In this document: in pieces, positions 1-64,000 of the stretch
Position numbering within the stretch: position 1 is the stretch's first letter
How the letters are laid out: each line of letters opens with the position of its first letter
DNA from: Candidatus Harrysmithiimonas galli
GTDB taxonomy: Bacteria > Bacillota > Bacilli > CAJFEE01
DNA: 64,000 bases
NCBI GenBank assembly: GCA_904373265.1
Contig: CAJFEE010000002.1
Span: 1 to 64,000 of the forward strand
Reading direction: 5' to 3'
Position numbers and translations under genes: made by a program
The notes under the pieces: generated by a model
Told to the model about the DNA's origin: nothing
Database searches by the model: none
The model's input: only the letters and a program-made list of their open reading frames with translations

Positions 1-43
1 CAGTATATATTTTTTTCCAATTTTTTGCAGAGGAAAATTTACC

Positions 44-113
44 GTTCATGCGCAGTTTTCGACGGTTCATGCACGGATTTTGACGTTTCATGCACAGTTT
101 TCGACGTTTCGCG
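44..113. repeat. 21-bp tandem repeat
   Basis: Three complete 21-base units (44-64, 65-85, 86-106) and a partial fourth follow each other head to tail. Each unit reads approximately (G/T)TTCATGC(G/A)C followed by A/G-rich bases and ending TTTTCGACG or TTTTGACG. Stops interrupt all reading frames I checked, so it is not a coding repeat. The array may continue to the left of the window. No function is visible. Confidence 0.75.
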
Positions 114-334
114 TCATTTTTTCATTTTTTTTTGGAGTATAAAATCACTTTATGAAAAAACATTGAAATAGTAAGGCTTTGGCAGTTTTTTCGTTTAGGT
201 TATGTTTTTAACAAGATACATAATATATAGGAGACATAAGGCGGGATATGACGGCGACAATATAGCAGTTTAGATGAAATATACATACTGCCAAAACTAG
301 ATTTACCTAGACAACATATGTAGTAAAGCGCATT

Positions 335-1000
335 GCAAGGGACAACTGGCTATTTATCATACTATATTTGATATTTTGTGGGCAGATGAGATATCTGAGT
401 AAGATTTGCTAAAAAACTATGGGAAATAGAGCATAATCTATCAATATTTCCAAAGATGAGCAATAAGGGTATATGGGGAGAAGCTGCTGAAAATTCCAGT
501 AAATGAATCAAGCTTTGAACAGTTGATAATTGACACGGGTCACTGTAAAGAACTAATCCTTATACAATTAGCAAAAGAAATCAAGGTATAAGCCTTACAA
601 AAGAGGCTTAACCCTCGAATTCACCTTGCTATGAATATATCAGAAAAAATACTGGATCTAGCTATAATCTGATCAAAGACTTGTCGGTAAGCTGCTGTGT
701 CATTGGCATGAAAGGTATGACCTGTAGGAAATCATGGATTATGTCATGCCATGCGAAATGAAAGCTGTTATCTCTCCTAGAAGAAATCGCAAAGAATGGT
801 AGACGTACAACCCTACTTGTTATGTATATCATCTACATTATTTTATTGAAAATGCTTTTATACACAAAAAAATGCGGGCACAATCTCGCCTCTTCACCAT
901 ATGAAAAATACTACAAGTTTTCTTACTATTGTTCAAATCTACTGTAATTACCATTGGATGCGCTATTTTGGCTGAACTTATGCCAACATTATTAGTCAAT
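335..1000 (+). pseudogene. Decayed IS5-family transposase
   Basis: One frame from about 335 to 640 can be followed through at least four in-frame stops and resembles the IS5-type DDE transposase. A stretch like IFDILW is followed by LLKNYGK, VYGEKLLK, then FEQLIIDTGHCK (matching the family's ID-S-THCK first-aspartate region) and LNPRIHLAMN (matching L-N-T-K-IHLA). Further on, in other frames, come SPRRNRKEW near 776 (family RRNRKE) and SFLTIVQI near 915 (family SFLA-V-I). The element has therefore suffered stops and frameshifts and is inactive. Terminal inverted repeats were not identified. The remaining DNA from 1001 to 1439 shows nothing recognisable. Confidence 0.8.
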
Positions 1001-1439
1001 TCATCATTTGACCCATAATATCAAATATTTTATTGTAGTTATCCATCTATTAAGATTTTATACATGCTTTATTTTAGATTGATATTGATTTTTTCACTTT
1101 GAATTCATAAGTATCATAAAAAATCCTTTATCATTTACTCAAATTTGTGATCATATGATAAATCTTTAAAACGCTTTTATTAAATGGTCACACGTTTTAC
1201 CGCTTTTATTTCTATATGTTCCAAATTACAATTGCATCCATCATCTTGAATGTAAGTACACAAATTCATTCTTTCAATCACCTTCTCTTGCGCGAGAATA
1301 ATATTTAACAAATAAATAGTATTTTCATATAAAAATGACTCATATCACACTGAACCGCTTTTCTTATCCCTGCAAAATATCTGGACATGTTTCTTTTCTT
1401 TTTTACATATGGATAAATAATAAAAGAGGAGGAAAATAT

Positions 1440-1973
1440 ATGAATCAATTCAAAAAATGGAATATAATCGGTACAATATTTACTCTAATTATAGGCACTC
1501 TACTGCATTTTTTATACGAATGGACAGGTGGAAGTTTAACTGCCATCCTAGGAGCAGTCAATGAAAGCATATGGGAACATTTAAAGCTTGTATTTTGGCC
1601 AGTAATATGCTTTAGTTGGATTGAATATAAATGTTATCATCCAAAGCCAAAGGGATTTTTACCTATTCGAGTTTTATCGGCATTACTCGCAATGCTCTTT
1701 ATTGTAATCAGTTTTTATACGTATACGGGTATACTTGGATTTATGATTCCATGGTTAAATATTTTGATTTTTATCATTGCCACAATTTCTGCTTATATTT
1801 TTTCTTATTATCGTTTCAAACAGCCGAAAAAATGCTACACAACTCCATTTGCAACCTTTCTGTCTGTCATCATATTGGTTGGTATGATCGTTTGTTTTAT
1901 TGTATTCACCCATCATCCCCCACAGCTTAATTTATTTTTGGATCCTGTCACTCAATCATATGGGATTTCATAA
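1440..1973 (+). CDS. DUF6512-like integral membrane protein
   Basis: A protein of 177 residues with about five hydrophobic membrane segments and short polar loops. It starts at the ATG at 1440, because an AGAGGAGG ribosome-binding site lies just upstream; the reading frame is open further upstream but without initiation signals. The N-terminus NQFKKWNIIGTIFTLIIG and the acidic motif NESIWEHLK after the first membrane segments resemble the uncharacterised DUF6512 family of Clostridia. The role is unknown. It stands alone, with 169 bases to the next gene on the same strand. Confidence 0.6.
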   Translation: MNQFKKWNIIGTIFTLIIGTLLHFLYEWTGGSLTAILGAVNESIWEHLKLVFWPVICFSWIEYKCYHPKPKGFLPIRVLSALLAMLFIVISFYTYTGILGFMIPWLNILIFIIATISAYIFSYYRFKQPKKCYTTPFATFLSVIILVGMIVCFIVFTHHPPQLNLFLDPVTQSYGIS

Positions 1974-2142
1974 AACACTGGACATCAATCCAATAATTTT
2001 TCATTTTCTTCTTTAAGCTTTAACTGTAAAATAATTGCTTTTGCCCTTCCCATTTTTGGTTCTATATAATATATTTGGTGCATAACCGTTTTTACGGTCT
2101 TATTATTTCAGTAGCTAAAAGGATTAAGAAGGGAGATTTTTT

Positions 2143-2928
2143 ATGCTGCAAAGCAAATATAAGTGGGTAGGCATCATATTATTACTCTTACTTATAATAA
2201 CCGGATGCACAAAAGAGGAGAATACAGAACAACAAAAGACAAATCAGGAACAAAATGCTACACAAGAGCAAAAATCCAATACAGAATATGAACAAAAGAC
2301 AAGTGAAGAGAAGAATATTGATGCATTAACGGTGGATCAAATCTTGACAATGCCAGACTCAATTGTAGCATTGGTGAATAAAACCAGATACTTACCAAGT
2401 GATTACACCCCAGAAAATTTGACAGTTGTTGCACCAGATATTATTCCTTATACAGTTCCAGGTACATTAGAACGAAATATGGTGCGCAGTGAACTGGAAG
2501 AACCGCTGCTTCAAATGATCTCCGATTCACAAGCAGCTGGACTGGATATTTGGGTAGCTAGTGCATATCGTTCCTATGAACGCCAAAAGGAAATTTTCGA
2601 CCGCAATGTTGAACAGGTTGGATATGATGAAACGATAAAAGTTGTAGCCCTTCCAGGTACCTCTGAACATCAAACTGGGTTATGTATTGATTTTACAACA
2701 GAAAGTGTCGGATTTACACTTGAAGAAAATTTTGAAGAAACAGCTGAAGGAAAATGGCTAAAAGACAACGCACATCGCTACGGCTTTATCATGCGATATC
2801 CAAAAGGAAAAGAAGAAATCACGGGCTATAGCTATGAACCTTGGCACTTTCGTTACGTTGGAGCAGACATCGCAACAGAGATTTACAACCAGGACAGTAC
2901 ATTGGAAGAATATAAAAATATCTTATAA
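2143..2928 (+). CDS. VanY-type D-alanyl-D-alanine carboxypeptidase lipoprotein
   Basis: A protein of 261 residues preceded by GAAGGGAG. The N-terminus is a lipoprotein signal with lipobox ITGC (cysteine near residue 22), followed by a low-complexity Gln/Glu/Thr/Asn linker to about residue 60, as expected for a tethered cell-wall enzyme. The catalytic part carries the M15B/VanY zinc motifs: SAYRSYERQ, the S-x-HQTG-x-x-x-D block (SEHQTGLCIDF) and EPWHFRYVG. This family removes the terminal D-Ala (or trims tetrapeptides in LdcB/DacB relatives) from peptidoglycan stems on the outer face of the membrane. Which peptide is cut cannot be told from sequence. A strong hairpin terminator follows. Confidence 0.88.
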   Translation: MLQSKYKWVGIILLLLLIITGCTKEENTEQQKTNQEQNATQEQKSNTEYEQKTSEEKNIDALTVDQILTMPDSIVALVNKTRYLPSDYTPENLTVVAPDIIPYTVPGTLERNMVRSELEEPLLQMISDSQAAGLDIWVASAYRSYERQKEIFDRNVEQVGYDETIKVVALPGTSEHQTGLCIDFTTESVGFTLEENFEETAEGKWLKDNAHRYGFIMRYPKGKEEITGYSYEPWHFRYVGADIATEIYNQDSTLEEYKNIL

Positions 2929-3333
2929 ATCAGAGCCATGAAAAATACAAAAATGACATAAATCATTACAATCCTTTTATTCTGCTGCAAGAAAAATCAA
3001 AAGAAACGGTTCTGTTTTCATAGTTTAAAACACAATTTGAAACAGAACCGTTTTCATTTTATATCAAACTTTGGATTATCTTTTCAAATCATTGCAACAT
3101 ATCCCCAAAGTTTTATCCTATTGTTGATTGACTTATATTCCTTGAATTCTTCATATAAAATATTGATGCACAAGTCATTCAAAAGTACCCTTTTCCATTC
3201 CTTTTGCAACAAAAGCAAACGAATTCCACTATTTTGAAACATCTTTTTCCTGAAAAAGGAAGTAGCATATGTTCTAAAATCAACTTGAAATGATTCTTTC
3301 CATCGTCCCAATATATTTCTATCAAATTCTTTT
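2929..3333. other. Intergenic region between convergent genes
   Basis: Apart from the hairpin at 3004-3060, the stretch is AT-rich. A 95-codon minus-strand frame (3084-3371) overlaps the 3' end of sbcC, has no convincing ribosome-binding site and resembles nothing I know. I regard it as non-coding or relic. Confidence 0.5.
3004..3060. terminator. Bidirectional hairpin terminator
   Basis: A perfect 14-bp stem (AAACGGTTCTGTTT, 3004-3017, with its complement at 3040-3053), a 22-base loop and T-rich flanks. It lies between the convergent VanY-type gene and sbcC and probably serves the + strand gene. Confidence 0.8.
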
Positions 3334-6300
3334 CTAAAAGTCAGAACAAGAGGAACAGACAAATTTTGCATGACTGCCAGTTACATCTTGTACAACTTCC
3401 AAGCGAACAGGAATACGGCTTTTTAACGCTTCAACATGTGAGATGATTCCAACAATTCTTCCTTCTGCTTGTAGCTCCTGTAAGCATTCTATTGCCATTT
3501 CCAAAGCTTCTTCGTCCAGTGAACCAAAGCCTTCATCAATAAAAATCATATCCATTTGCATGCCACCGGAAAAACTTTGAACCACATCGGACAAGCCAAG
3601 TGCCATTGCCAGTGCTGCCTTAAAGCTCTCACCACCAGATAAAGTTGAAACATCTCGCAATTTTCCTGTATACATATCTAAAACGGCTAAGTCCAGCCCC
3701 TGACTTTTACGTTTATCATCCATTTCCAGCTTGCGTTTCAGCCAAAAGCGACCCTGTGTCATTTTTTTCAAACGATGATTGGCTGCATGAATAATTTGTT
3801 CAAAATATGAACGAAGTACATAACGTTCAAAACTTAAATTTTGTCTATTCTTCCCATTTAAAATCTGCGATAAATATGCCAAGCTTCCGTATGCAGCCTC
3901 CTCTTTTTGTATCTCTTCAGTAATGCTGCGAGCGGTTTTTATGATCAATTCATTTTGTTTATAACGAGCATATTGTTTATTCTGACACTCAGATAATTCA
4001 TTCAGCTTTTCTTCAGCTTCTCTTAGTACTCGTTCAATAGCAGACACATCTTCTTCCCGCTGCACTGTGATAAGTTGCTCTTTTAATTCTTGGTACAACG
4101 AAGTTATCGTTTCCAGTTGCTTTTCGTATTGAAAAATTGCCTGTTCATCCTGCTCGAATTCTGCATCTGTACGATATGCAGCCAACAGCATAACCGTATC
4201 TGAAAACTGTTCTCTCTTTCTTACCTCCTCATAGTTTTTCTGTTGCATATCTGCTTTTTGTTTTGCTTGTATGAATTGTGTACGTAAACTTTCAACAATC
4301 CCCTTTTGCTTTTCATATTGCCCTTTTAATGCAATAAAATCATTTTGTACTTGTTCATAGTTATTTCTGATTTGATAAAGCTTCTCTTGTAAAATTGCCT
4401 CTTCTCTTTCTAAAGCTTGAAAAGACATACAAAGCCGCTCATCCTCTGCAAGCCATGCTTGACAAAGTGCATTGGCTGCCGTTAATCGGTCTTGAACAGC
4501 GGATTGTTCGTCTTTTATATGTGTGAGTGATATCTGTAATTCATCAATTTGTACCTGTTGATTTTTGATTTCATTTTCAAGATCGGGTTTTGCTTCTAAT
4601 GCAATCTGCAATTGTTTTTGCTTGGCATATAATTTTTGTAAGACTTCCTCACTCTGCTCGTACCGATTATAAAAATCTGAGCAATCAAGAAATACATTAC
4701 CTGTCAACTCATCGCCCATTTTTTCCTGCAAAATTTGGATTTCTTCTTTCCATACTTGAATTTCCGCATATAAGCTTTTCAGTGTACTTAATTCTTGCTG
4801 CCACTTTTGATAATGATGCTCACAAGCTGCTTTGGCTTGGTTTATCTCTACTTTATCCGTTTTTGCACCAACAATTTTCGCCGGATTTGGATGATTGGTT
4901 GCACCGCAAACTGGACACGGTGAATGATCAACCAATTGCTTTGCCAAAATACCTGCCAAATTTTTCTCATATTGCATTTGTAAATCTTCATAAAAATGCT
5001 TATGTAATAAATATGCCTGCTCCACCTCTGCAAGCCTGATTTGCTTTTTATTATGTAAAAGCTTTTTTTGATTATAGATATCCAACTTGTCTTTTAACAC
5101 AACCTGCTGCTGGAAATTTTTTTCTTCTGTCATAATGGCATGCTGAAGTACAAACAAATTTTCTTTCGTTTGCTGAACTTCTTTCATCCAATTTTCCTGT
5201 TTATGTAGTTTCTCTGTTTCTTGTCGGATTTTTTCAGTCTGCATATATATGTTTTGTTCAAGCCTATCTAACAACTGCTGGTCAGCTTGAATTTGATCCT
5301 GCTTTGCTTCCAACATCTGTCGTTTCTTTTTTAATCTTTGAACATTTTCTTTTTCAGATTGATAAATTATAGCCATTTCCTGATTTTTCTCGGCTTGCCT
5401 TAGCAAATTCTGCCTTTTTTGTAACTGTTTCTGAAAATCCAATAAACAAGCGGATGCTTTGTCCAACTGCTGCTGTTGCTTTTGAACAATCTGCTTTTTT
5501 TCTTGTGCACTTTGATAAAATGGATAAACTTTTCGTGCTCGTTTTGCCAACTGATATTCAGCTTTTTTCTTCTGCCAAATCAATTCTTCTGCTTGCAATT
5601 CTTCTAAACGTTTCTTGTAATCATCTAGTTGACGGAACCGCTCTTGATTTTGCTTAACAACACTATATTTTTGATTATAAATAGCCAATTCTCGATTTTT
5701 CTCGGCTATTTGCTTGATAAGCTCTTGTATTTTTTTCTCCGAACTTTGAAGCTCTGTTGCAAAATGACGAAACAAAATTGTGAAATTCGGTTCCTCTGCC
5801 TGCATAAGTTGATCGATTTGTGCATCTGTATTTTGAAAATGAAATTGCCTGATTTGATTCAGTCGCTCCATTTGCTTTGCCTTAATTTTCTGCTTTAAAC
5901 AAAGCGCCTCTTCTTTACAATAATCTTGAATAAATTCATAACAGGCTGTACCGAAGATTTTCCGAAAAATTTGTACACGTTCCTGATTTGTTGCTAGCAA
6001 TAACTTTTTAAATTCACCTTGCGGAATCATAATTAACTGTTTAAACTGTTGGGCATTTAATCCTAAAATTTGCTCAATTTCTTGATTGACTTCGGAAATC
6101 TTTGTATAAATGGTTCCGTCAGGCATTTTCAAACTTGCTTTTGTACTCTCTGTTACCATACCTTCCCCACGAACCTTTGGCTTTTTATAAGGTAAGGAGC
6201 GAAAAACCGTATAAAATTGATTGTGTATAGAAAAAGTCAGCTCCACATACGGCTTAATACCCGAATCAATAAAATCGCTACATAATGTTCGCTCATTACG

Positions 6301-6483
6301 ATCTGCACCACTCGCTTGTCCGTACAAAGCATAGTGAATCGCATCAAAAATCATCGTCTTTCCTGCACCAGTTTTCCCCGAAATAATAAACATTTGCTCC
6401 AATTGCAAAGCATGTGTAAAATTTAATTCCTGATATTTTGCATAGGAACCAAAACCTTGCATTTTTAACCATTCAATTCTCAC
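3334..6483 (-). CDS. sbcC: Exonuclease SbcC (Rad50-like ATPase subunit)
   Basis: A protein of 1049 residues. The N-terminal Walker A (GKTGAGKT, residues 36-43), long coiled coils on both sides of a central zinc-hook CPVC (in the stretch SPCPVCGATNHPNP), then the C-terminal ABC signature LSGGESFKAALAMALGLSDV and Walker B MIFIDEGFGSLDEE are all present. SbcC with SbcD forms the ATP-driven nuclease that opens hairpins, resects DNA ends and removes palindromes in the cytoplasm. The start codon is GTG, overlapping the sbcD stop in a GTGA junction, so translation is coupled. The length matches the family. Confidence 0.97.
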   Translation of the reverse strand: MRIEWLKMQGFGSYAKYQELNFTHALQLEQMFIISGKTGAGKTMIFDAIHYALYGQASGADRNERTLCSDFIDSGIKPYVELTFSIHNQFYTVFRSLPYKKPKVRGEGMVTESTKASLKMPDGTIYTKISEVNQEIEQILGLNAQQFKQLIMIPQGEFKKLLLATNQERVQIFRKIFGTACYEFIQDYCKEEALCLKQKIKAKQMERLNQIRQFHFQNTDAQIDQLMQAEEPNFTILFRHFATELQSSEKKIQELIKQIAEKNRELAIYNQKYSVVKQNQERFRQLDDYKKRLEELQAEELIWQKKKAEYQLAKRARKVYPFYQSAQEKKQIVQKQQQQLDKASACLLDFQKQLQKRQNLLRQAEKNQEMAIIYQSEKENVQRLKKKRQMLEAKQDQIQADQQLLDRLEQNIYMQTEKIRQETEKLHKQENWMKEVQQTKENLFVLQHAIMTEEKNFQQQVVLKDKLDIYNQKKLLHNKKQIRLAEVEQAYLLHKHFYEDLQMQYEKNLAGILAKQLVDHSPCPVCGATNHPNPAKIVGAKTDKVEINQAKAACEHHYQKWQQELSTLKSLYAEIQVWKEEIQILQEKMGDELTGNVFLDCSDFYNRYEQSEEVLQKLYAKQKQLQIALEAKPDLENEIKNQQVQIDELQISLTHIKDEQSAVQDRLTAANALCQAWLAEDERLCMSFQALEREEAILQEKLYQIRNNYEQVQNDFIALKGQYEKQKGIVESLRTQFIQAKQKADMQQKNYEEVRKREQFSDTVMLLAAYRTDAEFEQDEQAIFQYEKQLETITSLYQELKEQLITVQREEDVSAIERVLREAEEKLNELSECQNKQYARYKQNELIIKTARSITEEIQKEEAAYGSLAYLSQILNGKNRQNLSFERYVLRSYFEQIIHAANHRLKKMTQGRFWLKRKLEMDDKRKSQGLDLAVLDMYTGKLRDVSTLSGGESFKAALAMALGLSDVVQSFSGGMQMDMIFIDEGFGSLDEEALEMAIECLQELQAEGRIVGIISHVEALKSRIPVRLEVVQDVTGSHAKFVCSSCSDF

Positions 6484-7739
6484 TTTTCTTGTTCACCTTT
6501 CTCATAACATTCTAGCGCCTTGACAATCCAAGCGATCTCATCTTTATTTGCCTCTTCTTCTGTTACTTGACAATAAAATGTACAAAACAAATCGAGTGGT
6601 GAGTTTTCTTGAATTTGTAGTGAGTTTTGCTCGCTATCTTGCGTTTCATTTGACATTTGATACACACGAACCAACTCCATTGCATACGGATAAACTGCCT
6701 TTAACTTCGCCATAGGTGAGAGTAAAATTTGCTTATCTTCGATTTCTACTCGTATATAATCCTTACAGGGTTCTTCTCCTTGATTTCCTGCATCAATGAT
6801 ATCTTGCAAATAACCGCGGACAATTTTAAAATCTCTTTTGGGCGTTAACGGAATAAAACGCTCTTGGATTTGTCCATGTGCGTCCATGTCAATCCAAATC
6901 ATTCCCTTTCTATGATTCATCTCAGAAAAAGAATATTTCAATGGTGAACCAGCATATTGGATACGAGTAGAACCTACCTTCTGATGGCTATGCAAGTGAC
7001 CCAGTGCCGTGTAATGAAATGGCTCAAAATAATGGGTCGAAACCAAATCATTTCCACCAATGGATAACCGCTTTTCTGAATCACAGATTTGTAATCCAAC
7101 AGACCGTAAAGAATCGTTTGTCATATAAGAAGATGATTTTTTATCTGTTTCTCCACTAATATTATCGTTTGACTCAAATTCAAACATAGAATCAATCGAG
7201 GCAAAATACCCGTGAGCAATGGCCACATTTCGTTTAGATGGGTCAAAGTCTTGCATAAGCGTTTCAAAAATTTTTGCCATTGCCTGTTCATGTGTACGGA
7301 TGGTCTCATCTTTGTACATTTGAGCAACAGCCAATGGATCCATATATGCAATTGGATAAAAAATGACATCCCCAAATGAATCTTGTAATTTAATTTTTTC
7401 AAACGGAATCTGATTCATTCCAATTAAATGCAACCCGCTCGCTTTCAACAAACGGCTGCCAAACTGCAAGCGTGTATTGCTATCATGATTCCCAGCAATG
7501 GCAATCACTGGGATTTGAAAATCGGATACAATGGTACTCAAAGTTTCATTCAACAGTTCAACTGCACCAAGCGGCGGAATGCTGCGATCATATAAATCAC
7601 CAGCGATTAAAATAACATCCGGTCGTTCTCTTTCAATTTGTTTTAGCATCTGCTGTAAAATAATCCGTTGATCTTCCAACATAGAGTAACCGTTTACCCA
7701 TTTGCCAATATGCCAATCCGCAGTATGAAGAATTTTCAT
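6480..7739 (-). CDS. sbcD: Exonuclease SbcD (Mre11-like nuclease subunit)
   Basis: A protein of 419 residues with the calcineurin-like metallophosphoesterase motifs in order: HTADWHIGK (residues 4-12), GDLYDRS, GNHDSN, AHGYF and GHLHSH. It is the two-metal nuclease partner of SbcC. The ATG at 7739 has AAGGAG a few bases upstream. It is the first gene of the sbcDC operon, overlapping sbcC by four bases. The C-terminal 60 residues are acidic and form the typical less conserved SbcD cap that binds the SbcC coiled coil. Confidence 0.97.
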   Translation of the reverse strand: MKILHTADWHIGKWVNGYSMLEDQRIILQQMLKQIERERPDVILIAGDLYDRSIPPLGAVELLNETLSTIVSDFQIPVIAIAGNHDSNTRLQFGSRLLKASGLHLIGMNQIPFEKIKLQDSFGDVIFYPIAYMDPLAVAQMYKDETIRTHEQAMAKIFETLMQDFDPSKRNVAIAHGYFASIDSMFEFESNDNISGETDKKSSSYMTNDSLRSVGLQICDSEKRLSIGGNDLVSTHYFEPFHYTALGHLHSHQKVGSTRIQYAGSPLKYSFSEMNHRKGMIWIDMDAHGQIQERFIPLTPKRDFKIVRGYLQDIIDAGNQGEEPCKDYIRVEIEDKQILLSPMAKLKAVYPYAMELVRVYQMSNETQDSEQNSLQIQENSPLDLFCTFYCQVTEEEANKDEIAWIVKALECYEKGEQEK

Positions 7740-8269
7740 CGTATACTCCTTTTTTAGGTTTCATATTTTTATTCTAGCATTGACTGTGCAGGAAACTCTA
7801 CTACTTATATTTTGAAAAGTATAGCCGATCGTAAAAATATTTTTACTAAAAGACAAACAACAAGCAAAAACAAATTCCTTATATTTGGCTCGTTTCTTGT
7901 GAATGGACTATATAAACTGGCTTGCTATTCAATACAAATCTGACTTGGCTTCTTTATTTTACAAAAATCCAGATAAAATGGATGTAATCATAATTTTTTA
8001 TAAAAAATTTTTAAAATTATATATTTTAATATTTGATTTTTCGCAATATGACTATATAGCATTTTCATGACTGAAAAATATTTCATTGTCATTTTGAAGT
8101 TTAGTATCGATCCATCTAAAATCATATATGTTTATCTAAAAACAAAGTTATTGGCGAAACATTTTATAACCTGAATATCCAACTACAAAAATCCAAATCG
8201 CCTTTTCTCTATACTCCTACGGACAAAGAAAAAACTTGCAAAGAAAAATTCTTTGCAAGCCTCTTTCAT
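7740..8269. other. AT-rich intergenic region
   Basis: It should hold the sbcDC promoter next to 7740 and the chemoreceptor terminator at its far end (8229-8259). The centre is very AT-rich and I see no gene or conserved RNA in it. Confidence 0.6.
8229..8259 (-). terminator. Intrinsic terminator of the chemoreceptor gene
   Basis: Nine-base arms CTTGCAAAG (8235-8243) and CTTTGCAAG (8251-8259) with a seven-base loop. On the minus strand the stem is followed by a run of T (complement of 8229-8234). It lies just after the stop codon at 8270. Confidence 0.92.
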
Positions 8270-10025
8270 TTATAATAGTTTAAACTGCTTGACTAGATCA
8301 TGTAGCTCTCTTGACAAAACGGCCAAATCCTCGGTTGATTGCACAATCGCCATAAACATTTTATTTTCTTCCTCCACAGTTGCTGAAGCTTCCTCCATAA
8401 TTTCCGCATGATGTTTTGCAACATCGGTCAATTTTTCAATAGCTACACTTACTGCTTCTTTTTTCTCTCGCATCTGTAATAAGAAATAATCCAATTGTTT
8501 TACAATTTCTTGTGTTTCTTTAATTGCCCCATCAATTTCTAAATATTTCTCCTCTGTAATATGAACATGATTCACTTGTTCATAAATAATATTTTTTACT
8601 TTTTCCGTCGTATGAACAGCCTCTTTCACATCACTTTGTAAGGTGGAAATCAATGCATCAATCATTTTCGTAGACTCTGATGATTGTTCAGCAAGTTGAC
8701 GAATTTCTGTCGCAACAACGGCAAAACCTTTACCGTATTCTCCAGCTCGAGCAGCCTCAATGGAAGCATTTAAAGCCAACAAATTAGTCTGATCAGAAAT
8801 TTGTGCAATTAAACGACTTGCCTCACCGATTTTTTCCGAACTTGCATTCGTTTGCATAATTTTTGCATGAACCTCAGAAGTAATGACATGACTCTCTTCC
8901 GTTTTTTCTCGAAGTTCCTGAATCACCTTTAAACCAGAATCTGCCAAATGATCCACCTTCTTAGAGGCATCAATCAACTTCATAACATGATGTTCATCTT
9001 GTTCCAATATTTCTTCCAGCTCAAGCAAACGCTTTTGACTCACACGTGTATCAGATGCCTGTGAAACAGACCCCTCACTTACATCTGAAATGGTTGCAGC
9101 CATTTCTTGCATTGTCGCTGAGGCTTCCTCAGAATTTTGATTTAAAGAAACAGCCGTATGCGAAACTTGACTAGAGGCATTTTGCACCTTTTCAATCATC
9201 TGTTTCATTTCATTTCGCAGTAATGTTACCGCTCTGGAAATCTGTCCAATTTCATCCTTTCTTTTTAAAAGATGAGGTTCTAAATTCTCACTTAAATCAT
9301 AAGCTGCCCATTTTTCAATCTGACGTACCACTGTTTGAACAGATGACACCAACGGGATACTGCCAAACAATGCAATAAAAAACCCAATAATCAACACACC
9401 AATAAAAGCAATTCCCATGTATATATTTCCTTTTACAAGGTTATCCTGAATCAATCCATTGGCCGTATCTTTGGACATCCCAATAAAATAAATGCCAACC
9501 ACTTGATTGTTTTGCACGATTGGTTCATACATTGTAAAATATGGAGCGGAAAGAATTTCTGTTTCTCCAAGAAAAGTTTCTCCTTTCATAACAGCAGCAT
9601 ATGCTTTTGAATCCTGTTCCAGCTTTGTTCCAACTGCACGATGTTGATTTTCGTCCATAATATTTGTTAGCTCTCGAACAAATTCTGTACCTTGCTTTGA
9701 AAAAATGGTTGCATAAACATTTAAATCCTCTCCAACTTGATCAATTACATTGGTAAAACCTGAAATCCTCTCTCCGGTATTGCTTGTCCATCCATTCTCC
9801 GTCCATACTAAGGTACCAATATCGTTTTTTACATAGTTTTTAAATGCATTGATATCACCGGATAACTTCTCCTCTACCAGTACTTTTTCAACATTCAACA
9901 TATTATTTTTGGACAATGTAAAATTGATTAAACAAAAAATTAAAAGTGGAATGACTCCTGTTGAGAGAAAAAAAAATAATAAATTTTCCTCGAAATCCAA
10001 TATGATCCATAATTTTTTTGTTCAT
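8270..10025 (-). CDS. Methyl-accepting chemotaxis protein, start out of frame
   Basis: The transducer has an N-terminal membrane segment, an extracellular single-Cache-like sensor (containing the [19 protein letters not shown] region), a second membrane segment, a HAMP domain and a long cytoplasmic coiled coil with the signalling tip [16 protein letters not shown]. It relays ligand binding to CheA/CheW. The best start is the ATG at 10025, preceded by GGGGGGAG, giving [14 protein letters not shown]. That frame joins the rest of the protein only if the nine-A tract at 9968-9976 is read as eight. As written, the downstream frame could begin only at a TTG at 10000, without a ribosome-binding site. 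Either phase variation or a base error is likely. No other chemotaxis or flagellar gene is nearby. Confidence 0.85.
9968..9976. other. Nine-A homopolymer that breaks the chemoreceptor frame
   Basis: Nine consecutive A (T on the coding strand) lie within codons about 17-19 of the chemoreceptor. Removing one base fuses the well-initiated N-terminus to the long frame. Confidence 0.75.
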
Positions 10026-10198
10026 TTTTTGTCTCCCCCCTCAAGTACAAAAAACAACTGTAAATTTATACATATCTTTATATACTAATGCTAACAGAAA
10101 AAAATTATAAAGTACATATTTTTTAAAAACTGATCTATTAAAAACAAGATAAATAATATGTTTCTATAAAAAATTGGATGCTTTTATTTCTGTCAGGA

Positions 10199-11286
<1,088 letters not shown>

Positions 11287-11480
11287 TTTGTACATAGCGT
11301 CAAAAATCAAATGACATAATTCGCCTTATGATTTTTAAAATTTTTCGATAAAAAGTAATTTATTTTTTATATTTTTCTTTAGCGCATTTTTAGATATATC
11401 AAAAAATATGATACGATAAATAAAAACAATTGTTCAAACAGCTAAATATGAAACAAATTTTTTTAAGGAGGGCATGCTTA

Positions 11481-11894
11481 ATGAAATTACAAGAATCTGG
11501 TCAGATGTATCTGAAAGAGATTTTATTGCTTAACCATGAAACTGGATTTGTTCGTTCCATTGATATTGCACATCGAATGAACTTTTCCAAACCCAGTGTC
11601 AGCCGAGCAATGGGAATTTTAAAACGAGAAGGGTATATTACGGTCGGAGAAAATGGACAAATTGTCTTAACCGAAAAAGGTGAAACTGTCGCAACCGATA
11701 TTTACGAAAAATACTGTTTGTTAAAGTTATTTCTCATTCATATCTTAGGTGTTGAACAAGACCTTGCACATAAAGAAGCTTGTAAAATAGAGCATATTGT
11801 CAGTGATGAAACCATTGATAAAATCGAACGATATTTGCAAAAAAACAATGTCATTATTGATACAAGTTTAAAAACCGATCATTCTAAATCATAA
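11481..11894 (+). CDS. DtxR/MntR-like metal-responsive regulator (short form)
   Basis: A protein of 137 residues with an N-terminal winged helix-turn-helix (MKLQESGQMYLKEILLL, SIDIAHRMNFSKPSVSRAMGIL, then a wing) and a shortened dimerisation region (KIEHIVSDETIDKIERYL). This layout is that of iron- or manganese-dependent DtxR/MntR repressors that lack the SH3-like domain. The ATG at 11481 is chosen because AAGGAGGG lies eight bases upstream. A second DtxR-like gene and feoAB lie 0.4-1 kb downstream, so iron or manganese control is plausible. A good terminator follows. Confidence 0.82.
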   Translation: MKLQESGQMYLKEILLLNHETGFVRSIDIAHRMNFSKPSVSRAMGILKREGYITVGENGQIVLTEKGETVATDIYEKYCLLKLFLIHILGVEQDLAHKEACKIEHIVSDETIDKIERYLQKNNVIIDTSLKTDHSKS

Positions 11895-11898
11895 TCTT

Positions 11899-11949
11899 AA
11901 AAAAGCAGAGCCCTTTTTTCCATCCCTATCGGCTTTGCTTTTTATTTTT
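11899..11949 (+). terminator. Intrinsic terminator of the short DtxR-like gene
   Basis: AAAAGCAGAGCC (11901-11912) pairs, with one G-U pair, with GGCTTTGCTTTT (11931-11942), and the T-run continues into TTTATTTTT. Confidence 0.85.
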
Positions 11950-12277
11950 ATACAAAATCATCATTTGTTCATTGTTGAACATTTTTCTTTCGTAACAATA
12001 AGTGATAACCGATAAAATCAATCTTTTTTAATAATAAAAATGATTTTTTCAATCAAAATGCACATTCCTACTCTTACAAACAAACCTTTCTATGAAAAAC
12101 CTGGGTATATTTTTGACAGAAAGATTTAACAGATTCATTTTTGAAACCATCATCCAAATCTAGCAACTTTTGTTGCCATTTTTCTTGATCGCTGTCGGAT
12201 TCTATAAAAATACAGATTTTCACATCCTTTTTGAAAACCACATATAATGAGAATGCCTAAAATAAATTGATTTATTT
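11950..12277. other. Intergenic region between convergent DtxR-like genes
   Basis: AT-rich DNA with no open frame or structured element that I can support. Confidence 0.5.
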
Positions 12278-12745
12278 TCAATCTGTCATTTTATAGGCAC
12301 AATATCGTTCAAAAACATCTGGATTCTCATGCATAAATTGGCAAAGCAAATTTAAATTTTCAATTGTTGCATCATCCAATACATGCTCTACTTTTTCTGT
12401 ATGCACCAACACATCTCCTTCACAACCAATTAAGCGAAAAAATCTTTCAATAATTGCATGCCGTTGCAATAAATAAGCACCGATATCTCGACCTTTTTGA
12501 GTCAAAGTAATGCTTCCATACTTCTCATATTCCAGCATACCTAAATCTCCCAGCTTTTGTACCATTTTTGTAGCAGAGGAATCTTTAACGTTTAAGCGCT
12601 TAGCAATTGTTTTAATTCGAATGTTCGGTTCATCTTGACTGCTTCTGTAGATCATTTCTAAGTAATCTTCCATTGCAGAAGTAAGTAATTTCTCATTGGA
12701 ATCTTTCAATTCATAGCCACGTACAGTATAAAATTCTTTTGACAT
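12278..12745 (-). CDS. DtxR-family iron/manganese-dependent repressor
   Basis: A protein of 155 residues. The winged helix (EDYLEMIYRSSQ, IKTIAKRLNVKDSSATKMVQKLGDLGML) is followed by the metal-binding and dimerisation domain with the characteristic HAIIERFF, GCEGD and HTEKVEHVLDDATIENL, where the family's metal-ligand Glu and His residues lie. It probably represses transport genes when Fe(II) or Mn(II) is abundant. The ATG at 12745 follows a GGTGGTGG site; the 15 upstream codons are not needed. It is divergent from feoAB, with 156 bases between the two starts, which suggests direct control of feo. Confidence 0.88.
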   Translation of the reverse strand: MSKEFYTVRGYELKDSNEKLLTSAMEDYLEMIYRSSQDEPNIRIKTIAKRLNVKDSSATKMVQKLGDLGMLEYEKYGSITLTQKGRDIGAYLLQRHAIIERFFRLIGCEGDVLVHTEKVEHVLDDATIENLNLLCQFMHENPDVFERYCAYKMTD

Positions 12746-12822
12746 GTATCCACCACCATTTTCAAAACCCATATTATATTTATAAATCATAATTTGGAAT
12801 TATTCAACATATACTTTTGTTG

Positions 12823-12849
12823 GTTGCGGGAAAAAAAGTTTCCCTCAAC
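12823..12849. promoter_or_regulatory. Candidate metalloregulator operator upstream of feoA
   Basis: Inverted repeat GTTGCGGGAAA (12823-12833), five-base centre, TTTCCCTCAAC (12839-12849), with one mismatch in eleven. It lies between the divergent DtxR-family gene and feoA and covers the expected -35 of a feoA promoter (possible -10 TAAAAT at 12863-12868). This GC-rich palindrome stands out in very AT-rich DNA. It does not match a textbook IdeR or MntR box exactly. Confidence 0.5.
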
Positions 12850-12901
12850 TAAAATTTTGTGATAAAATAAAAACATAGTTTAAAAAGGAGAGATGCATAT
12901 T

Positions 12902-13180
12902 ATGCATACCGTATCAATAGAAAAAACAGATGAAAAACCGCTGGGAGATTTCCCAATTGGAACAATCTGTTATGTGACCAAATTAACCGCCAATGGTTTT
13001 ATCCAAAGAAGATTGTTGGATTTAGGAATTATTGAAGGAACAAAAATTGAAGTGCTCCATCGCAGTCCATTGGGTGATCCAGTTGCTTATCAAATTCGTG
13101 GAACTGTAATCGCTCTTAGAAAAGAAGAGGCCAAACAAATTTGGGTAAAAAAGCTGGATTTAAAAGGAGACATACAATGA
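12902..13180 (+). CDS. feoA: Ferrous iron transport protein A
   Basis: A protein of 92 residues with one SH3-like FeoA domain (MGTICYV-like IGTICYVTKL, RRLLDLGIIEGTKIEVLHRSPLGDPVAYQIRGTVIALR). FeoA is a small cytosolic partner needed for full FeoB activity. The ATG at 12902 is nine bases after the GGAGAG site; the earlier ATG at 12893 is too close to it. The stop overlaps the feoB ATG in an ATGA junction. Confidence 0.93.
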   Translation: MHTVSIEKTDEKPLGDFPIGTICYVTKLTANGFIQRRLLDLGIIEGTKIEVLHRSPLGDPVAYQIRGTVIALRKEEAKQIWVKKLDLKGDIQ

Positions 13181-15327
13181 GTGAATCCAGTCATACCACA
13201 GAAAAAAATACATGGATTTTAGAAATCCAGCAACTCAAAGCAGCAGGGAAAAAAATTATTGCACTTGCAGGAAACCCAAATGTAGGAAAAAGTACCATTT
13301 TTAATTATTTAACCGGACTCAAGCAACATACCGGAAACTGGCCGGGAAAAACCATCCAAAGTGCATACGGCACCTATCATTTCCAAGAAGAAACTTTTGT
13401 TTTTGTTGATATTCCTGGTACCTATTCATTAATGGCAAACTCTACTGATGAAGAAATTGCACGTGACTTTATTTGCTTTGGCGGTGCAGATGCTACTGTA
13501 ATTGTACTAGATGCAACCTGTATAGAAAGAAATTTAAACCTTGTTTTGCAAACTTTGGAGATTACATCCAATGTAATTGTCGTTGTTAACTTGTTAGATG
13601 AGGCACGTCGTAAGCAAATCCATGTGGACATAGATAAACTTGCCAAACAGCTTGGTGTTCCAGTAGTTCCAATGGAAGCCGCTCGAAAAAAAGGCTTCCA
13701 TCAATTGATGGAGCAAGTCTATCATGCTACACAGCCAAAATCTACTTATCAAACCAATCCAGTCCAGATTGTCTACCATCAGTGGATTGAGGAAGCCATT
13801 GCAAAATTACAACCGATTGTATCCAATATCATTGGTGATATGCTTAATGCTCGCTGGGTATGCTTAAAACTTTTAGAAAACGAGCCATTACTTATACAAA
13901 AAATAGAAAATTATACAAATAAAACTCTATTGAAAAACCCCGAATTGAAAGAACAACTCAATGAAGCACACAATCTCTTAAAGCAAAAAAATATAGATGG
14001 TTCCGCTTACAAAAGAAAAATTGTCACAACTTTGATTCAAAGTGCGGAAATTATTGCTTCTATCGCCGTTTTTACTGAAGGAAGTGGTCATGCACGTGAC
14101 AGAAAAATTGATCATGTGCTCACTTCTAAGCGATATGGAATTCCTATCATGATTTTACTATTGTTTATCATCTTTTGGATTACAATTACTGGTGCCAATT
14201 ATCCTTCACAGATGCTGTTTGACGGATTATTTTGGTTTGGTGATCGATTGTCTGAATTTTTGATATGGCTGCATGCGCCCGCATGGTTGCATGATATTTT
14301 GGTTCTTGGTGTCTATCGTTCTTTGGCATGGGTTGTGTCAGTTATGCTACCACCAATGGCCATCTTCTTTCCATTGTTTACGATATTAGAAGATCTAGGC
14401 TATTTGCCACGATTGGCATTTAATACCGACCGACTATTTCAAAAAGCACAGGCCTGTGGCAAACAAGCACTAACAATGTGTATGGGATTTGGCTGTAATG
14501 CAGCTGGTGTCACAAGCTGCCGCATTATCGGTTCCCCACGTGAACAGCTCATTGCAGTTCTAACGAATAATTTTGTTCCGTGCAATGGACGTTTTCCAAC
14601 TTTAATCGTCATTATTACTATGTTTTTTACGGGTATGCTTACCGGTCCATTTCAATCCTTTTGGTCTACAGTCATTTTAACGGCAGTGATTTTACTTGGC
14701 GTATGCATGACATTAATCATTTCACGCTTTCTGTCAAGAACAATTTTAAAGGGCGTAGCTTCCACCTTTACATTGGAATTACCACCATATCGTAAACCAC
14801 AGTTTGGGAAAGTCATTGTGCGTTCAATTTTTGACCGAACTTTATTTGTTTTATGGCGTGCAATTTCTATTGCTGCTCCTGCTGGATTGATCATTTGGAT
14901 TTTGGCAAATATTCATATTGGCGATACAAGTATTTTGACACATATTGCTGAATTTCTTGACCCGTTTGCTCGCCTTATCGGATTAGATGGCTATATTTTA
15001 ATGGCATTTATTCTCGGATTTCCTGCTAACGAAATCGTTCTTCCGATTTTAATTATGGCCTATTTACAAACTGGTTATATTTTGGAACTGGACAACTGGC
15101 AAGCAATGCGTGATTTATTTATCACACATGGATGGACATGGCTTACTGCTGTATGTATGATGCTGTTTTCACTAATGCACTGGCCATGTGGCACAACGAT
15201 CTTAACAATTAAAAAAGAAACCGGTAGTTGGAAATGGGCTGGTCTTGCTTTCTTACTGCCAACCGTTACTGGAATACTCGTATGCTTTACTGTTGCAAAT
15301 ATTGTTCGATTGCTTGGATTGATTTAA
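13177..15327 (+). CDS. feoB: Ferrous iron transport protein B
   Basis: A protein of 716 residues with an N-terminal G domain (G1 GNPNVGKST at residues 32-40, G3 DIPGTYSL, G4 NLLDE), a helical GDP-dissociation-inhibitor region and a C-terminal polytopic domain holding two Gate motifs (PCNGRFPTLIVI and the preceding MGFGCNAAGV). It imports Fe(II) across the cytoplasmic membrane with nucleotide-controlled gating. Start ATG at 13177 overlaps feoA, with AAGGAGA upstream. The adjacent divergent DtxR-type regulator fits iron-repressed expression. A terminator follows directly. Confidence 0.97.
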   Translation: MSESSHTTEKNTWILEIQQLKAAGKKIIALAGNPNVGKSTIFNYLTGLKQHTGNWPGKTIQSAYGTYHFQEETFVFVDIPGTYSLMANSTDEEIARDFICFGGADATVIVLDATCIERNLNLVLQTLEITSNVIVVVNLLDEARRKQIHVDIDKLAKQLGVPVVPMEAARKKGFHQLMEQVYHATQPKSTYQTNPVQIVYHQWIEEAIAKLQPIVSNIIGDMLNARWVCLKLLENEPLLIQKIENYTNKTLLKNPELKEQLNEAHNLLKQKNIDGSAYKRKIVTTLIQSAEIIASIAVFTEGSGHARDRKIDHVLTSKRYGIPIMILLLFIIFWITITGANYPSQMLFDGLFWFGDRLSEFLIWLHAPAWLHDILVLGVYRSLAWVVSVMLPPMAIFFPLFTILEDLGYLPRLAFNTDRLFQKAQACGKQALTMCMGFGCNAAGVTSCRIIGSPREQLIAVLTNNFVPCNGRFPTLIVIITMFFTGMLTGPFQSFWSTVILTAVILLGVCMTLIISRFLSRTILKGVASTFTLELPPYRKPQFGKVIVRSIFDRTLFVLWRAISIAAPAGLIIWILANIHIGDTSILTHIAEFLDPFARLIGLDGYILMAFILGFPANEIVLPILIMAYLQTGYILELDNWQAMRDLFITHGWTWLTAVCMMLFSLMHWPCGTTILTIKKETGSWKWAGLAFLLPTVTGILVCFTVANIVRLLGLI

Positions 15328-15335
15328 AAGCAAAG

Positions 15336-15385
15336 AAGAATCTTATTTGTAAGATTTAATATTTTACAAATAAGATTCTTTATTC
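15336..15385 (+). terminator. Intrinsic terminator of feoAB
   Basis: A perfect 17-bp stem: AAGAATCTTATTTGTAA (15336-15352) pairs with the complement at 15364-15380, with an 11-base AT loop. It separates feoB from the convergent VanZ-carboxypeptidase gene and can act in both directions. Confidence 0.9.
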
Positions 15386-15433
15386 ATAATAATAGATATT
15401 TTATAAATATATATTTATGTTTTTGGCTGAACA

Positions 15434-16897
15434 CTACAATGTTTCAAGCAAGCGATACAACTGTAACGTATCGGTCCAGCGTCCTTTCTCTGTGCTATTC
15501 ATCACAACACAAATATATATTTTCTTTCCAATTTTAACAGCCGAAATTAAACAATCCCCCGCTGCTAGACTGCTACCCGTTTTTAATCCAATAACTTGTG
15601 GATGATAATACGGACTTAAAGGATTTTTCAATTCATTTGTACTGTGATATGTAATTTGCTCTCCGCTTGTCCACGTTTGTGATATTTCATAACAATCCAT
15701 AATTTCTCTCAATATACGGATATTCAGACAAGCATTTGCAATCTGCGCAAGATCATAAGCCGTTGTATATTGCTTCGGATCATCATATCCGTCTGGGGTG
15801 GTAAAATAAGAATGAACTGCTCCAACTGAAACGGCCTTTTCATTCATTTTCTCAACAAACAAACGAATAGCCTGTATTTCAGATAAATCGATTGATTGTG
15901 CAATTTTTCTACCAGTATATACAGCCAACGTATAAGCAGCATCGTTTCCCGAAGGCAGCAACAGCGCTACCAACAATTGTTCTATGGTCAACTGGTGTCC
16001 GGGATATAGCCATGCTCTGGAAGAATCTTCAGAAATTTTATAAATCTCGTTACCAACTGTAACGACCTCATCCAACGCACAAAAATCTAATGCTGTTAAA
16101 GCTGATAACAGCTTTGTTGTACTTGCTGGAGCAATACGTGCATGACTATTCCTTTCATACAAAGGATAATCCACATCCTGTTCACATAAATAAATATTGG
16201 CTGCTTCTATTGATAAATGGTTAAAATGCTGGCTGGTAACATTCAAATGAATTGACATTCGTTCTGTATAACCATGCGCACAAACCGATAAAAAAACACT
16301 AATAAACAATAAAAAAATTCCACCACCATAACGTACCTTGCTGCCTTTACCCAAAATTTCACGTATACATTGTAAACTCGGAAATATATGTAGCAAAATT
16401 TTACCAATTAGGAACCCAAATACTGCTCCGCATGTATTCAACAAAACATCATCAATATCTGTACTGCGCAAACTGAATAATTGCATAACCTCAATTCCTA
16501 TTGACAAAATCAGACCAAACGCAGCCGTTACAAAAATATTTCTGCACCGATATGAAAGCAAAACAAGCAATATACCAAATGGAACAAATAATATAAGATT
16601 TCCAAAAAAATTTACATAATCCAATGCCGCTACTTCTAGTACTTGAAATGGTGTTAAATTTATATTTTTTCCGATATTAGATAAAGACCAACCACCATAA
16701 ACCGGAGAAATGGTTAAAGCAAACAACAAACTGAAATAAACGCCCAGACATAACAACAAAATTCGTCGACCCCATCGCATACGTTCTTTTCGAATAAAGT
16801 ATCTAAACTCCGCTGCCAATATAAATAATACACTCACTACCAATCCTAGCAGTAAATCCATTTTGATATCCCAAATATATTCAAAAATCACCACCAT
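15434..16897 (-). CDS. VanZ domain fused to a D-alanyl-D-alanine carboxypeptidase
   Basis: A protein of 487 residues. The first 190 form a VanZ-like membrane domain (about five segments, with NLTPFQVLEV, FGNLILFVPFGILL, IEVMQLFSLRSTDIDDVLLNTCGA). After another membrane segment comes a peptidase S11 (PBP5-type) domain with the serine triad: PASTTK (SxxK), SGN in LLPSGNDAAY, and LKTGS. The family cleaves terminal D-Ala outside the membrane; VanZ gives low-level teicoplanin resistance by an unknown route. The second ATG (16897) is preferred because AGGGAG lies six bases before it. It is 137 bases downstream of the VanS-like kinase on the same strand, so control by that system is likely. Confidence 0.88.
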   Translation of the reverse strand: MVVIFEYIWDIKMDLLLGLVVSVLFILAAEFRYFIRKERMRWGRRILLLCLGVYFSLLFALTISPVYGGWSLSNIGKNINLTPFQVLEVAALDYVNFFGNLILFVPFGILLVLLSYRCRNIFVTAAFGLILSIGIEVMQLFSLRSTDIDDVLLNTCGAVFGFLIGKILLHIFPSLQCIREILGKGSKVRYGGGIFLLFISVFLSVCAHGYTERMSIHLNVTSQHFNHLSIEAANIYLCEQDVDYPLYERNSHARIAPASTTKLLSALTALDFCALDEVVTVGNEIYKISEDSSRAWLYPGHQLTIEQLLVALLLPSGNDAAYTLAVYTGRKIAQSIDLSEIQAIRLFVEKMNEKAVSVGAVHSYFTTPDGYDDPKQYTTAYDLAQIANACLNIRILREIMDCYEISQTWTSGEQITYHSTNELKNPLSPYYHPQVIGLKTGSSLAAGDCLISAVKIGKKIYICVVMNSTEKGRWTDTLQLYRLLETL

Positions 16898-17033
16898 CTT
16901 CATCTCCCTAAAACAAAATACGATACTCTCTTTGTTGATTTCTACTTTATCAAAGAAAATATTCGTAGTTTTTCAGATTTCATAGAAATCAGATGAAGAT
17001 TTTCTGTAGAAAATATGAAGAAAAATTTAATAT

Positions 17034-18164
17034 TTATGCAGCATTTATTGGCAGAACAACTGTAAATAGGATTCGATTGTTTGTACATTCGACAAAAATA
17101 TTTCCACCATGCAACTCTACAATATCTTTGGCAATAGCCAACCCCAATCCAAAACCACCCGTATCGCTTTGTCTAGATTGGTCGGCACGATAAAATTTCT
17201 CAAAAATCCGATTCAACGCCTCTGGAGGAATCGTCCCTTCATTTTCAAAACAAATCACTACCATTTCCTTTCTTTTCTCCGCCGAAATGGTAAGAACAGT
17301 TTCTGCTGCACTATAAGAAATCGCATTTTTTAATAGATTATGAAACACTCTTACCAACTGATCTGCATCGGCAAAAACACACAAACTTTCAGGAAAATCA
17401 GTCAATATGGTTTGACTTTTTGCAACAAGCAATGGATAAGCTTCATCAATAACCTGTACAAGCATATAACTGAGGTCAAATGGTGCCTTTATCAGGGAAA
17501 CAGCCTGCAAATGATATCGCGTAATTTCAAAAAATTCATTGATCAGTCTCTCTAATCTCTCCGCCTTCTTTAATGTAATTTCCACATACTTCACTCTTTG
17601 TTCAGTTGGCAAATCTGGTGATTCATACAACAAATTTAAATAACCAATTACAGAAGTGAGCGGTGTTTTAATATCATGAGCCAAATATAAAATCAAATCG
17701 TTTTTTCGCTTTTCAGCATCTAATTTTGCTCGTCTACTTTTTTCCAACTCGGCTTGTACCTGATTAAGCTGCTCCTCCATAAAATCCAATTCAGGAGACA
17801 TAGCAATCGGCTCTTGCTTTCCGCTCACCAATTGATTTACACCTTTGACCACTTCATCAAAATAACGCATAAACCAAGATAATAGTACCCAAAATAAGAT
17901 CAAGAAAAAAATAATGATGACAATAAATAAAATATAAGTTAAATGAGATCGAATATATACCCAATAAACGCTTAACGCCGCTTCCCAGCTCATATGAAAA
18001 AATGAACTGAAAAAATGGACAATTGCATTCCCAACTTTCCCCTGTCCGAGCATACGAATCAACATAACAAAGAAAAATGCGAAAAAAAGGAGCAGCAGCG
18101 TACGTAACCATATTTTCCAAATCAACTGCTGGTACGGTCTCTTTTTTCGCCTTTTATTTTCCAA
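17034..18164 (-). CDS. VanS-like sensor histidine kinase
   Basis: About 376 residues with two membrane segments (near residues 20-40 and 70-95) around a short extracytoplasmic loop, a HAMP-like linker, the H-box YLAHDIKTPLTSVIGYLNLL, then N-box LLKNAISYS, and G boxes GGFGLGLAIAKDIVELHGG. Sequence style (TEQRVKYVEITLKKAERLERLINEFFEITRY) is that of VanS. The likely start is the TTG at 18164, overlapping the end of the response regulator gene by 11 bases; the longer frame would overlap that gene by 190 bases, which is implausible. It senses an envelope signal and phosphorylates the VanR-like partner. Confidence 0.88.
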   Translation of the reverse strand: MENKRRKKRPYQQLIWKIWLRTLLLLFFAFFFVMLIRMLGQGKVGNAIVHFFSSFFHMSWEAALSVYWVYIRSHLTYILFIVIIIFFLILFWVLLSWFMRYFDEVVKGVNQLVSGKQEPIAMSPELDFMEEQLNQVQAELEKSRRAKLDAEKRKNDLILYLAHDIKTPLTSVIGYLNLLYESPDLPTEQRVKYVEITLKKAERLERLINEFFEITRYHLQAVSLIKAPFDLSYMLVQVIDEAYPLLVAKSQTILTDFPESLCVFADADQLVRVFHNLLKNAISYSAAETVLTISAEKRKEMVVICFENEGTIPPEALNRIFEKFYRADQSRQSDTGGFGLGLAIAKDIVELHGGNIFVECTNNRILFTVVLPINAA

Positions 18165-18843
18165 TTTTATATCCGACTCCCCATACAGTTTGGATATATT
18201 TCGAATGTTCAGCTGAATCTCCCATTTTTTCTCGCAAATGACGGATATGTGTAGCAATTGTATTTGTGTTTTTATTAAAATATTCATCTCCCCAAACTTT
18301 ATGAAAAAGCTGTTCAGCGCGAACAACCTTTCCCTTTTGCTCACATAAAATTTTTAAAATCGCAAATTCTATTGGTGTAAGCGATAATACTTCTCCATTT
18401 AACGTACACTCATGGGTATGGATATTAAGCATAAGATCTTGATAAATCAAAATATTGCTTGATATATCAGGCATTGTATTATATTGTGTATATCTTCGGA
18501 GCTGTGCCTTCACACGTGCAACCAACTCCAATGGGCGAAATGGCTTGGTTATATAATCGTCCGCACCAAATGCTAATCCTGTAATCTTATCTGTTTCTGC
18601 TTCTTTGGCCGTCAGCATTAAAATGGGAAACATATGATTCTCCCGAATTTGCCGACAAAGTGTAAAGCCATCACTGTCTGGGAGCATAACATCTAAAATC
18701 GCCAAATCAATGTTGTTCAAACGAACGCAGTCTAAAACGCCTTGCGCCGAATAAAACTTAAATACATAGAAATTTTCATTTTTTAAGTATAACTCAAGCA
18801 AATCAGCAATTTCTTTTTCATCATCTACAACGAGAATATTCAT
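18154..18843 (-). CDS. VanR-like response regulator
   Basis: A protein of 229 residues of the OmpR/PhoB class. The receiver has DDEKE at residues 7-11, phospho-acceptor Asp in LAILDVMLPD, and K in TKPFRPLE. The C-terminal winged helix includes SLTPIEFAILKILCEQKGKVV and NTIATHIRHLREKMGDS, close to VanR. It begins at the ATG at 18843 with AAGGTAGG upstream and is the first gene of the three-gene unit. It probably activates the kinase gene and the VanZ-carboxypeptidase gene behind it. Confidence 0.92.
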   Translation of the reverse strand: MNILVVDDEKEIADLLELYLKNENFYVFKFYSAQGVLDCVRLNNIDLAILDVMLPDSDGFTLCRQIRENHMFPILMLTAKEAETDKITGLAFGADDYITKPFRPLELVARVKAQLRRYTQYNTMPDISSNILIYQDLMLNIHTHECTLNGEVLSLTPIEFAILKILCEQKGKVVRAEQLFHKVWGDEYFNKNTNTIATHIRHLREKMGDSAEHSKYIQTVWGVGYKIGK

Positions 18844-19843
18844 ATCTGTAAAACCTACCTTATACCATTTGTTCTATTGTAACAAAATCAACCAGATAAT
18901 GAATCAGGATTTCCTGTATTTTTGTAGTTTCCCACTTCACTTGATAAATTACAAAACTTCAGGCAAAATCCATCGAATCTAAATGAGCCCTATGTATTTT
19001 GATCATAAACAACATATAGCATAAAAAGAGACAAAAATATTTCGTTGGGTTCCTACCATAAATCGTTCGACAATATTTCACAAACAATTGGAACCCATGC
19101 AAATGCATTGATTCATTTCAGAACCCAAAAGGAAGCATTTGGCGATGTATATAAAATTGATTATGAAAAACAATTAAAATGAAGAATAAACTTCTTACGT
19201 ACTTGTTAAAAACTAGATATAAAGCAAATTATTTTATCTTTATCTATATGAAAGAAAGCAAAAAGAGGGTTAGATTCAGATCAAGAGCAAAAAATCGTCT
19301 ATTGCTTATCATTTGATTAAACAGTGTAGTTATATCAGTTAGAAATCGTCTATTACGCATATGAAGCATGAATCTTGCAAGTTTCTTCTTTTCTATTGTA
19401 TGAAATATAAAAGTATAATGAAATCAAATGAATAAATATATTCTAAAATGAGCTTAAATATCTCCAGGAAATTTGGAGCAACTTGAGTTATAGTCGTTTG
19501 ATTAAGAGTTATACACAAAAAAGATATGATCTTATTATAAAAGCTGTAGTTAGGTGATGTTGAATTTTTCAGATGAAAAAATATATACCTACTAACCAAA
19601 ATCCATATTTAGCCATCTTACAAAAAACATACTATAAAATTGCATGAGATTTTCTACTTTTCCATATCAAAAAAGAGAATGAGAAAAGGCGTTACATTCT
19701 CTTTTTTATTGATTCTATAATATTTTTATCATCCATTTTTTTACAGTATCTTTATTATTTGTTTATTATGTATTCATCCTGGCGTTACAATCCTTCTCTA
19801 TACTTAAAATTGCAATTCATTTATAACAATAAGGAGGAAAATT
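18844..19843. other. Kilobase intergenic region with possible gene relic
   Basis: No intact gene. At about 19052-19180 a 43-codon open frame ends in a stop and reads ...SQTIGTHANALIHF..., which looks coding-like but has no start and no family I can name. A hairpin terminator (19669-19707) lies near the right end. The rest is AT-rich and featureless. Confidence 0.45.
19669..19707. terminator. Hairpin terminator upstream of alkaline phosphatase
   Basis: A 13-bp stem: AAAAAAGAGAATG (19669-19681) and CATTCTCTTTTTT (19695-19707), with a 13-base loop. The A and T ends would allow termination in either direction. It has no gene immediately upstream, consistent with a lost gene in the preceding kilobase. 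Confidence 0.75.
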
Positions 19844-21502
19844 ATGAAGTACAAAAAAAGAAAAAAATGGACCATGTTGTTTTTCACAAGTACGATGATG
19901 ATATCAACAATTGTTGGTACAACATCAACGAAAGTACAGGCTGCCTCTGAAGAAAAAAAACCAACCAATGTGATTATGCTTGTAATGGATGGGACAAGTA
20001 ACAATGCTTTAACACTTGCACGTTGGTATAAAGGTGAAAGTTTAGCATTAGATGAAATTTTAACAGGTGCAGTACGGACATATTCAGCAGAATCAGCTAT
20101 TACAGATTCAGCACCTGCTGCAACAGCATTTGCAACAGGAAATAAATCCAATTCCGGATTTGTCGGTGTATTACCATCTACTGTAAATTCACCTGGACTT
20201 GCACAAATTTCTAAAGAAGATGCTTATAGACCTGTAGCCAATGTATTAGAAGGTGCAAAACAAGTAGGTAAAGCAACTGGGCTAATTGCAACTTCTGAAA
20301 TTCAACATGCAACACCAGCAGGATTTTCTGCACATGTGAATCATAGAAATCAATTTCCAGATATTGCTGAACAACAAGTTTATCAAAATATTGATGTCGT
20401 TTTAGGTGGCGGTCTAGAATTTTTAACACCAGGAACAGGTTCGCAGTCACGCAAAGATAATGAAAATTTAATTGAAGTTCTCATAGAAAAAAATTATGAT
20501 ATTGTTCGTACACGAGAAGAACTGTTCAATAGTACATCAACAAAAATTTGGGGTAGTTTTGCATCAAGAGATTTGGCTTATGATTTTGATCGCGCAAAAA
20601 CAAGACCAAGTGAGCCTACACTCGCTGAGATGACCAAAAAAGCCATTGATACTTTAAAAAAAGATGAGGATGGATTCTTCTTATTTGTTGAAGGAAGCAA
20701 AGTGGATTGGGCAGCGCATGAAAATGATACAATCGGTATCATTAGTGATATTCTAGCATTTGATTATGCTGTAAAAGAAGCAGTTGATTTTGCGAAAAAA
20801 GATGGAAATACACTGGTAATTGCTGTATCAGATCATGGGAATAGCGGAATTACAATGGGAAATTTAAATACAACCGATACGTATCCCACCATTCCAATAT
20901 CTGCTTATATTGACCCTTTGAAAAAGGCCACTATGACTGTTGAAGGTGCACTTGGACAATTAAAAGAAGATAGATCAAATATTGTTGAAGTTGCCGCTCT
21001 TTATGGATTGGATCATTTAACCGAACAAGAAATTACTACTTTAAAATCTACAGAAGATTTAAGTAGTGAAATGGTAAAAATGCTTGCTGTGCGTGCGAAT
21101 ATTGGTTATACAACAGGAGGGCACACAGGAGAAGATGTATTTTTATATTCATATGGCCCTTCTAAAATAACAGGTCTTGTTGAAAATACAGATTTGGCAC
21201 AAATTATGGCGAAGTTTATGGGATTTGATTTAAAAAAATTGACCGAGGACTTATATGTACCTGCAACAAAGGCATTTGAGGAAAAAGGATTTTCTACAAA
21301 AATCGATACTTCAGACAAAGAAAATCCAAAATTTATCGCACAAAAGGCAGATACAACCATTATAATCCCAGTGAATAAAAACATTGTCATCTATGAACAA
21401 GCTTCCACAAAAAAACAAACTGTTCAAACTTTTAATACCATTAATGTCTACAATGGTACAGACTTTTATATATCTATGGACGTTTTAAATGAGGTAAAAT
21501 AA
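19844..21502 (+). CDS. phoA: Exported alkaline phosphatase
   Basis: A protein of 552 residues starting at 19844 after AAGGAGG. A Lys/Arg-rich signal peptide with cleavage near VQA-A (about residue 33) exports it. The family motifs are present: MLVMDGTSNNAL (first metal Asp), catalytic Ser in TDSAPAATAFATGN, DWAAHEND, AVSDHGNSG and TTGGHTGEDV (zinc ligands). The enzyme hydrolyses phosphomonoesters at the cell surface. A C-terminal extension of about 90 residues (from about 460) looks like a separate wall- or substrate-interacting module. No Pho-box could be called with confidence. Monocistronic, with terminator at 21559. Confidence 0.93.
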   Translation: MKYKKRKKWTMLFFTSTMMISTIVGTTSTKVQAASEEKKPTNVIMLVMDGTSNNALTLARWYKGESLALDEILTGAVRTYSAESAITDSAPAATAFATGNKSNSGFVGVLPSTVNSPGLAQISKEDAYRPVANVLEGAKQVGKATGLIATSEIQHATPAGFSAHVNHRNQFPDIAEQQVYQNIDVVLGGGLEFLTPGTGSQSRKDNENLIEVLIEKNYDIVRTREELFNSTSTKIWGSFASRDLAYDFDRAKTRPSEPTLAEMTKKAIDTLKKDEDGFFLFVEGSKVDWAAHENDTIGIISDILAFDYAVKEAVDFAKKDGNTLVIAVSDHGNSGITMGNLNTTDTYPTIPISAYIDPLKKATMTVEGALGQLKEDRSNIVEVAALYGLDHLTEQEITTLKSTEDLSSEMVKMLAVRANIGYTTGGHTGEDVFLYSYGPSKITGLVENTDLAQIMAKFMGFDLKKLTEDLYVPATKAFEEKGFSTKIDTSDKENPKFIAQKADTTIIIPVNKNIVIYEQASTKKQTVQTFNTINVYNGTDFYISMDVLNEVK

Positions 21503-21540
21503 ATATCATTGAAATGACAAAAAGAGATGAAGAAAAAAGA

Positions 21541-21660
21541 ATTTGAGGCAAAAAACAAATGAACAGGTGTAAAATTTACATCTGTTCATCTTTTTTGACT
21601 GTATGAACTTTATCGTTTGAAAGGATTCGTTTATACGGATAAAGATTTTCTTTTTTCCAA
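21541..21660. repeat. Decayed dispersed repeat, copy 1
   Basis: From the phoA terminator to about 21660 the DNA aligns by eye with 62130-62220: both contain CTTTTTTGACT, then A(C)ACTTT, ATTCGTT and TTTTTTCCA in the same order and spacing. Identity is roughly two thirds. The remaining gap to the thiol peroxidase gene (to 21913) holds nothing else that I recognise. Confidence 0.4.
21559..21596 (+). terminator. Intrinsic terminator of phoA
   Basis: ATGAACAGGTGTAAA (21559-21573) pairs with TTTACATCTGTTCAT (21575-21589), allowing one G-U pair, followed by CTTTTTT. The innermost pairs must open to form the loop. Confidence 0.85.
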
Positions 21661-21913
21661 CTCATATGATCAACAAAAGATTATCATTTCTCTTTATTCG
21701 CCTAAATTTATTATATTAAAAAGCTGAATAAAATACCTCAATCAGCAAATAAGTGAAGCTATAAAAATTACAAGAAATTCAATAAATCTCAACAACTTAG
21801 TATAACAGAGCATCCTGAAACAAGATTACAAATGAATTCTCCAATATAAAAAGAGCAGATTTCTTAGATTTTTTGTTCTAGTTTATTTTATAGTGGGCGG
21901 TTTTTTTTATATA

Positions 21914-22420
21914 TTATTTTGTTAACGCTTTTACCGCTTCTAATGCAGCATCATAGTCTGGATGTGTTGTTACTTCTGGTACATATTCCACATAAGTAAC
22001 TTTTCCCTCTTGATTAACTACAAAGATGGCTCGTGCAAGTAAACGAAGTTCTTGAATAAGAACACCATAATTTTTACCAAATGAAGCATCCTTATGGTCA
22101 GAAACCGTTTGTATTTTATCAATACCAGCCGCACCACACCAGCGTGTTTGTGCAAATGGCAAGTCCATAGAAACTGTATAAACCATAACATCTTCTCCGA
22201 ATTTTGCAGCCATCTCATTAAATTTTCGTGTTTGTGTATCACATACACCTGTATCAATAGATGGAATAACACTGAATAAACGGATTTTCCCTTCAGAATC
22301 TTTTAATGTAACTTCAGATAGATCATTTGCAAGTACCTTGAAATCAGGTGCTTGATCACCTACTTTGATTTCTTGTCCGATCAATGTTACAGGATCATCA
22401 TTAAATGTGATTTTTGCCAT
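21914..22420 (-). CDS. tpx: Thiol peroxidase (atypical 2-Cys peroxiredoxin)
   Basis: A protein of 168 residues, family length. The peroxidatic cysteine is in [15 protein letters not shown] and the resolving cysteine in RWCGAAG, as in Tpx. The N-terminus has [10 protein letters not shown]. It reduces hydrogen and alkyl hydroperoxides using thioredoxin. The ATG at 22420 follows AAGGAGGAAATAAA. Stands alone on the minus strand. Confidence 0.97.
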
Positions 22421-23680
22421 TTTATTTCCTCCTTATAAATAATGGAATCGTTAGGTTTGTGAATCAACACTACTTGGGAACAACATCTCTTTACTTTACC
22501 AACAGGTGGGCATTCTTTATTGATTCAATCATTTGAATCTATATATTCATCACAAAAAATTGGAAAAAAATTGATCAAAGAATCTGGTTCAAATTATGCT
22601 TTAACCGCATCATATTTTTATGATTCATCCATGAATATTTTTTGTCCAACCATATTCAATTTATGTGTATCACACCTAGCTTTTCCTTTTATTTAATATA
22701 GCATTGATTTTTTAAGCATACAAATACTTAGATTGGCTTTTTTCATTATTTTAGGATATATAAATAAAGAAGTAATTCGATAAATGATTTTTCGATACTA
22801 CTCAGATAGGACAAACAATGCTACTATATTTAGGCATACAATAAAACACCAAGTAAATCGGTTAAATCTATAGTTGGTGTTATTTTATAAACTGTATACT
22901 TTCCTATTTTTTCAATAAAACCTTGATTGAAATTGTCTCTGCCTGCAAATTATATTGTTGTATCTGAACATCATTTGTTTCTAAACATAATATAAATAAA
23001 ATTCCCAGACAAAAAACGCACTTTCTGATAAAAAATATATTTTTATTGAAAAATATAATATATTATTATATCTGTTATAAAGAATGAGTAGTTATAGAAA
23101 TATTTCTAAGACAATTTATTATTAAAATTTGGACATATATTTTTTAAAAACAAAAAGATTGGAGGATTTTCTTTTATAAAATTATGATGGAGAAGACACT
23201 GTGGAAATAAAAAAATATTTTCCAAACAAGATGACAAAACTTTTTCAACAAAATATTTTTCCATATGATTCCTACTTTTTCCATTGTCTGTAAGACTTAT
23301 AAGTATAAAAACACATAAAAATTTTTATAATAAATTATTTAGCAAAACCATTTATCAAATCTAACTATAAGAACTGTTTAATTTTATTACAGTTTGCATG
23401 TACAAATAAAACAAAGCATAAATTATACAAATAACATATATCATTCAAAAAATACACTTATAAAAGATTTTATTTTGAGAATTAAATAAAATTGGATGTA
23501 TACCCTTTCATTTCATCTTAAATGTCAGTAATATATAGATTTGGAAATGATTCCACAAATGGAATAAATAAAAAACCTAATGATCCTTTAATGAAATATC
23601 CATAGCAATAAGACATGTCAAATCAATCGATTTCTTAATTATGAAATTCCAGACATAACCTGTCAAATGGTTTATTCTAT
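22421..23680. other. AT-rich intergenic region of 1.3 kb
   Basis: No intact gene. From about 22471 to 22698 a 76-codon frame without start codon reads TWEQHLFTLPTGGHSLLIQS..., which could be a relic, but I do not recognise it. Around 22837-22887 a hairpin with AACACCAA and TTGGTGTT arms resembles a terminator. The remainder has very high A+T and no structure I can support. Confidence 0.4.
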
Positions 23681-23719
23681 AAAAAACGTAAGTGAAACGG
23701 TAAAGGCGTTTCACTTACG
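23681..23719 (-). terminator. Intrinsic terminator of the proline symporter gene
   Basis: Perfect 13-bp stem CGTAAGTGAAACG (23687-23699) and CGTTTCACTTACG (23707-23719), seven-base loop, and six T on the minus strand (complement of 23681-23686). Confidence 0.93.
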
Positions 23720-23757
23720 ACTTGTGCATTGTCTTAACCCATTTCATTTATTTTCAA

Positions 23758-25221
23758 TCACTTCATATTTTTCACCGCATCAAATTCATTCGTTATTTCT
23801 TTTGGAACTTTTGTCATGAAACTTACAACAACAATTAATAAAGAAGAGATCAAAAAGCCTGGTATAATTTCATAAATGTCAAAAATCCCGCCTTCTTGCG
23901 AAAGCCAAAACAATACAGTAACTCCACCAGAAAGCATCCCTGCGATCGCACCAGCACGTGTCATACGTCGCCAGAAAAGCGAAAACAAAATCAAAGGTCC
24001 AAATGTTGCACCAAATCCACTCCATGCATTGGAAACCAAACCGAATACCGAGCTATTTGGATCCATTGCAATGAAAATAGCAATACCGGAAACTACAATC
24101 ACAATGAAACGGCTAACCCAAACCAAAGAAATGTCATTTTTCTTTTTCTTAAACAAAGTCGCATACAAATCCTGAGAAACTGCCGATGCTGTAACCAAAA
24201 GCTGTGAGCTTGCTGTACTCATAATTGCAGCTAAAATCGCAGTCAGTAAAATTCCAGCAATAATATCTGGAAACATACGATCAATCATATTCATATAAAT
24301 CGTTTCTGGATCAGCTAAATTTGGCATATAAGCCCGTCCAATAACACCAATCATCGTTGCGGCTGTTAATGTGACACAAACCCAAACCATTGCAATAATT
24401 CTTGCCTTTTGAATATTTTCCGGCGAATCAATGGCCATAAAACGTGTTAAAATATGTGGCTGCCCGAAATAACCAAGCCCCCAACCCAATGCCGATGCCA
24501 AAAGCAAAGCATTGATGTCATTCCCATCCATTGGAAAAAAACCGAGTGTTTCTGGTGTAATCGCTGCCAACCGCTCCGTTAATCCGCTCGTCCAGCCAAT
24601 TTCACTCAGCGCAACGATCGGAACAACCATTAAAGCAAAAAACATAATCAGTCCTTGAATCGTATCCGTCCAACATACTGCCAAAAAACCACCTAAAGTT
24701 GTATACGCCAAAATAATTAACGCACCAATTACCAAGCCAACTGTATAATTTACATCAAATACGGTTGAAAACAGCTTCGCACCTGCCGAAAAACCTGACG
24801 CAGTATAAACCAAAAAGAAAATTAAGATAAAAATTGCTGAGGAAACGCGCAAAAAATGACTGTGATCTCGAAACCGATTTTCGAAATAATCGGACAAAGT
24901 TAAGGAGTTCCCTGATTTTTCCGTATATAACCGCAAACGTTTGGCAACAAATAGCCAGTTTAAATATGTACCCAATATCAATCCAATTACAGTCCAAATC
25001 GCTTCCGATGTCCCTGTATAAACCATATATGCAGTACCAGGCAATCCGATAAGTAACCATCCGCTCATATCTGAAGCTTGTGCCGACATTGCCGTTAGCC
25101 AAGTTCCAAGCTTCCTTCCACCCAAGATAAAATCTGACATATTGCTTGTTTTATTATAAAACAGAAAACCGATAAACACCATCAGTGCCAAATAGACAAA
25201 AAACACGATACCAATAACCAT
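23758..25221 (-). CDS. putP: Sodium/proline symporter
   Basis: A protein of 487 residues with about thirteen membrane segments, of the sodium:solute symporter family (SSS). The stretch SDFILGGRKLGTWLTAMSAQASDMSGWL and the later GYFGQPHILTRFMAI are typical of PutP/OpuE, and ILAAIMSTASSQLLV carries the conserved sodium-site serines in TM9. It couples sodium entry to proline uptake, for nutrition or osmoprotection. The fifth codon ATG (25221) is preferred, since GAGGGG lies four bases upstream, although an ATG at 25233 is also possible. Confidence 0.93.
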   Translation of the reverse strand: MVIGIVFFVYLALMVFIGFLFYNKTSNMSDFILGGRKLGTWLTAMSAQASDMSGWLLIGLPGTAYMVYTGTSEAIWTVIGLILGTYLNWLFVAKRLRLYTEKSGNSLTLSDYFENRFRDHSHFLRVSSAIFILIFFLVYTASGFSAGAKLFSTVFDVNYTVGLVIGALIILAYTTLGGFLAVCWTDTIQGLIMFFALMVVPIVALSEIGWTSGLTERLAAITPETLGFFPMDGNDINALLLASALGWGLGYFGQPHILTRFMAIDSPENIQKARIIAMVWVCVTLTAATMIGVIGRAYMPNLADPETIYMNMIDRMFPDIIAGILLTAILAAIMSTASSQLLVTASAVSQDLYATLFKKKKNDISLVWVSRFIVIVVSGIAIFIAMDPNSSVFGLVSNAWSGFGATFGPLILFSLFWRRMTRAGAIAGMLSGGVTVLFWLSQEGGIFDIYEIIPGFLISSLLIVVVSFMTKVPKEITNEFDAVKNMK

Positions 25222-25853
25222 ATTTCCCCTCATTTCCTTAATATTGTCATTTTATATGCAGCCTATATTATAGCAGATTTTTACAACTCTTTTACAATCT
25301 CTATGCATTTTCGAAGGAAAAACATAGATCCTAGAGATTTATTCTACTTAGCAACTGGTCAAACAACAGATTTGCCAATAGAAAAGTAAGCACAAAAAAT
25401 AAAAGCATGAAAAAACACTTATTATGTAGGAATAACCAAACAGAAAAGAAAAATATTTTTGCATACATTTTCCCATATGTTTTAGAAAACACATGAAAGA
25501 GCTAGAACAAAAAAACGAACACAATTATTTTATCCTTTACAGTGCTTTATTTTATACATACCTTCAAATTAACACTTATTTTAATATGACTTTCTTTAAA
25601 AAGGAAGTTGCAGCAAAAAAATGGTTATCATAGGTAAATAAATCATCTTTAATAACTTATGAAAAAACTCGATATAACTAGCAATTCACAGCTTATAGCT
25701 ACTGAAAAACCTTCGGCTTAAATCGATTCAAACAGTAAATATATTTCTTCAATTTACCAGAAAAAGAGCATCGTTTATTGGAGTAAACTTTTTTACATTT
25801 TACTTCCCTCTTACCATTTTCTAATATGCATTCCCATAGTCCATTTTGAAACT
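25222..25853. other. AT-rich intergenic region
   Basis: No gene or clear relic was found between the symporter promoter region and the inverted-repeat-bounded segment that begins near 25854. Confidence 0.5.
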
Positions 25854-26014
25854 CCCAATTCCCTTTTGTGTTCCCGGAGTAGGATCAGCTGGGCCAAGTG
25901 TAGATTTATTCATTAGGGGCTATAATGGTATTCCCGCCATCATTTCCGCCGTTAAATCCTCGTGGGCTCCTCTCCTATGGTCTCGTTGTATGCTACTTCT
26001 GCCTGTTGGCATAG

Positions 26015-26051
26015 AAAAAGGGCAGCCGAACAAATTCCAGCTGTCCTTTTT
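26015..26051 (-). terminator. Intrinsic terminator of the small membrane protein gene
   Basis: AAAAAGGGCAGC (26015-26026) pairs with GCTGTCCTTTTT (26040-26051), with one G-U or mismatch position and a 13-base loop; on the minus strand it ends in a T-run. Confidence 0.75.
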
Positions 26052-26149
26052 GACTGATTATTTAGCTTTTACAGGGTATTACTCAATATAAATGGCAACT
26101 TGATAACTACTGTGCTGGCTGATATTTCCTAATGTATCTTTCAACACTA

Positions 26150-26359
26150 TCAAGATAAAGCGCCCGGAACCTTGTTTCTTTTGCTTACGAATTTCCTGTC
26201 AATTATGCCAAGTACTCCAGCTATAATCAGACTGGCAAGTACTGCCCCTAATACCACTGGCTTTACACTTTCTGTTAAATCTCCAAAAAGCAGCATTACT
26301 ATAAACTCTACTCCACCTAAAAGTGTAGAAGCCTGAATGATCCTAATAACATATTTCAT
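26150..26359 (-). CDS. Small two-helix membrane protein, unknown
   Basis: A protein of 69 residues that starts at the ATG at 26359, eight bases after AAAGGAGA. Two hydrophobic helices (about residues 8-27 and 38-57) are followed by a basic tail (IDRKFVSKRNKVP). I do not recognise a family. It lies inside the GC-richer, inverted-repeat-bounded segment and has its own terminator, so it looks like a complete, independently acquired cistron. Confidence 0.65.
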   Translation of the reverse strand: MKYVIRIIQASTLLGGVEFIVMLLFGDLTESVKPVVLGAVLASLIIAGVLGIIDRKFVSKRNKVPGALS

Positions 26360-26430
26360 GCCTATATCTCCTTTCAAAACTGAAAATTGCTATTCGTGCT
26401 TTGCAACCGGGAACACAAAGTCGAATTGGG

Positions 26431-26723
26431 AATTTTGAAAAACGACAACTGAAAAAACAAGTTCTTTTTGTAAAAATTGAATAATCATTGTTTTTAAAAC
26501 CATATGTTTTTTATACCACAATCCTTTTTACTCAAGAAACCATTTCCCTTACCTTTTTATATTTTTAAAAAAAAGAATCTTTCGATATTATTAAATGGAA
26601 ATCTGAAATTTGATATGCATACCTTTTTGTCCATTCTTATCCTTGATTCAACTTTTTCTACCGCAGTCTTCTCATGAATGTCTCCAAGACAAAATCCTCC
26701 TTCATCGTTATACCCTCCCTTTT
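26431..26723. other. Intergenic region downstream of the methyltransferase gene
   Basis: AT-rich; no gene or definite hairpin was seen. Confidence 0.4.
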
Positions 26724-27377
26724 CTAACCTCTATTGGGAGCAAAATCAAGTGACTTATCTGTTCCATTCAGACGGAAAATCATAAAACATTCTGAACCAT
26801 TTGAACCAGAGACAGCTTCTGTTTCAATTTCAAAAAGTAAGATAAAAGCTGTTCTTTTTTCTAAAAAATATCGATAATCCGTTGTTGGATAATATAAGAT
26901 TAAATCAACTGTACGTGGATATGCCTCAACCGACGATAAAATTTTTCCAACTACTTGCATAAACACCTGAACGGAAAATGGATGAAAAAAGTAAAATGTA
27001 TTTTCTTTCGGGCATACTGTATAATTTTCCGCCAATCCGTGATGAAAGCAAATTGAACGAACATGCAGCCTTTGCCCTTTCTGAAATGTCACCAAATTTT
27101 TTTGTGCAACCTGTAAAAAACCTTCGTCCATCTCAATACCAACAGACGGAATACGATGAAATGCAAAAATATAAAATCCAACTCTTCCTTTTCCAGAACC
27201 ATAATCCACCCATTTTGGATTGGAAAGTGGCTCATACACTTGAAACAATTTTTCCAGTGCTGCATATGGTGTTGGCTCATAACGATGATAATGCAAGGAA
27301 CGATGAAAGCCTTGCTGTACACCTCTTGTATTAATTTGTAAAAACATATCCAGCTCTTTTTCTTTCAAAAATTCCAC
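26724..27377 (-). CDS. Class I SAM-dependent methyltransferase-like protein
   Basis: A protein of 217 residues. The motif WVDYGSGKGRVGFYIFAF is a SAM-binding motif I, followed by VGIEMDEGFL (motif II acidic residue), and YFFHPFSVQVFMQVV in the position of motif IV. The substrate is unknown. It starts with GTG at 27377 close to AAGG; the exact start is uncertain. It follows alkD by nine bases, so it is the third gene of the ogt-alkD unit, which hints at a role with nucleic acids but does not prove one. Confidence 0.75.
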   Translation of the reverse strand: MEFLKEKELDMFLQINTRGVQQGFHRSLHYHRYEPTPYAALEKLFQVYEPLSNPKWVDYGSGKGRVGFYIFAFHRIPSVGIEMDEGFLQVAQKNLVTFQKGQRLHVRSICFHHGLAENYTVCPKENTFYFFHPFSVQVFMQVVGKILSSVEAYPRTVDLILYYPTTDYRYFLEKRTAFILLFEIETEAVSGSNGSECFMIFRLNGTDKSLDFAPNRG

Positions 27378-27386
27378 ACACCTTCT

Positions 27387-28088
27387 TTAATGAACCTTTT
27401 TCCGATTCAGAGCCGCTCGCTTTTCCTGAATTTTGAATCTCTGCTCAATTGAAATGCGATTCGATTCAATGATTTTTTGATATGTTTTTTGTAAAACATC
27501 AGATGAATAAATTCTTTCATCAAAATACGGCCATACTTGATCCGAATTTTTTACATAAGCCGTGCTTAATGCCCAGGCAACCGCCATTTTTACATAATAA
27601 TCAGAACAATCAACAGTACGGAGTAATTCTAATGCATGTAACAAATATATTTCATCCAAATAATAATTGAGCAGCATGACAACGGCAAAGCGAACTGCAT
27701 AGGGCTCCTTTTTTTGAAAATATGGCAAAAGAAATTGCCATACCACTGCCTGATTTTTTTTCGTAAACTTTAGGCTGTTACAAAAACTGTCACAAACACT
27801 CCAATTATTTATTTTTGGTACAAACCATGCAATCCATTTTAAACGTTCTTCATCCGACATTTCCGCTTGCCCGATAACAAATCCTTTCAGCATAATTTCC
27901 TCAAACCAACTTTCATCTGCTTTTTGCAAAAATTCTCGCCAAATTTCTGTTTTAGCCAATTCCTTTGCTTTTTTCCGAAGTAGCGGAAGTCGTACACCAA
28001 TTAAATTGCTCACACTGGGTAATAATTTTAAAGAAAATGCTCGATACTTGGGATCTTCATTCTCCTTTAACCACACTTTAATCTGCAT
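27387..28088 (-). CDS. alkD: DNA alkylation repair protein (AlkD-like HEAT glycosylase)
   Basis: A protein of about 233 residues composed of HEAT-like helical repeats, with VRLPLLRKKAKELAK near the N-terminus and NNWSVCDSFCNSL in the middle, where AlkD relatives carry the conserved WD/D region that contacts DNA. AlkD excises N3- and N7-alkylpurines. The ATG at 28088 is preferred, with GGGTGAG just upstream; it overlaps the ogt stop by 11 bases. Its position directly behind ogt supports a shared alkylation-repair role. Confidence 0.88.
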   Translation of the reverse strand: MQIKVWLKENEDPKYRAFSLKLLPSVSNLIGVRLPLLRKKAKELAKTEIWREFLQKADESWFEEIMLKGFVIGQAEMSDEERLKWIAWFVPKINNWSVCDSFCNSLKFTKKNQAVVWQFLLPYFQKKEPYAVRFAVVMLLNYYLDEIYLLHALELLRTVDCSDYYVKMAVAWALSTAYVKNSDQVWPYFDERIYSSDVLQKTYQKIIESNRISIEQRFKIQEKRAALNRKKVH

Positions 28089-28557
28089 ACTTCTCACCCT
28101 TTTCTAATGTCAACAACCATTGTTTCAAATGAATTCCACCAGAAAATCCGGTTAGACTTCCATTTTTTCCGACTACTCGGTGACAAGGAATAAAAATGCC
28201 AATTGGATTTTGATGATTTGCCATACCAACTGCACGATAAGCTTTGGGATGACCAATGGTTTCTGCAATTTGCTGATAACTTCGTGTTTGCCCATAAGGA
28301 ATTTGTAATAATGCTTGCCAAACCTTTTGTTGAAACGGAGTACCCGATGGAGCCAAAGGAATAGAAAAAGATGTTCGAATCCCTCGAAAATACTGTATAA
28401 GCTGAATGTAAGCTTCTTTCATCAACGCAGTCTCACATTCCATTGTAGATTTTTCTATTTCCTTAGAGATAATCCATGTCAAACGGGTAATCGCTACTTC
28501 ATTTGCTGTCATTTGAATAGAGCCAATTGGCGTTGAATAAGTAAAGGTAAATTCCAT
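28078..28557 (-). CDS. ogt: Methylated-DNA--protein-cysteine methyltransferase
   Basis: A protein of 159 residues. The active-site motif IPCHRVVG carries the acceptor cysteine, and the DNA-binding helix-turn-helix GQTRSYQQIAETIGHPKAYRAVGMA precedes it. The enzyme transfers the methyl group from O6-methylguanine to itself, once only. It is the first gene of the ogt-alkD-methyltransferase operon. The ATG at 28557 follows AAGGAGAAATT. Confidence 0.95.
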   Translation of the reverse strand: MEFTFTYSTPIGSIQMTANEVAITRLTWIISKEIEKSTMECETALMKEAYIQLIQYFRGIRTSFSIPLAPSGTPFQQKVWQALLQIPYGQTRSYQQIAETIGHPKAYRAVGMANHQNPIGIFIPCHRVVGKNGSLTGFSGGIHLKQWLLTLEKGEKYAD

Positions 28558-28949
28558 AATTTCTCCTTATAGCAAAAAATAAATTATTTCAAAAAACATA
28601 ATATTCTAATAAATATTTTTAAAAACTTTCCAAATCCTATCCGTTCAGAATCAAAAAGTCATAAAAACGAAAACCAATTTATACTGGAATATATATAAAA
28701 AGTGCAGGAGTCGTTTTCTTAAACTTATCCCACACTTTTTCCATTGATTTTCCAACTGACAAAGAAAGCACTTTAGAATTTTTTCAATATTAAACAATGG
28801 AGCTTCTATACATCAAATATTGTTTTGCATCTTGCTTTAAGCCCATAAATCCAAATGAAACCCGTCTAATTTTTCCTTTTACTATATAAAAGAACCATAA
28901 ACCGTTTCATAAAATCGAATCAACGAGCATCAAATCTGTTCATATTTTA
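28558..28949. other. Intergenic region between htpG and ogt
   Basis: Holds the ogt promoter and the htpG 3' end. A weak hairpin (AAAAAGTG near 28698 with CACTTTTT near 28733) is the only structure seen. Confidence 0.4.
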
Positions 28950-30869
28950 TTATTTCATTAGTTCACAAACTAAATCCGTATAACGTGCTGGATCTTCTAA
29001 AGAAATATCAGCAATCAATAAAGCCTGATAATATAAAATCTCCGCATATTTCTTCGCTTTCTCTTGATCGTTTTTATAAGCATCCTGTAAAGCTGTAAAA
29101 ACCGCATGGTTCGGATTCAATTCCAACACACGCTCTGCCTTCATATCTGGTGTAGCCCCTCCTGGCATCGCTTTAAAATATTTTTCCATTTCTAATGAAA
29201 TCGGACTGTCACTTGATAAACAAACTGGATGACTTTTTAATTTTTTGGAAAGAATAACACGATGTACAGAATCCTTCAAAGCTTCTTTCACAAATGTCAA
29301 TAAATCTTTGTTTTCTTCTATCTGTTCTTCCATTTGCTTTTTATCTGCATCACTTTCTAAACCTAGATCATCTCCATTAATTGATTTGAATTCCTTATCA
29401 GCATATTTCATCAAAGTTTGGAAAACAAATTCATCAATATCATCTACCAAATACAGCATTTCATAACCTTTTTCACGCACCGGCTCCGTTTGTGGAAGCT
29501 GGTCAATTTTTTTTACAGATTCACCACATGCATAGTAAATATAAGGTTGATCTTCTTTCATCCGCTCTACATATTCTTTGAGGCTGACAAGCTTATTTTC
29601 TGTTGAAGAATGGAATAAAAGCAAATCCTGCAACGTTTCTTTATGCATGCCAAAATCAGATACAACACCGTATTTTAACTGCAAACCAAATTGTCCGAAA
29701 AATTGCTCATATTTTTCTCGATGATTTTTCATTAATTTTTGCAGTTCACTTTTAATTTTCTTCTCAATATTGGAAGCAATGACTTTCAGTTGGCGGTCAT
29801 GTTGCAGCAACTCACGTGAAATATTTAAAGATAAATCCTGTGAATCAACAATTCCTTTTACAAAACGGAAATGCTCTGGCAAAAGATCAGCACATTTATC
29901 CATAATCATAACGCCACTGGAATACAATTGCAGACCTTTTTCAAATTCTTTCGTATAATACCCGTATGGGGTGTGACTTGGAATAAAGAGCATTGCCTTA
30001 TACGTAATGGCACCCTCTGCATTTACACGAAGGGTTAAAATCGGATCTTCATGATCATAAAATTTCTCTTTATAATATTGATTGCAATCCTCATCACTCA
30101 CTTCACTACGACTTCTTTGCCAAATCGGAATCATGCTGTTTAACGTTTCTTCTTCTACATAAGTTTCATATTCAATTTCCTCGTTTTCATCTGCTTCTTC
30201 CTTTTCAATTGGGCGAGATTTTTCCACATCCATCACAATCGGATAGCGGACATAATCTGAATATTTTTTTACAAGACTTTTTAGCTTGTAGGTTTCCAGA
30301 TATTCGCTGTACTTTTCTTCCTCAGTATCATCAAGAAGAGTCATAATAATCGTTGTCCCAACACCATCTTTCTCACATGGTGTAATGGTATAGCCATCTG
30401 CACCTTCAGATTCCCAACAGTACGCTTGATCGCTATTATAAGCCTTTGTAATGACTGTTACCTTTTTGCTGACCATAAATGCAGAATAAAATCCGACACC
30501 AAACTGCCCGATAATATCAACGGTATCCTGCTCATGATTTTCTGCTTTTGTCATTTCTTCCTTAAATTGTAGCGAACCACTTTTAGCAATTGTACCAAGA
30601 TTGGCTTCTAATTCCTCCAAAGTCATTCCAATTCCTGTATCCGAAAGGATCAGCTCCCGTTTTTCTGGATCAACAGTCAATTTCATTTGAAACTTATCAA
30701 CTACACCGCGCGCAGTCTCATCTGTTAAAGAAAGATAGTGTAGCTTGTCCATCGCATCGCTGCCATTTGAAATCAATTCACGCAGGAAAATTTCCTTATG
30801 TGTATAAATGGAGTGAATCATTAAATCCAATAAACGTTTGGATTCTGCTTGAAATAATTTCTTTTCCAT
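28950..30869 (-). CDS. htpG: Chaperone HtpG (bacterial Hsp90)
   Basis: A protein of 639 residues, family length. The GHKL ATP site is visible: FLRELISNGSDAMDKL (catalytic Glu and Asn), DTGIGMT, and GQFGVGFYSAFMV in the lid. The middle domain has the conserved FVKGIVDSQDLSLNISRE. It is an ATP-dependent dimeric chaperone of the cytosol. The ATG at 30869 is preferred, eight bases after AGGAAGG. Monocistronic. Confidence 0.98.
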   Translation of the reverse strand: MEKKLFQAESKRLLDLMIHSIYTHKEIFLRELISNGSDAMDKLHYLSLTDETARGVVDKFQMKLTVDPEKRELILSDTGIGMTLEELEANLGTIAKSGSLQFKEEMTKAENHEQDTVDIIGQFGVGFYSAFMVSKKVTVITKAYNSDQAYCWESEGADGYTITPCEKDGVGTTIIMTLLDDTEEEKYSEYLETYKLKSLVKKYSDYVRYPIVMDVEKSRPIEKEEADENEEIEYETYVEEETLNSMIPIWQRSRSEVSDEDCNQYYKEKFYDHEDPILTLRVNAEGAITYKAMLFIPSHTPYGYYTKEFEKGLQLYSSGVMIMDKCADLLPEHFRFVKGIVDSQDLSLNISRELLQHDRQLKVIASNIEKKIKSELQKLMKNHREKYEQFFGQFGLQLKYGVVSDFGMHKETLQDLLLFHSSTENKLVSLKEYVERMKEDQPYIYYACGESVKKIDQLPQTEPVREKGYEMLYLVDDIDEFVFQTLMKYADKEFKSINGDDLGLESDADKKQMEEQIEENKDLLTFVKEALKDSVHRVILSKKLKSHPVCLSSDSPISLEMEKYFKAMPGGATPDMKAERVLELNPNHAVFTALQDAYKNDQEKAKKYAEILYYQALLIADISLEDPARYTDLVCELMK

Positions 30870-31079
30870 TTTCAAAACCTTCCTTTATTATTTAGATTTG
30901 TCGATTTTGATTGTAGCGAACGTTTATTTTTTTTGCAAATGTTTCGGTTACCGTTTTCTTTTCAACTCAATCTCCTTGTTCAAAAATAATAATCCATTGA
31001 TAAGAATAAAAAATAAATATACTATTCAAACTATATATATTATAATTTTACTGAATCTAGACAGAAGTTGTCCATACTT

Positions 31080-31399
31080 TATAGAAGCGTGTGATGAATG
31101 CTGTTTTGGTATAAGAGTTACCAAAAATCACTCGAAAGCCAGCATATAAGGCAATATAACCTTTTTACTTTCTTACAGCAAAGAATCTTTTCAACGATTT
31201 CATGTAGGTCATCCTTGATGCAACAAGCAAATTGTGTCCAATCCTTTTGGCAAGTTCGACATGCAATGCAAGATCGGATTGTATAATCAAATCATTTCAC
31301 AATTATGCCCTTTTTTTGCATAGTTTTGATACACGGCTGTAACAGCGCAACCATACTGCCTTTTTTACAAAGACTTCCCATTAAAATACAAATTTCCAT
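31080..31399 (-). pseudogene. Decayed NADPH-dependent FMN reductase (flavodoxin fold)
   Basis: From an ATG at 31399, with GGAGAG five bases upstream, the frame reads MEICILMGSLCKKGSMVALL, the flavin-binding N-terminus of multimeric flavodoxin or iron-sulfur flavoproteins (usual form ILNGSPRKNGNT). Near 31283 the homology shifts frame and continues RSCIACRTCQKDWTQFACCIK then DDLHEIVEKIL, matching the family's C-x2-C-x2-C...IKDDM-EI-EKI region. Further stops follow and the C-terminal part is missing. The rest of the gap (30870-31079 and 31400-31816) is AT-rich without recognisable content. Confidence 0.78.
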
Positions 31400-31816
31400 G
31401 TTTTTCTCTCCAATTCAATTCAAAATCCTCTTTAACTAAGAAGAATGGTCGTACAGCAAGAAGAAATGTAGAATAAGGGGATAATCAAAAAGCAACAGGA
31501 TCATTTTACTATCCTTGCTTATTTCATTTTTACTGCGATATACTCCTAAGTCAAAAGATCTCACTTACATTAGACAGCCTGATAAATATATCCATCTTAA
31601 TAAATACAGCAAGCAACTCTATAACTTTTCCTTTTGTTCTATAAAATCACTACGATATGTAAAATTTTTGCTTCAACCAGACGACCTTCCTTCTTAATAT
31701 TCAAGTGAATGAAAAAACATTATTAAAGTCATAGCATTCTTGAAAAAGATTTTTCACCCCAAACATATGCACAAATCTATGTTTATCCAGTCTAAAAATT
31801 AATCGTTTCTCAGTTT

Positions 31817-31842
31817 AAAAAAGACCTGGAAAATTCCAGATC
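31817..31842 (-). terminator. Intrinsic terminator of the CoA-transferase operon
   Basis: GACCTGGAA (31823-31831) pairs with TTCCAGATC (31834-31842), with one G-U pair and a very short loop; six T follow on the minus strand. Confidence 0.8.
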
Positions 31843-31874
31843 CATATTATAGAAGAAATGAAACTATAAAATTT

Positions 31875-32750
31875 TTAAGGAAGGAAAATCCCTTCTGGAT
31901 CAACCCTTTGATAAAGCAACTCCAATTCCTCATAAGTTGGGGGAGCAGTTTCTCCACGTACACGTGAAATATTCAAATCAAAACTGCAATTTTCCCGCAC
32001 TTGTTCCTTTGTAAATCCAGGATGAACCGTATCCAAGTACATTTCACCATTTTCGTCAAAATAGAAAACACCCATATCACTAATTACTGCAGATGGCCCC
32101 CCACGAAATCCCCGACCATAAACTTCTTTCTTTGAAACTCTTTTTCCACTTGGCCATTTAGGAACCCACCATCCTGGCGAGGTAATATAGTCTACATTTT
32201 CCTTAAACCGTCGCTTTTCCTGAACCATAATAAAAACCGTTCGTTTAGAGAGCGCATTGATATCAGAATTTCCACCACTGCCTGTTAGGCGTTTTTCAGG
32301 TACTGTACCATATTTGCCCATAGCAGTTGTATTGACATTTCCATATTTATCAATTTCGGCACCGCCAAGAAAAGCCAAATCGACAACACCTCTTTGTAGC
32401 TGTCCAAATACATCCATCAAACCAGAAGCGATGGAAGCCTGATAACTACAACGTGCATCACCAACAGATGTTGGTAAATCAATTGGACGTCCATCCACAC
32501 TTCCCGCTTCATAAATACAAGTTGCAGTTGGTGCAGTTGTAAGCTGTGCCAAAGCAATAGCAAGCATTGGTAATCCTGTACCTGCAAATACCACATCACC
32601 ATCGTGCACTTCACGCGCCGCTGCAACTGCCAACAAATCAATTGGCTTAAATTCTCCAAACTTGGCATAACGCTTTGGATTCACTTGTATGTTTTGATTT
32701 TTTCCCATTCTAAAATCATCAATCGTAAAATTGCTATCCGATTTTTTCAT
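31875..32750 (-). CDS. CoA-transferase subunit B (glutaconate CoA-transferase family)
   Basis: A protein of 291 residues of CoA-transferase family I, GctB/IpdB type. The stretch CIYEAGSVDG carries the candidate catalytic glutamate position, and FLGGAEIDKYGNVNTT and GSGGNSDI are family loops. With the A subunit it moves CoA between a carboxylate and an acyl-CoA. The start overlaps the A-subunit stop (ATGA). Length and order (A then B) fit glutaconate CoA-transferase; the relatives IpdAB act as hydrolases on steroid ring intermediates, so the reaction should not be assumed. Last gene of the operon. Confidence 0.85.
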   Translation of the reverse strand: MKKSDSNFTIDDFRMGKNQNIQVNPKRYAKFGEFKPIDLLAVAAAREVHDGDVVFAGTGLPMLAIALAQLTTAPTATCIYEAGSVDGRPIDLPTSVGDARCSYQASIASGLMDVFGQLQRGVVDLAFLGGAEIDKYGNVNTTAMGKYGTVPEKRLTGSGGNSDINALSKRTVFIMVQEKRRFKENVDYITSPGWWVPKWPSGKRVSKKEVYGRGFRGGPSAVISDMGVFYFDENGEMYLDTVHPGFTKEQVRENCSFDLNISRVRGETAPPTYEELELLYQRVDPEGIFLP

Positions 32751-33724
32751 TTGCGCTGCCCCCTTTTAACTTGATTGGAGTAGCCCAACGCTGGATTTGC
32801 CCTCAGGCTTTCCAAATGTGTCACACCCAACTTATTTAAGTACGTTGCATGGTCCGGAATTTGGTAAACCCATTCGTCCAGCCAGCTTTGCATTCCCTCC
32901 TCAGTACGACTTGCTTGATATAATTTTTTAATAAAATCGCCATCTGTTTCATATCTTCCGTAAGAACCTGTTGGGTGTGCCGCCCATGGTAATTCCACAA
33001 TATAGGTCACCTGATGACCCGGAATTTGATTGTGAGTTGGCTCCCTGCGAATATATTCCTCTGGAACAATATTTTCAGCAATGACAATAACATGATCTGC
33101 CGCTTTTATTGCTTCTACATCACTATATATCTGACCTTCAATACGTACCGTTCCTTCCTCGCCGACCATTTGTACATAAGCAATACACCAATCTGGATTG
33201 CTTGCTGGAATATGCAAAAGCCATCCACCATTAAATGTATCCTCTACAATTTCATATTTTTTCTTTGGTATTTTTGGATGACTGCCGTCCCGATAACCAA
33301 GCGTACCTAAATTGTCATATGCAGGATTTAAAATATCCGTTCCTAAACTTGCATACGTTGGTAAATATGGAAGCCCCATACTTCCGGCCGCCAAACGATA
33401 TAACATATGAACATGACTATAATCTTCAACAATCAATTGACCAGCTTCTGCTTTTCGTGCCAAATTCGCTCCAAGCTTTCCGTACAATTCATGCCCGATC
33501 CAACAGCTTTCCCAAATCTTTACACACCCCGCTCCAATTAACAAATCACTATGTGTGCCACCGTTAACCTCAACAAGATGCAAATCTTTTTTCTTTTGAC
33601 GGATCAGCTCATAAATGGCTGCCATCGGTCTTCTCCAAATGGTAAAACCACTAAAGGTTAAACAAGATCCATCTGGAATACATGCAATGGCTTCTGGCAA
33701 AGAAATTCTTTCCACCTTTCCCAC
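32747..33724 (-). CDS. CoA-transferase subunit A (glutaconate CoA-transferase family)
   Basis: A protein of 325 residues aligned over its whole length with GctA: SLPEAIACIPDGSCLTFSGF, DLLIGAGCVK, AGQLIVEDYS, GLPYLPTYASLGTD, PDWCIAYVQMVGEEGTVRI, EYIRREPTHNQIPGHQV and YLNKLG near the C-terminus. The start is GTG at 33724, nine bases after AGGAGGTG. It forms the heteromeric enzyme with the B subunit. The true acceptor acid is unknown; glutaconate itself is only the namesake of the family. Confidence 0.87.
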   Translation of the reverse strand: MGKVERISLPEAIACIPDGSCLTFSGFTIWRRPMAAIYELIRQKKKDLHLVEVNGGTHSDLLIGAGCVKIWESCWIGHELYGKLGANLARKAEAGQLIVEDYSHVHMLYRLAAGSMGLPYLPTYASLGTDILNPAYDNLGTLGYRDGSHPKIPKKKYEIVEDTFNGGWLLHIPASNPDWCIAYVQMVGEEGTVRIEGQIYSDVEAIKAADHVIVIAENIVPEEYIRREPTHNQIPGHQVTYIVELPWAAHPTGSYGRYETDGDFIKKLYQASRTEEGMQSWLDEWVYQIPDHATYLNKLGVTHLESLRANPALGYSNQVKRGQRK

Positions 33725-33749
33725 TTTTATCCACCTCCTATTTAAAACA

Positions 33750-34895
33750 TTATTTTGCTAGTACACCTCGACCAATTATCATACGTTGGATTTGATTTGC
33801 TCCTTCATAGATTTGCGTGATTTTTACATCGCGCATCATTCGTTCAATTGGATAAGCATTACAATAGCCATTACCACCCATCAACTGCACACAATCTGTA
33901 CATACCTTCATACCAACATCCGTTGCGTACCGTTTAGCCATAGACGCCTCAATATTATGAGGGAGACCTTGATCCTTCAACCAAGCCGCACGATACACAA
34001 GAAGCTGTGCTGCATCCAGCTCAGTTGCCATATCTGCTACCATAAATTGGAGACCTTGATTGGCAGACAGTGGTTTGCCAAACTGTTCTCTCTCCTTAAT
34101 ATATTTTTTTGTGTACGCCAATGCACCTTCTCCGATTCCCAAACCTTGTGCACCAATTGTAATTCTTCCTCCGGCCAGTAGACCCATAGCAATTTTAAAA
34201 CCATCATTGATTTCTCCCAAAACATTTTCTTTTGGCACTTTGCAGTTATCAAAATACAGCTCACAGGTTGGTGAAGCATTCATTCCCATTTTCACGATGG
34301 GTTTGCCTATTGTAAATCCGGGTGTATCTTTTTCTACAATCAGACATGTGATTCCTTTCCCACTTTTTTGTGTAGGATCGGTTTTTACAAATGTACAATA
34401 TGTTGTTGCAACTCCCGCATTTGTAATAAAAATCTTACTCCCATTTAATAAGAAGTAATCCCCCTTATCCTCTGCTGTACATTTGATAGAGCCTGCATCA
34501 GATCCTGCTGTTACCTCTGTCAATGCATAGGCACCAATGATCTCCCCTGTTGCAAGCGATTTTAAATACTTTTGTTTCAATCGTTCGGTACCATAAAGCT
34601 CAATACTCATACATCCCAAGCCTGTATGGACACTCATAATCACCGCAGTAGATGCACAAACCTTTGCCAATTCTTCTATGAAAATTGCAAAATCTAAATA
34701 GCTACCACCAGCTCCACCCCATGCTTGCGAAATCGGAATCCCTGTCAAACCCAACTCTGCCATTCTTTTAAAGGTTTGCATCGGAAATTCATGGGCGCGA
34801 TCAATCTCTCCTGCCAAAGGAAGCACTTCGTTTTCAGCAAATTTCCGATACATTTCTCTCATCATTTCTGATTCTGTACTCAATTGAAAATGCAT
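33750..34895 (-). CDS. Acyl-CoA dehydrogenase (short/medium-chain, Bcd-like)
   Basis: A protein of 381 residues with the flavin motifs YALTEVTAGSDAGS and ITNAG, and the C-terminal QIYEGANQIQRMIIGR with the catalytic glutamate in YEG. Family members oxidise acyl-CoA at alpha-beta or, with an electron-bifurcating Etf, reduce crotonyl-CoA. The ATG at 34895 is preferred, six bases after AAAGGCGG. No etfAB gene is within the window, so the electron partner must lie elsewhere. It is 25 bases from the CoA-transferase A gene and clearly co-transcribed. Confidence 0.93.
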   Translation of the reverse strand: MHFQLSTESEMMREMYRKFAENEVLPLAGEIDRAHEFPMQTFKRMAELGLTGIPISQAWGGAGGSYLDFAIFIEELAKVCASTAVIMSVHTGLGCMSIELYGTERLKQKYLKSLATGEIIGAYALTEVTAGSDAGSIKCTAEDKGDYFLLNGSKIFITNAGVATTYCTFVKTDPTQKSGKGITCLIVEKDTPGFTIGKPIVKMGMNASPTCELYFDNCKVPKENVLGEINDGFKIAMGLLAGGRITIGAQGLGIGEGALAYTKKYIKEREQFGKPLSANQGLQFMVADMATELDAAQLLVYRAAWLKDQGLPHNIEASMAKRYATDVGMKVCTDCVQLMGGNGYCNAYPIERMMRDVKITQIYEGANQIQRMIIGRGVLAK

Positions 34896-34958
34896 AATCA
34901 TCCGCCTTTCTTATATACTTATTTTATTTTAGTGATGAATAAAGCAAAAATATATCTA

Positions 34959-36155
34959 CTATTCTACCTTTAGTAGCAATGCATCACCTTGTGCCGCACC
35001 ACTGCAAATGCCACAGACTGCATATCCACCACCTCGTCTGCGCAGTTCATAAATTGCGGTTGCCACGATTCTTCCCCCAGTTGCACCAATCGGATGCCCA
35101 TACGCGATAGCTCCACCGTTTACATTCACCTTTGTATCCATTTCTTTTTTATTCATACCTAGAATTTTCTCACCACTAATCAGTGCCACTGCTGCAAATG
35201 CTTCATTAATTTCAATGATTTGCATATCTTGATGTGTTAAATGATTTTGTTCCAATACTTTGCGTATGGAAATACCTGGAACTGTTGCGATATATTTCGG
35301 TTCTCTAGAAACTTGTGCATAATCAACAACCGTTGCCAAAATTGGAAGATCCAATTGCTCGGCTTTTTCCCGACTCGCTAAAAGCACTGCACTAGCTCCA
35401 TCATTGGTACTCGGTGCATTCCCTGCTGTTACAGTTCCGTCTTCTGAAAACAATATGGGCAACTTTTCCAAATCCTGATAAGTACAGCCAAATCGAGGTG
35501 CTTCATCCACTTCAAATCGACAAGCATTTCGTCCTTCAATCACAACTGGAAAAATCTCATCATCCATTTTTCCAGCAAGTATGGCTTTTTCTGCTAAATT
35601 TTGACTTCGTAAGGCCCATAAATCTTGTTCATCTCTTTTCACACCAAATTCTTTTGCTACCTCTGAACCATGTACTGCCATATGCCGATTATAAAATGCA
35701 CACCAAAGTCCATCTGAAACCATTAAATCCAACACATCTTTTTTTGGTATACCCATTCGTGCACCCCATCGCATATCCGGCAAGGCAAAAGGTGCATTTG
35801 ACATACTTTCCATTCCACCACCAATGGCCATATCCAAAAAGCCTGCAGCAATCATTTGATAAGCCATTCCGCAAGTTACAATTCCTGAAGAACAAACTTT
35901 ATTTACCGTAATTGAAGGCACTTCATTTGGCAATCCAGCTTTTATACCCGCTTGCCGACTAGGAATTTGACCAGAACCCGCTTGAATCACTTGACCATAA
36001 TACAAATAATCAATCATTTTCGGATCAACACGCCCGCGATTCATCACTTCTTTTATTGCAAGTGCCCCTAACTCAACCGCTTTTTTGTTCTTTAATGCAC
36101 CACCAAATTTTGCAAAAGGTGTTCTTGCTGCTGCAACTACTACCACTTCTCTCAT
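34959..36155 (-). CDS. Acetyl-CoA acetyltransferase (thiolase)
   Basis: A protein of 398 residues, the usual thiolase length. Catalytic cysteine in NKVCSSG (near residue 88), the glycine-rich SNAPFALPDMRWG area, NEAFAAV, and C-terminal GGAIAYGHPIGATGGRI and CGICSGAAQGDA with the second cysteine are present. It condenses two acetyl-CoA or cleaves 3-ketoacyl-CoA. ATG at 36155 follows AGGAGG. A hairpin terminator stands between it and the upstream dehydrogenase gene, so it may also have its own promoter. Confidence 0.94.
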   Translation of the reverse strand: MREVVVVAAARTPFAKFGGALKNKKAVELGALAIKEVMNRGRVDPKMIDYLYYGQVIQAGSGQIPSRQAGIKAGLPNEVPSITVNKVCSSGIVTCGMAYQMIAAGFLDMAIGGGMESMSNAPFALPDMRWGARMGIPKKDVLDLMVSDGLWCAFYNRHMAVHGSEVAKEFGVKRDEQDLWALRSQNLAEKAILAGKMDDEIFPVVIEGRNACRFEVDEAPRFGCTYQDLEKLPILFSEDGTVTAGNAPSTNDGASAVLLASREKAEQLDLPILATVVDYAQVSREPKYIATVPGISIRKVLEQNHLTHQDMQIIEINEAFAAVALISGEKILGMNKKEMDTKVNVNGGAIAYGHPIGATGGRIVATAIYELRRRGGGYAVCGICSGAAQGDALLLKVE

Positions 36156-36190
36156 TGAAATTCCTCCTGTGGATCAATAATTTTTATCAC

Positions 36191-36230
36191 AAAAAAATCT
36201 CAGTACATTGCTTTTGTTGTCTGTACTGAG
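36191..36230 (-). terminator. Terminator between dehydrogenase and thiolase genes
   Basis: CTCAGTACA (36199-36207) and TGTACTGAG (36222-36230) form a perfect stem with a 14-base loop; seven T follow on the minus strand (complement of 36191-36197). It lies within an apparent operon, 18 bases after the SDR stop. Confidence 0.85.
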
Positions 36231-36248
36231 AAGAACAAGGAAGATATT

Positions 36249-37016
36249 TTATTTTGGAGGCATTCGGATTGCCCCATCCAAACGAATGGTCTCGCCATTT
36301 AGATAAGGATTGGTTAGCACTTCCAATACCAAAGAAGCAAATTCATGCGGCTCACCCAACCGTTTAGGAAACGGAACCGTTGCACCCAACGAATCACGTA
36401 CTTCTTGCGGCATTGCCTGCATCATAGGCGTATTGAAAATCCCTGGTGCAATGCTGTTAATACGAATTCCTTCCCTAGAAAGGTCTCGTGCAATTGGTAA
36501 AGTCATACCAACAACCCCAGCTTTAGATGCTGCATAAGCCGCCTGACCAATTTGTCCATCAAATGCTGCAATGGAGGCAACATTTACAATTACACCGCGC
36601 TCACCATTTTCATTGGCTTCATTTTTTATCATTTCCCAAGCGCAAAGCCGAATCATATCAAAAGAACCAACCAAATTAATTGAAATCGCTTTCATAAATC
36701 TCTGCAAATCTGCTGGTCCATTGCGACCAATTGTTCGATCAGCTCCTGCGATACCCGCTGCATTGACCAGTCCTGTAATTTTACCAAATTTTTGCATTCC
36801 ACTTTGTATGGCAGCCTGGTTTTCTTCTGTACAAGTCACATCGCATTTTGTAAAAAACGCCTGCTTTCCAAGCTGTTTGACAAGTAAATCGCCATCTTTT
36901 TCATTCATGTCAGCAATTATAACTTTACCCTCTTTCTTGACTATCGCTTTGGCGACTTCCGCACCCAAACCTGATGCGCCTCCTGTAATGAAAACAACCG
37001 AATCTTTAATTTTCAT
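36249..37016 (-). CDS. SDR-family 3-hydroxyacyl-CoA dehydrogenase (HSD10-like)
   Basis: A protein of 255 residues. Rossmann motif TGGASGLG at residues 11-18, the NAAG-like NAAGIAGADR, catalytic Ser in IVNVASIAAFDGQ and YAASK at the Tyr-Lys site. The C-terminal FPKRLGEPHEFASLV and NGETIRLDGAIRM are like 17-beta-HSD10, which oxidises 3-hydroxyacyl-CoA and 2-methyl-3-hydroxybutyryl-CoA with NAD. It starts at 37016 after AAGGAGG and leads the acyl-CoA cluster. A terminator separates it from the thiolase gene. Confidence 0.88.
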   Translation of the reverse strand: MKIKDSVVFITGGASGLGAEVAKAIVKKEGKVIIADMNEKDGDLLVKQLGKQAFFTKCDVTCTEENQAAIQSGMQKFGKITGLVNAAGIAGADRTIGRNGPADLQRFMKAISINLVGSFDMIRLCAWEMIKNEANENGERGVIVNVASIAAFDGQIGQAAYAASKAGVVGMTLPIARDLSREGIRINSIAPGIFNTPMMQAMPQEVRDSLGATVPFPKRLGEPHEFASLVLEVLTNPYLNGETIRLDGAIRMPPK

Positions 37017-37334
37017 TTATCCGCCTCCTTTTTTGTCTAATTTGTGTCTGATCTTGAAGTTATATTCACTGTACTATAGTTTTGGTTTTTTGTCAATAAA
37101 ATTAAATACTATTCTCATATTTATTTTATTCTATTATATTTAAATAATAATCGCATCATAGTTTTAAAATGAGTTTGATATAAAGATCATATTTCTAAAT
37201 ACTTCAAAAAATATTAAATCAAAAGATAGTTATTTCAAATTATGTATGAGAAAAATTTTATTTATATCATAGGATATGATGAATTTTTATCTCTTATTCC
37301 TTACAAAACATTGAAATGATGACTTATACATAAA

Positions 37335-37363
37335 AATAAACCATTTATTTTCAATGGTTTATT
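37335..37363. terminator. Hairpin, probable terminator of a lost gene
   Basis: AATAAACCATT (37335-37345) and AATGGTTTATT (37353-37363), with a seven-base loop and AT-rich ends. It lies just beyond the 3' end of the integrase relic. Confidence 0.65.
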
Positions 37364-37385
37364 AGGTGTCCAATGCTATTTCGTT

Positions 37386-37615
37386 CATGTTTCATCATTT
37401 AACAATATTTTTGCTATATCATCCATAAGCAAGGTGAGTTTTTCTGCTGCCTCTTCATATTCTTTGTCATATAAGTGTCAATATCCATTATGATTTTTAT
37501 ATCAGAGTGACCGAGCCTTTCTTGTATTTCTTTGATATGTATTGCTTCAATAAGTAAGGATGTATGTGTAATGCCTGAATGAATGTAGATTGATATTTTT
37601 GCCTATTGCCGCCTT
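37386..37615 (-). pseudogene. Relic of a phage-type tyrosine recombinase, C-terminal part
   Basis: On the minus strand the frame reads ITHTSLLIEAIHIKEIQERL and then GHSDIKIIMDID, which is the RHTHASLLIEAG...QERLGHSDIKTTMDIYTH region of Tn916- and phage-type integrases. The arginine of H-x-x-R and the catalytic tyrosine are lost. After a shift the second frame reads YDKEYEEAAEKL and ends at the natural stop near 37386. The N-terminal two thirds are absent. The rest of the 1.1-kb gap (37017-38128) holds no other recognisable gene. Confidence 0.78.
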
Positions 37616-38128
37616 TTTCAAGAATAAACGTAAACAGTAAGCAAATAACGATAACTAAATAATGAGGAGTTGAAAAAAAGAATTTCTCCATTTTAGATTA
37701 TTTCATAGATGACAATAACTAGGTAACTATGAATTACTTCGTTAAGCACATCAACTCGCTGCAAATATGAACGCTCACAGAATAGCGAAACCTTTCGCCT
37801 ATAAGGTTTTATAACTTTGTAATGTAAAAATTCCTTGCAAAAGAATTTAAAAAACCCATGGGCAAGGGGAATCTATGATTTTGTATATTGTAGAGGATAT
37901 TCATATTGTTTTGTTTAAGTTATTTTTTTAAAATACAGTTTGTACATTGAAAAACTTAATTTTATTAGTAAGATGTATTTGTTCATGTTTATGTTGAAAA
38001 ACGATAAAAAAAACTATTTTAGGAAATAGAATAAATATTGATGTATAGTCATTTTTATTGGAATAACCTCAGCATAATGATATATAACTGATTGCAAAAT
38101 CATAGATCCTTATCATTTCTAATCCCAA

Positions 38129-38164
38129 ATAAAAAATCACCAAACGCTTTTGGCATTGGTGATT
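38129..38164 (-). terminator. Intrinsic terminator of the AcuI-like reductase gene
   Basis: AATCACCAA (38135-38143) and TTGGTGATT (38156-38164), 12-base loop, T-run on the minus strand. Confidence 0.87.
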
Positions 38165-38181
38165 CCTAATGAATAGAAAAA

Positions 38182-39183
38182 TTATTTTTGTGGTTTTAAA
38201 CAAACAATGGTTCTTCCAATATGTTGACCGTTCATAATGGATTCTATCTCTGACAAAAGCCCTTTCAAATCAACCTCATTTACCATATCCTCAAGATCAT
38301 CTGGCTTCCAATCTGTTGCCATAGATTCCCAAACTTTCTGGCGAATTTCCATTGGGCAAGTAGCAGAATCAATTCCTTTTAGGCTAACACCATTTAAAAT
38401 AAATGGAAAAACGGTTGTTTCCAATTTAGCCCCGCCAATATTTCCACAAGCTGTAACAACACCATTCGGTTGAGTTGTTTTTAATGCTGTTGCCAAAATA
38501 TTACCTCCAACTGTGTCAATAACACCGGCCCATTTCGGTTTTAACAGCGGGCGACCAGACTTGTCATCCACTTCTTCTCGAGAAATCACTTCATCTGCGC
38601 CAATTTTAAGCAGTGCATTCTTTTGCATATCCAATTTTCCGGTCGCCACTACAACACGATAACCAAGCTTTTTCAGCATTTTTACAGCCAAAGTCGCTAC
38701 ACCGCCAGTTCCTCCGGTTACCAGGATTGTACCGTCTTTTCGCTTTACATCACGAATCAATTTTGAAACCGATAGGGCAGCCGTAAATCCAGCTGTACCA
38801 TATATCATACTTTCACGCAATGTCAAATTTGTTGGAAGCTTCACAACCCATGCCGCTGGTATACGAATATACTCTGAAAATCCACCTGATGTATTCATAC
38901 CCAAATCATAGCTGGTAACAATAACTTTATCCCCAACAAGAATATCATCTGAGGTACTTTCTTCAACAATTCCACAAGCATCAATTCCTGGTACATGCGG
39001 ATAACTTTTCGTTACACCTTTATTTCCATGCGCAGAGAGTGCATCTTTATAATTTAAAGAAGAATAGTGTACCTGCACCAGAACTTCTCCCTGCGGCAAA
39101 GAATCAAAAGGTCTTTCAACAATTTCTCGAACATACTTTCCATCTTTCTCTGAAACCAATAAAGCTTTAAAACTTCTTTGCAT
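38182..39183 (-). CDS. YhdH/AcuI-family NADPH-dependent (acrylyl-CoA) reductase
   Basis: A protein of 333 residues of the medium-chain dehydrogenase family without the zinc ligands. YSSLNYKDALSAHGNKGV near residue 41, PGIDACGIV, the nucleotide motif VTGGTGGVATLAVKMLKKLGY and the late NGVVTACGNIGG match YhdH/AcuI. Family members reduce acrylyl-CoA or quinone-like enones with NADPH. ATG at 39183 follows AAGGAGTG. It is monocistronic. Its nearness to the acyl-CoA cluster is suggestive, but more than a kilobase of decayed DNA separates them. Confidence 0.9.
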   Translation of the reverse strand: MQRSFKALLVSEKDGKYVREIVERPFDSLPQGEVLVQVHYSSLNYKDALSAHGNKGVTKSYPHVPGIDACGIVEESTSDDILVGDKVIVTSYDLGMNTSGGFSEYIRIPAAWVVKLPTNLTLRESMIYGTAGFTAALSVSKLIRDVKRKDGTILVTGGTGGVATLAVKMLKKLGYRVVVATGKLDMQKNALLKIGADEVISREEVDDKSGRPLLKPKWAGVIDTVGGNILATALKTTQPNGVVTACGNIGGAKLETTVFPFILNGVSLKGIDSATCPMEIRQKVWESMATDWKPDDLEDMVNEVDLKGLLSEIESIMNGQHIGRTIVCLKPQK

Positions 39184-40160
39184 AAAAAATCACTCCTTCT
39201 AGTCATCCTTTAAAACTATTATAATCTAATTCTATCGATTGGAATAATAAATTGATGAAAAAATATTAAAATAAAAATAAACCTGTCCCCTACTCTTTAT
39301 ATTACACAAAATAGATAAAATCCCTGTAACAATTTGCTCAAATTATCCATAATCAGCAGCATTCATTGCTGTAAATATCATCTACTGGTATTTTGAAACA
39401 ACCAAATTCTGTTGTTGTTTTGATTTGTCTCTTTATCATAAAAAATATTCTTGAATAAATAGTTAAACGAGCACGATTGAAAGGATGGACAAAGAACAAA
39501 AAAATTCTTACCACAAAAATATGAAAGTATAAAACAAAAAAGAAATAATAAAAAATAATTAAAAAATATTCTGATTAAAAAGAATTGATATCATCATATT
39601 AAACAACTGAGAAACCTTCGAGCATTGATGGAAGAACCACTCATGTGCATTTCATGATCTACTAGAGAAATGTATCAACAATTTTATCGCAATTACAGTC
39701 ATTTTTTTCAAATAAAATTTTTCTACATATTGATGAAAGAAATGTTGCTTCAAGTAATCATGCCACATGAAAAGAATTTTTTAACACAACCCTCAACATC
39801 AATGAACCCATAATGCTAAAATGATATTAAAGTCTCTTAACATGATTTCTAAACATATTTCCAGTACATTTTACCATTATTTTATGCATCTCAACGAAGA
39901 AACATTGCAATTGACTCAAATGCTATGACACATCTTATGTGCTCATACACCATATTTTCCTTCCAGACAAACTGCTTGATCATTTATCATTTGTATGAAC
40001 CATTGACTTAAAATCAACCCATAAAATAAATATAATAATGTAAGCTCTTATCCATCACAAGAAATTGTAAAACGTATATATGATTGTTGACATAAGACAT
40101 TCAATAGGGATAAGGCAAAACAACTGACTTTAAATAATAAAATTTATAAAATCAGAACAA
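39184..40160. other. AT-rich intergenic region of 1 kb
   Basis: No intact gene. A stretch near 39650-39810 gives a stop-free run of about 50 codons (STREMYQQFYRNYSHFFQ...) but without start or known relatives. I cannot assign anything else. Confidence 0.4.
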
Positions 40161-40201
40161 AAAAACGAACAGATATAAAATTTTATCTGTTCGTTTTTTT
40201 C
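40161..40201 (-). terminator. Hairpin terminator downstream of the MFS gene
   Basis: CGAACAGATA (40167-40176) and the complementary TATCTGTTCG (40185-40194) in an otherwise AT loop, with poly-A on the left and poly-T on the right, so it works in both directions. Confidence 0.85.
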
Positions 40202-40265
40202 CTTGAATTGATCCTTTTGTCCCAGCCTCTTCTGTTAAATTTTCTTTCATAAAATTCTTCTCACT

Positions 40266-41447
40266 TTATTCACCAGAAATCCATACATGATTTCTTTTTT
40301 TCATATGCAGCATAAATATTGGATACAATGCCAAAGACATAAAAGTCAGCACAGCACCAACAATAAACGGTAGTCCAATCGCATACTCATACAGCCATCC
40401 GCCTAATGGTGGACCGATAATTCTTCCAAATGAATCAAACGAAGAATTTAATCCTGTAATGCTACCGAAATCCTTTGTTGTTGTTTTCGTCAAAAGCGCC
40501 CCCATTGCCGGACGAATAAAGCTGTTTCCGATTCCAAAAATCGTCAAATAAAGTGCAGCAGTAAAGAAATTTACAGAAAATAAAATCAAAACAAAACCAA
40601 TGACTGAAATAAAAATTCCAAGCTGTATGACCTTCCCTTCGCCAAATCGCTTTGAAAGCTTACCGACTAAAACACCTTGGACAACTGCACTGGCCACTCC
40701 CATCACCATAAAAATATAACCCAGCTCAACTGTAAACAGCCCCAATTTATCATGCACATAATAGGCATACATAGCTTCCAAACCTGCCATGGACAAACTA
40801 ACAATCAATTGCAAAATAAACATCCAAATTAAAGGTGAAGTTAACTGCTCAACAACAGAGCGTTTGGGTACTGGATCAATTTCATTTTTTGATTGATTTA
40901 GCGACTCTTTCAATACAAAAAGAACCAAAACAGCTGTAAATAATGAAAAAAGAGCTGCCAAATAAAATGGAAAACTTAAATCAACTTTTGAAAAAATTCC
41001 ACCCAATGCTGGTCCGAATACAAAACCCATACCGGTTGCCGCTCCGACAATTCCCATACCTTTTCCTCGATCTTTAGCAGAGGTAATATCGGCTGCATAC
41101 GCCATTGCAGTCGGAATATTAGCAGAAGATAAAATCCCGCCCAATGTTCTTGCTACAAAAAGAAGCCAAAGAGAGTCAGCCCATGCCATAATAAAAAAAG
41201 ACAGGGCAAGTCCTATAATTCCGATAAACATAACTGGCTTTCTGCCGATACGATCCGAAATTTTTCCCCAAATCGGTGAAAAAAATAACTGCATGATGGA
41301 ATAAATGGCAAGCAGCCAGCCAAGCTCTGATGGTGATGCACCTAAATTTTCCGCCAGAAATGGCAAAACAGGAATAATAATCCCAAATCCAACCATCACA
41401 AGAAAAACCACAAGAAATAAAATTAAAAATGTTTTCTTGGTATTCAT
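40266..41447 (-). CDS. MFS multidrug/tetracycline-type exporter
   Basis: A protein of 393 residues with about twelve membrane segments. The loop 2-3 motif A is GKISDRIGRKPVM and the motif C-like GAATGMGFVFGPALGG lies in segment 5, both hallmarks of drug:proton antiporters of the TetA/NorA/YttB group. The exported substrate cannot be deduced. ATG at 41447 with GGGGAGG nine bases upstream. It is divergent from the lytic transglycosylase gene, with 283 bases between. Confidence 0.85.
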   Translation of the reverse strand: MNTKKTFLILFLVVFLVMVGFGIIIPVLPFLAENLGASPSELGWLLAIYSIMQLFFSPIWGKISDRIGRKPVMFIGIIGLALSFFIMAWADSLWLLFVARTLGGILSSANIPTAMAYAADITSAKDRGKGMGIVGAATGMGFVFGPALGGIFSKVDLSFPFYLAALFSLFTAVLVLFVLKESLNQSKNEIDPVPKRSVVEQLTSPLIWMFILQLIVSLSMAGLEAMYAYYVHDKLGLFTVELGYIFMVMGVASAVVQGVLVGKLSKRFGEGKVIQLGIFISVIGFVLILFSVNFFTAALYLTIFGIGNSFIRPAMGALLTKTTTKDFGSITGLNSSFDSFGRIIGPPLGGWLYEYAIGLPFIVGAVLTFMSLALYPIFMLHMKKRNHVWISGE

Positions 41448-41730
41448 TTCATTCTACCTCCCCTAAAAAGGATGAAGCACGCCTTCTAATCAAAACTTTT
41501 ATTGACAGTAAGCGCTTTTCAATTATTTCAACAAATATTGTCCAAAACAATTATGCGCCTTTCACATTAGATACACAAGTAATTCGATTTTATTTGTCAC
41601 TTGTGTCAGTTTTATAAAACAGAATGATTATTCCTTTCCGATATATGTATTATTACAAAAAATTTATGCTTTTCTTTCCATAAAATGGTAGAATAATACA
41701 AGATATTAAAGATAATGAAAGAGGGATTTT

Positions 41731-42348
41731 ATGCAAAATTTATCTTTCCTGCGACAAAAACGCAATAAAAATACGATTATTTTATGTACAGGTATATTTA
41801 TTGGATTTTTTTTCAGCAGTCTTCTTTATTTTTTACTCGGGTTGCTGGAAACAGAAGAACCCAAACAAACAAGAAATTGGAGCAGACATCTAGAAAACGA
41901 ATTTATCCCACTCAATGTTCCACTTGATGAAGAATTACAGCAAAATATTTACTACTTAGCGCATAGCTATGACTTGGAATTTACATTGATTATGGGGTTA
42001 ATCCAACAAGAAAGTGGATTTGATGAAACCATTATCAGCAATACAAAAGATTGGGGATTGATGCAAATCAACGAAATTAACCACGAATGGCTAGCTGAGA
42101 CATTACAAATCAAAAACTTTCTGAACCCTTATCAAAATATTCAAGCTGGAATGTATATACTCGCCGATCTTTTTAAAAAATATAAAAATCCACATGCCGT
42201 ATTAATGGCATACAATCTGGGCGAAACTGGAGCCAAAAGACTGTGGGAACAAAACATCTATTCCACCAAGTATAGTAAAGCTATATTGAAAAATCAGAAA
42301 ACATTTCAAGCCTACTTAAAAAAGACAAAAACCACAAAAGATCATTGA
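41731..42348 (+). CDS. Membrane-anchored lytic transglycosylase (SLT domain)
   Basis: A protein of 205 residues: one membrane anchor (about residues 15-38), then an SLT domain with catalytic Glu in LIQQESGFDETIIS, the GLMQIN motif and AYNLGETGA. It cleaves the MurNAc-GlcNAc bond in peptidoglycan, leaving anhydro-MurNAc, on the outside of the membrane. The ATG at 41731 follows AAAGAGGG. The next gene on the strand is 68 bases away. Confidence 0.93.
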   Translation: MQNLSFLRQKRNKNTIILCTGIFIGFFFSSLLYFLLGLLETEEPKQTRNWSRHLENEFIPLNVPLDEELQQNIYYLAHSYDLEFTLIMGLIQQESGFDETIISNTKDWGLMQINEINHEWLAETLQIKNFLNPYQNIQAGMYILADLFKKYKNPHAVLMAYNLGETGAKRLWEQNIYSTKYSKAILKNQKTFQAYLKKTKTTKDH

Positions 42349-42416
42349 AAAAAAACAAAAGAAAGAACAAATGAAGAAGCAAATTCTAATCTTCACTATA
42401 AAGAGGTACTTACAAA

Positions 42417-43322
42417 ATGGAAAAAATTATCACGGCAACAGATGGATTACCAATTTCCATACATGTATATGCAGTCGAAAATCCCAAAGCAAGCATTCAG
42501 ATTATCCATGGAATGAGCGAACATAAGGCACGCTATGATTTTTTTGCCAAAAAGTTGCAGGAACATGGCTACACAGTATTGATTTCAGATTTACGTGGAC
42601 ATGGGAAATCCATTTTATCTGATGCAGATTATGGATATTTTGCCAAAAAAGACGGTGTCAAACTACTGATTCAAGATCAACGGATCATAAATGAGTATCT
42701 CCGTAATATTGAGCCAAACGCACCGATTTATATGTTTGCCCATTCCATGGGAAGTTTAATCGCCAGAAATTTTATTCAAGTCTACGATAACCAAATTCAA
42801 AAGTTGATTCTTTCTGGTGCACCTTGCTATAGAAAAGGCGTACGGGCTGCAAGGTTTTTATCAAAATGGATTATGAAATTCTCTGGTGTCAAAACACATC
42901 ATCCACTTATTCGATTTTTTGCCGAATATGCAACATCCAGAAAAGATGAAAACCTAAACGAATGGCTCAGCTATAATCCAGACAATGTAACAACCTATCA
43001 AAATGATCCATTATGTGGATTTTCTTTTACCAATGCCGGATACATCACGTTGTATGAACTTGTTATCGGACTTCATCATTATGATCACTACCAGGTGAAA
43101 AATCCAGATTTGCCGATTTTATTTCTATCTGGGGTGGATGACCGTGTCACAGGTGGCCAAAAAGGCTTGGACGATTCCATTCATTCTTTGAAAAAGGTCG
43201 GATATCGCCAAATTGAAAAGCGAATCTACCCAAATATGCGTCATGAAATTCTAAATGAAACCAAAAGACAAACTGTAATTGACGATGTTATCAATTTTTA
43301 TGAAAATCATTTCAAAAAGTGA
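42417..43322 (+). CDS. Alpha/beta hydrolase, monoacylglycerol lipase/lysophospholipase-like
   Basis: A protein of 301 residues of the Hydrolase_4 (serine aminopeptidase S33) group. IIHGMSEHKARYDFFAKKL is the oxyanion-hole segment, the nucleophile elbow is AHSMGSL, and LFLSGVDDRVTGG supplies the Asp and YPNMRHEILNE the His. It should hydrolyse monoacylglycerol or lysophospholipid esters in the cytoplasm; it lacks a signal peptide. ATG at 42417 follows AAAGAGG. Likely co-transcribed with the transglycosylase gene. Confidence 0.9.
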   Translation: MEKIITATDGLPISIHVYAVENPKASIQIIHGMSEHKARYDFFAKKLQEHGYTVLISDLRGHGKSILSDADYGYFAKKDGVKLLIQDQRIINEYLRNIEPNAPIYMFAHSMGSLIARNFIQVYDNQIQKLILSGAPCYRKGVRAARFLSKWIMKFSGVKTHHPLIRFFAEYATSRKDENLNEWLSYNPDNVTTYQNDPLCGFSFTNAGYITLYELVIGLHHYDHYQVKNPDLPILFLSGVDDRVTGGQKGLDDSIHSLKKVGYRQIEKRIYPNMRHEILNETKRQTVIDDVINFYENHFKK

Positions 43323-43342
43323 GATACATCCTGTGTACAAAT

Positions 43343-43417
43343 AAACATCCATAAACGAAATTTGGCAGATATTTATCCTCTGGATAAACATTTGTCTCCT
43401 TTCGTTTATGGATGTTT
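43343..43417. terminator. Long hairpin between convergent genes
   Basis: Perfect 18-bp arms AAACATCCATAAACGAAA (43343-43360) and its complement (43400-43417), with a 39-base loop containing a small TTTATCC...GGATAAA hairpin. Flanks are only modestly T-rich. It probably terminates the hydrolase transcript. Confidence 0.7.
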
Positions 43418-43545
43418 TGCAATATTTAATCAAATTATACCAGAAATATACTGACCTAAGACAAAAATTATTGAAAACTTATGTCAAAAGATCTCCAAAA
43501 ATATTTTGCTATGGATATAAAATAAATATTTTTATTTAATTGAAT

Positions 43546-44280
43546 TTATTTTAATATCCGACTTAAAAACACTCTAGTTCGCTCCTGCGCCGGATGATTA
43601 AAAATTTGATCTGGCGACCCTTCCTCTGCAATCACACCTTTGTCCATAAAAACAACGCGATCAGATACCTCCCGAGCAAATTCCATCTCATGTGTTACAA
43701 CAATCATCGTAAGCCCAGATTGAGCCAGTTCCTTCATCACTTTTAAAACCTCTCCGACCATTTCTGGATCTAGTGCAGAAGTTGGCTCGTCAAATAACAA
43801 CGCATCTGGCTCCATTGACAATGCACGTGCAATAGCAACCCTCTGTTTCTGCCCTCCAGAAAGCTGTTTTGGCTTCGCATGAATAAACTGCCCCATACCA
43901 ACCAATTTCAAATATTTCAGTGCCACCTGCTCTGCTTCCTTCTGAGAACGCTTCAAAACTTTTACTTGTCCAACAGTACAATTTTTTAAAACAGTATGAT
44001 TGTTAAATAAATTAAACTGCTGAAACACCATTCCTAGCTTTGTACGGTAAGCATAAATATCATGCTTATCATCTAAAATATTTTCACCTTTATAAATAAT
44101 TTGTCCTCCAGTTGGTTTTTCCAATAAATTGATACAGCGTAACAGTGTTGACTTTCCTGAACCGGATGAGCCAATAACACATACGACTTCTCCTTTATGT
44201 ACATCGAAATTAATATCTTTCAATACCTCATGATTGCCAAATTTCTTATTTAAATTTTTAATTTGAATAATATTTTTCAT
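43546..44280 (-). CDS. Polar amino acid ABC transporter, ATPase subunit
   Basis: A protein of 244 residues of the GlnQ/ArtP type. Walker [10 protein letters not shown] (near residues 37-45), signature [15 protein letters not shown], Walker [15 protein letters not shown], then the H-loop VTHEM. It powers uptake by the permease encoded upstream. Last gene of the unit (binding protein, permease, ATPase), 26 bases after the permease. Confidence 0.95.
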
Positions 44281-44306
44281 CGTTCATGCCTCTCCATTTT
44301 CCAGGA

Positions 44307-45032
44307 TTAAATCTGCATTTGATTGCCACTTAAATCATAATGCTCTTTTCCATCCATTTTTCGTTCAATCAGGCGCAAAATCCGCGTCACTGTAAAAGTT
44401 AAAAACAAATAAATTAACGCAATAATAAAATAAGTCGCAAATGTATCAAATGTTGCTCCTTGCACCGAACGTCCCTGAAAAAAAAGCTCCGTTACAGAAA
44501 TAACACTTAACACAGATGTATCTTTAATATTAATCACAAACTCATTGCCTGTAGCTGGTAAAATATTGCGAAGCACCTGTGGTAAAACAATATTTGTCAT
44601 AGTCTGAACATGGGTCATACCAATCGCTTGAGCTGCCTCAAATTGACCCTTATCAATGGAAATAATGCCACCACGTACAATTTCCGCCATATAAGCTCCT
44701 GTATTAATCGTTACAATAAAAATCGCAGCCAATGTAACATTTAAGTGAATCCCAAATACTTGTGCAATACCATAAAAAATAATCATCGCTTGCACCATCA
44801 TCGGCGTACCACGAAAAAATTCAATATAACAAGCCAATAAAAAATCAATCGTTTTTAAAAAAACACGTTTCCAACCTTTATCCGGTTTGGGAATGGTTCG
44901 AATCACACCAATAATTAGCCCAATTAGAGCTCCAAGAATGGTTCCGGTAATGGCAATCAACAAAGTCATACCCGCACCTCTTAGAAACATTGGCCAATAT
45001 TCTGCTGTGATTTCAATCATACTTTGAATCAT
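44307..45032 (-). CDS. Polar amino acid ABC transporter, permease subunit
   Basis: A protein of 241 residues with about five membrane segments of the HisM/GlnP class. The EAA loop is EAAQAIGMTHVQTMTNIVLPQ. The MIQSMIEI start at 45032 is preferred, eight bases after AGAAGG; the frame extends upstream past the hairpin at 45081-45117 and is unlikely to be translated from there. Confidence 0.93.
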   Translation of the reverse strand: MIQSMIEITAEYWPMFLRGAGMTLLIAITGTILGALIGLIIGVIRTIPKPDKGWKRVFLKTIDFLLACYIEFFRGTPMMVQAMIIFYGIAQVFGIHLNVTLAAIFIVTINTGAYMAEIVRGGIISIDKGQFEAAQAIGMTHVQTMTNIVLPQVLRNILPATGNEFVINIKDTSVLSVISVTELFFQGRSVQGATFDTFATYFIIALIYLFLTFTVTRILRLIERKMDGKEHYDLSGNQMQI

Positions 45033-45080
45033 TGATCTTACCTTCTTTCCATATGAATAAATTTTCTTTTGCATGAAAAT

Positions 45081-45117
45081 AAAACCGAATGTATATAAAA
45101 GCTACACATTCGGTTTT
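45081..45117 (-). terminator. Intercistronic hairpin between binding protein and permease genes
   Basis: AAAACCGAATGTAT (45081-45094) pairs with ACACATTCGGTTTT (45104-45117), with T-rich end on the minus strand. It probably lowers permease and ATPase expression relative to the binding protein. Confidence 0.8.
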
Positions 45118-45129
45118 AACTCTCATACA

Positions 45130-45999
45130 TTAATTCATCGCTGGTTGATTTTGAACCGCTTGATTCATTAGTTGTGTACGTTCTTCTTCAGAAATACCAG
45201 CTAAAATTTCATTAATTTGGGTAGTTAGTGGGCTGTTCTTTTTCAATCCAACAGCAATAGAAACCTCATTTACATCTGCTTGAAATCCTTGTCCCTCTGC
45301 AAATTCAATCATTGTAAATCCAGGAATTGCAACCTCTGCGCTTAACCCTTCTGGACGTTCTGCAACATACCCATCAATAATACCAGACTGCAATGCAACA
45401 CGCAAAGCTGTAAAATCATCCATTGCCGTTTGCTTATTCACACCTTGAATTTGATCAATGACATCATAATGGAAGGTGCTTAGCTGTGCAGTAATTTTGG
45501 CACCAGAAAAATCTTGGATAGATGTTGCATTTTCATACTGACTTCCCTTTTGCACAAGCATAACTAAGTCAGATGTATAATAATTATCTGTAAAATCAAT
45601 TTGTTCTTTCCGTTTTTCTGTCGCTGACATACCCGCAATAATTGCATCTACTGTTCCCGAGGTAACTGCTGGCTCCAATCCACTCCATGAAATTTTTACA
45701 ATTTCTAATTCTTTGCCAAGACCTTCCGCAATTTTTTTCGCAATTTCGACATCATAACCAGCTGCGTATTCCTTTGCTCCAGAAATTGGAACAGCTCCGT
45801 TAGAATCATCAACTTGCGTCCAGTTAAACGGCGCATAAGCTGCCTCCATGCCAACACGGAATTTCTCCTTTGTTTCATTACTCTGATTGTTAGCATCATT
45901 TGTGTTCGGATTCGCAGTTGAATTATCCGAACCACATGCCGTTAAAAATACGACCATCAAAATTGATACAAGCATCATAACTAAATGTTTTCTTTTCAT
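45130..45999 (-). CDS. Polar amino acid ABC transporter, substrate-binding lipoprotein
   Basis: A protein of 289 residues. Lipobox LTAC at about residues 19-22, then an Asn/Thr-rich linker and a bacterial extracellular solute-binding domain (family 3) with FRVGMEAAYAPFNWTQ, GYDVEIAKKIAEGLGKELEIV and IDFTDNYY. The ATG at 45999 follows GGGGAG; the eleven codons upstream are discarded. It captures an amino acid (polar, exact one unknown) outside the membrane for the permease. Confidence 0.94.
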   Translation of the reverse strand: MKRKHLVMMLVSILMVVFLTACGSDNSTANPNTNDANNQSNETKEKFRVGMEAAYAPFNWTQVDDSNGAVPISGAKEYAAGYDVEIAKKIAEGLGKELEIVKISWSGLEPAVTSGTVDAIIAGMSATEKRKEQIDFTDNYYTSDLVMLVQKGSQYENATSIQDFSGAKITAQLSTFHYDVIDQIQGVNKQTAMDDFTALRVALQSGIIDGYVAERPEGLSAEVAIPGFTMIEFAEGQGFQADVNEVSIAVGLKKNSPLTTQINEILAGISEEERTQLMNQAVQNQPAMN

Positions 46000-47490
46000 A
46001 CATATCTCCCCATTATAATAATCATTTTTCAAGCGATGCTTTTAAATAAATTTATAGCAAGCACCCCTCAACTTTACAAAAATCACTTTATTTTTTAATC
46101 ATATTATTACATTTTCCGTCTGTCAATTATTAGTAAGCCATAAATCTAAAAATAATTGATTTTATGGAATAAAGAGGATGTACTTCTTTCTTACATATAT
46201 TGCACATATTTTCTTGGAGTCATTCACACAATTTTATGCAGATTGGAACATCGAACATTTCTTTAAATTCATCTAATTTGTATTTGACCGTTTCAAAATT
46301 TATTACAGGTCGACCAGATAGCCATTATAATAACAATATACTTAGACAAAAATAAAACAAAGGAAAAACGTGAAGAAAAGGAATTTGTAAAAAAATGGCT
46401 TTCTTGATTTGTTAACAATGTTAGTGAAAAAGCTTGAAAAATACATATAAAAGGATGGCAATTTTTTATGGCATATTCTTTCATGAAAACATGTGCCTTA
46501 CTTAAATCAAAATGAAACAAAAGAAACATTTGATGTGTTGAAATAGGAAACAGCAATTCAATTTTACAACAGATATTTACAACATACTTTTTGATAAATG
46601 AAAAAAATCAATCCAGTCAACTTTAAAAAAATTGATGAAATATACATTGGTAACTCAAACTTCACACAGACTGATGTTCATCCTCACGAAATATTATGTA
46701 TTCCTTATTTTCTACAAAAAAACAAACGTATACATTGAAGCCTTAAAAATAAAAACTGACCAAAAATATAAGAAAATGATTTTACGCCAAAATGAAAACC
46801 AATCAATAGACACAAAAAATTGGAATCAAGAGGATACAAACCCATTCATTTTAATACATATGAAAAAATTTCTCCCCTTAAATAAAGAAATAACAAGACG
46901 AACTGTTTAAACCAATAAAAGCATGCGCCAATAAGAATACAAACTGGGATAATACTTTTATGATTCTTTATACAAAAATTTTTACGTTAGATCATACGCC
47001 AAAAAGACAAACGAAAATTTGCTCTGACCAATATCAAATACAATAGAAAATATACTGAAAACTATACAAGTAACCAAATGAGAGAAGAAAATTGTGGCAT
47101 CCCTACATCTTGCATAGTTAAAAGGATGAGCTATACAATGATTTAGCTGATACCACCACTCAATGTTTACCAACCTCCAAAAATGATTCCATATGAAAAA
47201 AGACGTTTACTTTATGAAAAAGCCATAAAAGAAAAGTTGAAATAAGAATCATCCAAACAAAAAACATCTTCCTTTCTAAAAGAAAAGTCACAGGACTGGG
47301 ACTTCTTTTTTTTCATACAAGCCTCTAGGCGCATGACAATATTTTTATATACTTATTTTATTTATATAATAAATAATCAAACTTTTTTCTTGCTCATCTC
47401 TTTTACTTACAATTTATTTAAATCTAGACTCTACAGTAGCAAGAGACGAAAACAAGCACGCCATCATTTTCAATCCAGATGAAAAATCAA
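46000..47490. other. AT-rich intergenic region of 1.5 kb
   Basis: No intact gene that I can support. A 92-codon frame (46632-46910) lacks an SD site and has strongly biased composition. A possible hairpin AGAAAAGTC...GACTTCTTTT near 47281-47311 could be a terminator of a lost gene. The rest is featureless. Confidence 0.4.
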
Positions 47491-47541
47491 AATAAAAAAT
47501 CAGAATCTACAATCATTTTTTGATCATAAATCCTGATTTTT
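47491..47541 (-). terminator. Terminator of the copper operon
   Basis: AAAAATCAG (47495-47503) and CTGATTTTT (47533-47541) with a 29-base loop, T-rich on the minus strand; it lies 70 bases beyond the copA stop. Confidence 0.65.
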
Positions 47542-47613
47542 ATTTACTAAGTATAATTCATTCCTTCATAATTAAATGATTTTCAAAAGAATTTTAACTA
47601 GAACCTTTATCAA

Positions 47614-50037
47614 CTATAAACGAATTCTTTGCAGCCGAAGTGCATTCAGAACAACGGAAACGGAGCTAAACGCCATCGCTGCACCGGCAAGCCACGGCTC
47701 CAAAAATCCCATTGCTGCAATTGGAATACCGATGCTGTTGTATAAAAGTGCCCAGAACAGATTTTGCTTAATATTGCGCATCGTCTGCTTACTCATAAAT
47801 ATTGCATCAGCAATTGTATTTAAGTCCCCTTGAATAAGGGTAATATCCGCAGCTTCCATTGCAATATCTGTACCAGTTCCAAGTGCCATGCTGGTATCGG
47901 CTGCTGCCAGTGCTGGTGCATCATTAATACCATCTCCAACCATCGCAACCTTTTTTCCCTTTGCCTGAAGTTCCTGAATCACCGCGACCTTTCCTTCAGG
48001 AAGAACCTCAGCAATAACATTTGAAATGTTGGCCTCTTTGGCAATGGCTTGCGCAGTTTTTTTATTGTCCCCAGTCACCATAATGACTTCCAACTGTAAA
48101 TCCTCTTTTAAACGCCGCACAGCTTCCTTTGAACTTTCTTTAATCGTATCGGCAACCGCAAGCATACCTTGATATACACCATCAATACCAACCAACATAA
48201 CAGTTTTGCCACTATCTTCCAACGCTTCCATTTCTGAAACTATTGCAGCAATATCAATTGATTCTCGTTCCATTAATCTTCTCGTTCCGATTGAAATACT
48301 TTGATTTTGTATCGTCGCTTGGATTCCATAACCAGGTATGGCTTGAAAATCTGCTACGTGAACGAACGGAATTCCTTTTTCCTTTACGCCTTTTACAATT
48401 GCAACAGCAAGTGGATGTTCTGATTGACTTTCTGCAGAAGCAACCAAAGATAAAAATTGTGCTTCATCCATTGCAGTGTGGATATGAACATCTGTTAGCT
48501 CTGGGACACCTTTTGTTACCGTTCCAGTTTTATCTAATATCACTGTATCAATGGTATGTGCTCGCTCCAGATGTTCACCGCCTTTAAATAAAATGCCAAA
48601 TTCTGCCGCACGACCAGAACCTGCCATAATGGAAGTAGGCGTTGCCAAACCAAGCGCGCATGGACAAGCAATGACCAAAACAGCAATTAAATTCTCCAAT
48701 GCAGAAGCAAAATCTCCTGGACGTAGCCAAACATACCAAAGTACAAAGGTAAGTAAAGCCACTGCAACAACAATTGGTACAAAAATACCAGAGATTTTAT
48801 CAGCAAATCTTTGAATCGGTGCTTTTGAACCTTGTGCTTCCTCAACCACCTTTACAATTTGTGACAAAACTGAATCATGCCCGACTTTTGTTACACGTAT
48901 CTTTAAAAAGCCGTTTTTATTGATAGTTGCTCCGATTACTGGATCTCCAACTGCTTTATCTACTGGTACACTCTCACCAGTTAACATAGATTCGTCAACT
49001 GAGGATGTTCCTTCAATAACTTCACCGTCAACAGGAATTTTTTCTCCTGGTTTGACCAAAACAAGATCTGACAAAACAACTTGTTCAATCGGAATCTCTA
49101 TTTCTTGACCCTCTCGAAGTACAAGTGCCGTTTTTGCTTGTAATCCCATCAGCTTCTGAATTGCTTCAGAAGATCGCCCTTTTGCTCTTGCTTCCAGCAG
49201 TTTACCGAGTAAAATCAAAGTAATTAACACTGCACTTGTCTCATAATATAGATGAACCGAATGCTCACTGGATGTGTTGGCAACATAGCGCAACGTCTCA
49301 TACAAACTATAAAAATATGCTGCTGATGTACCTAACGCAACCAAAACATCCATATTGGCACTTTTATTGCGAAGTGCTTTATAGGCCCCAACATAAAACT
49401 GTCCACCAATGATAAATTGTACTGGTGTAGCCAACGCCAACTGTATCCACGGATTCATAAGGATATCTGGCACAGCTATAAAAGAAGTCCATGAAAAATG
49501 ACCAAACATAGTCCACAATAAGGGTAAGGTAAAAATAATGGATACTGCCAATTTTCTTTTCAATTTTTGAATATGGATTTGACGGTGATCTTTTTGTTCT
49601 TGCTTTTCTTCTTTTAACATAGCCCCGTAGCCAAGCTTCTGGATTTGTGCAATCATATCTGATACCGAAATCACAGCCGGATTGTATTCGACCGTTGCAG
49701 TTTCCAAAGCCAAATTTACATTTGCGCCACTGATGCCATCTAATTTACACAGCCCTTTTTCCACACGAGTCGAGCAAGCCGCACACGTCATTCCTTGAAT
49801 CATAAATTCTTTCTTGTCTTGAACAACATCAAATCCGAGTGTCCGAATTTTCTTTTGAAACTCCACATCAGAAACAACTTCTGAATCATAATGAATGGTT
49901 GCCTCCTCCAATGCCAAATTCACATGAACCGACTCAACCCCAGGCATTTTTCCAATTGTCTTTTCAATTCGAGATGAACAGGCTGCACAGGTCATTCCAG
50001 TAATCTGATAATGAATTTCTTTTTGTTTCTTTGTCAT
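47614..50037 (-). CDS. copA: Copper-exporting P-type ATPase
   Basis: A protein of 807 residues. Two N-terminal heavy-metal domains each have GMTCAAC (residues about 13-19 and 82-88). Then come the transmembrane part with CPC ([11 protein letters not shown]), the TGE actuator loop (LTGES), the phosphorylation site DKTGTVT, and [10 protein letters not shown]. The P1B-1 type exports Cu(I). ATG at 50037 follows GGGTGGG. It is the third gene after csoR and copZ, 110 bases beyond copZ, with its own CsoR-like box just upstream. Confidence 0.97.
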
Positions 50038-50050
50038 ATTCCCACCCCAA

Positions 50051-50067
50051 ATACCCTATATGGGTAT
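50051..50067 (-). promoter_or_regulatory. CsoR-like operator upstream of copA
   Basis: ATACCCTATATGGGTAT (50051-50067) is a near-perfect 17-base palindrome of the ATACCC-N5-GGGTAT type bound by CsoR repressors. It lies 14 bases before the copA start codon and suggests an internal copper-inducible promoter. Confidence 0.8.
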
Positions 50068-50147
50068 ATTTTCATCCAAAGAAAAAGTGTAACAAAAAAC
50101 ATGATTGAAACACTTTTACTTTTGTTTTGCTTTATTCCAAACAAAAC

Positions 50148-50354
50148 CTATTCTACATCATACCCTTGATCGTCAATAACTTCTTTAATTTCACCTAAGG
50201 TTACAATATTCGCATCAAATTGTACCTCCACTGTTGCTTGCTCTAGATCAACAACAGCTGCTTGTACGCCGTTTAAATTACCAACCGCATTTTCCACTGC
50301 TTTTTTACAATGACCACATGACATCCCGCCAACTTTTAAAATTTGTTTTTCCAT
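50148..50354 (-). CDS. copZ: Copper chaperone CopZ
   Basis: A protein of 68 residues forming one heavy-metal-associated domain with GGMSCGHC near the N-terminus (Cys-x-x-Cys Cu(I) site). It passes Cu(I) to CopA. The ATG at 50354 follows AAAGGGTGG. It starts 14 bases after csoR ends. Confidence 0.95.
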   Translation of the reverse strand: MEKQILKVGGMSCGHCKKAVENAVGNLNGVQAAVVDLEQATVEVQFDANIVTLGEIKEVIDDQGYDVE

Positions 50355-50368
50355 GTAAAACCACCCTT

Positions 50369-50689
50369 TCATTTTTTTATCAATTTTTCAATCGTATGCA
50401 AAACCTCATCTAAAACTTCTAAATCGCCTTCATTTATTCTGTCCAGAACACAGCTTTTTAAATGGCCTTCAAATAAAATTTTGGCTACACTGTTTAATGC
50501 AGATTGTGCTGCTGCAAGCTGTGTAATGACATCATCACAGTATGTATCCTTTTCAATCATTCCTTTAATTCCACGAATTTGCCCCTCAATTCGATTTAAG
50601 CGAGTAACCAAGTTTTTCTTAACTGCTTCAGAATGATGACTTTTTCGTACACCTGTCTGGTGGCAACTTTCCTTTTCACTTTCTTTCAT
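50369..50689 (-). CDS. csoR: Copper-sensing repressor CsoR
   Basis: A protein of 106 residues, DUF156 four-helix family. LVTRLNRIEGQIRGIKGMIEKDTYCDDVITQLAAAQSALN carries the first copper cysteine in DTYCDDV, and GHLKSCVL gives the His and the second Cys, the C-H-C ligand set of copper-type CsoR. It represses its own operon until Cu(I) binds. ATG at 50689 follows GAGGTGAA. Confidence 0.95.
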   Translation of the reverse strand: MKESEKESCHQTGVRKSHHSEAVKKNLVTRLNRIEGQIRGIKGMIEKDTYCDDVITQLAAAQSALNSVAKILFEGHLKSCVLDRINEGDLEVLDEVLHTIEKLIKK

Positions 50690-50714
50690 AAATTCACCTC
50701 AAAGCGATTATAAT

Positions 50715-50731
50715 ATACCCCTATACCGTAT
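50715..50731 (-). promoter_or_regulatory. CsoR-like operator upstream of csoR
   Basis: ATACCCCTATACCGTAT (50715-50731) has ATAC...GTAT ends and a CCCC core, less symmetrical than the copA box but aligned with it over 17 bases. It lies 25 bases before the csoR start, next to TATAAT-like DNA at 50709-50714. Confidence 0.7.
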
Positions 50732-51444
50732 GCAAGTGATTTGCCTACCCTTCTAGAAATTCTCTATCTCCTTTAACTGCAAGCATTTTTATCCATCTTT
50801 TTGCTTAAATAGAAAGCCAACATAGTAAGAAGAAACGAAATTCTTTTGTAAATTCATGACAATGGATTTATTCTTTATAATCATTTGTTGTACCCGTATT
50901 TGGCATATTTGAATGTCTGGATGGGATAAATCGAGCAGAAGAAGTATGCATGTCAGAACGGTTTTCATCATTGATATAGAAAGCCTTCTTCATCAACAGC
51001 TATAAAAATAATTTTTATTATAATTTAATTATTAGAAATGATACATTCTCGATTGGATATCATCTCATCATTGATTTATATATAAAGATAAAATATTTTC
51101 AATAGAAATGAATTTATATATATATTTATAAATATTTTTTCTAATAAACACCTCTATAGAAAACAAGAGACACACCTATCTTTAACAGCAAGCTTGCTAC
51201 CCTCTTTGAAGAAAATAAATCAAATGCGCAGGAACCATTTCTAATTTTTGTCCCTGTCTCAACATATAAAAAATGAAAAAACAGCAACCCATAAAAATTC
51301 ATAGTAAAATCGTTCTCGTCACACTTGCTGATGCAAACCTGAATGATAAAATTGGAAAGAACGAGTGACACAATACCAATGAAAACGAAAATAAAACGAT
51401 CACTTCAAAAAAATCTACACCAACAACAAAGCCAATCTATCATC
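50732..51444. other. AT-rich intergenic region
   Basis: No gene that I can support. The open frames here (for example 51141-51371 minus) have no initiation signals and no recognisable family. Confidence 0.4.
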
Positions 51445-51494
51445 AAAAAAGCCTGAAAATGTCCATAAAAAAATAGAAATTCTCAAGCTTTTTT
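51445..51494 (-). terminator. Terminator of the zinc operon
   Basis: AAAAAAGCCTGA (51445-51456) pairs with TCAAGCTTTTTT (51483-51494) with one mismatch and a 26-base loop; T-run on the minus strand. Confidence 0.75.
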
Positions 51495-51572
51495 GATTTA
51501 TTTTGCTAAATATACAAGATCTTCATCGTATAAAAAACCAAATCTCTTTTCAACCAAAACACAATAATAATT

Positions 51573-52523
51573 TTAATGTTGGTGCATATGCATATGTGTA
51601 ACAGTATGCTCCAATGTACAAAGCACCGAGTCCTTATGCGGATGCTGATCACTTTCCACTTGCACGGTTACATGGGAAATATGAAGATGCTCCAACTTAT
51701 GCTCAATCCGGTGCAAAAGTGCACTGCTTTCCTCAATGGTCATATTTTCATGTACAACAATATGACAAGATAACGCATTTAAGCCACTTGTAATCGTCCA
51801 AACATGTAAATCATGGATACTCTCTACCACTTCTTCATCTTCTATCGCTTGAATGACTGCATGAATATCCACATTTTTCGGTGTAGCCTCCATTAAAATG
51901 TACAAGGCTTCTTTTGTCACAATCCATCCACTACGCAATACAAGTGCCGCCACTAGCACACTCGCCACAGTATCTGCCCATACCCAGCCAAATGCCAACA
52001 TCAAAAGTGCTGCTACAATGGCACCGACTGAACCAAGCATATCACTGATTACATGTAAAAAAGCACCGCGCATATTCAAGTTATCTTTTGTATCTCCACC
52101 GCGCATCATAATCCAAGCAACCAGCACATTAACCAAAAGCCCAATAATGCTAATTACAAGCATCCCTAAACTTTCAACCTCTGGTGGTTGAAAAAAACGT
52201 TCAACCGCTTCATAAAAAATAAACAAGGCAATCCCAATTAATGCAATCCCATTTACAATGGTTGCCAAAATTTCAAAACGCTTATTGCCATAAGTTTTAT
52301 GATAACTTGCTGCTCGCTCACTTAACATAAATGCAACCAGAGCAATACCAAGTGATAATGAATCACTAAACATATGCCCAGCATCCGATAAAAGTGCCAA
52401 ACTATTGGTTACATAACCACCAATGGCTTCAATAATCATATAAGCTGTAATAATAATAAAAGAAATCAATAAAGTTTTTTTATTGGCTGTATGCGTATGA
52501 TGATGTTCATGATGTTGTGACAT
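51573..52523 (-). CDS. czcD: Zinc/cobalt cation diffusion facilitator CzcD
   Basis: A protein of 316 residues. A His-rich N-terminus (QHHEHHHTHT), six membrane segments with the HxxxD/DxxxD metal sites (LLSDAGHMFSDSL in TM2, HVISDMLGSVGA in TM5) and a cytosolic C-terminal domain, with a final His-rich tail (HTVTHMHMHQH). It exchanges protons for Zn(II) (also Co, Cd) out of the cell. The ATG at 52523 follows GGAAGTG. It lies 24 bases downstream of the ArsR-type repressor. Confidence 0.95.
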   Translation of the reverse strand: MSQHHEHHHTHTANKKTLLISFIIITAYMIIEAIGGYVTNSLALLSDAGHMFSDSLSLGIALVAFMLSERAASYHKTYGNKRFEILATIVNGIALIGIALFIFYEAVERFFQPPEVESLGMLVISIIGLLVNVLVAWIMMRGGDTKDNLNMRGAFLHVISDMLGSVGAIVAALLMLAFGWVWADTVASVLVAALVLRSGWIVTKEALYILMEATPKNVDIHAVIQAIEDEEVVESIHDLHVWTITSGLNALSCHIVVHENMTIEESSALLHRIEHKLEHLHISHVTVQVESDQHPHKDSVLCTLEHTVTHMHMHQH

Positions 52524-52547
52524 TTTTTCACTTCCTTTCCTGATCAT

Positions 52548-52880
52548 TTAATTATGTCTGGCATGTTCAATCGTTTGTTTCAATAAATTGATAATATGTT
52601 CATCATCCGTTGAGTAAAACAAGGTAGTTCCTTCCCGTCGAAATTTGACAAGTCGAAGATTTTTCAAAAAGCGAAGCTGATGTGAAACCGCTGATTGTGC
52701 CAATCCTAAGGTATTGGCAATATCACCAACCGAATGTTCCGACTCACAAAGTAAATGTAAAATACGAATCCGTGTAATATCACTTAATGCTTTAAATGTT
52801 TGCGATACAACAAACAGCGTTTCTTCATCTAGTTCGTTTTCCCTATAAACCGTTTCAAGGGATTCATTTTCTACATGCAA
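52548..52880 (-). CDS. czrA: ArsR/SmtB-family zinc sensor CzrA
   Basis: A protein of 110 residues with the winged-helix segment [23 protein letters not shown]. The alpha-5 helix has DD-E-H...E-H-A-R-H ([20 protein letters not shown]), which preserves the Asp, His, His, His zinc ligands of CzrA. It represses czcD until zinc binds. The best start is a TTG at 52880, eight bases after GGTGG; GTG codons at 52892 and 52889 overlap that site. Confidence 0.93.
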
Positions 52881-52901
52881 AAAACTCACCACCTTTTTTA
52901 T

Positions 52902-52923
52902 TATATGATAATATATTCATATA
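52902..52923 (-). promoter_or_regulatory. CzrA-type operator
   Basis: TATATGATA...TTCATATA, a 22-base nearly perfect palindrome 22 bases before the czrA start, of the form TGA-N-AT-rich-TCA bound by zinc ArsR-family sensors. Confidence 0.75.
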
Positions 52924-53764
52924 ATCATATTAAAGCAACTGATATCTATTGTCAATCAAAAGTTTGCACAAAACAAAACCATTCTTACCTGATCAATAAT
53001 CCCATTGTTCCTCATAACTTTTTTCCAATTGCATAAATGAAGCAGCCCAGCCGAAATCGAATAAATCACACAAGCTAAAATAAAAATAAGACTTTATTTT
53101 GTCTGTATTTTTATTCTACAAAACAGAGCATTGTCAAAAGCTCCCTTCATCATCCATTTATTATAGCCACTAAAACATAGCTCCAAGCTACCAAAAATAA
53201 AATAAAAAAACTGATAATTATTTTCTAAATACTTATGGAATTCCTGAAAATAATATCATTAAAATCATAAAAATAATAATTTTATTCAATAGAATAAAGA
53301 TACCAATTAGATATCTTTATAATTTATCCATTTTCAAACCATGTCCGTCGAAAATATTGCAGTGAAAAAAATCCATGTGCTGCGAAATTTAGAAAAATAT
53401 GGCGTAAAACAATCCAATCTCATACAATCCAATTTTGGAAATACCGTTTATAAAATGAAAGATTTCACAAAGGCAGCATAGAAATTAACTATTTTGTTCA
53501 CCACCAAAAATGGTCAAATATGACACAGCATCACCCATTTACACATCAAGCCCATAGAAAGTGAAACCAAGAATACATTTCTGCCTAAATCAACATACCT
53601 TTTTTCGAATTACAACTTAGAAATGACAACGAGTGATATTCATATAAAACCCAAGTAGTTCATCTCTTATATTCCCCTAAAGGTACCTCCAGAATATGAA
53701 AGAAACAATCAAAACTTCTATAAATTTTCGTGCCAACTTTAGTCTTAGAAACATCACCAACAAA
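52924..53764. other. Region between zinc operon and CRISPR trailer end
   Basis: No cas gene or relic of one was recognised. A 46-codon frame (53341-53481 plus) has no ribosome-binding site. I see nothing else. Confidence 0.5.
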
Positions 53765-55762
53765 CATGAGTATCATTTTATGTTACAGTTCAACATAGAT
53801 GTGCATATTGGCACACGTTTTTCTTTGGAATTTCAATACATCTTATGTTACGGTTCAACAATTTTTGGAGGGATTCTTTTGAGATTTTGTTTTAGATTTC
53901 AATACATCTTATGTTACGGTTCAACTCCATAGATTCGACGATGTAGACGAAAGCGAAGCGCATTTCAATACATCTTATGTTACGGTTCAACCAAAAACCT
54001 TCATTTACGAACAAAATCCTTAAGAAAATTTCAATACATCTTATGTTACGGTTCAACTTTCGCTTTTGATATAATTTTTATATAAGAAAAGTAAATTTCA
54101 ATACATCTTATGTTACGGTTCAACCCATAACCCAAAGTAAGACCAATACCTACAAAAAAATTTCAATACATCTTATGTTACGGTTCAACTTTAATCAAAT
54201 ACAACGGCAATAAATCCACTAAATACATTTCAATACATCTTATGTTACGGTTCAACTAACACCACATTAACATATTATGCACACCTTCTTAAATTTCAAT
54301 ACATCTTATGTTACGGTTCAACTCCTAAAAAAGTTTTTTATAAAATTATACAAAAAAATTTCAATACATCTTATGTTACGGTTCAACATAATGCGGTCAT
54401 TCGCATGGCAATCGACCATCAAGATTTCAATACATCTTATGTTACGGTTCAACTATCCCAGTTTTGCCAGAGTTTTACCCCGATAGTAAATTTCAATACA
54501 TCTTATGTTACGGTTCAACTTGTTCCCCTGGTTCTAATCTCTCCATGTACTCGGGATTTCAATACATCTTATGTTACGGTTCAACTGGCATTGTTCTATT
54601 TCCTCCTTTTGTTTTTTTATCATTTCAATACATCTTATGTTACGGTTCAACGTTGTTGTTTCGTAACTTTTTGCCAGTTGACTTGATTTCAATACATCTT
54701 ATGTTACGGTTCAACTATGGCTGGTACAGCAACATATGGATCAGGAGAAAATTTCAATACATCTTATGTTACGGTTCAACTTTCATTTTCTTCCATAAAA
54801 AAATACCTCCAAAAATATTTCAATACATCTTATGTTACGGTTCAACAACACATTCGGGCTTCCGCTTGCTGCAACAGAATCAATTTCAATACATCTTATG
54901 TTACGGTTCAACAAAAACCATTTCTATCCTGTGTAAAAATAAAATTAGAATTTCAATACATCTTATGTTACGGTTCAACGGAGGGCGACGGAAATGATTA
55001 AGGACAAACGGATTTGATTTCAATACATCTTATGTTACGGTTCAACTCTTTTAATCTCTGTAACTTTCTTTCAAGAACATTATTTCAATACATCTTATGT
55101 TACGGTTCAACCAGAAAATAAAGTATTAAATCCATCTACTATTAAATTTCAATACATCTTATGTTACGGTTCAACCATCTGAAAATTCCATTTCAATCCC
55201 CTTCAAAGCACATTTCAATACATCTTATGTTACGGTTCAACGCCTACAATTAAGTTTCCTAAAATAAAAAAACAAGATTTCAATACATCTTATGTTACGG
55301 TTCAACGAAAAAGCAATCAAAGAACGGGAGGGCGACGGAAATTTCAATACATCTTATGTTACGGTTCAACCGTTTGTATTTCCATCATCTAACTCAGGGT
55401 CACTGAATTTCAATACATCTTATGTTACGGTTCAACTTGCACACGCACAATTGATTCATCTGTTGTTTGAATTTCAATACATCTTATGTTACGGTTCAAC
55501 CATAACCAAACGCTCTACATAAACTCGTAATATTATTTCAATACATCTTATGTTACGGTTCAACTTTTCCAAATTTTCCATAAAAAAATCCCTCCAAAAA
55601 TATTTCAATACATCTTATGTTACGGTTCAACAAAAACACACCTTCCCTAACATAAAAAAATAAAAAGATTTCAATACATCTTATGTTACGGTTCAACGTT
55701 TGTCTAACTTTCGCTAAAATTAAAGAATTATCATTTCAATACATCTTATGTTACGGTTCAAC
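53765..55762 (-). CRISPR. CRISPR array, type I-B-like repeat, 30 spacers
   Basis: Thirty identical 30-base repeats (starts 53830, 53896, 53962 ... 55668, 55733) of the form ATTTCAATACATC...ACGGTTCAAC alternate with 34-37-base spacers. A decayed repeat at 53765-53794 (last 18 bases nearly intact, first 10 diverged) ends the array on the left. Read on the minus strand, the repeat starts GTTGAACC and ends ATTGAAAT, the usual crRNA 5' handle of type I-B systems. The decayed repeat at the left and a promoter-like sequence at 55791-55819 at the right both show that transcription runs right to left and that new spacers enter at 55762. No cas gene lies within the window. Confidence 0.98.
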
Positions 55763-56033
55763 TCTTGCACTTATGCATTTTATATTTTTCATCATATCAA
55801 ATAGTTGTTGCAGTCTCAACGTTTTTTATTATTTTTTCCAATGACAAATACTTTTTCTCACAAAAATCAAAAACATCACTAAAAGCCTGAAAGCATCAAG
55901 CTTTATCGATTCCTTTGTCATTTTGTAGTTGGAAAACGGCTACAATAAAAACCTGAAAACAAAAAGAAACGGCAATGGCAAAACAACAACCTCTCAAATC
56001 TTTCGTATTTTTTATCCGGAGCTGATATCGTCT
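55763..56033 (-). promoter_or_regulatory. CRISPR leader with promoter
   Basis: On the minus strand TTGAGA (complement of 55814-55819), a 17-base spacer and TATGAT (complement of 55791-55796) form a sigma-A type promoter about 30 bases before the first repeat. The rest of the leader is AT-rich, with TTGTCA further upstream. The 3' flank of the permease gene shares this stretch. Confidence 0.72.
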
Positions 56034-58001
56034 TTAAGATTTCACAATTTTATAATACGTACGTGCGGTCACAAAATATACCAATGCATAAATCAAAGAA
56101 AACACCAGTACTGACAAAACAGTACAAAGCAGAAAAAACGAAACATTACTCATGCTCAAAGTCCGCAGCATTTTTGTAATAATGGGAAAGGCAACCGAAA
56201 TATGTACAATCGCCATCAAAAGTGGTAAGAAAAAGACGGTCAAAATTTGACTACGGATTGTCTGCTTTACCTCATTATGACTCATTCCGACCTTTTGCAA
56301 AATTTCAAATCGCAATCGATCATGATATCCTTCCGAAACTTGTTTATAATAAATAATAATGACCGTTGCAAATAAACAAAGCATCCCTAAGAAAATTGCG
56401 ATAAACAATAAATTTCCGTACAGCTGATAAAAACTTGTATGCTCTCCAGCAATACTGCTCAAATCCACGTCGGAGCTTTTTCCCATATTCTTTTTCAACA
56501 AATGTTTCAAACTTTGATTAAATTCCTCTATTTTCTCATCATCTGCATTGTTAAAATTGATACCATATTCATACTGTAGTTGAACATCCAGATTCGACAA
56601 AACACCCAATGAATCGAAACTGTCAACAACCAAATAATCACTCACAAAAGCTGGCTCACGCAAATATTTTGTCAGAGTAAAATCAGATAAATTTTCTTGT
56701 ATGTTCCATATTTGATTCTCAATCCTTATTGTGTTTGGTTCATCGGTTTGATTTTCTGAAAATAATAAGACCGCATTTTCTTCTAGCTGAACATTTTTCC
56801 CCTCTATTCGATTGTAATCCTCCAGTGAAATCACATACACCGATTGTACAGTTGTCATATCTACGTTATTTTGATTTGGATTTAGCGTATAGTAATTGTC
56901 CTTTTTTTGTGCAACAAGCGAATAATATGTGTAAGAAAGTGTTTCAGAAATTGAAATATTCTCTTTTTGTGCCGCTTGTTGAACCAGTTGTTCCAACTTT
57001 TCCTGCTGTTTCGGTTCATTTGCCAAACTATGGCTGAGGAGCATTGTATCTGCTGGGTATCGATCTCGTATAATTTCATTGATACCCGCATACAAAGAAG
57101 TTGTACTGGAAAACATCACAAGAACTGCTGTACTTAGTAAGCAAATATTTGCCAATCCTGCCGCATTTTGTTTCATTCGATAGATCATACCTGAAACGGA
57201 AACAAAATGATTGATTTGATAATAAAATCGTTTATTTCGTTTCAATCCTTTTAAAATTGCAATGCTTCCTGCTGTAAACAGTGCATAAGTCCCAATCATT
57301 ACAAAAAGCACTGCAACAAAAAACAAACCAACTGCCGCAAGTGGAGACTTTACGCTCAATGCAATTGCATAACCAATACCCAATGAAACAAATCCAATCA
57401 ATGTAAGCAGCCAGCGCGTCTTGGGTTCCTTTTCTCCAACTCTATCACCTTTTAACAGCTCGATCGGATGGCTTAAATGAATTTGAAAAATCTGATACAA
57501 AAACAAAAATAGAAAAATACCCATAAACCAACCAATTGTATTCAAAATAGCCTGTATTTCAATATAAAATAAAAGTGTTTCAAATTGCAGTAATTTTGCA
57601 ATCAGCATATACATAAGCTTATTAAGCAATAACCCTGCTGCCAAACCGAACACCAAAGCACCTAAAAACAACCATAAGCTTTCAAAAAACAAAACTTTGG
57701 CAATATGCTTTTTCTCCATCCCTAAAATATTATAAAGCCCTATTTCCTTTTTCCGTTTCTTCATTAAAAAACCATAGGTATAAAATAAAAAGATAACAGA
57801 AAATACATGCAGTACACCAATTGCCAAACTCAGCAAAGCATGTACACTTCCGTTTGCTTTCAAACTTTTATGCATACCAAGTGAATAAATCAAATAAAAA
57901 AAACAAACCATAAAAATACAAGAGAATAAATACGGGAAATACAATCTTCTGTTTTTCTGGATATTAGACAATGCCAACTTGACATAGAAAAAACGTTTCA
58001 T
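56034..58001 (-). CDS. bceB: BceB-type ABC permease (antimicrobial peptide resistance)
   Basis: A protein of 655 residues with ten membrane segments of FtsX type and a large extracellular domain of about 230 residues between segments 7 and 8 (roughly residues 310-540), the hallmark of BceB permeases that recognise lipid II-binding peptides. KKRKKEIGLYNILGMEKKHI near residue 82 is the cytosolic FtsX motif. With BceA it removes bacitracin-like or lantibiotic peptides from their target and passes the signal to the BceS kinase. The start overlaps bceA by four bases. Confidence 0.93.
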   Translation of the reverse strand: MKRFFYVKLALSNIQKNRRLYFPYLFSCIFMVCFFYLIYSLGMHKSLKANGSVHALLSLAIGVLHVFSVIFLFYTYGFLMKKRKKEIGLYNILGMEKKHIAKVLFFESLWLFLGALVFGLAAGLLLNKLMYMLIAKLLQFETLLFYIEIQAILNTIGWFMGIFLFLFLYQIFQIHLSHPIELLKGDRVGEKEPKTRWLLTLIGFVSLGIGYAIALSVKSPLAAVGLFFVAVLFVMIGTYALFTAGSIAILKGLKRNKRFYYQINHFVSVSGMIYRMKQNAAGLANICLLSTAVLVMFSSTTSLYAGINEIIRDRYPADTMLLSHSLANEPKQQEKLEQLVQQAAQKENISISETLSYTYYSLVAQKKDNYYTLNPNQNNVDMTTVQSVYVISLEDYNRIEGKNVQLEENAVLLFSENQTDEPNTIRIENQIWNIQENLSDFTLTKYLREPAFVSDYLVVDSFDSLGVLSNLDVQLQYEYGINFNNADDEKIEEFNQSLKHLLKKNMGKSSDVDLSSIAGEHTSFYQLYGNLLFIAIFLGMLCLFATVIIIYYKQVSEGYHDRLRFEILQKVGMSHNEVKQTIRSQILTVFFLPLLMAIVHISVAFPIITKMLRTLSMSNVSFFLLCTVLSVLVFSLIYALVYFVTARTYYKIVKS

Positions 58002-58762
58002 ATCTTTCCACCTCCGGAAAGTAAAACCGTTAAAGTATGAGAAATTTTCTCAAACATTTCTTCAACGGTCATATGACCGCGATACAGTTGATGAAATACT
58101 TCTCCGTCACGCATAAATAAGACCCTTTTTGCATGGCTGGCTGCTCTTGTGCTATGCGTAACCATCACGATTGTTTGTCCCTCTTCATTAATATCCGAAA
58201 ACAGTTGAAGCAACTGATTGGTCGATTTTGAATCCAACGCACCAGTTGGCTCATCTGCCAAAATCAATTTTGGGTTTGTAATCAATGCGCGCGCAACTGC
58301 TGCACGCTGCTGCTGACCGCCAGAAATTTCATACGGGAACTTATCTAGTAAATGTTGAATCCCCAATTTTTTTGCAATCGGTAACATCCTTTCTTCCATC
58401 TCCAAAAACATTTTCCCAGATAAGACAAGTGGCAAAACAATATTATCCTGAATCGAAAACGTATCCAGCAAATTAAAATCTTGAAATACAAAACCAAGCT
58501 CATTTCGACGAAACGCTGCAAGTTCACTTTCCTTTATCATTGTTAAATTTTTTCCATTCAAAAAAACGGTTCCACTTGTTGGACGATCCAGTGCTGCCAA
58601 AATATTTAAAAGTGTGGTTTTTCCAGAACCTGATTCACCCATAATTGCAACATATTCTCCCTCCTCTACTGAAAATGTCACTTGACGAAGTGCCTCGACT
58701 TGCCGATCACCAAAACGTGTTGTATAAATCTTTTTCAACTGTTCGACTTCCAATAATGTCAT
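57998..58762 (-). CDS. bceA: BceA-type ABC ATPase
   Basis: A protein of 254 residues. Walker A GESGSGKTT (near residues 39-47), signature ISGGQQQRAAVARAL, Walker B LILADEPTGALDS. It is the LolD/MacB-like ATPase of BceAB. ATG at 58762 follows TAGGAGG. It leads bceAB, 336 bases downstream of the kinase gene, with its own promoter region containing repeated TTACATTT motifs. Confidence 0.95.
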   Translation of the reverse strand: MTLLEVEQLKKIYTTRFGDRQVEALRQVTFSVEEGEYVAIMGESGSGKTTLLNILAALDRPTSGTVFLNGKNLTMIKESELAAFRRNELGFVFQDFNLLDTFSIQDNIVLPLVLSGKMFLEMEERMLPIAKKLGIQHLLDKFPYEISGGQQQRAAVARALITNPKLILADEPTGALDSKSTNQLLQLFSDINEEGQTIVMVTHSTRAASHAKRVLFMRDGEVFHQLYRGHMTVEEMFEKISHTLTVLLSGGGKI

Positions 58763-59098
58763 ATATACTGCCTCCTATATTCTTGCTATACCCTATCTTA
58801 AGTAAAAAAGAAATGTCAAACCATCGCATTGGCTTACATTTCTTAGACTTATCTTACATTTTTGTAAGATTAAGGATTTTTGATGATCTTGTCAGAAGTT
58901 GATAGTCTTTTAATTTTGAGGAGTTTGGTACAGTCATAAAATATTATCTTAGTATAGGCTATAAATCCAATGAAATAGATGAATTATACAATGTCACCAT
59001 TTTTGAAATTCATATCATTTATCAAGATTTTCTAGTTGCTCTTTCTAAAAACAAAATAAATGTACTTTGAAAAAACAGCATATCCATTTTGAATCCAA
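58763..59098. other. Regulatory region between bceS and bceAB
   Basis: Holds the probable bceA promoter (TTGACA near 58815 on the minus strand) and the candidate operator at 58834-58870. The rest of the gap to 59098 has no other feature that I recognise. Confidence 0.5.
58834..58870 (-). promoter_or_regulatory. Candidate BceR operator
   Basis: TTACATTT occurs at 58834-58841 and again at 58854-58861, exactly 20 bases apart (two helix turns). The second lies in a perfect palindrome ATCTTACA-TTTT-TGTAAGAT (58851-58870). The sites precede a TTGACA -35-like hexamer of bceA, as expected for an OmpR-class activator. Confidence 0.5.
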
Positions 59099-60131
59099 TT
59101 ACACTTTATTTTTCTGTAGCGAATCTTTACGCCATCCATTTACATCCCATCTCAATAAAACCGATGTTCCCTTTCCAATTTCCGATTGAATTTCTACTAT
59201 AACCCCAAGATCATCAGCAATTTTTTTGCATAGATATAAACCAATGCCAGTTGATTTTTGATTCATTCTTCCATTAAATCCCGTAAACCCTTTTTCAAAT
59301 ACACGTGGTAAATCCTCTGCAGAAATCCCAACACCACTGTCTTTGATACATAACGTATCTACCCCTAACATTTCAATACAAATGATGCCACCTTCTGGTG
59401 TATATTTCAAAGCATTAGACAAAATCTGCTCCAAAATAAAAACAAACCATTTTTCATCTGTAATCATCTGAATATCCATTTGAGCAAAATCAAGTGTAAT
59501 TTTTTTTTTGAATAAACAAAACAGAATATTTTCGAAGAGCCCGTTTTACCATTTCTGAAACCGAATACCCCTGAAAACGAAAATCATGGACCGCTCGGTG
59601 TAGACGTGCATATTGTAAAACCATTTCCACATACTGTTCAATTTTAAAAAGTTCCATTTGAATCAAACGATTGTCTTCACTTCTTTGTGTTTGCAAAAGT
59701 AAACGCATTGCCGAAATTGGAGTTTTAATTTGATGTGCCCACGCCGTATAATAATCCTCTGCTTCACGAATCATTCGTTCATGTTCAGAATTCAACTGAA
59801 GCCGCTGCTCATGTAGGAGCATTAAAATATCCTGATAAACAGCTTCAATGCCATCATGTGGTTCAGGAAATTCATCCAATATATTGCGAATATTTCGTTT
59901 GATTTGTAGCAGAAACTGATATTGTTTTACATATTGATAAAAATCATAGCCATATCCAACCAAAGCAAAACAGATGGCTAACAAAAAAGCGTATTTTATG
60001 GCAGCAAGCGGCAATTCATGCAGATAAAAAATCAATCCAAAAATAAACAAACATAAAATCAAAATGAACCAATCTTTCCTTTTTGCATACATATATGTTT
60101 TTATCATTTTTGACCATTCTTTATTCTTCAT
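59099..60131 (-). CDS. bceS: BceS-type histidine kinase, split by a homopolymer frameshift
   Basis: The upstream part (60131 to 59490) has two membrane helices separated by a very short loop (intramembrane-sensing type) and the H-box YYTAWAHQIKTPISAMRLLL. It ends in a stop just after a run of ten A (complement of 59500-59509). The downstream part (to 59099) holds the catalytic domain: ITDEKWFVFILEQILSNALK, IKDSGVGIS, GIGLYLCKK. If the run were nine A, the two would join as FIQKKITLDFAQMDIQM, exactly the family sequence, giving a normal kinase of about 344 residues. It starts directly after the bceR stop. It is either phase-variable, recently mutated or a base error. Confidence 0.88.
59500..59509. 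other. Ten-T homopolymer that splits bceS
   Basis: Ten T on the plus strand (ten A on the coding strand). Nine would restore the kinase frame. The tract lies between the dimerisation and catalytic domains. Confidence 0.85.
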
Positions 60132-60803
60132 TTATATCACCACATAGCCCATCCCTTTTTTGGTCTGAATGAGATCAGTAATTCCGATTCCCTCCATCCG
60201 TTTACGCAAACGTGCCATATTCACGCTCAATGTATTATCATCAATAAATTGATCACTTTCCCATAGTCGAACCATCAACTCTTCACGTGTTACAATACGT
60301 CCTTTATTTTCAAATAACATTTGCAACATTTTAAATTCATTTTTGGTTAGCTCAAGTCTCCGATTTTCATATATGAGCACTGCATCATGTAAAGAAAGCA
60401 AAATATTACCATAGGATAAAAACTGCATATGTTCACTAAAATCATAGGTGCGCCGAAGAATTGCCTGCACTTTTGCAATCAAAACATTCAAATCAAATGG
60501 TTTTACAATAAAGTCATCGGCACCCATATTCATTGCCATAACAATGTTCATGCTATCCGAAGTTGAAGAAATAAATAAAATCGGAACTTTAGAATATTTC
60601 CGAATTTCACCACACCAATAATATCCGTTAAAAAATGGTAACGAAATATCCATTAAAACAAGCTGCGGATCATAAGTTAAAAACTGCTCTGCAACTTGTT
60701 GAAAATTCTCTACACAAAAACTATCATAACCCCATTGTTCCAACTGTTCTTTTATCGTTCTGGAAATAACTGGGTCATCTTCTACAATTAATATTTTATA
60801 CAT
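60132..60803 (-). CDS. bceR: BceR-type response regulator
   Basis: A protein of 223 residues of the OmpR class. The receiver has VEDDP at residues 7-11, phospho-Asp in VLMDISLP and Lys in VKPFDLN; the DNA-binding half has LTKNEFKMLQMLFENKGRIVTRE and NTLSVNMARLRKRM. Together with BceS it activates bceAB. It starts eight bases after the Rrf2-type gene ends and stops directly before the kinase ATG. Confidence 0.94.
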   Translation of the reverse strand: MYKILIVEDDPVISRTIKEQLEQWGYDSFCVENFQQVAEQFLTYDPQLVLMDISLPFFNGYYWCGEIRKYSKVPILFISSTSDSMNIVMAMNMGADDFIVKPFDLNVLIAKVQAILRRTYDFSEHMQFLSYGNILLSLHDAVLIYENRRLELTKNEFKMLQMLFENKGRIVTREELMVRLWESDQFIDDNTLSVNMARLRKRMEGIGITDLIQTKKGMGYVVI

Positions 60804-60811
60804 ATACGAAT

Positions 60812-61207
60812 TTACAGCACATCCTCCAATGTATATTTTTCAAATTCATGGATAAAATGACCCAACGCAATATGTGAAACTTGCTTTAATTTACAGCCAC
60901 AAGATCGCAGCGGACAAGTATCCGTCTCTAAATAACAGGAAAAAATATTTAAATTGTCCTCAGTAAATTTCAAAATCTCCCCAAGATTGATATTTTTGGG
61001 TTCCATACCTAAATGCAACCCACCTGCGCGACCCTTTAAAGATGTAATATAACCGCCTGTTGCCAATTTATGAACCACCTTCTTCATATGATGTTCTGAT
61101 GTATGTAAATTTTTTGCGAGCTCTTCTACTGTACAAAGCCGATCTTGATTTTGTGCCAAATAAACAAGTGCTCGAAATGAATAATCCGTAAACTTCGACA
61201 ATTGCAT
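60812..61207 (-). CDS. Rrf2-family iron-sulfur regulator (NsrR-like)
   Basis: A protein of 131 residues. The winged helix-turn-helix has LSKFTDYSFRALVYLAQN and TVEELAKNLHTSEHHMKKVVHKL. The cysteine cluster reads C-x6-C-x4-C-x-C (FSCYLETDTCPLRSCGCK), which fits an Fe-S sensor such as NsrR (nitric oxide) but not exactly its known spacing. ATG at 61207 is preferred, nine bases after AAAGG. It leads directly into bceR, an unusual pairing. Confidence 0.87.
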   Translation of the reverse strand: MQLSKFTDYSFRALVYLAQNQDRLCTVEELAKNLHTSEHHMKKVVHKLATGGYITSLKGRAGGLHLGMEPKNINLGEILKFTEDNLNIFSCYLETDTCPLRSCGCKLKQVSHIALGHFIHEFEKYTLEDVL

Positions 61208-61923
61208 AATCATCATCCTTTCTTAATTTATTCATATTTTACTATATATACAATAAAAATCCACCATGATTTACAAAACAAATGGTTTATAATGATATCT
61301 TGAAATTAAACACTTCAAACAAAAGAACTATCTTTATGCAAAATCATCCGTTTTTTATCAGATTAAAAGAAAAGGAATTCAAATAAAAACTTACACATGA
61401 AAACATTTTTTCTCTGAAAAACAGTGTGAATCTATCTCTTTTAGGAAAAGAAATGTTTTTATATACCTAGTTGTATTATCCTTAGTTCCTTACACAATGA
61501 ATGATCAAAATCTTTTATTCCCCTTTCTTTCATCTCATTTTTATATCAAATAAAAATCCCAAAAAATATTTAGGTATATTATTTTTTATATTATGTTTTT
61601 ATATATCAGAAAACACCTTCTATACCTATCTTGAAATACATGAATTCTTTTCTATTAAAAATATTAATTTTAAAAAATTGATTTAAAGTAAAATAACCTT
61701 CTAATATTTTCTATCCATAATCTCTTCTTATTTCTTAAGAAAATTTATTTTTCCTTGTTTGATATGACCGTCCAATCAATTGTATATTCATGTTGAAGCC
61801 CCACCAGGATATACATAAAACCTCGTTTCATCCCCTATGTCTATTTAAACACAAAAAGAGAATCACATCATCTCTTTCAAAAAACAGTTTAAATGACATA
61901 AAAGTTCCCCGCAAGTTATAAGA
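61208..61923. other. AT-rich intergenic region upstream of the Rrf2-type gene
   Basis: Holds the promoter of the Rrf2-bceRS unit next to 61208. Hydrophobic short frames occur (61501-61686 plus) but without initiation signals. No relic was recognised. Confidence 0.4.
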
Positions 61924-61974
61924 AAACGCTCTCCAAATAGACATTTCTCCAATTTATGAGAGCGTTTCTTTAAA
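61924..61974. terminator. Isolated hairpin terminator
   Basis: AAACGCTCTC (61924-61933) and GAGAGCGTTT (61958-61967), 24-base loop, with T-rich and A-rich flanks. No gene ends nearby, so it probably marks a lost one. Confidence 0.65.
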
Positions 61975-62109
61975 AATTTCAGATATAAATTTATAAACCA
62001 CGTCAGCCTGATGATTTGAAATTATATTTTATGAAACGGACTTATATACCACATACATAAAAAAGAGAGTGAAACAAAAGAAGTGGATACAAAAAAACAA
62101 ACAATGATG

Positions 62110-62225
62110 CAAAATTTCATATACAATTTTACACCTGTCTGTCCGTCTTTTTTGACTTTATACACTTTGTTATTTAAAAATATTCGTTGTTCAGAATAAA
62201 AATTCTTGTTTTTTTCCAGCTACTT
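62110..62225. repeat. Decayed dispersed repeat, copy 2
   Basis: Aligns by eye with 21575-21660 over about 100 bases, sharing CTTTTTTGACT, ACTTT, ATTCGTT and TTTTTTCCA in order. Not a known element that I can name. Confidence 0.4.
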
Positions 62226-62354
62226 TATATCTCTATGATAGATTCCAAATCTTATTGTAAACCTTGGAGAAATCATAGCGTGATGGAATCGTCAAAACTC
62301 TTGTAATTATACAGATTTTAGTACCTTGTATTTTTTGATAAGTCTAATATCATT

Positions 62355-62609
62355 CTATTTTTTATACAACGAATAATAATCCAGTTCCATATTCTCCATC
62401 ACTTGTCTTTGCCAAATTTGCACATCATCAAGTGCTTGATTATAAACTTCCTTTCCAAGTTTCTCCAAAAAAAATTCCAATATTTCCTGCGCAGCGATTA
62501 TCCCGATTTTTTCATCACGTACAACTTGAAAAAAATAAATAATTTCCGTTTCCATTTGTTTTTTCTTCTCATGAGACAACCAGATGCCACCTGCTCCTGA
62601 TTTTTTCAT
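62355..62609 (-). CDS. DUF2164-like small protein
   Basis: A protein of 84 residues, acidic, predicted helical. The pattern LSHEKKKQMETEIIYFFQ, then RDEKIGIIAAQEILEFFLEKLGKEVYNQALDD, matches the small DUF2164 family. Its function is unknown. The ATG at 62609 follows AAAGGAATGAAGTG. It is monocistronic. Confidence 0.8.
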   Translation of the reverse strand: MKKSGAGGIWLSHEKKKQMETEIIYFFQVVRDEKIGIIAAQEILEFFLEKLGKEVYNQALDDVQIWQRQVMENMELDYYSLYKK

Positions 62610-63073
62610 CACTTCATTCCTTTCTCAAACACAGAAATCTTAAATCATTTTGCCAATTTCTTTTGCAACTTGCTGCTTTTCTTCCTATAAAAAATATAAA
62701 ATTTCAAACCGTCGCTCCAATTTCATTTTCATCACTGCTTTTTTTCACAAACTTCTAACCTAAAATCCAGTTTTACACACAAAATCTTAATCTTTAACAC
62801 AAATGATTTTAAATAACATTTTCCCCTTTAAATCATCTTATAAATAAAAAATGTATACTGGAACATCCGACATCCAAACCAAGGATACCCAGTATACATC
62901 CCATACACATCAAAATTGCAGCAATCTTAGTATCATATGATGAAATCATTTAGGAAAAGAGAACAGCTGGGATCATGTTTACAATCAATCATTAATCTTT
63001 TCTGCTGGATTCCAAGTCTTCAGTTTGACCTAAAACAATGATCATATTTCTAGACACCAAATAATAGATGTTT
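62610..63073. other. Intergenic region before the Msr genes
   Basis: Contains the terminator at 62845-62899. A further 150 bases up to the msrB stop contain no supported gene. Confidence 0.5.
62845..62899 (-). terminator. Terminator of msrB
   Basis: ATGTATACTGG (62851-62861) pairs perfectly with CCAGTATACAT (62889-62899), 27-base loop, T-rich on the minus strand. Confidence 0.75.
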
Positions 63074-63682
63074 TTATGATTCTTTCTTCTGTAGCAATAC
63101 TCGAAACGCACCATACCCTTCCTTTTCCATTTTATCATATGGAATAAATTGCAATGCAGCACTGTTGATACAATAACGTAAGCCACCAGATTTTTGTGGT
63201 CCATCTGTAAACACATGCCCCAAATGTGAATCTCCAACACGACTACGCACCTCTGTACGTACCATTCCATAACTTGTATCTGTCAGTTCCCTAATTACCA
63301 CTGAATCAATCGGTTTTGTAAAACTTGGCCAACCACAACCAGAATCATATTTATCTGTTGATAAAAACAACGGTTCACCAGTCACCACATCAACATAAAT
63401 CCCCAATTCATCGGTATCATAATATTCACCAGTGAATGGCCGCTCTGTATCAGAATTTTGTGTAACTCGATACTGCTCATCCGTTAACTTTTCACGCAAT
63501 TGCTCATCCGACGGTTTCGTATACTCAAGCGGATTCAATGCAATATCTTTTTCCTTCACTTGTTCTACCACCTCCAGCGTTTGTTGTAAACTTTCATTGG
63601 CTTTGTCCGTTTCATCTGAACATCCTGCCATTGTAGCACCCAACAAAGCCAAGCCCAAAACGGATAAATAAACTTTTTTCAT
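63074..63682 (-). CDS. msrB: Lipoprotein peptide methionine (R)-S-oxide reductase
   Basis: A protein of 202 residues. Lipobox AGC near residue 20 ([12 protein letters not shown]), a charged linker to about residue 60, then the MsrB domain with [26 protein letters not shown] and the catalytic [14 protein letters not shown]. It lacks the CxxC zinc pairs of many MsrB proteins. It repairs oxidised methionine R-sulfoxide in surface proteins. ATG at 63682 follows AAAGGAGG. The msrA gene lies 82 bases upstream in the same direction. Confidence 0.94.
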
Positions 63683-63764
63683 AATTTTTCCTCCTTTCAA
63701 ACCACCCTCCTAATAAAACATCCTGTTTCTCTATGAAAAACTATGGTGCAGCTTTACATTTCTT

Positions 63765-64000
63765 TTATTCTTTTTCAAATATTTGTAACCCAGAAAAATC
63801 AACATGACAGTAACCATTTGGATTTTTCTCTAAATAATCCTGATGATAATCCTCCGCCAAATAATAAACGGTAAGCGGCTTTAATTCTACAGCAAGCGGC
63901 TGATCATATTTTGCAGCCTCCTTTTGCATCACCGCTTTTAAAACGGGTAAATCTGCTTTATCCATATAATAAATTCCCGTACGATATTGACTCCCGACAT
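63765..64000 (-). CDS. msrA: Peptide methionine (S)-S-oxide reductase, C-terminal part
   Basis: Seventy-eight codons are visible, running to the window edge. VGSQYRTGIYY (near the window end) and AEDYHQDYLEKNPNGYCHVD are typical MsrA segments. The ATG at 63965 is internal, since the family sequence continues upstream of it. It reduces methionine S-sulfoxide and would complement the MsrB next door. Whether it is a lipoprotein or cytosolic cannot be seen, as the N-terminus is outside the window. Confidence 0.9.
   Translation of the reverse strand, partial: VGSQYRTGIYYMDKADLPVLKAVMQKEAAKYDQPLAVELKPLTVYYLAEDYHQDYLEKNPNGYCHVDFSGLQIFEKE

Follow-up and report, generated by a model that had tools for sequence, protein, structure and literature searches.

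Why would the spacers of a CRISPR array carry, more than once, the same ribosome-binding-site sequence? The question is raised by an array in the window, which is the whole stretch of 64,000 nucleotides of Candidatus Harrysmithiimonas galli DNA that was analyzed. The first-pass annotation of this DNA pointed out that the complements of the spacers at 54781-54816 and 55565-55601 share an SD sequence and a start codon, and the full reverse complements of the two (ATTTTTGGAGGTATTTTTTTATGGAAGAAAATGAAA and ATTTTTGGAGGGATTTTTTTATGGAAAATTTGGAAAA, respectively) confirm this.

The array spans positions 53830-55762 on the minus strand. It is built of 30 identical 30-nt repeats (Rfam RF01316, CRISPR-DR3), which enclose 29 spacers of 34-37 nt and not 30 as initially counted. 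In addition, a degenerate repeat, recognized by repeat family search and by its sequence, lies at the distal (oldest) end (53765-53794, minus strand). The array leader was assigned to 55763-55932 (minus strand) on the basis of a promoter-like site, TTGAGA-17-TATGAT at 55819-55791, a CATTGGAAAAA block and its alignment to those of five further arrays in the genome. Promoter-like sites are no commoner in this leader region than in shuffled sequence. The presumed leader ends of six of the seven array blocks in the genome were compared, and TATRAT and CATTGGAAAAA blocks are common to them. In contrast, the distal ends of four arrays do not align (28-40%). Because this comparison places the leader to the right of 55762, crRNAs of the array have the sense of the minus strand, with the most recent spacers on the right-hand side.

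The genome comprises 2.70 Mb in 59 contigs, and the repeat family is also found on contigs C6, C7 (twice), C13, C27, and C34. Genome-wide, 155 spacers were read, a set that leaves aside one 85-nt gap in C6, the long gaps among the C7 repeats and a contig-end fragment on C34. The cas genes lie on C7 and not in the window, in the order cas6, cas8b, cas7, cas5, cas3, cas4, cas1b and cas2, with an array directly beyond cas2. The repeat of this array differs from that of the window by one base, and the two leaders are 65% alike over 200 bases, including one repeat. The effector proteins are those of type I-B, namely Cas8b (PADLOC, 3.5e-173), Cas7b, Cas5b, Cas3b, and Cas6b, as are the adaptation proteins encoded next to the array on C7, which include Cas1b (NCBIfam, 3.4e-124), Cas2 and Cas4. 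Cas1, a Cas1b of 338 amino acids, is found on C7 only. Overall, the system is of type I-B with the full usual gene set, and its machinery is ordinary.

Several features of the surroundings were also noted. On C7, within about 81.4-85.6 kb, a normal array is preceded by two isolated repeats and a pair of repeats, with intervening gaps of 1705, 1572, and 737 bases. Four ORFs between or beside these repeats belong to no Pfam family, except for one weak FecCD match below the cut-off. The neighbors of the window array are ordinary, the eight scanned proteins including HtpG, FeoB, a metal P-type ATPase, a cation efflux protein, an FtsX-type ABC transporter and others (28950-30875, 13141-15327, 47614-50037, 51573-52547, 56034-58762). 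Repeat-like copies, with four to six substitutions relative to the CRISPR repeat, are present in Dulem virus 30, Paenibacillus phage SV21 and one faecal phage contig (reversed strand, about 1513-1542, about 1012-1041 and about 611-640 in the three records). These copies could be mini-arrays or repeat-mimicking anti-CRISPR RNAs.

Read in the crRNA sense, the two window spacers begin at the identical base with ATTTTTGGAGG(T/G)ATTTTTTTATGGAA. The spacer at 55565-55601 (minus strand), third from the array leader, consists of ATTTTTGGAGGGATTTTTTTATG followed by a MENLE start, and that at 54781-54816 (minus strand), the 15th, of ATTTTTGGAGGTATTTTTTTATG followed by a MEENE start. Four more spacers with this gene-start leader occur elsewhere in the genome, one on C6 (108310) and three on C27 (31175, 31500, and 32744), which brings the set to six of 155 spacers in three arrays. 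Their common reading is ATTTTT(T)(T)GG(A/G)GG(G/T)ATTTTT, after which come a start codon and differing gene beginnings. These are MEENE, MENLE, MFND, and MRWN, the last of which is found twice in variants that are alike at 32 of 34 positions, so that at least four different starts are represented; the sixth spacer probably starts with TTG or at an ATG further on. All six begin at the A of ATTTTT, and the ribosome-binding leader occupies their PAM-proximal seed. They rank 3rd and 15th from the array leader in the window, 4th on C6, and 8th, 13th, and 32nd of 34 on C27. The oldest spacer of the window, 29th of 29 at 53860-53895, carries the gene-start leader as AATTTTTGGAGGGATT on the plus strand, opposite to the crRNA. 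The first-pass annotation had also recognized this copy (plus strand, AATTTTTGGAGGGATTCTTTTGAGATTTTGTTTTAG), though the spacer is without an ATG; a TTG is possible. Since the ranks run from third to last, acquisition of such spacers recurred over the history of the arrays. Sequence, strand and cut point are shared across three arrays and across array ages.

This repetition exceeds chance. A 19-mer defined from the two window spacers, ATTTTTGGAGGKATTTTTT, has three copies in the genome, all within spacers, and is present in only one of the 397 other genomes sampled from the class (398 including this one, drawn evenly from a larger group). The motif ATTTTTGGAGGNAT has eight copies in the genome, four of them within the 5.5 kb of spacers (Fisher p 2e-10, a value flattered by the choice of the motif from the spacers). 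The other four, outside the arrays, all stand at starts of chromosomal genes, namely those for ribosomal protein S16, trigger factor, a hydroxylamine reductase and an MMPL-type transporter (a partial protein, below the family cut-off), and a near copy precedes the trigger factor gene of the sister genome. In this lineage, therefore, the sequence genuinely acts as a signal for translation. The cleanest test is given by the sole further genome copy of ATTTTTGGAGGKATTTTTT, which fell in another spacer when spacers make up 0.2% of the genome. As controls, 1756 spacers were taken from 56 of 66 related cas1 loci in GTDB genomes, with five odd repeat families set aside. Pairs of spacers with the same first 13 bases and a divergent remainder, by thresholds set after the set had been seen, number four in this genome, all within the leader set, and zero in the controls. 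The mirror pattern, with a shared 3' and a divergent 5' part, is found neither in this genome nor among the 1756 control spacers.

Outside the leader set, the 155 spacers include five near-identical pairs in the same phase (94-100% alike, one differing in length alone). They lie on C6, C7, and C27, within or between arrays, and have the same start. The controls contain seven near-identical and 14 identical pairs, the latter kind being absent from this genome. Perhaps these pairs represent one site taken again from variant targets, in which case capture of one site from variants is not confined to the leader set.

The source of the spacers was sought in three collections. No full protospacer was found in INPHARED (blastn with two concatenated queries that together covered 134 of the 155 spacers, and with the window and C27 arrays as wholes), in IMG/VR (exact patterns for a few spacers) or in PLSDB (the C6 array). 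The search of viral databases proposed with the first-pass annotation was thereby carried out in part, and it returned no full-length phage match in INPHARED or IMG/VR. For this reason the phage origin of the spacers is something that we infer. The annotation's view that translation starts were hit repeatedly holds insofar as several spacers share one leader and four more lie in other arrays; its attribution to phages is to be read with that reservation. Several partial matches were set aside. A microvirus was rejected as the source of 55565-55601, for the best INPHARED match (bajarodmic virus 535, E 4e-3) is limited to one gene start and was absent from a second INPHARED blastn search. Matches taken as chance were those to Staphylococcus sciuri phages (E 0.05, with repeat sequence making up half) and to Klebsiella, Campylobacter, and Vibrio (E 0.6-7) among the best 60 of 68 in INPHARED, to a Streptococcus phage (INPHARED, E 0.7), to Prochlorococcus (0.2) and Escherichia (8) among the best 40 of 81 in INPHARED, and to Enterococcus plasmids (PLSDB, E 0.4). 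A match to an Arcobacter plasmid (PLSDB, E 8e-4, in five pieces) may be driven by the repeats.

Overlaps between spacers give some indication of the PAM. The 3' end of spacer 54781-54816 overlaps, at 14 of 15 positions, the start of a C7 spacer that continues as MEENAKVRKANL. Similarly, the spacer at 54980-55016 (minus strand) shares an identical overlap of 14 bases with that at 55307-55340, so that the same target region is tiled, with a 5' flank hint of ATCAT. The five sets of bases obtained 5' of a neighboring spacer are TTA and CAT from this genome and TTA, TCA, and GCA from relatives, of which CAT fits TNA only with a slip of one base (TCA). In the antisense spacer at 53860-53895, an A stands immediately before ATTTTT. 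From these sequences, a PAM, probably TNA, would lie directly 5' of the gene-start leader. The arrays of two relatives had no INPHARED match from which a PAM could be derived. According to the available part of one report, TNA, NAA, and NCA are the putative PAMs in three I-B systems of clostridia, position -1 being A in 10 of 10 cases, and one of the three functional PAMs of C. pasteurianum ends in A and two do not (PMC4860712). The PAMs of I-B systems are described as diverse in the excerpt available of another, with 11 unique ones and CCN for Clostridium (PMC8482600).

The spacers are likely to derive from one conserved translation-initiation leader in related phages, by repeated capture anchored at the PAM. 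Mobile elements, most probably phages that infect this bacterium, would carry a leader of about (A)ATTTTTGGAGG(G/T)ATTTTTT..ATG in front of several different genes, and the source would be related phages outside the collections sampled. With a PAM, probably TNA, immediately 5' of this leader, Cas1-Cas2 (with Cas4) would start the spacer at a constant base, and the crRNA would have its seed in the invariant leader and its 3' half in the variable gene start. A PAM in this position would fix both the cut point and the strand and leave captures from the opposite strand unfixed, as is seen. The first-pass annotation had suggested that the sites carry the PAM or are conserved; a conserved leader with a PAM immediately before it would best account for the identical cut point. 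The six crRNAs, being equal to mRNA sequence, would base-pair with template-strand DNA instead of the transcript, and would guide the cleavage of phage targets by Cas3. With its seed filled by the leader, each crRNA may recognize several genes or several phages, and the conservation of the seed may help such spacers to arise or persist. Against this explanation, source and PAM are unobserved, the full protospacer being absent from the searches above, and the hints at the PAM are few, one needs a slip, and PAMs vary among I-B systems. Moreover, six like spacers could mirror a very small set of targets instead of a special site, and near-identical pairs occur in the controls too.

A special form of this explanation, whose odds overlap with those of the general one, has somewhat less than an even chance of being correct. 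It holds that the leader occurs once per phage, always at the same slot for accessory genes, and that related phages differ only in which gene follows it. The six spacers would then record a single site in several phages, as opposed to several sites within one. The near-identical pairs at other sites fit such resampling of one site in variants, and a comparable slot is present in prophages of the Fusobacterium necrophorum type. In IMG/VR, ATTTTTGGAGGKATTTTTT occurs in 14 stretches, six of which represent two gene contexts of these prophages, assigned to their host by the match of one stretch to phage phiBB. There the ATTTTTGGAGGTATTTTTT leader and ATGGAACAA precede two different genes after a nearly identical upstream stretch, which holds a TTATAAT that looks promoter-like by eye. 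The downstream neighbors are alike in the two contexts (two versus three stretches; the sixth ends there). The swapped genes are unrelated and small (105 and about 164 amino acids) and have no Pfam family at E 0.01. By analogy, a fixed start signal with an accessory slot offers the best model for one leader preceding many genes. However, the Fusobacterium element is an analogue only, and the six spacers are more variable than these prophages in the distance to the start codon and in the bases that follow the leader.

It is also conceivable, but unlikely, that the spacers are generalists whose recurrent capture is adaptive. The seed would then lie on a start signal that phages can hardly alter, so that a single crRNA could bind many genes with the leader in many related phages, a long match leading to cutting and a match of the seed alone to silencing of the CreA type. 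If so, a cost or a regulatory side effect would be expected at the host genes for ribosomal protein S16 and trigger factor.

That the spacers derive from, or serve to regulate, such host genes is highly improbable. In its favor, three of the spacers have seeds that match the four host gene starts with ATTTTTGGAGGNAT for 11-14 bases, and the type I-B CreA, as described in the portion available of the source, sets a precedent for repression by seed and PAM, using seed positions 1-5 and 7-11, or 10 seed pairs (PMC8501985). Over their full length, however, the spacers match the host copies at just 13-27 of 34-37 positions, the genes begun in the spacers are none of the four, and the flanks of the host copies (AAA, CTA, ACA, and CAT) do not include TNA, although four sites tell little on avoidance. 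A regulatory side effect at host genes with the leader may nevertheless occur, by analogy with CreA.

Chance convergence is an equally slight prospect. In AT-rich DNA, strong ribosome-binding sites resemble one another, so that unrelated targets could have given similar spacers, and similar gene starts do exist in unrelated phages. A rodent-gut microvirus matches a leader spacer at 31 of 37 positions at a gene start, and the human faecal phage contigs MT836000, MT835576, and MT838245 (INPHARED, E 0.6, 7, and 7) have the leader-like starts ATTTTGGAGGGATTTTTTTATG, ATTTTTGGAGGTATCATTGATATG, and ATTTTTGGAGGTATTTTATCATG before other genes. Some of the 24 IMG/VR stretches with TTTTTGGAGGGATTTTT have leader-like starts as well. 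When five microviruses and one faecal contig were compared with 139 spacers, with one shuffle as control, only spacers of the leader set exceeded the control. Spacers 55565-55601 and 54781-54816 matched leader-like starts, and C27 32744 barely exceeded the control (25/36 against 24/35) at a site elsewhere. The remaining genes of the microviruses are without the leader, and an IMG/VR scan with a microvirus protein yielded no relative among its 99 pattern matches. Against chance stand the presence of the 19-mer in just one of the 397 other sampled genomes of the class, the identical cut point in six of six spacers and the lack of any such set among the control spacers.

The proportion of gene starts among the spacers, a comparison with expectation that the first-pass annotation had called for, bears on a broader preference of the system. 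The SD-ATG pattern was found in six of 139 own spacers in the sense orientation and in two in the antisense, compared with 21 and 33, respectively, of the 1756 controls. In AT-rich phage DNA the background is 1.3% for 36-mers overall and 1.4% for those flanked by TNA. Taken alone, the sense orientation shows an excess (p 0.010-0.015 versus background; Fisher p 0.011 versus controls), but with both strands pooled the counts are 8/139 versus 54/1756 (p 0.13), and five of the six sense spacers are members of the leader set. With 16 further spacers, C34 being added, the count outside this set is one of 149, equal to the background rate, which lends no support to a preference for gene starts beyond the set. 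That one spacer, 54586-54621 (minus strand, AAAAGGAGGAAATAGAACAATG), has a clear, unrelated SD-ATG, as had been annotated; the other spacer so annotated, 55176-55211, has a weak GGGG-ATG that the pattern does not count. Because the rate outside the leader set is that of the background, neither needs an explanation. A general preference of the system for gene starts, for example through transcript-linked or RNA-derived acquisition, can therefore be put aside as the least credible reading despite the sense excess (p about 0.01), for it is confined to the leader set, Cas1 is the 338-residue Cas1b described above, and crRNAs equal to mRNA cannot pair with it. Spacers of I-B systems in general lean slightly the other way, with 55% on the coding strand in the available text of PMC8482600.

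The PAM-anchored capture of a conserved phage leader, our preferred reading, can finally be set beside known systems. The closest relatives are the type I-B loci of Clostridium and Lachnospiraceae, with at least 66 cas1 loci at 57-74% Cas1 identity, one partial sequence at 84% and Clostridium thailandense at 72%. They are like the present system in the type of cas1, and many have 30-nt repeats ending in ATTGAAAT or ATTTAAAT beyond cas1. Unlike it, they show no spacer set with a shared 5' and a divergent 3' part among the control spacers, by post hoc thresholds. By the rule for the CreA guide RNAs of type I-B, which silence a promoter by their seed, the 11-14-base host matches would be long enough, as far as the accessible part of PMC8501985 goes. 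In contrast to CreA, the spacers here are normal array spacers, and TNA, itself a putative PAM, is absent beside the host matches. The Fusobacterium prophage slot has the same 19-base leader before unrelated genes, but in another host and with genes that differ from those begun in the spacers. With the study of PAMs in the regulatory regions of T4, the common idea, in the part of the text available, is that PAMs lie within phage expression signals; that study concerns PAM sites in T4, and the present case concerns spacers (PMC9161530). A literature search at the level of titles and the beginnings of abstracts found no published account of spacers aimed at ribosome-binding sites, and the accessible portion of PMC7162821 has nothing on them. 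Should the leader be a phage start signal under constraint, with the PAM built in, CRISPR memory would have converged on a viral site that is hard to mutate, which bears on the persistence of spacers. If it is merely the common sequence of one phage family, the PAM and the 19-mer would still be bait for unsampled viruses of a poorly represented lineage, the order being represented by two genomes in the collection searched. The CRISPR system itself is of a known kind; the unusual feature is its choice of target, with several spacers fixed on one ribosome-binding leader.
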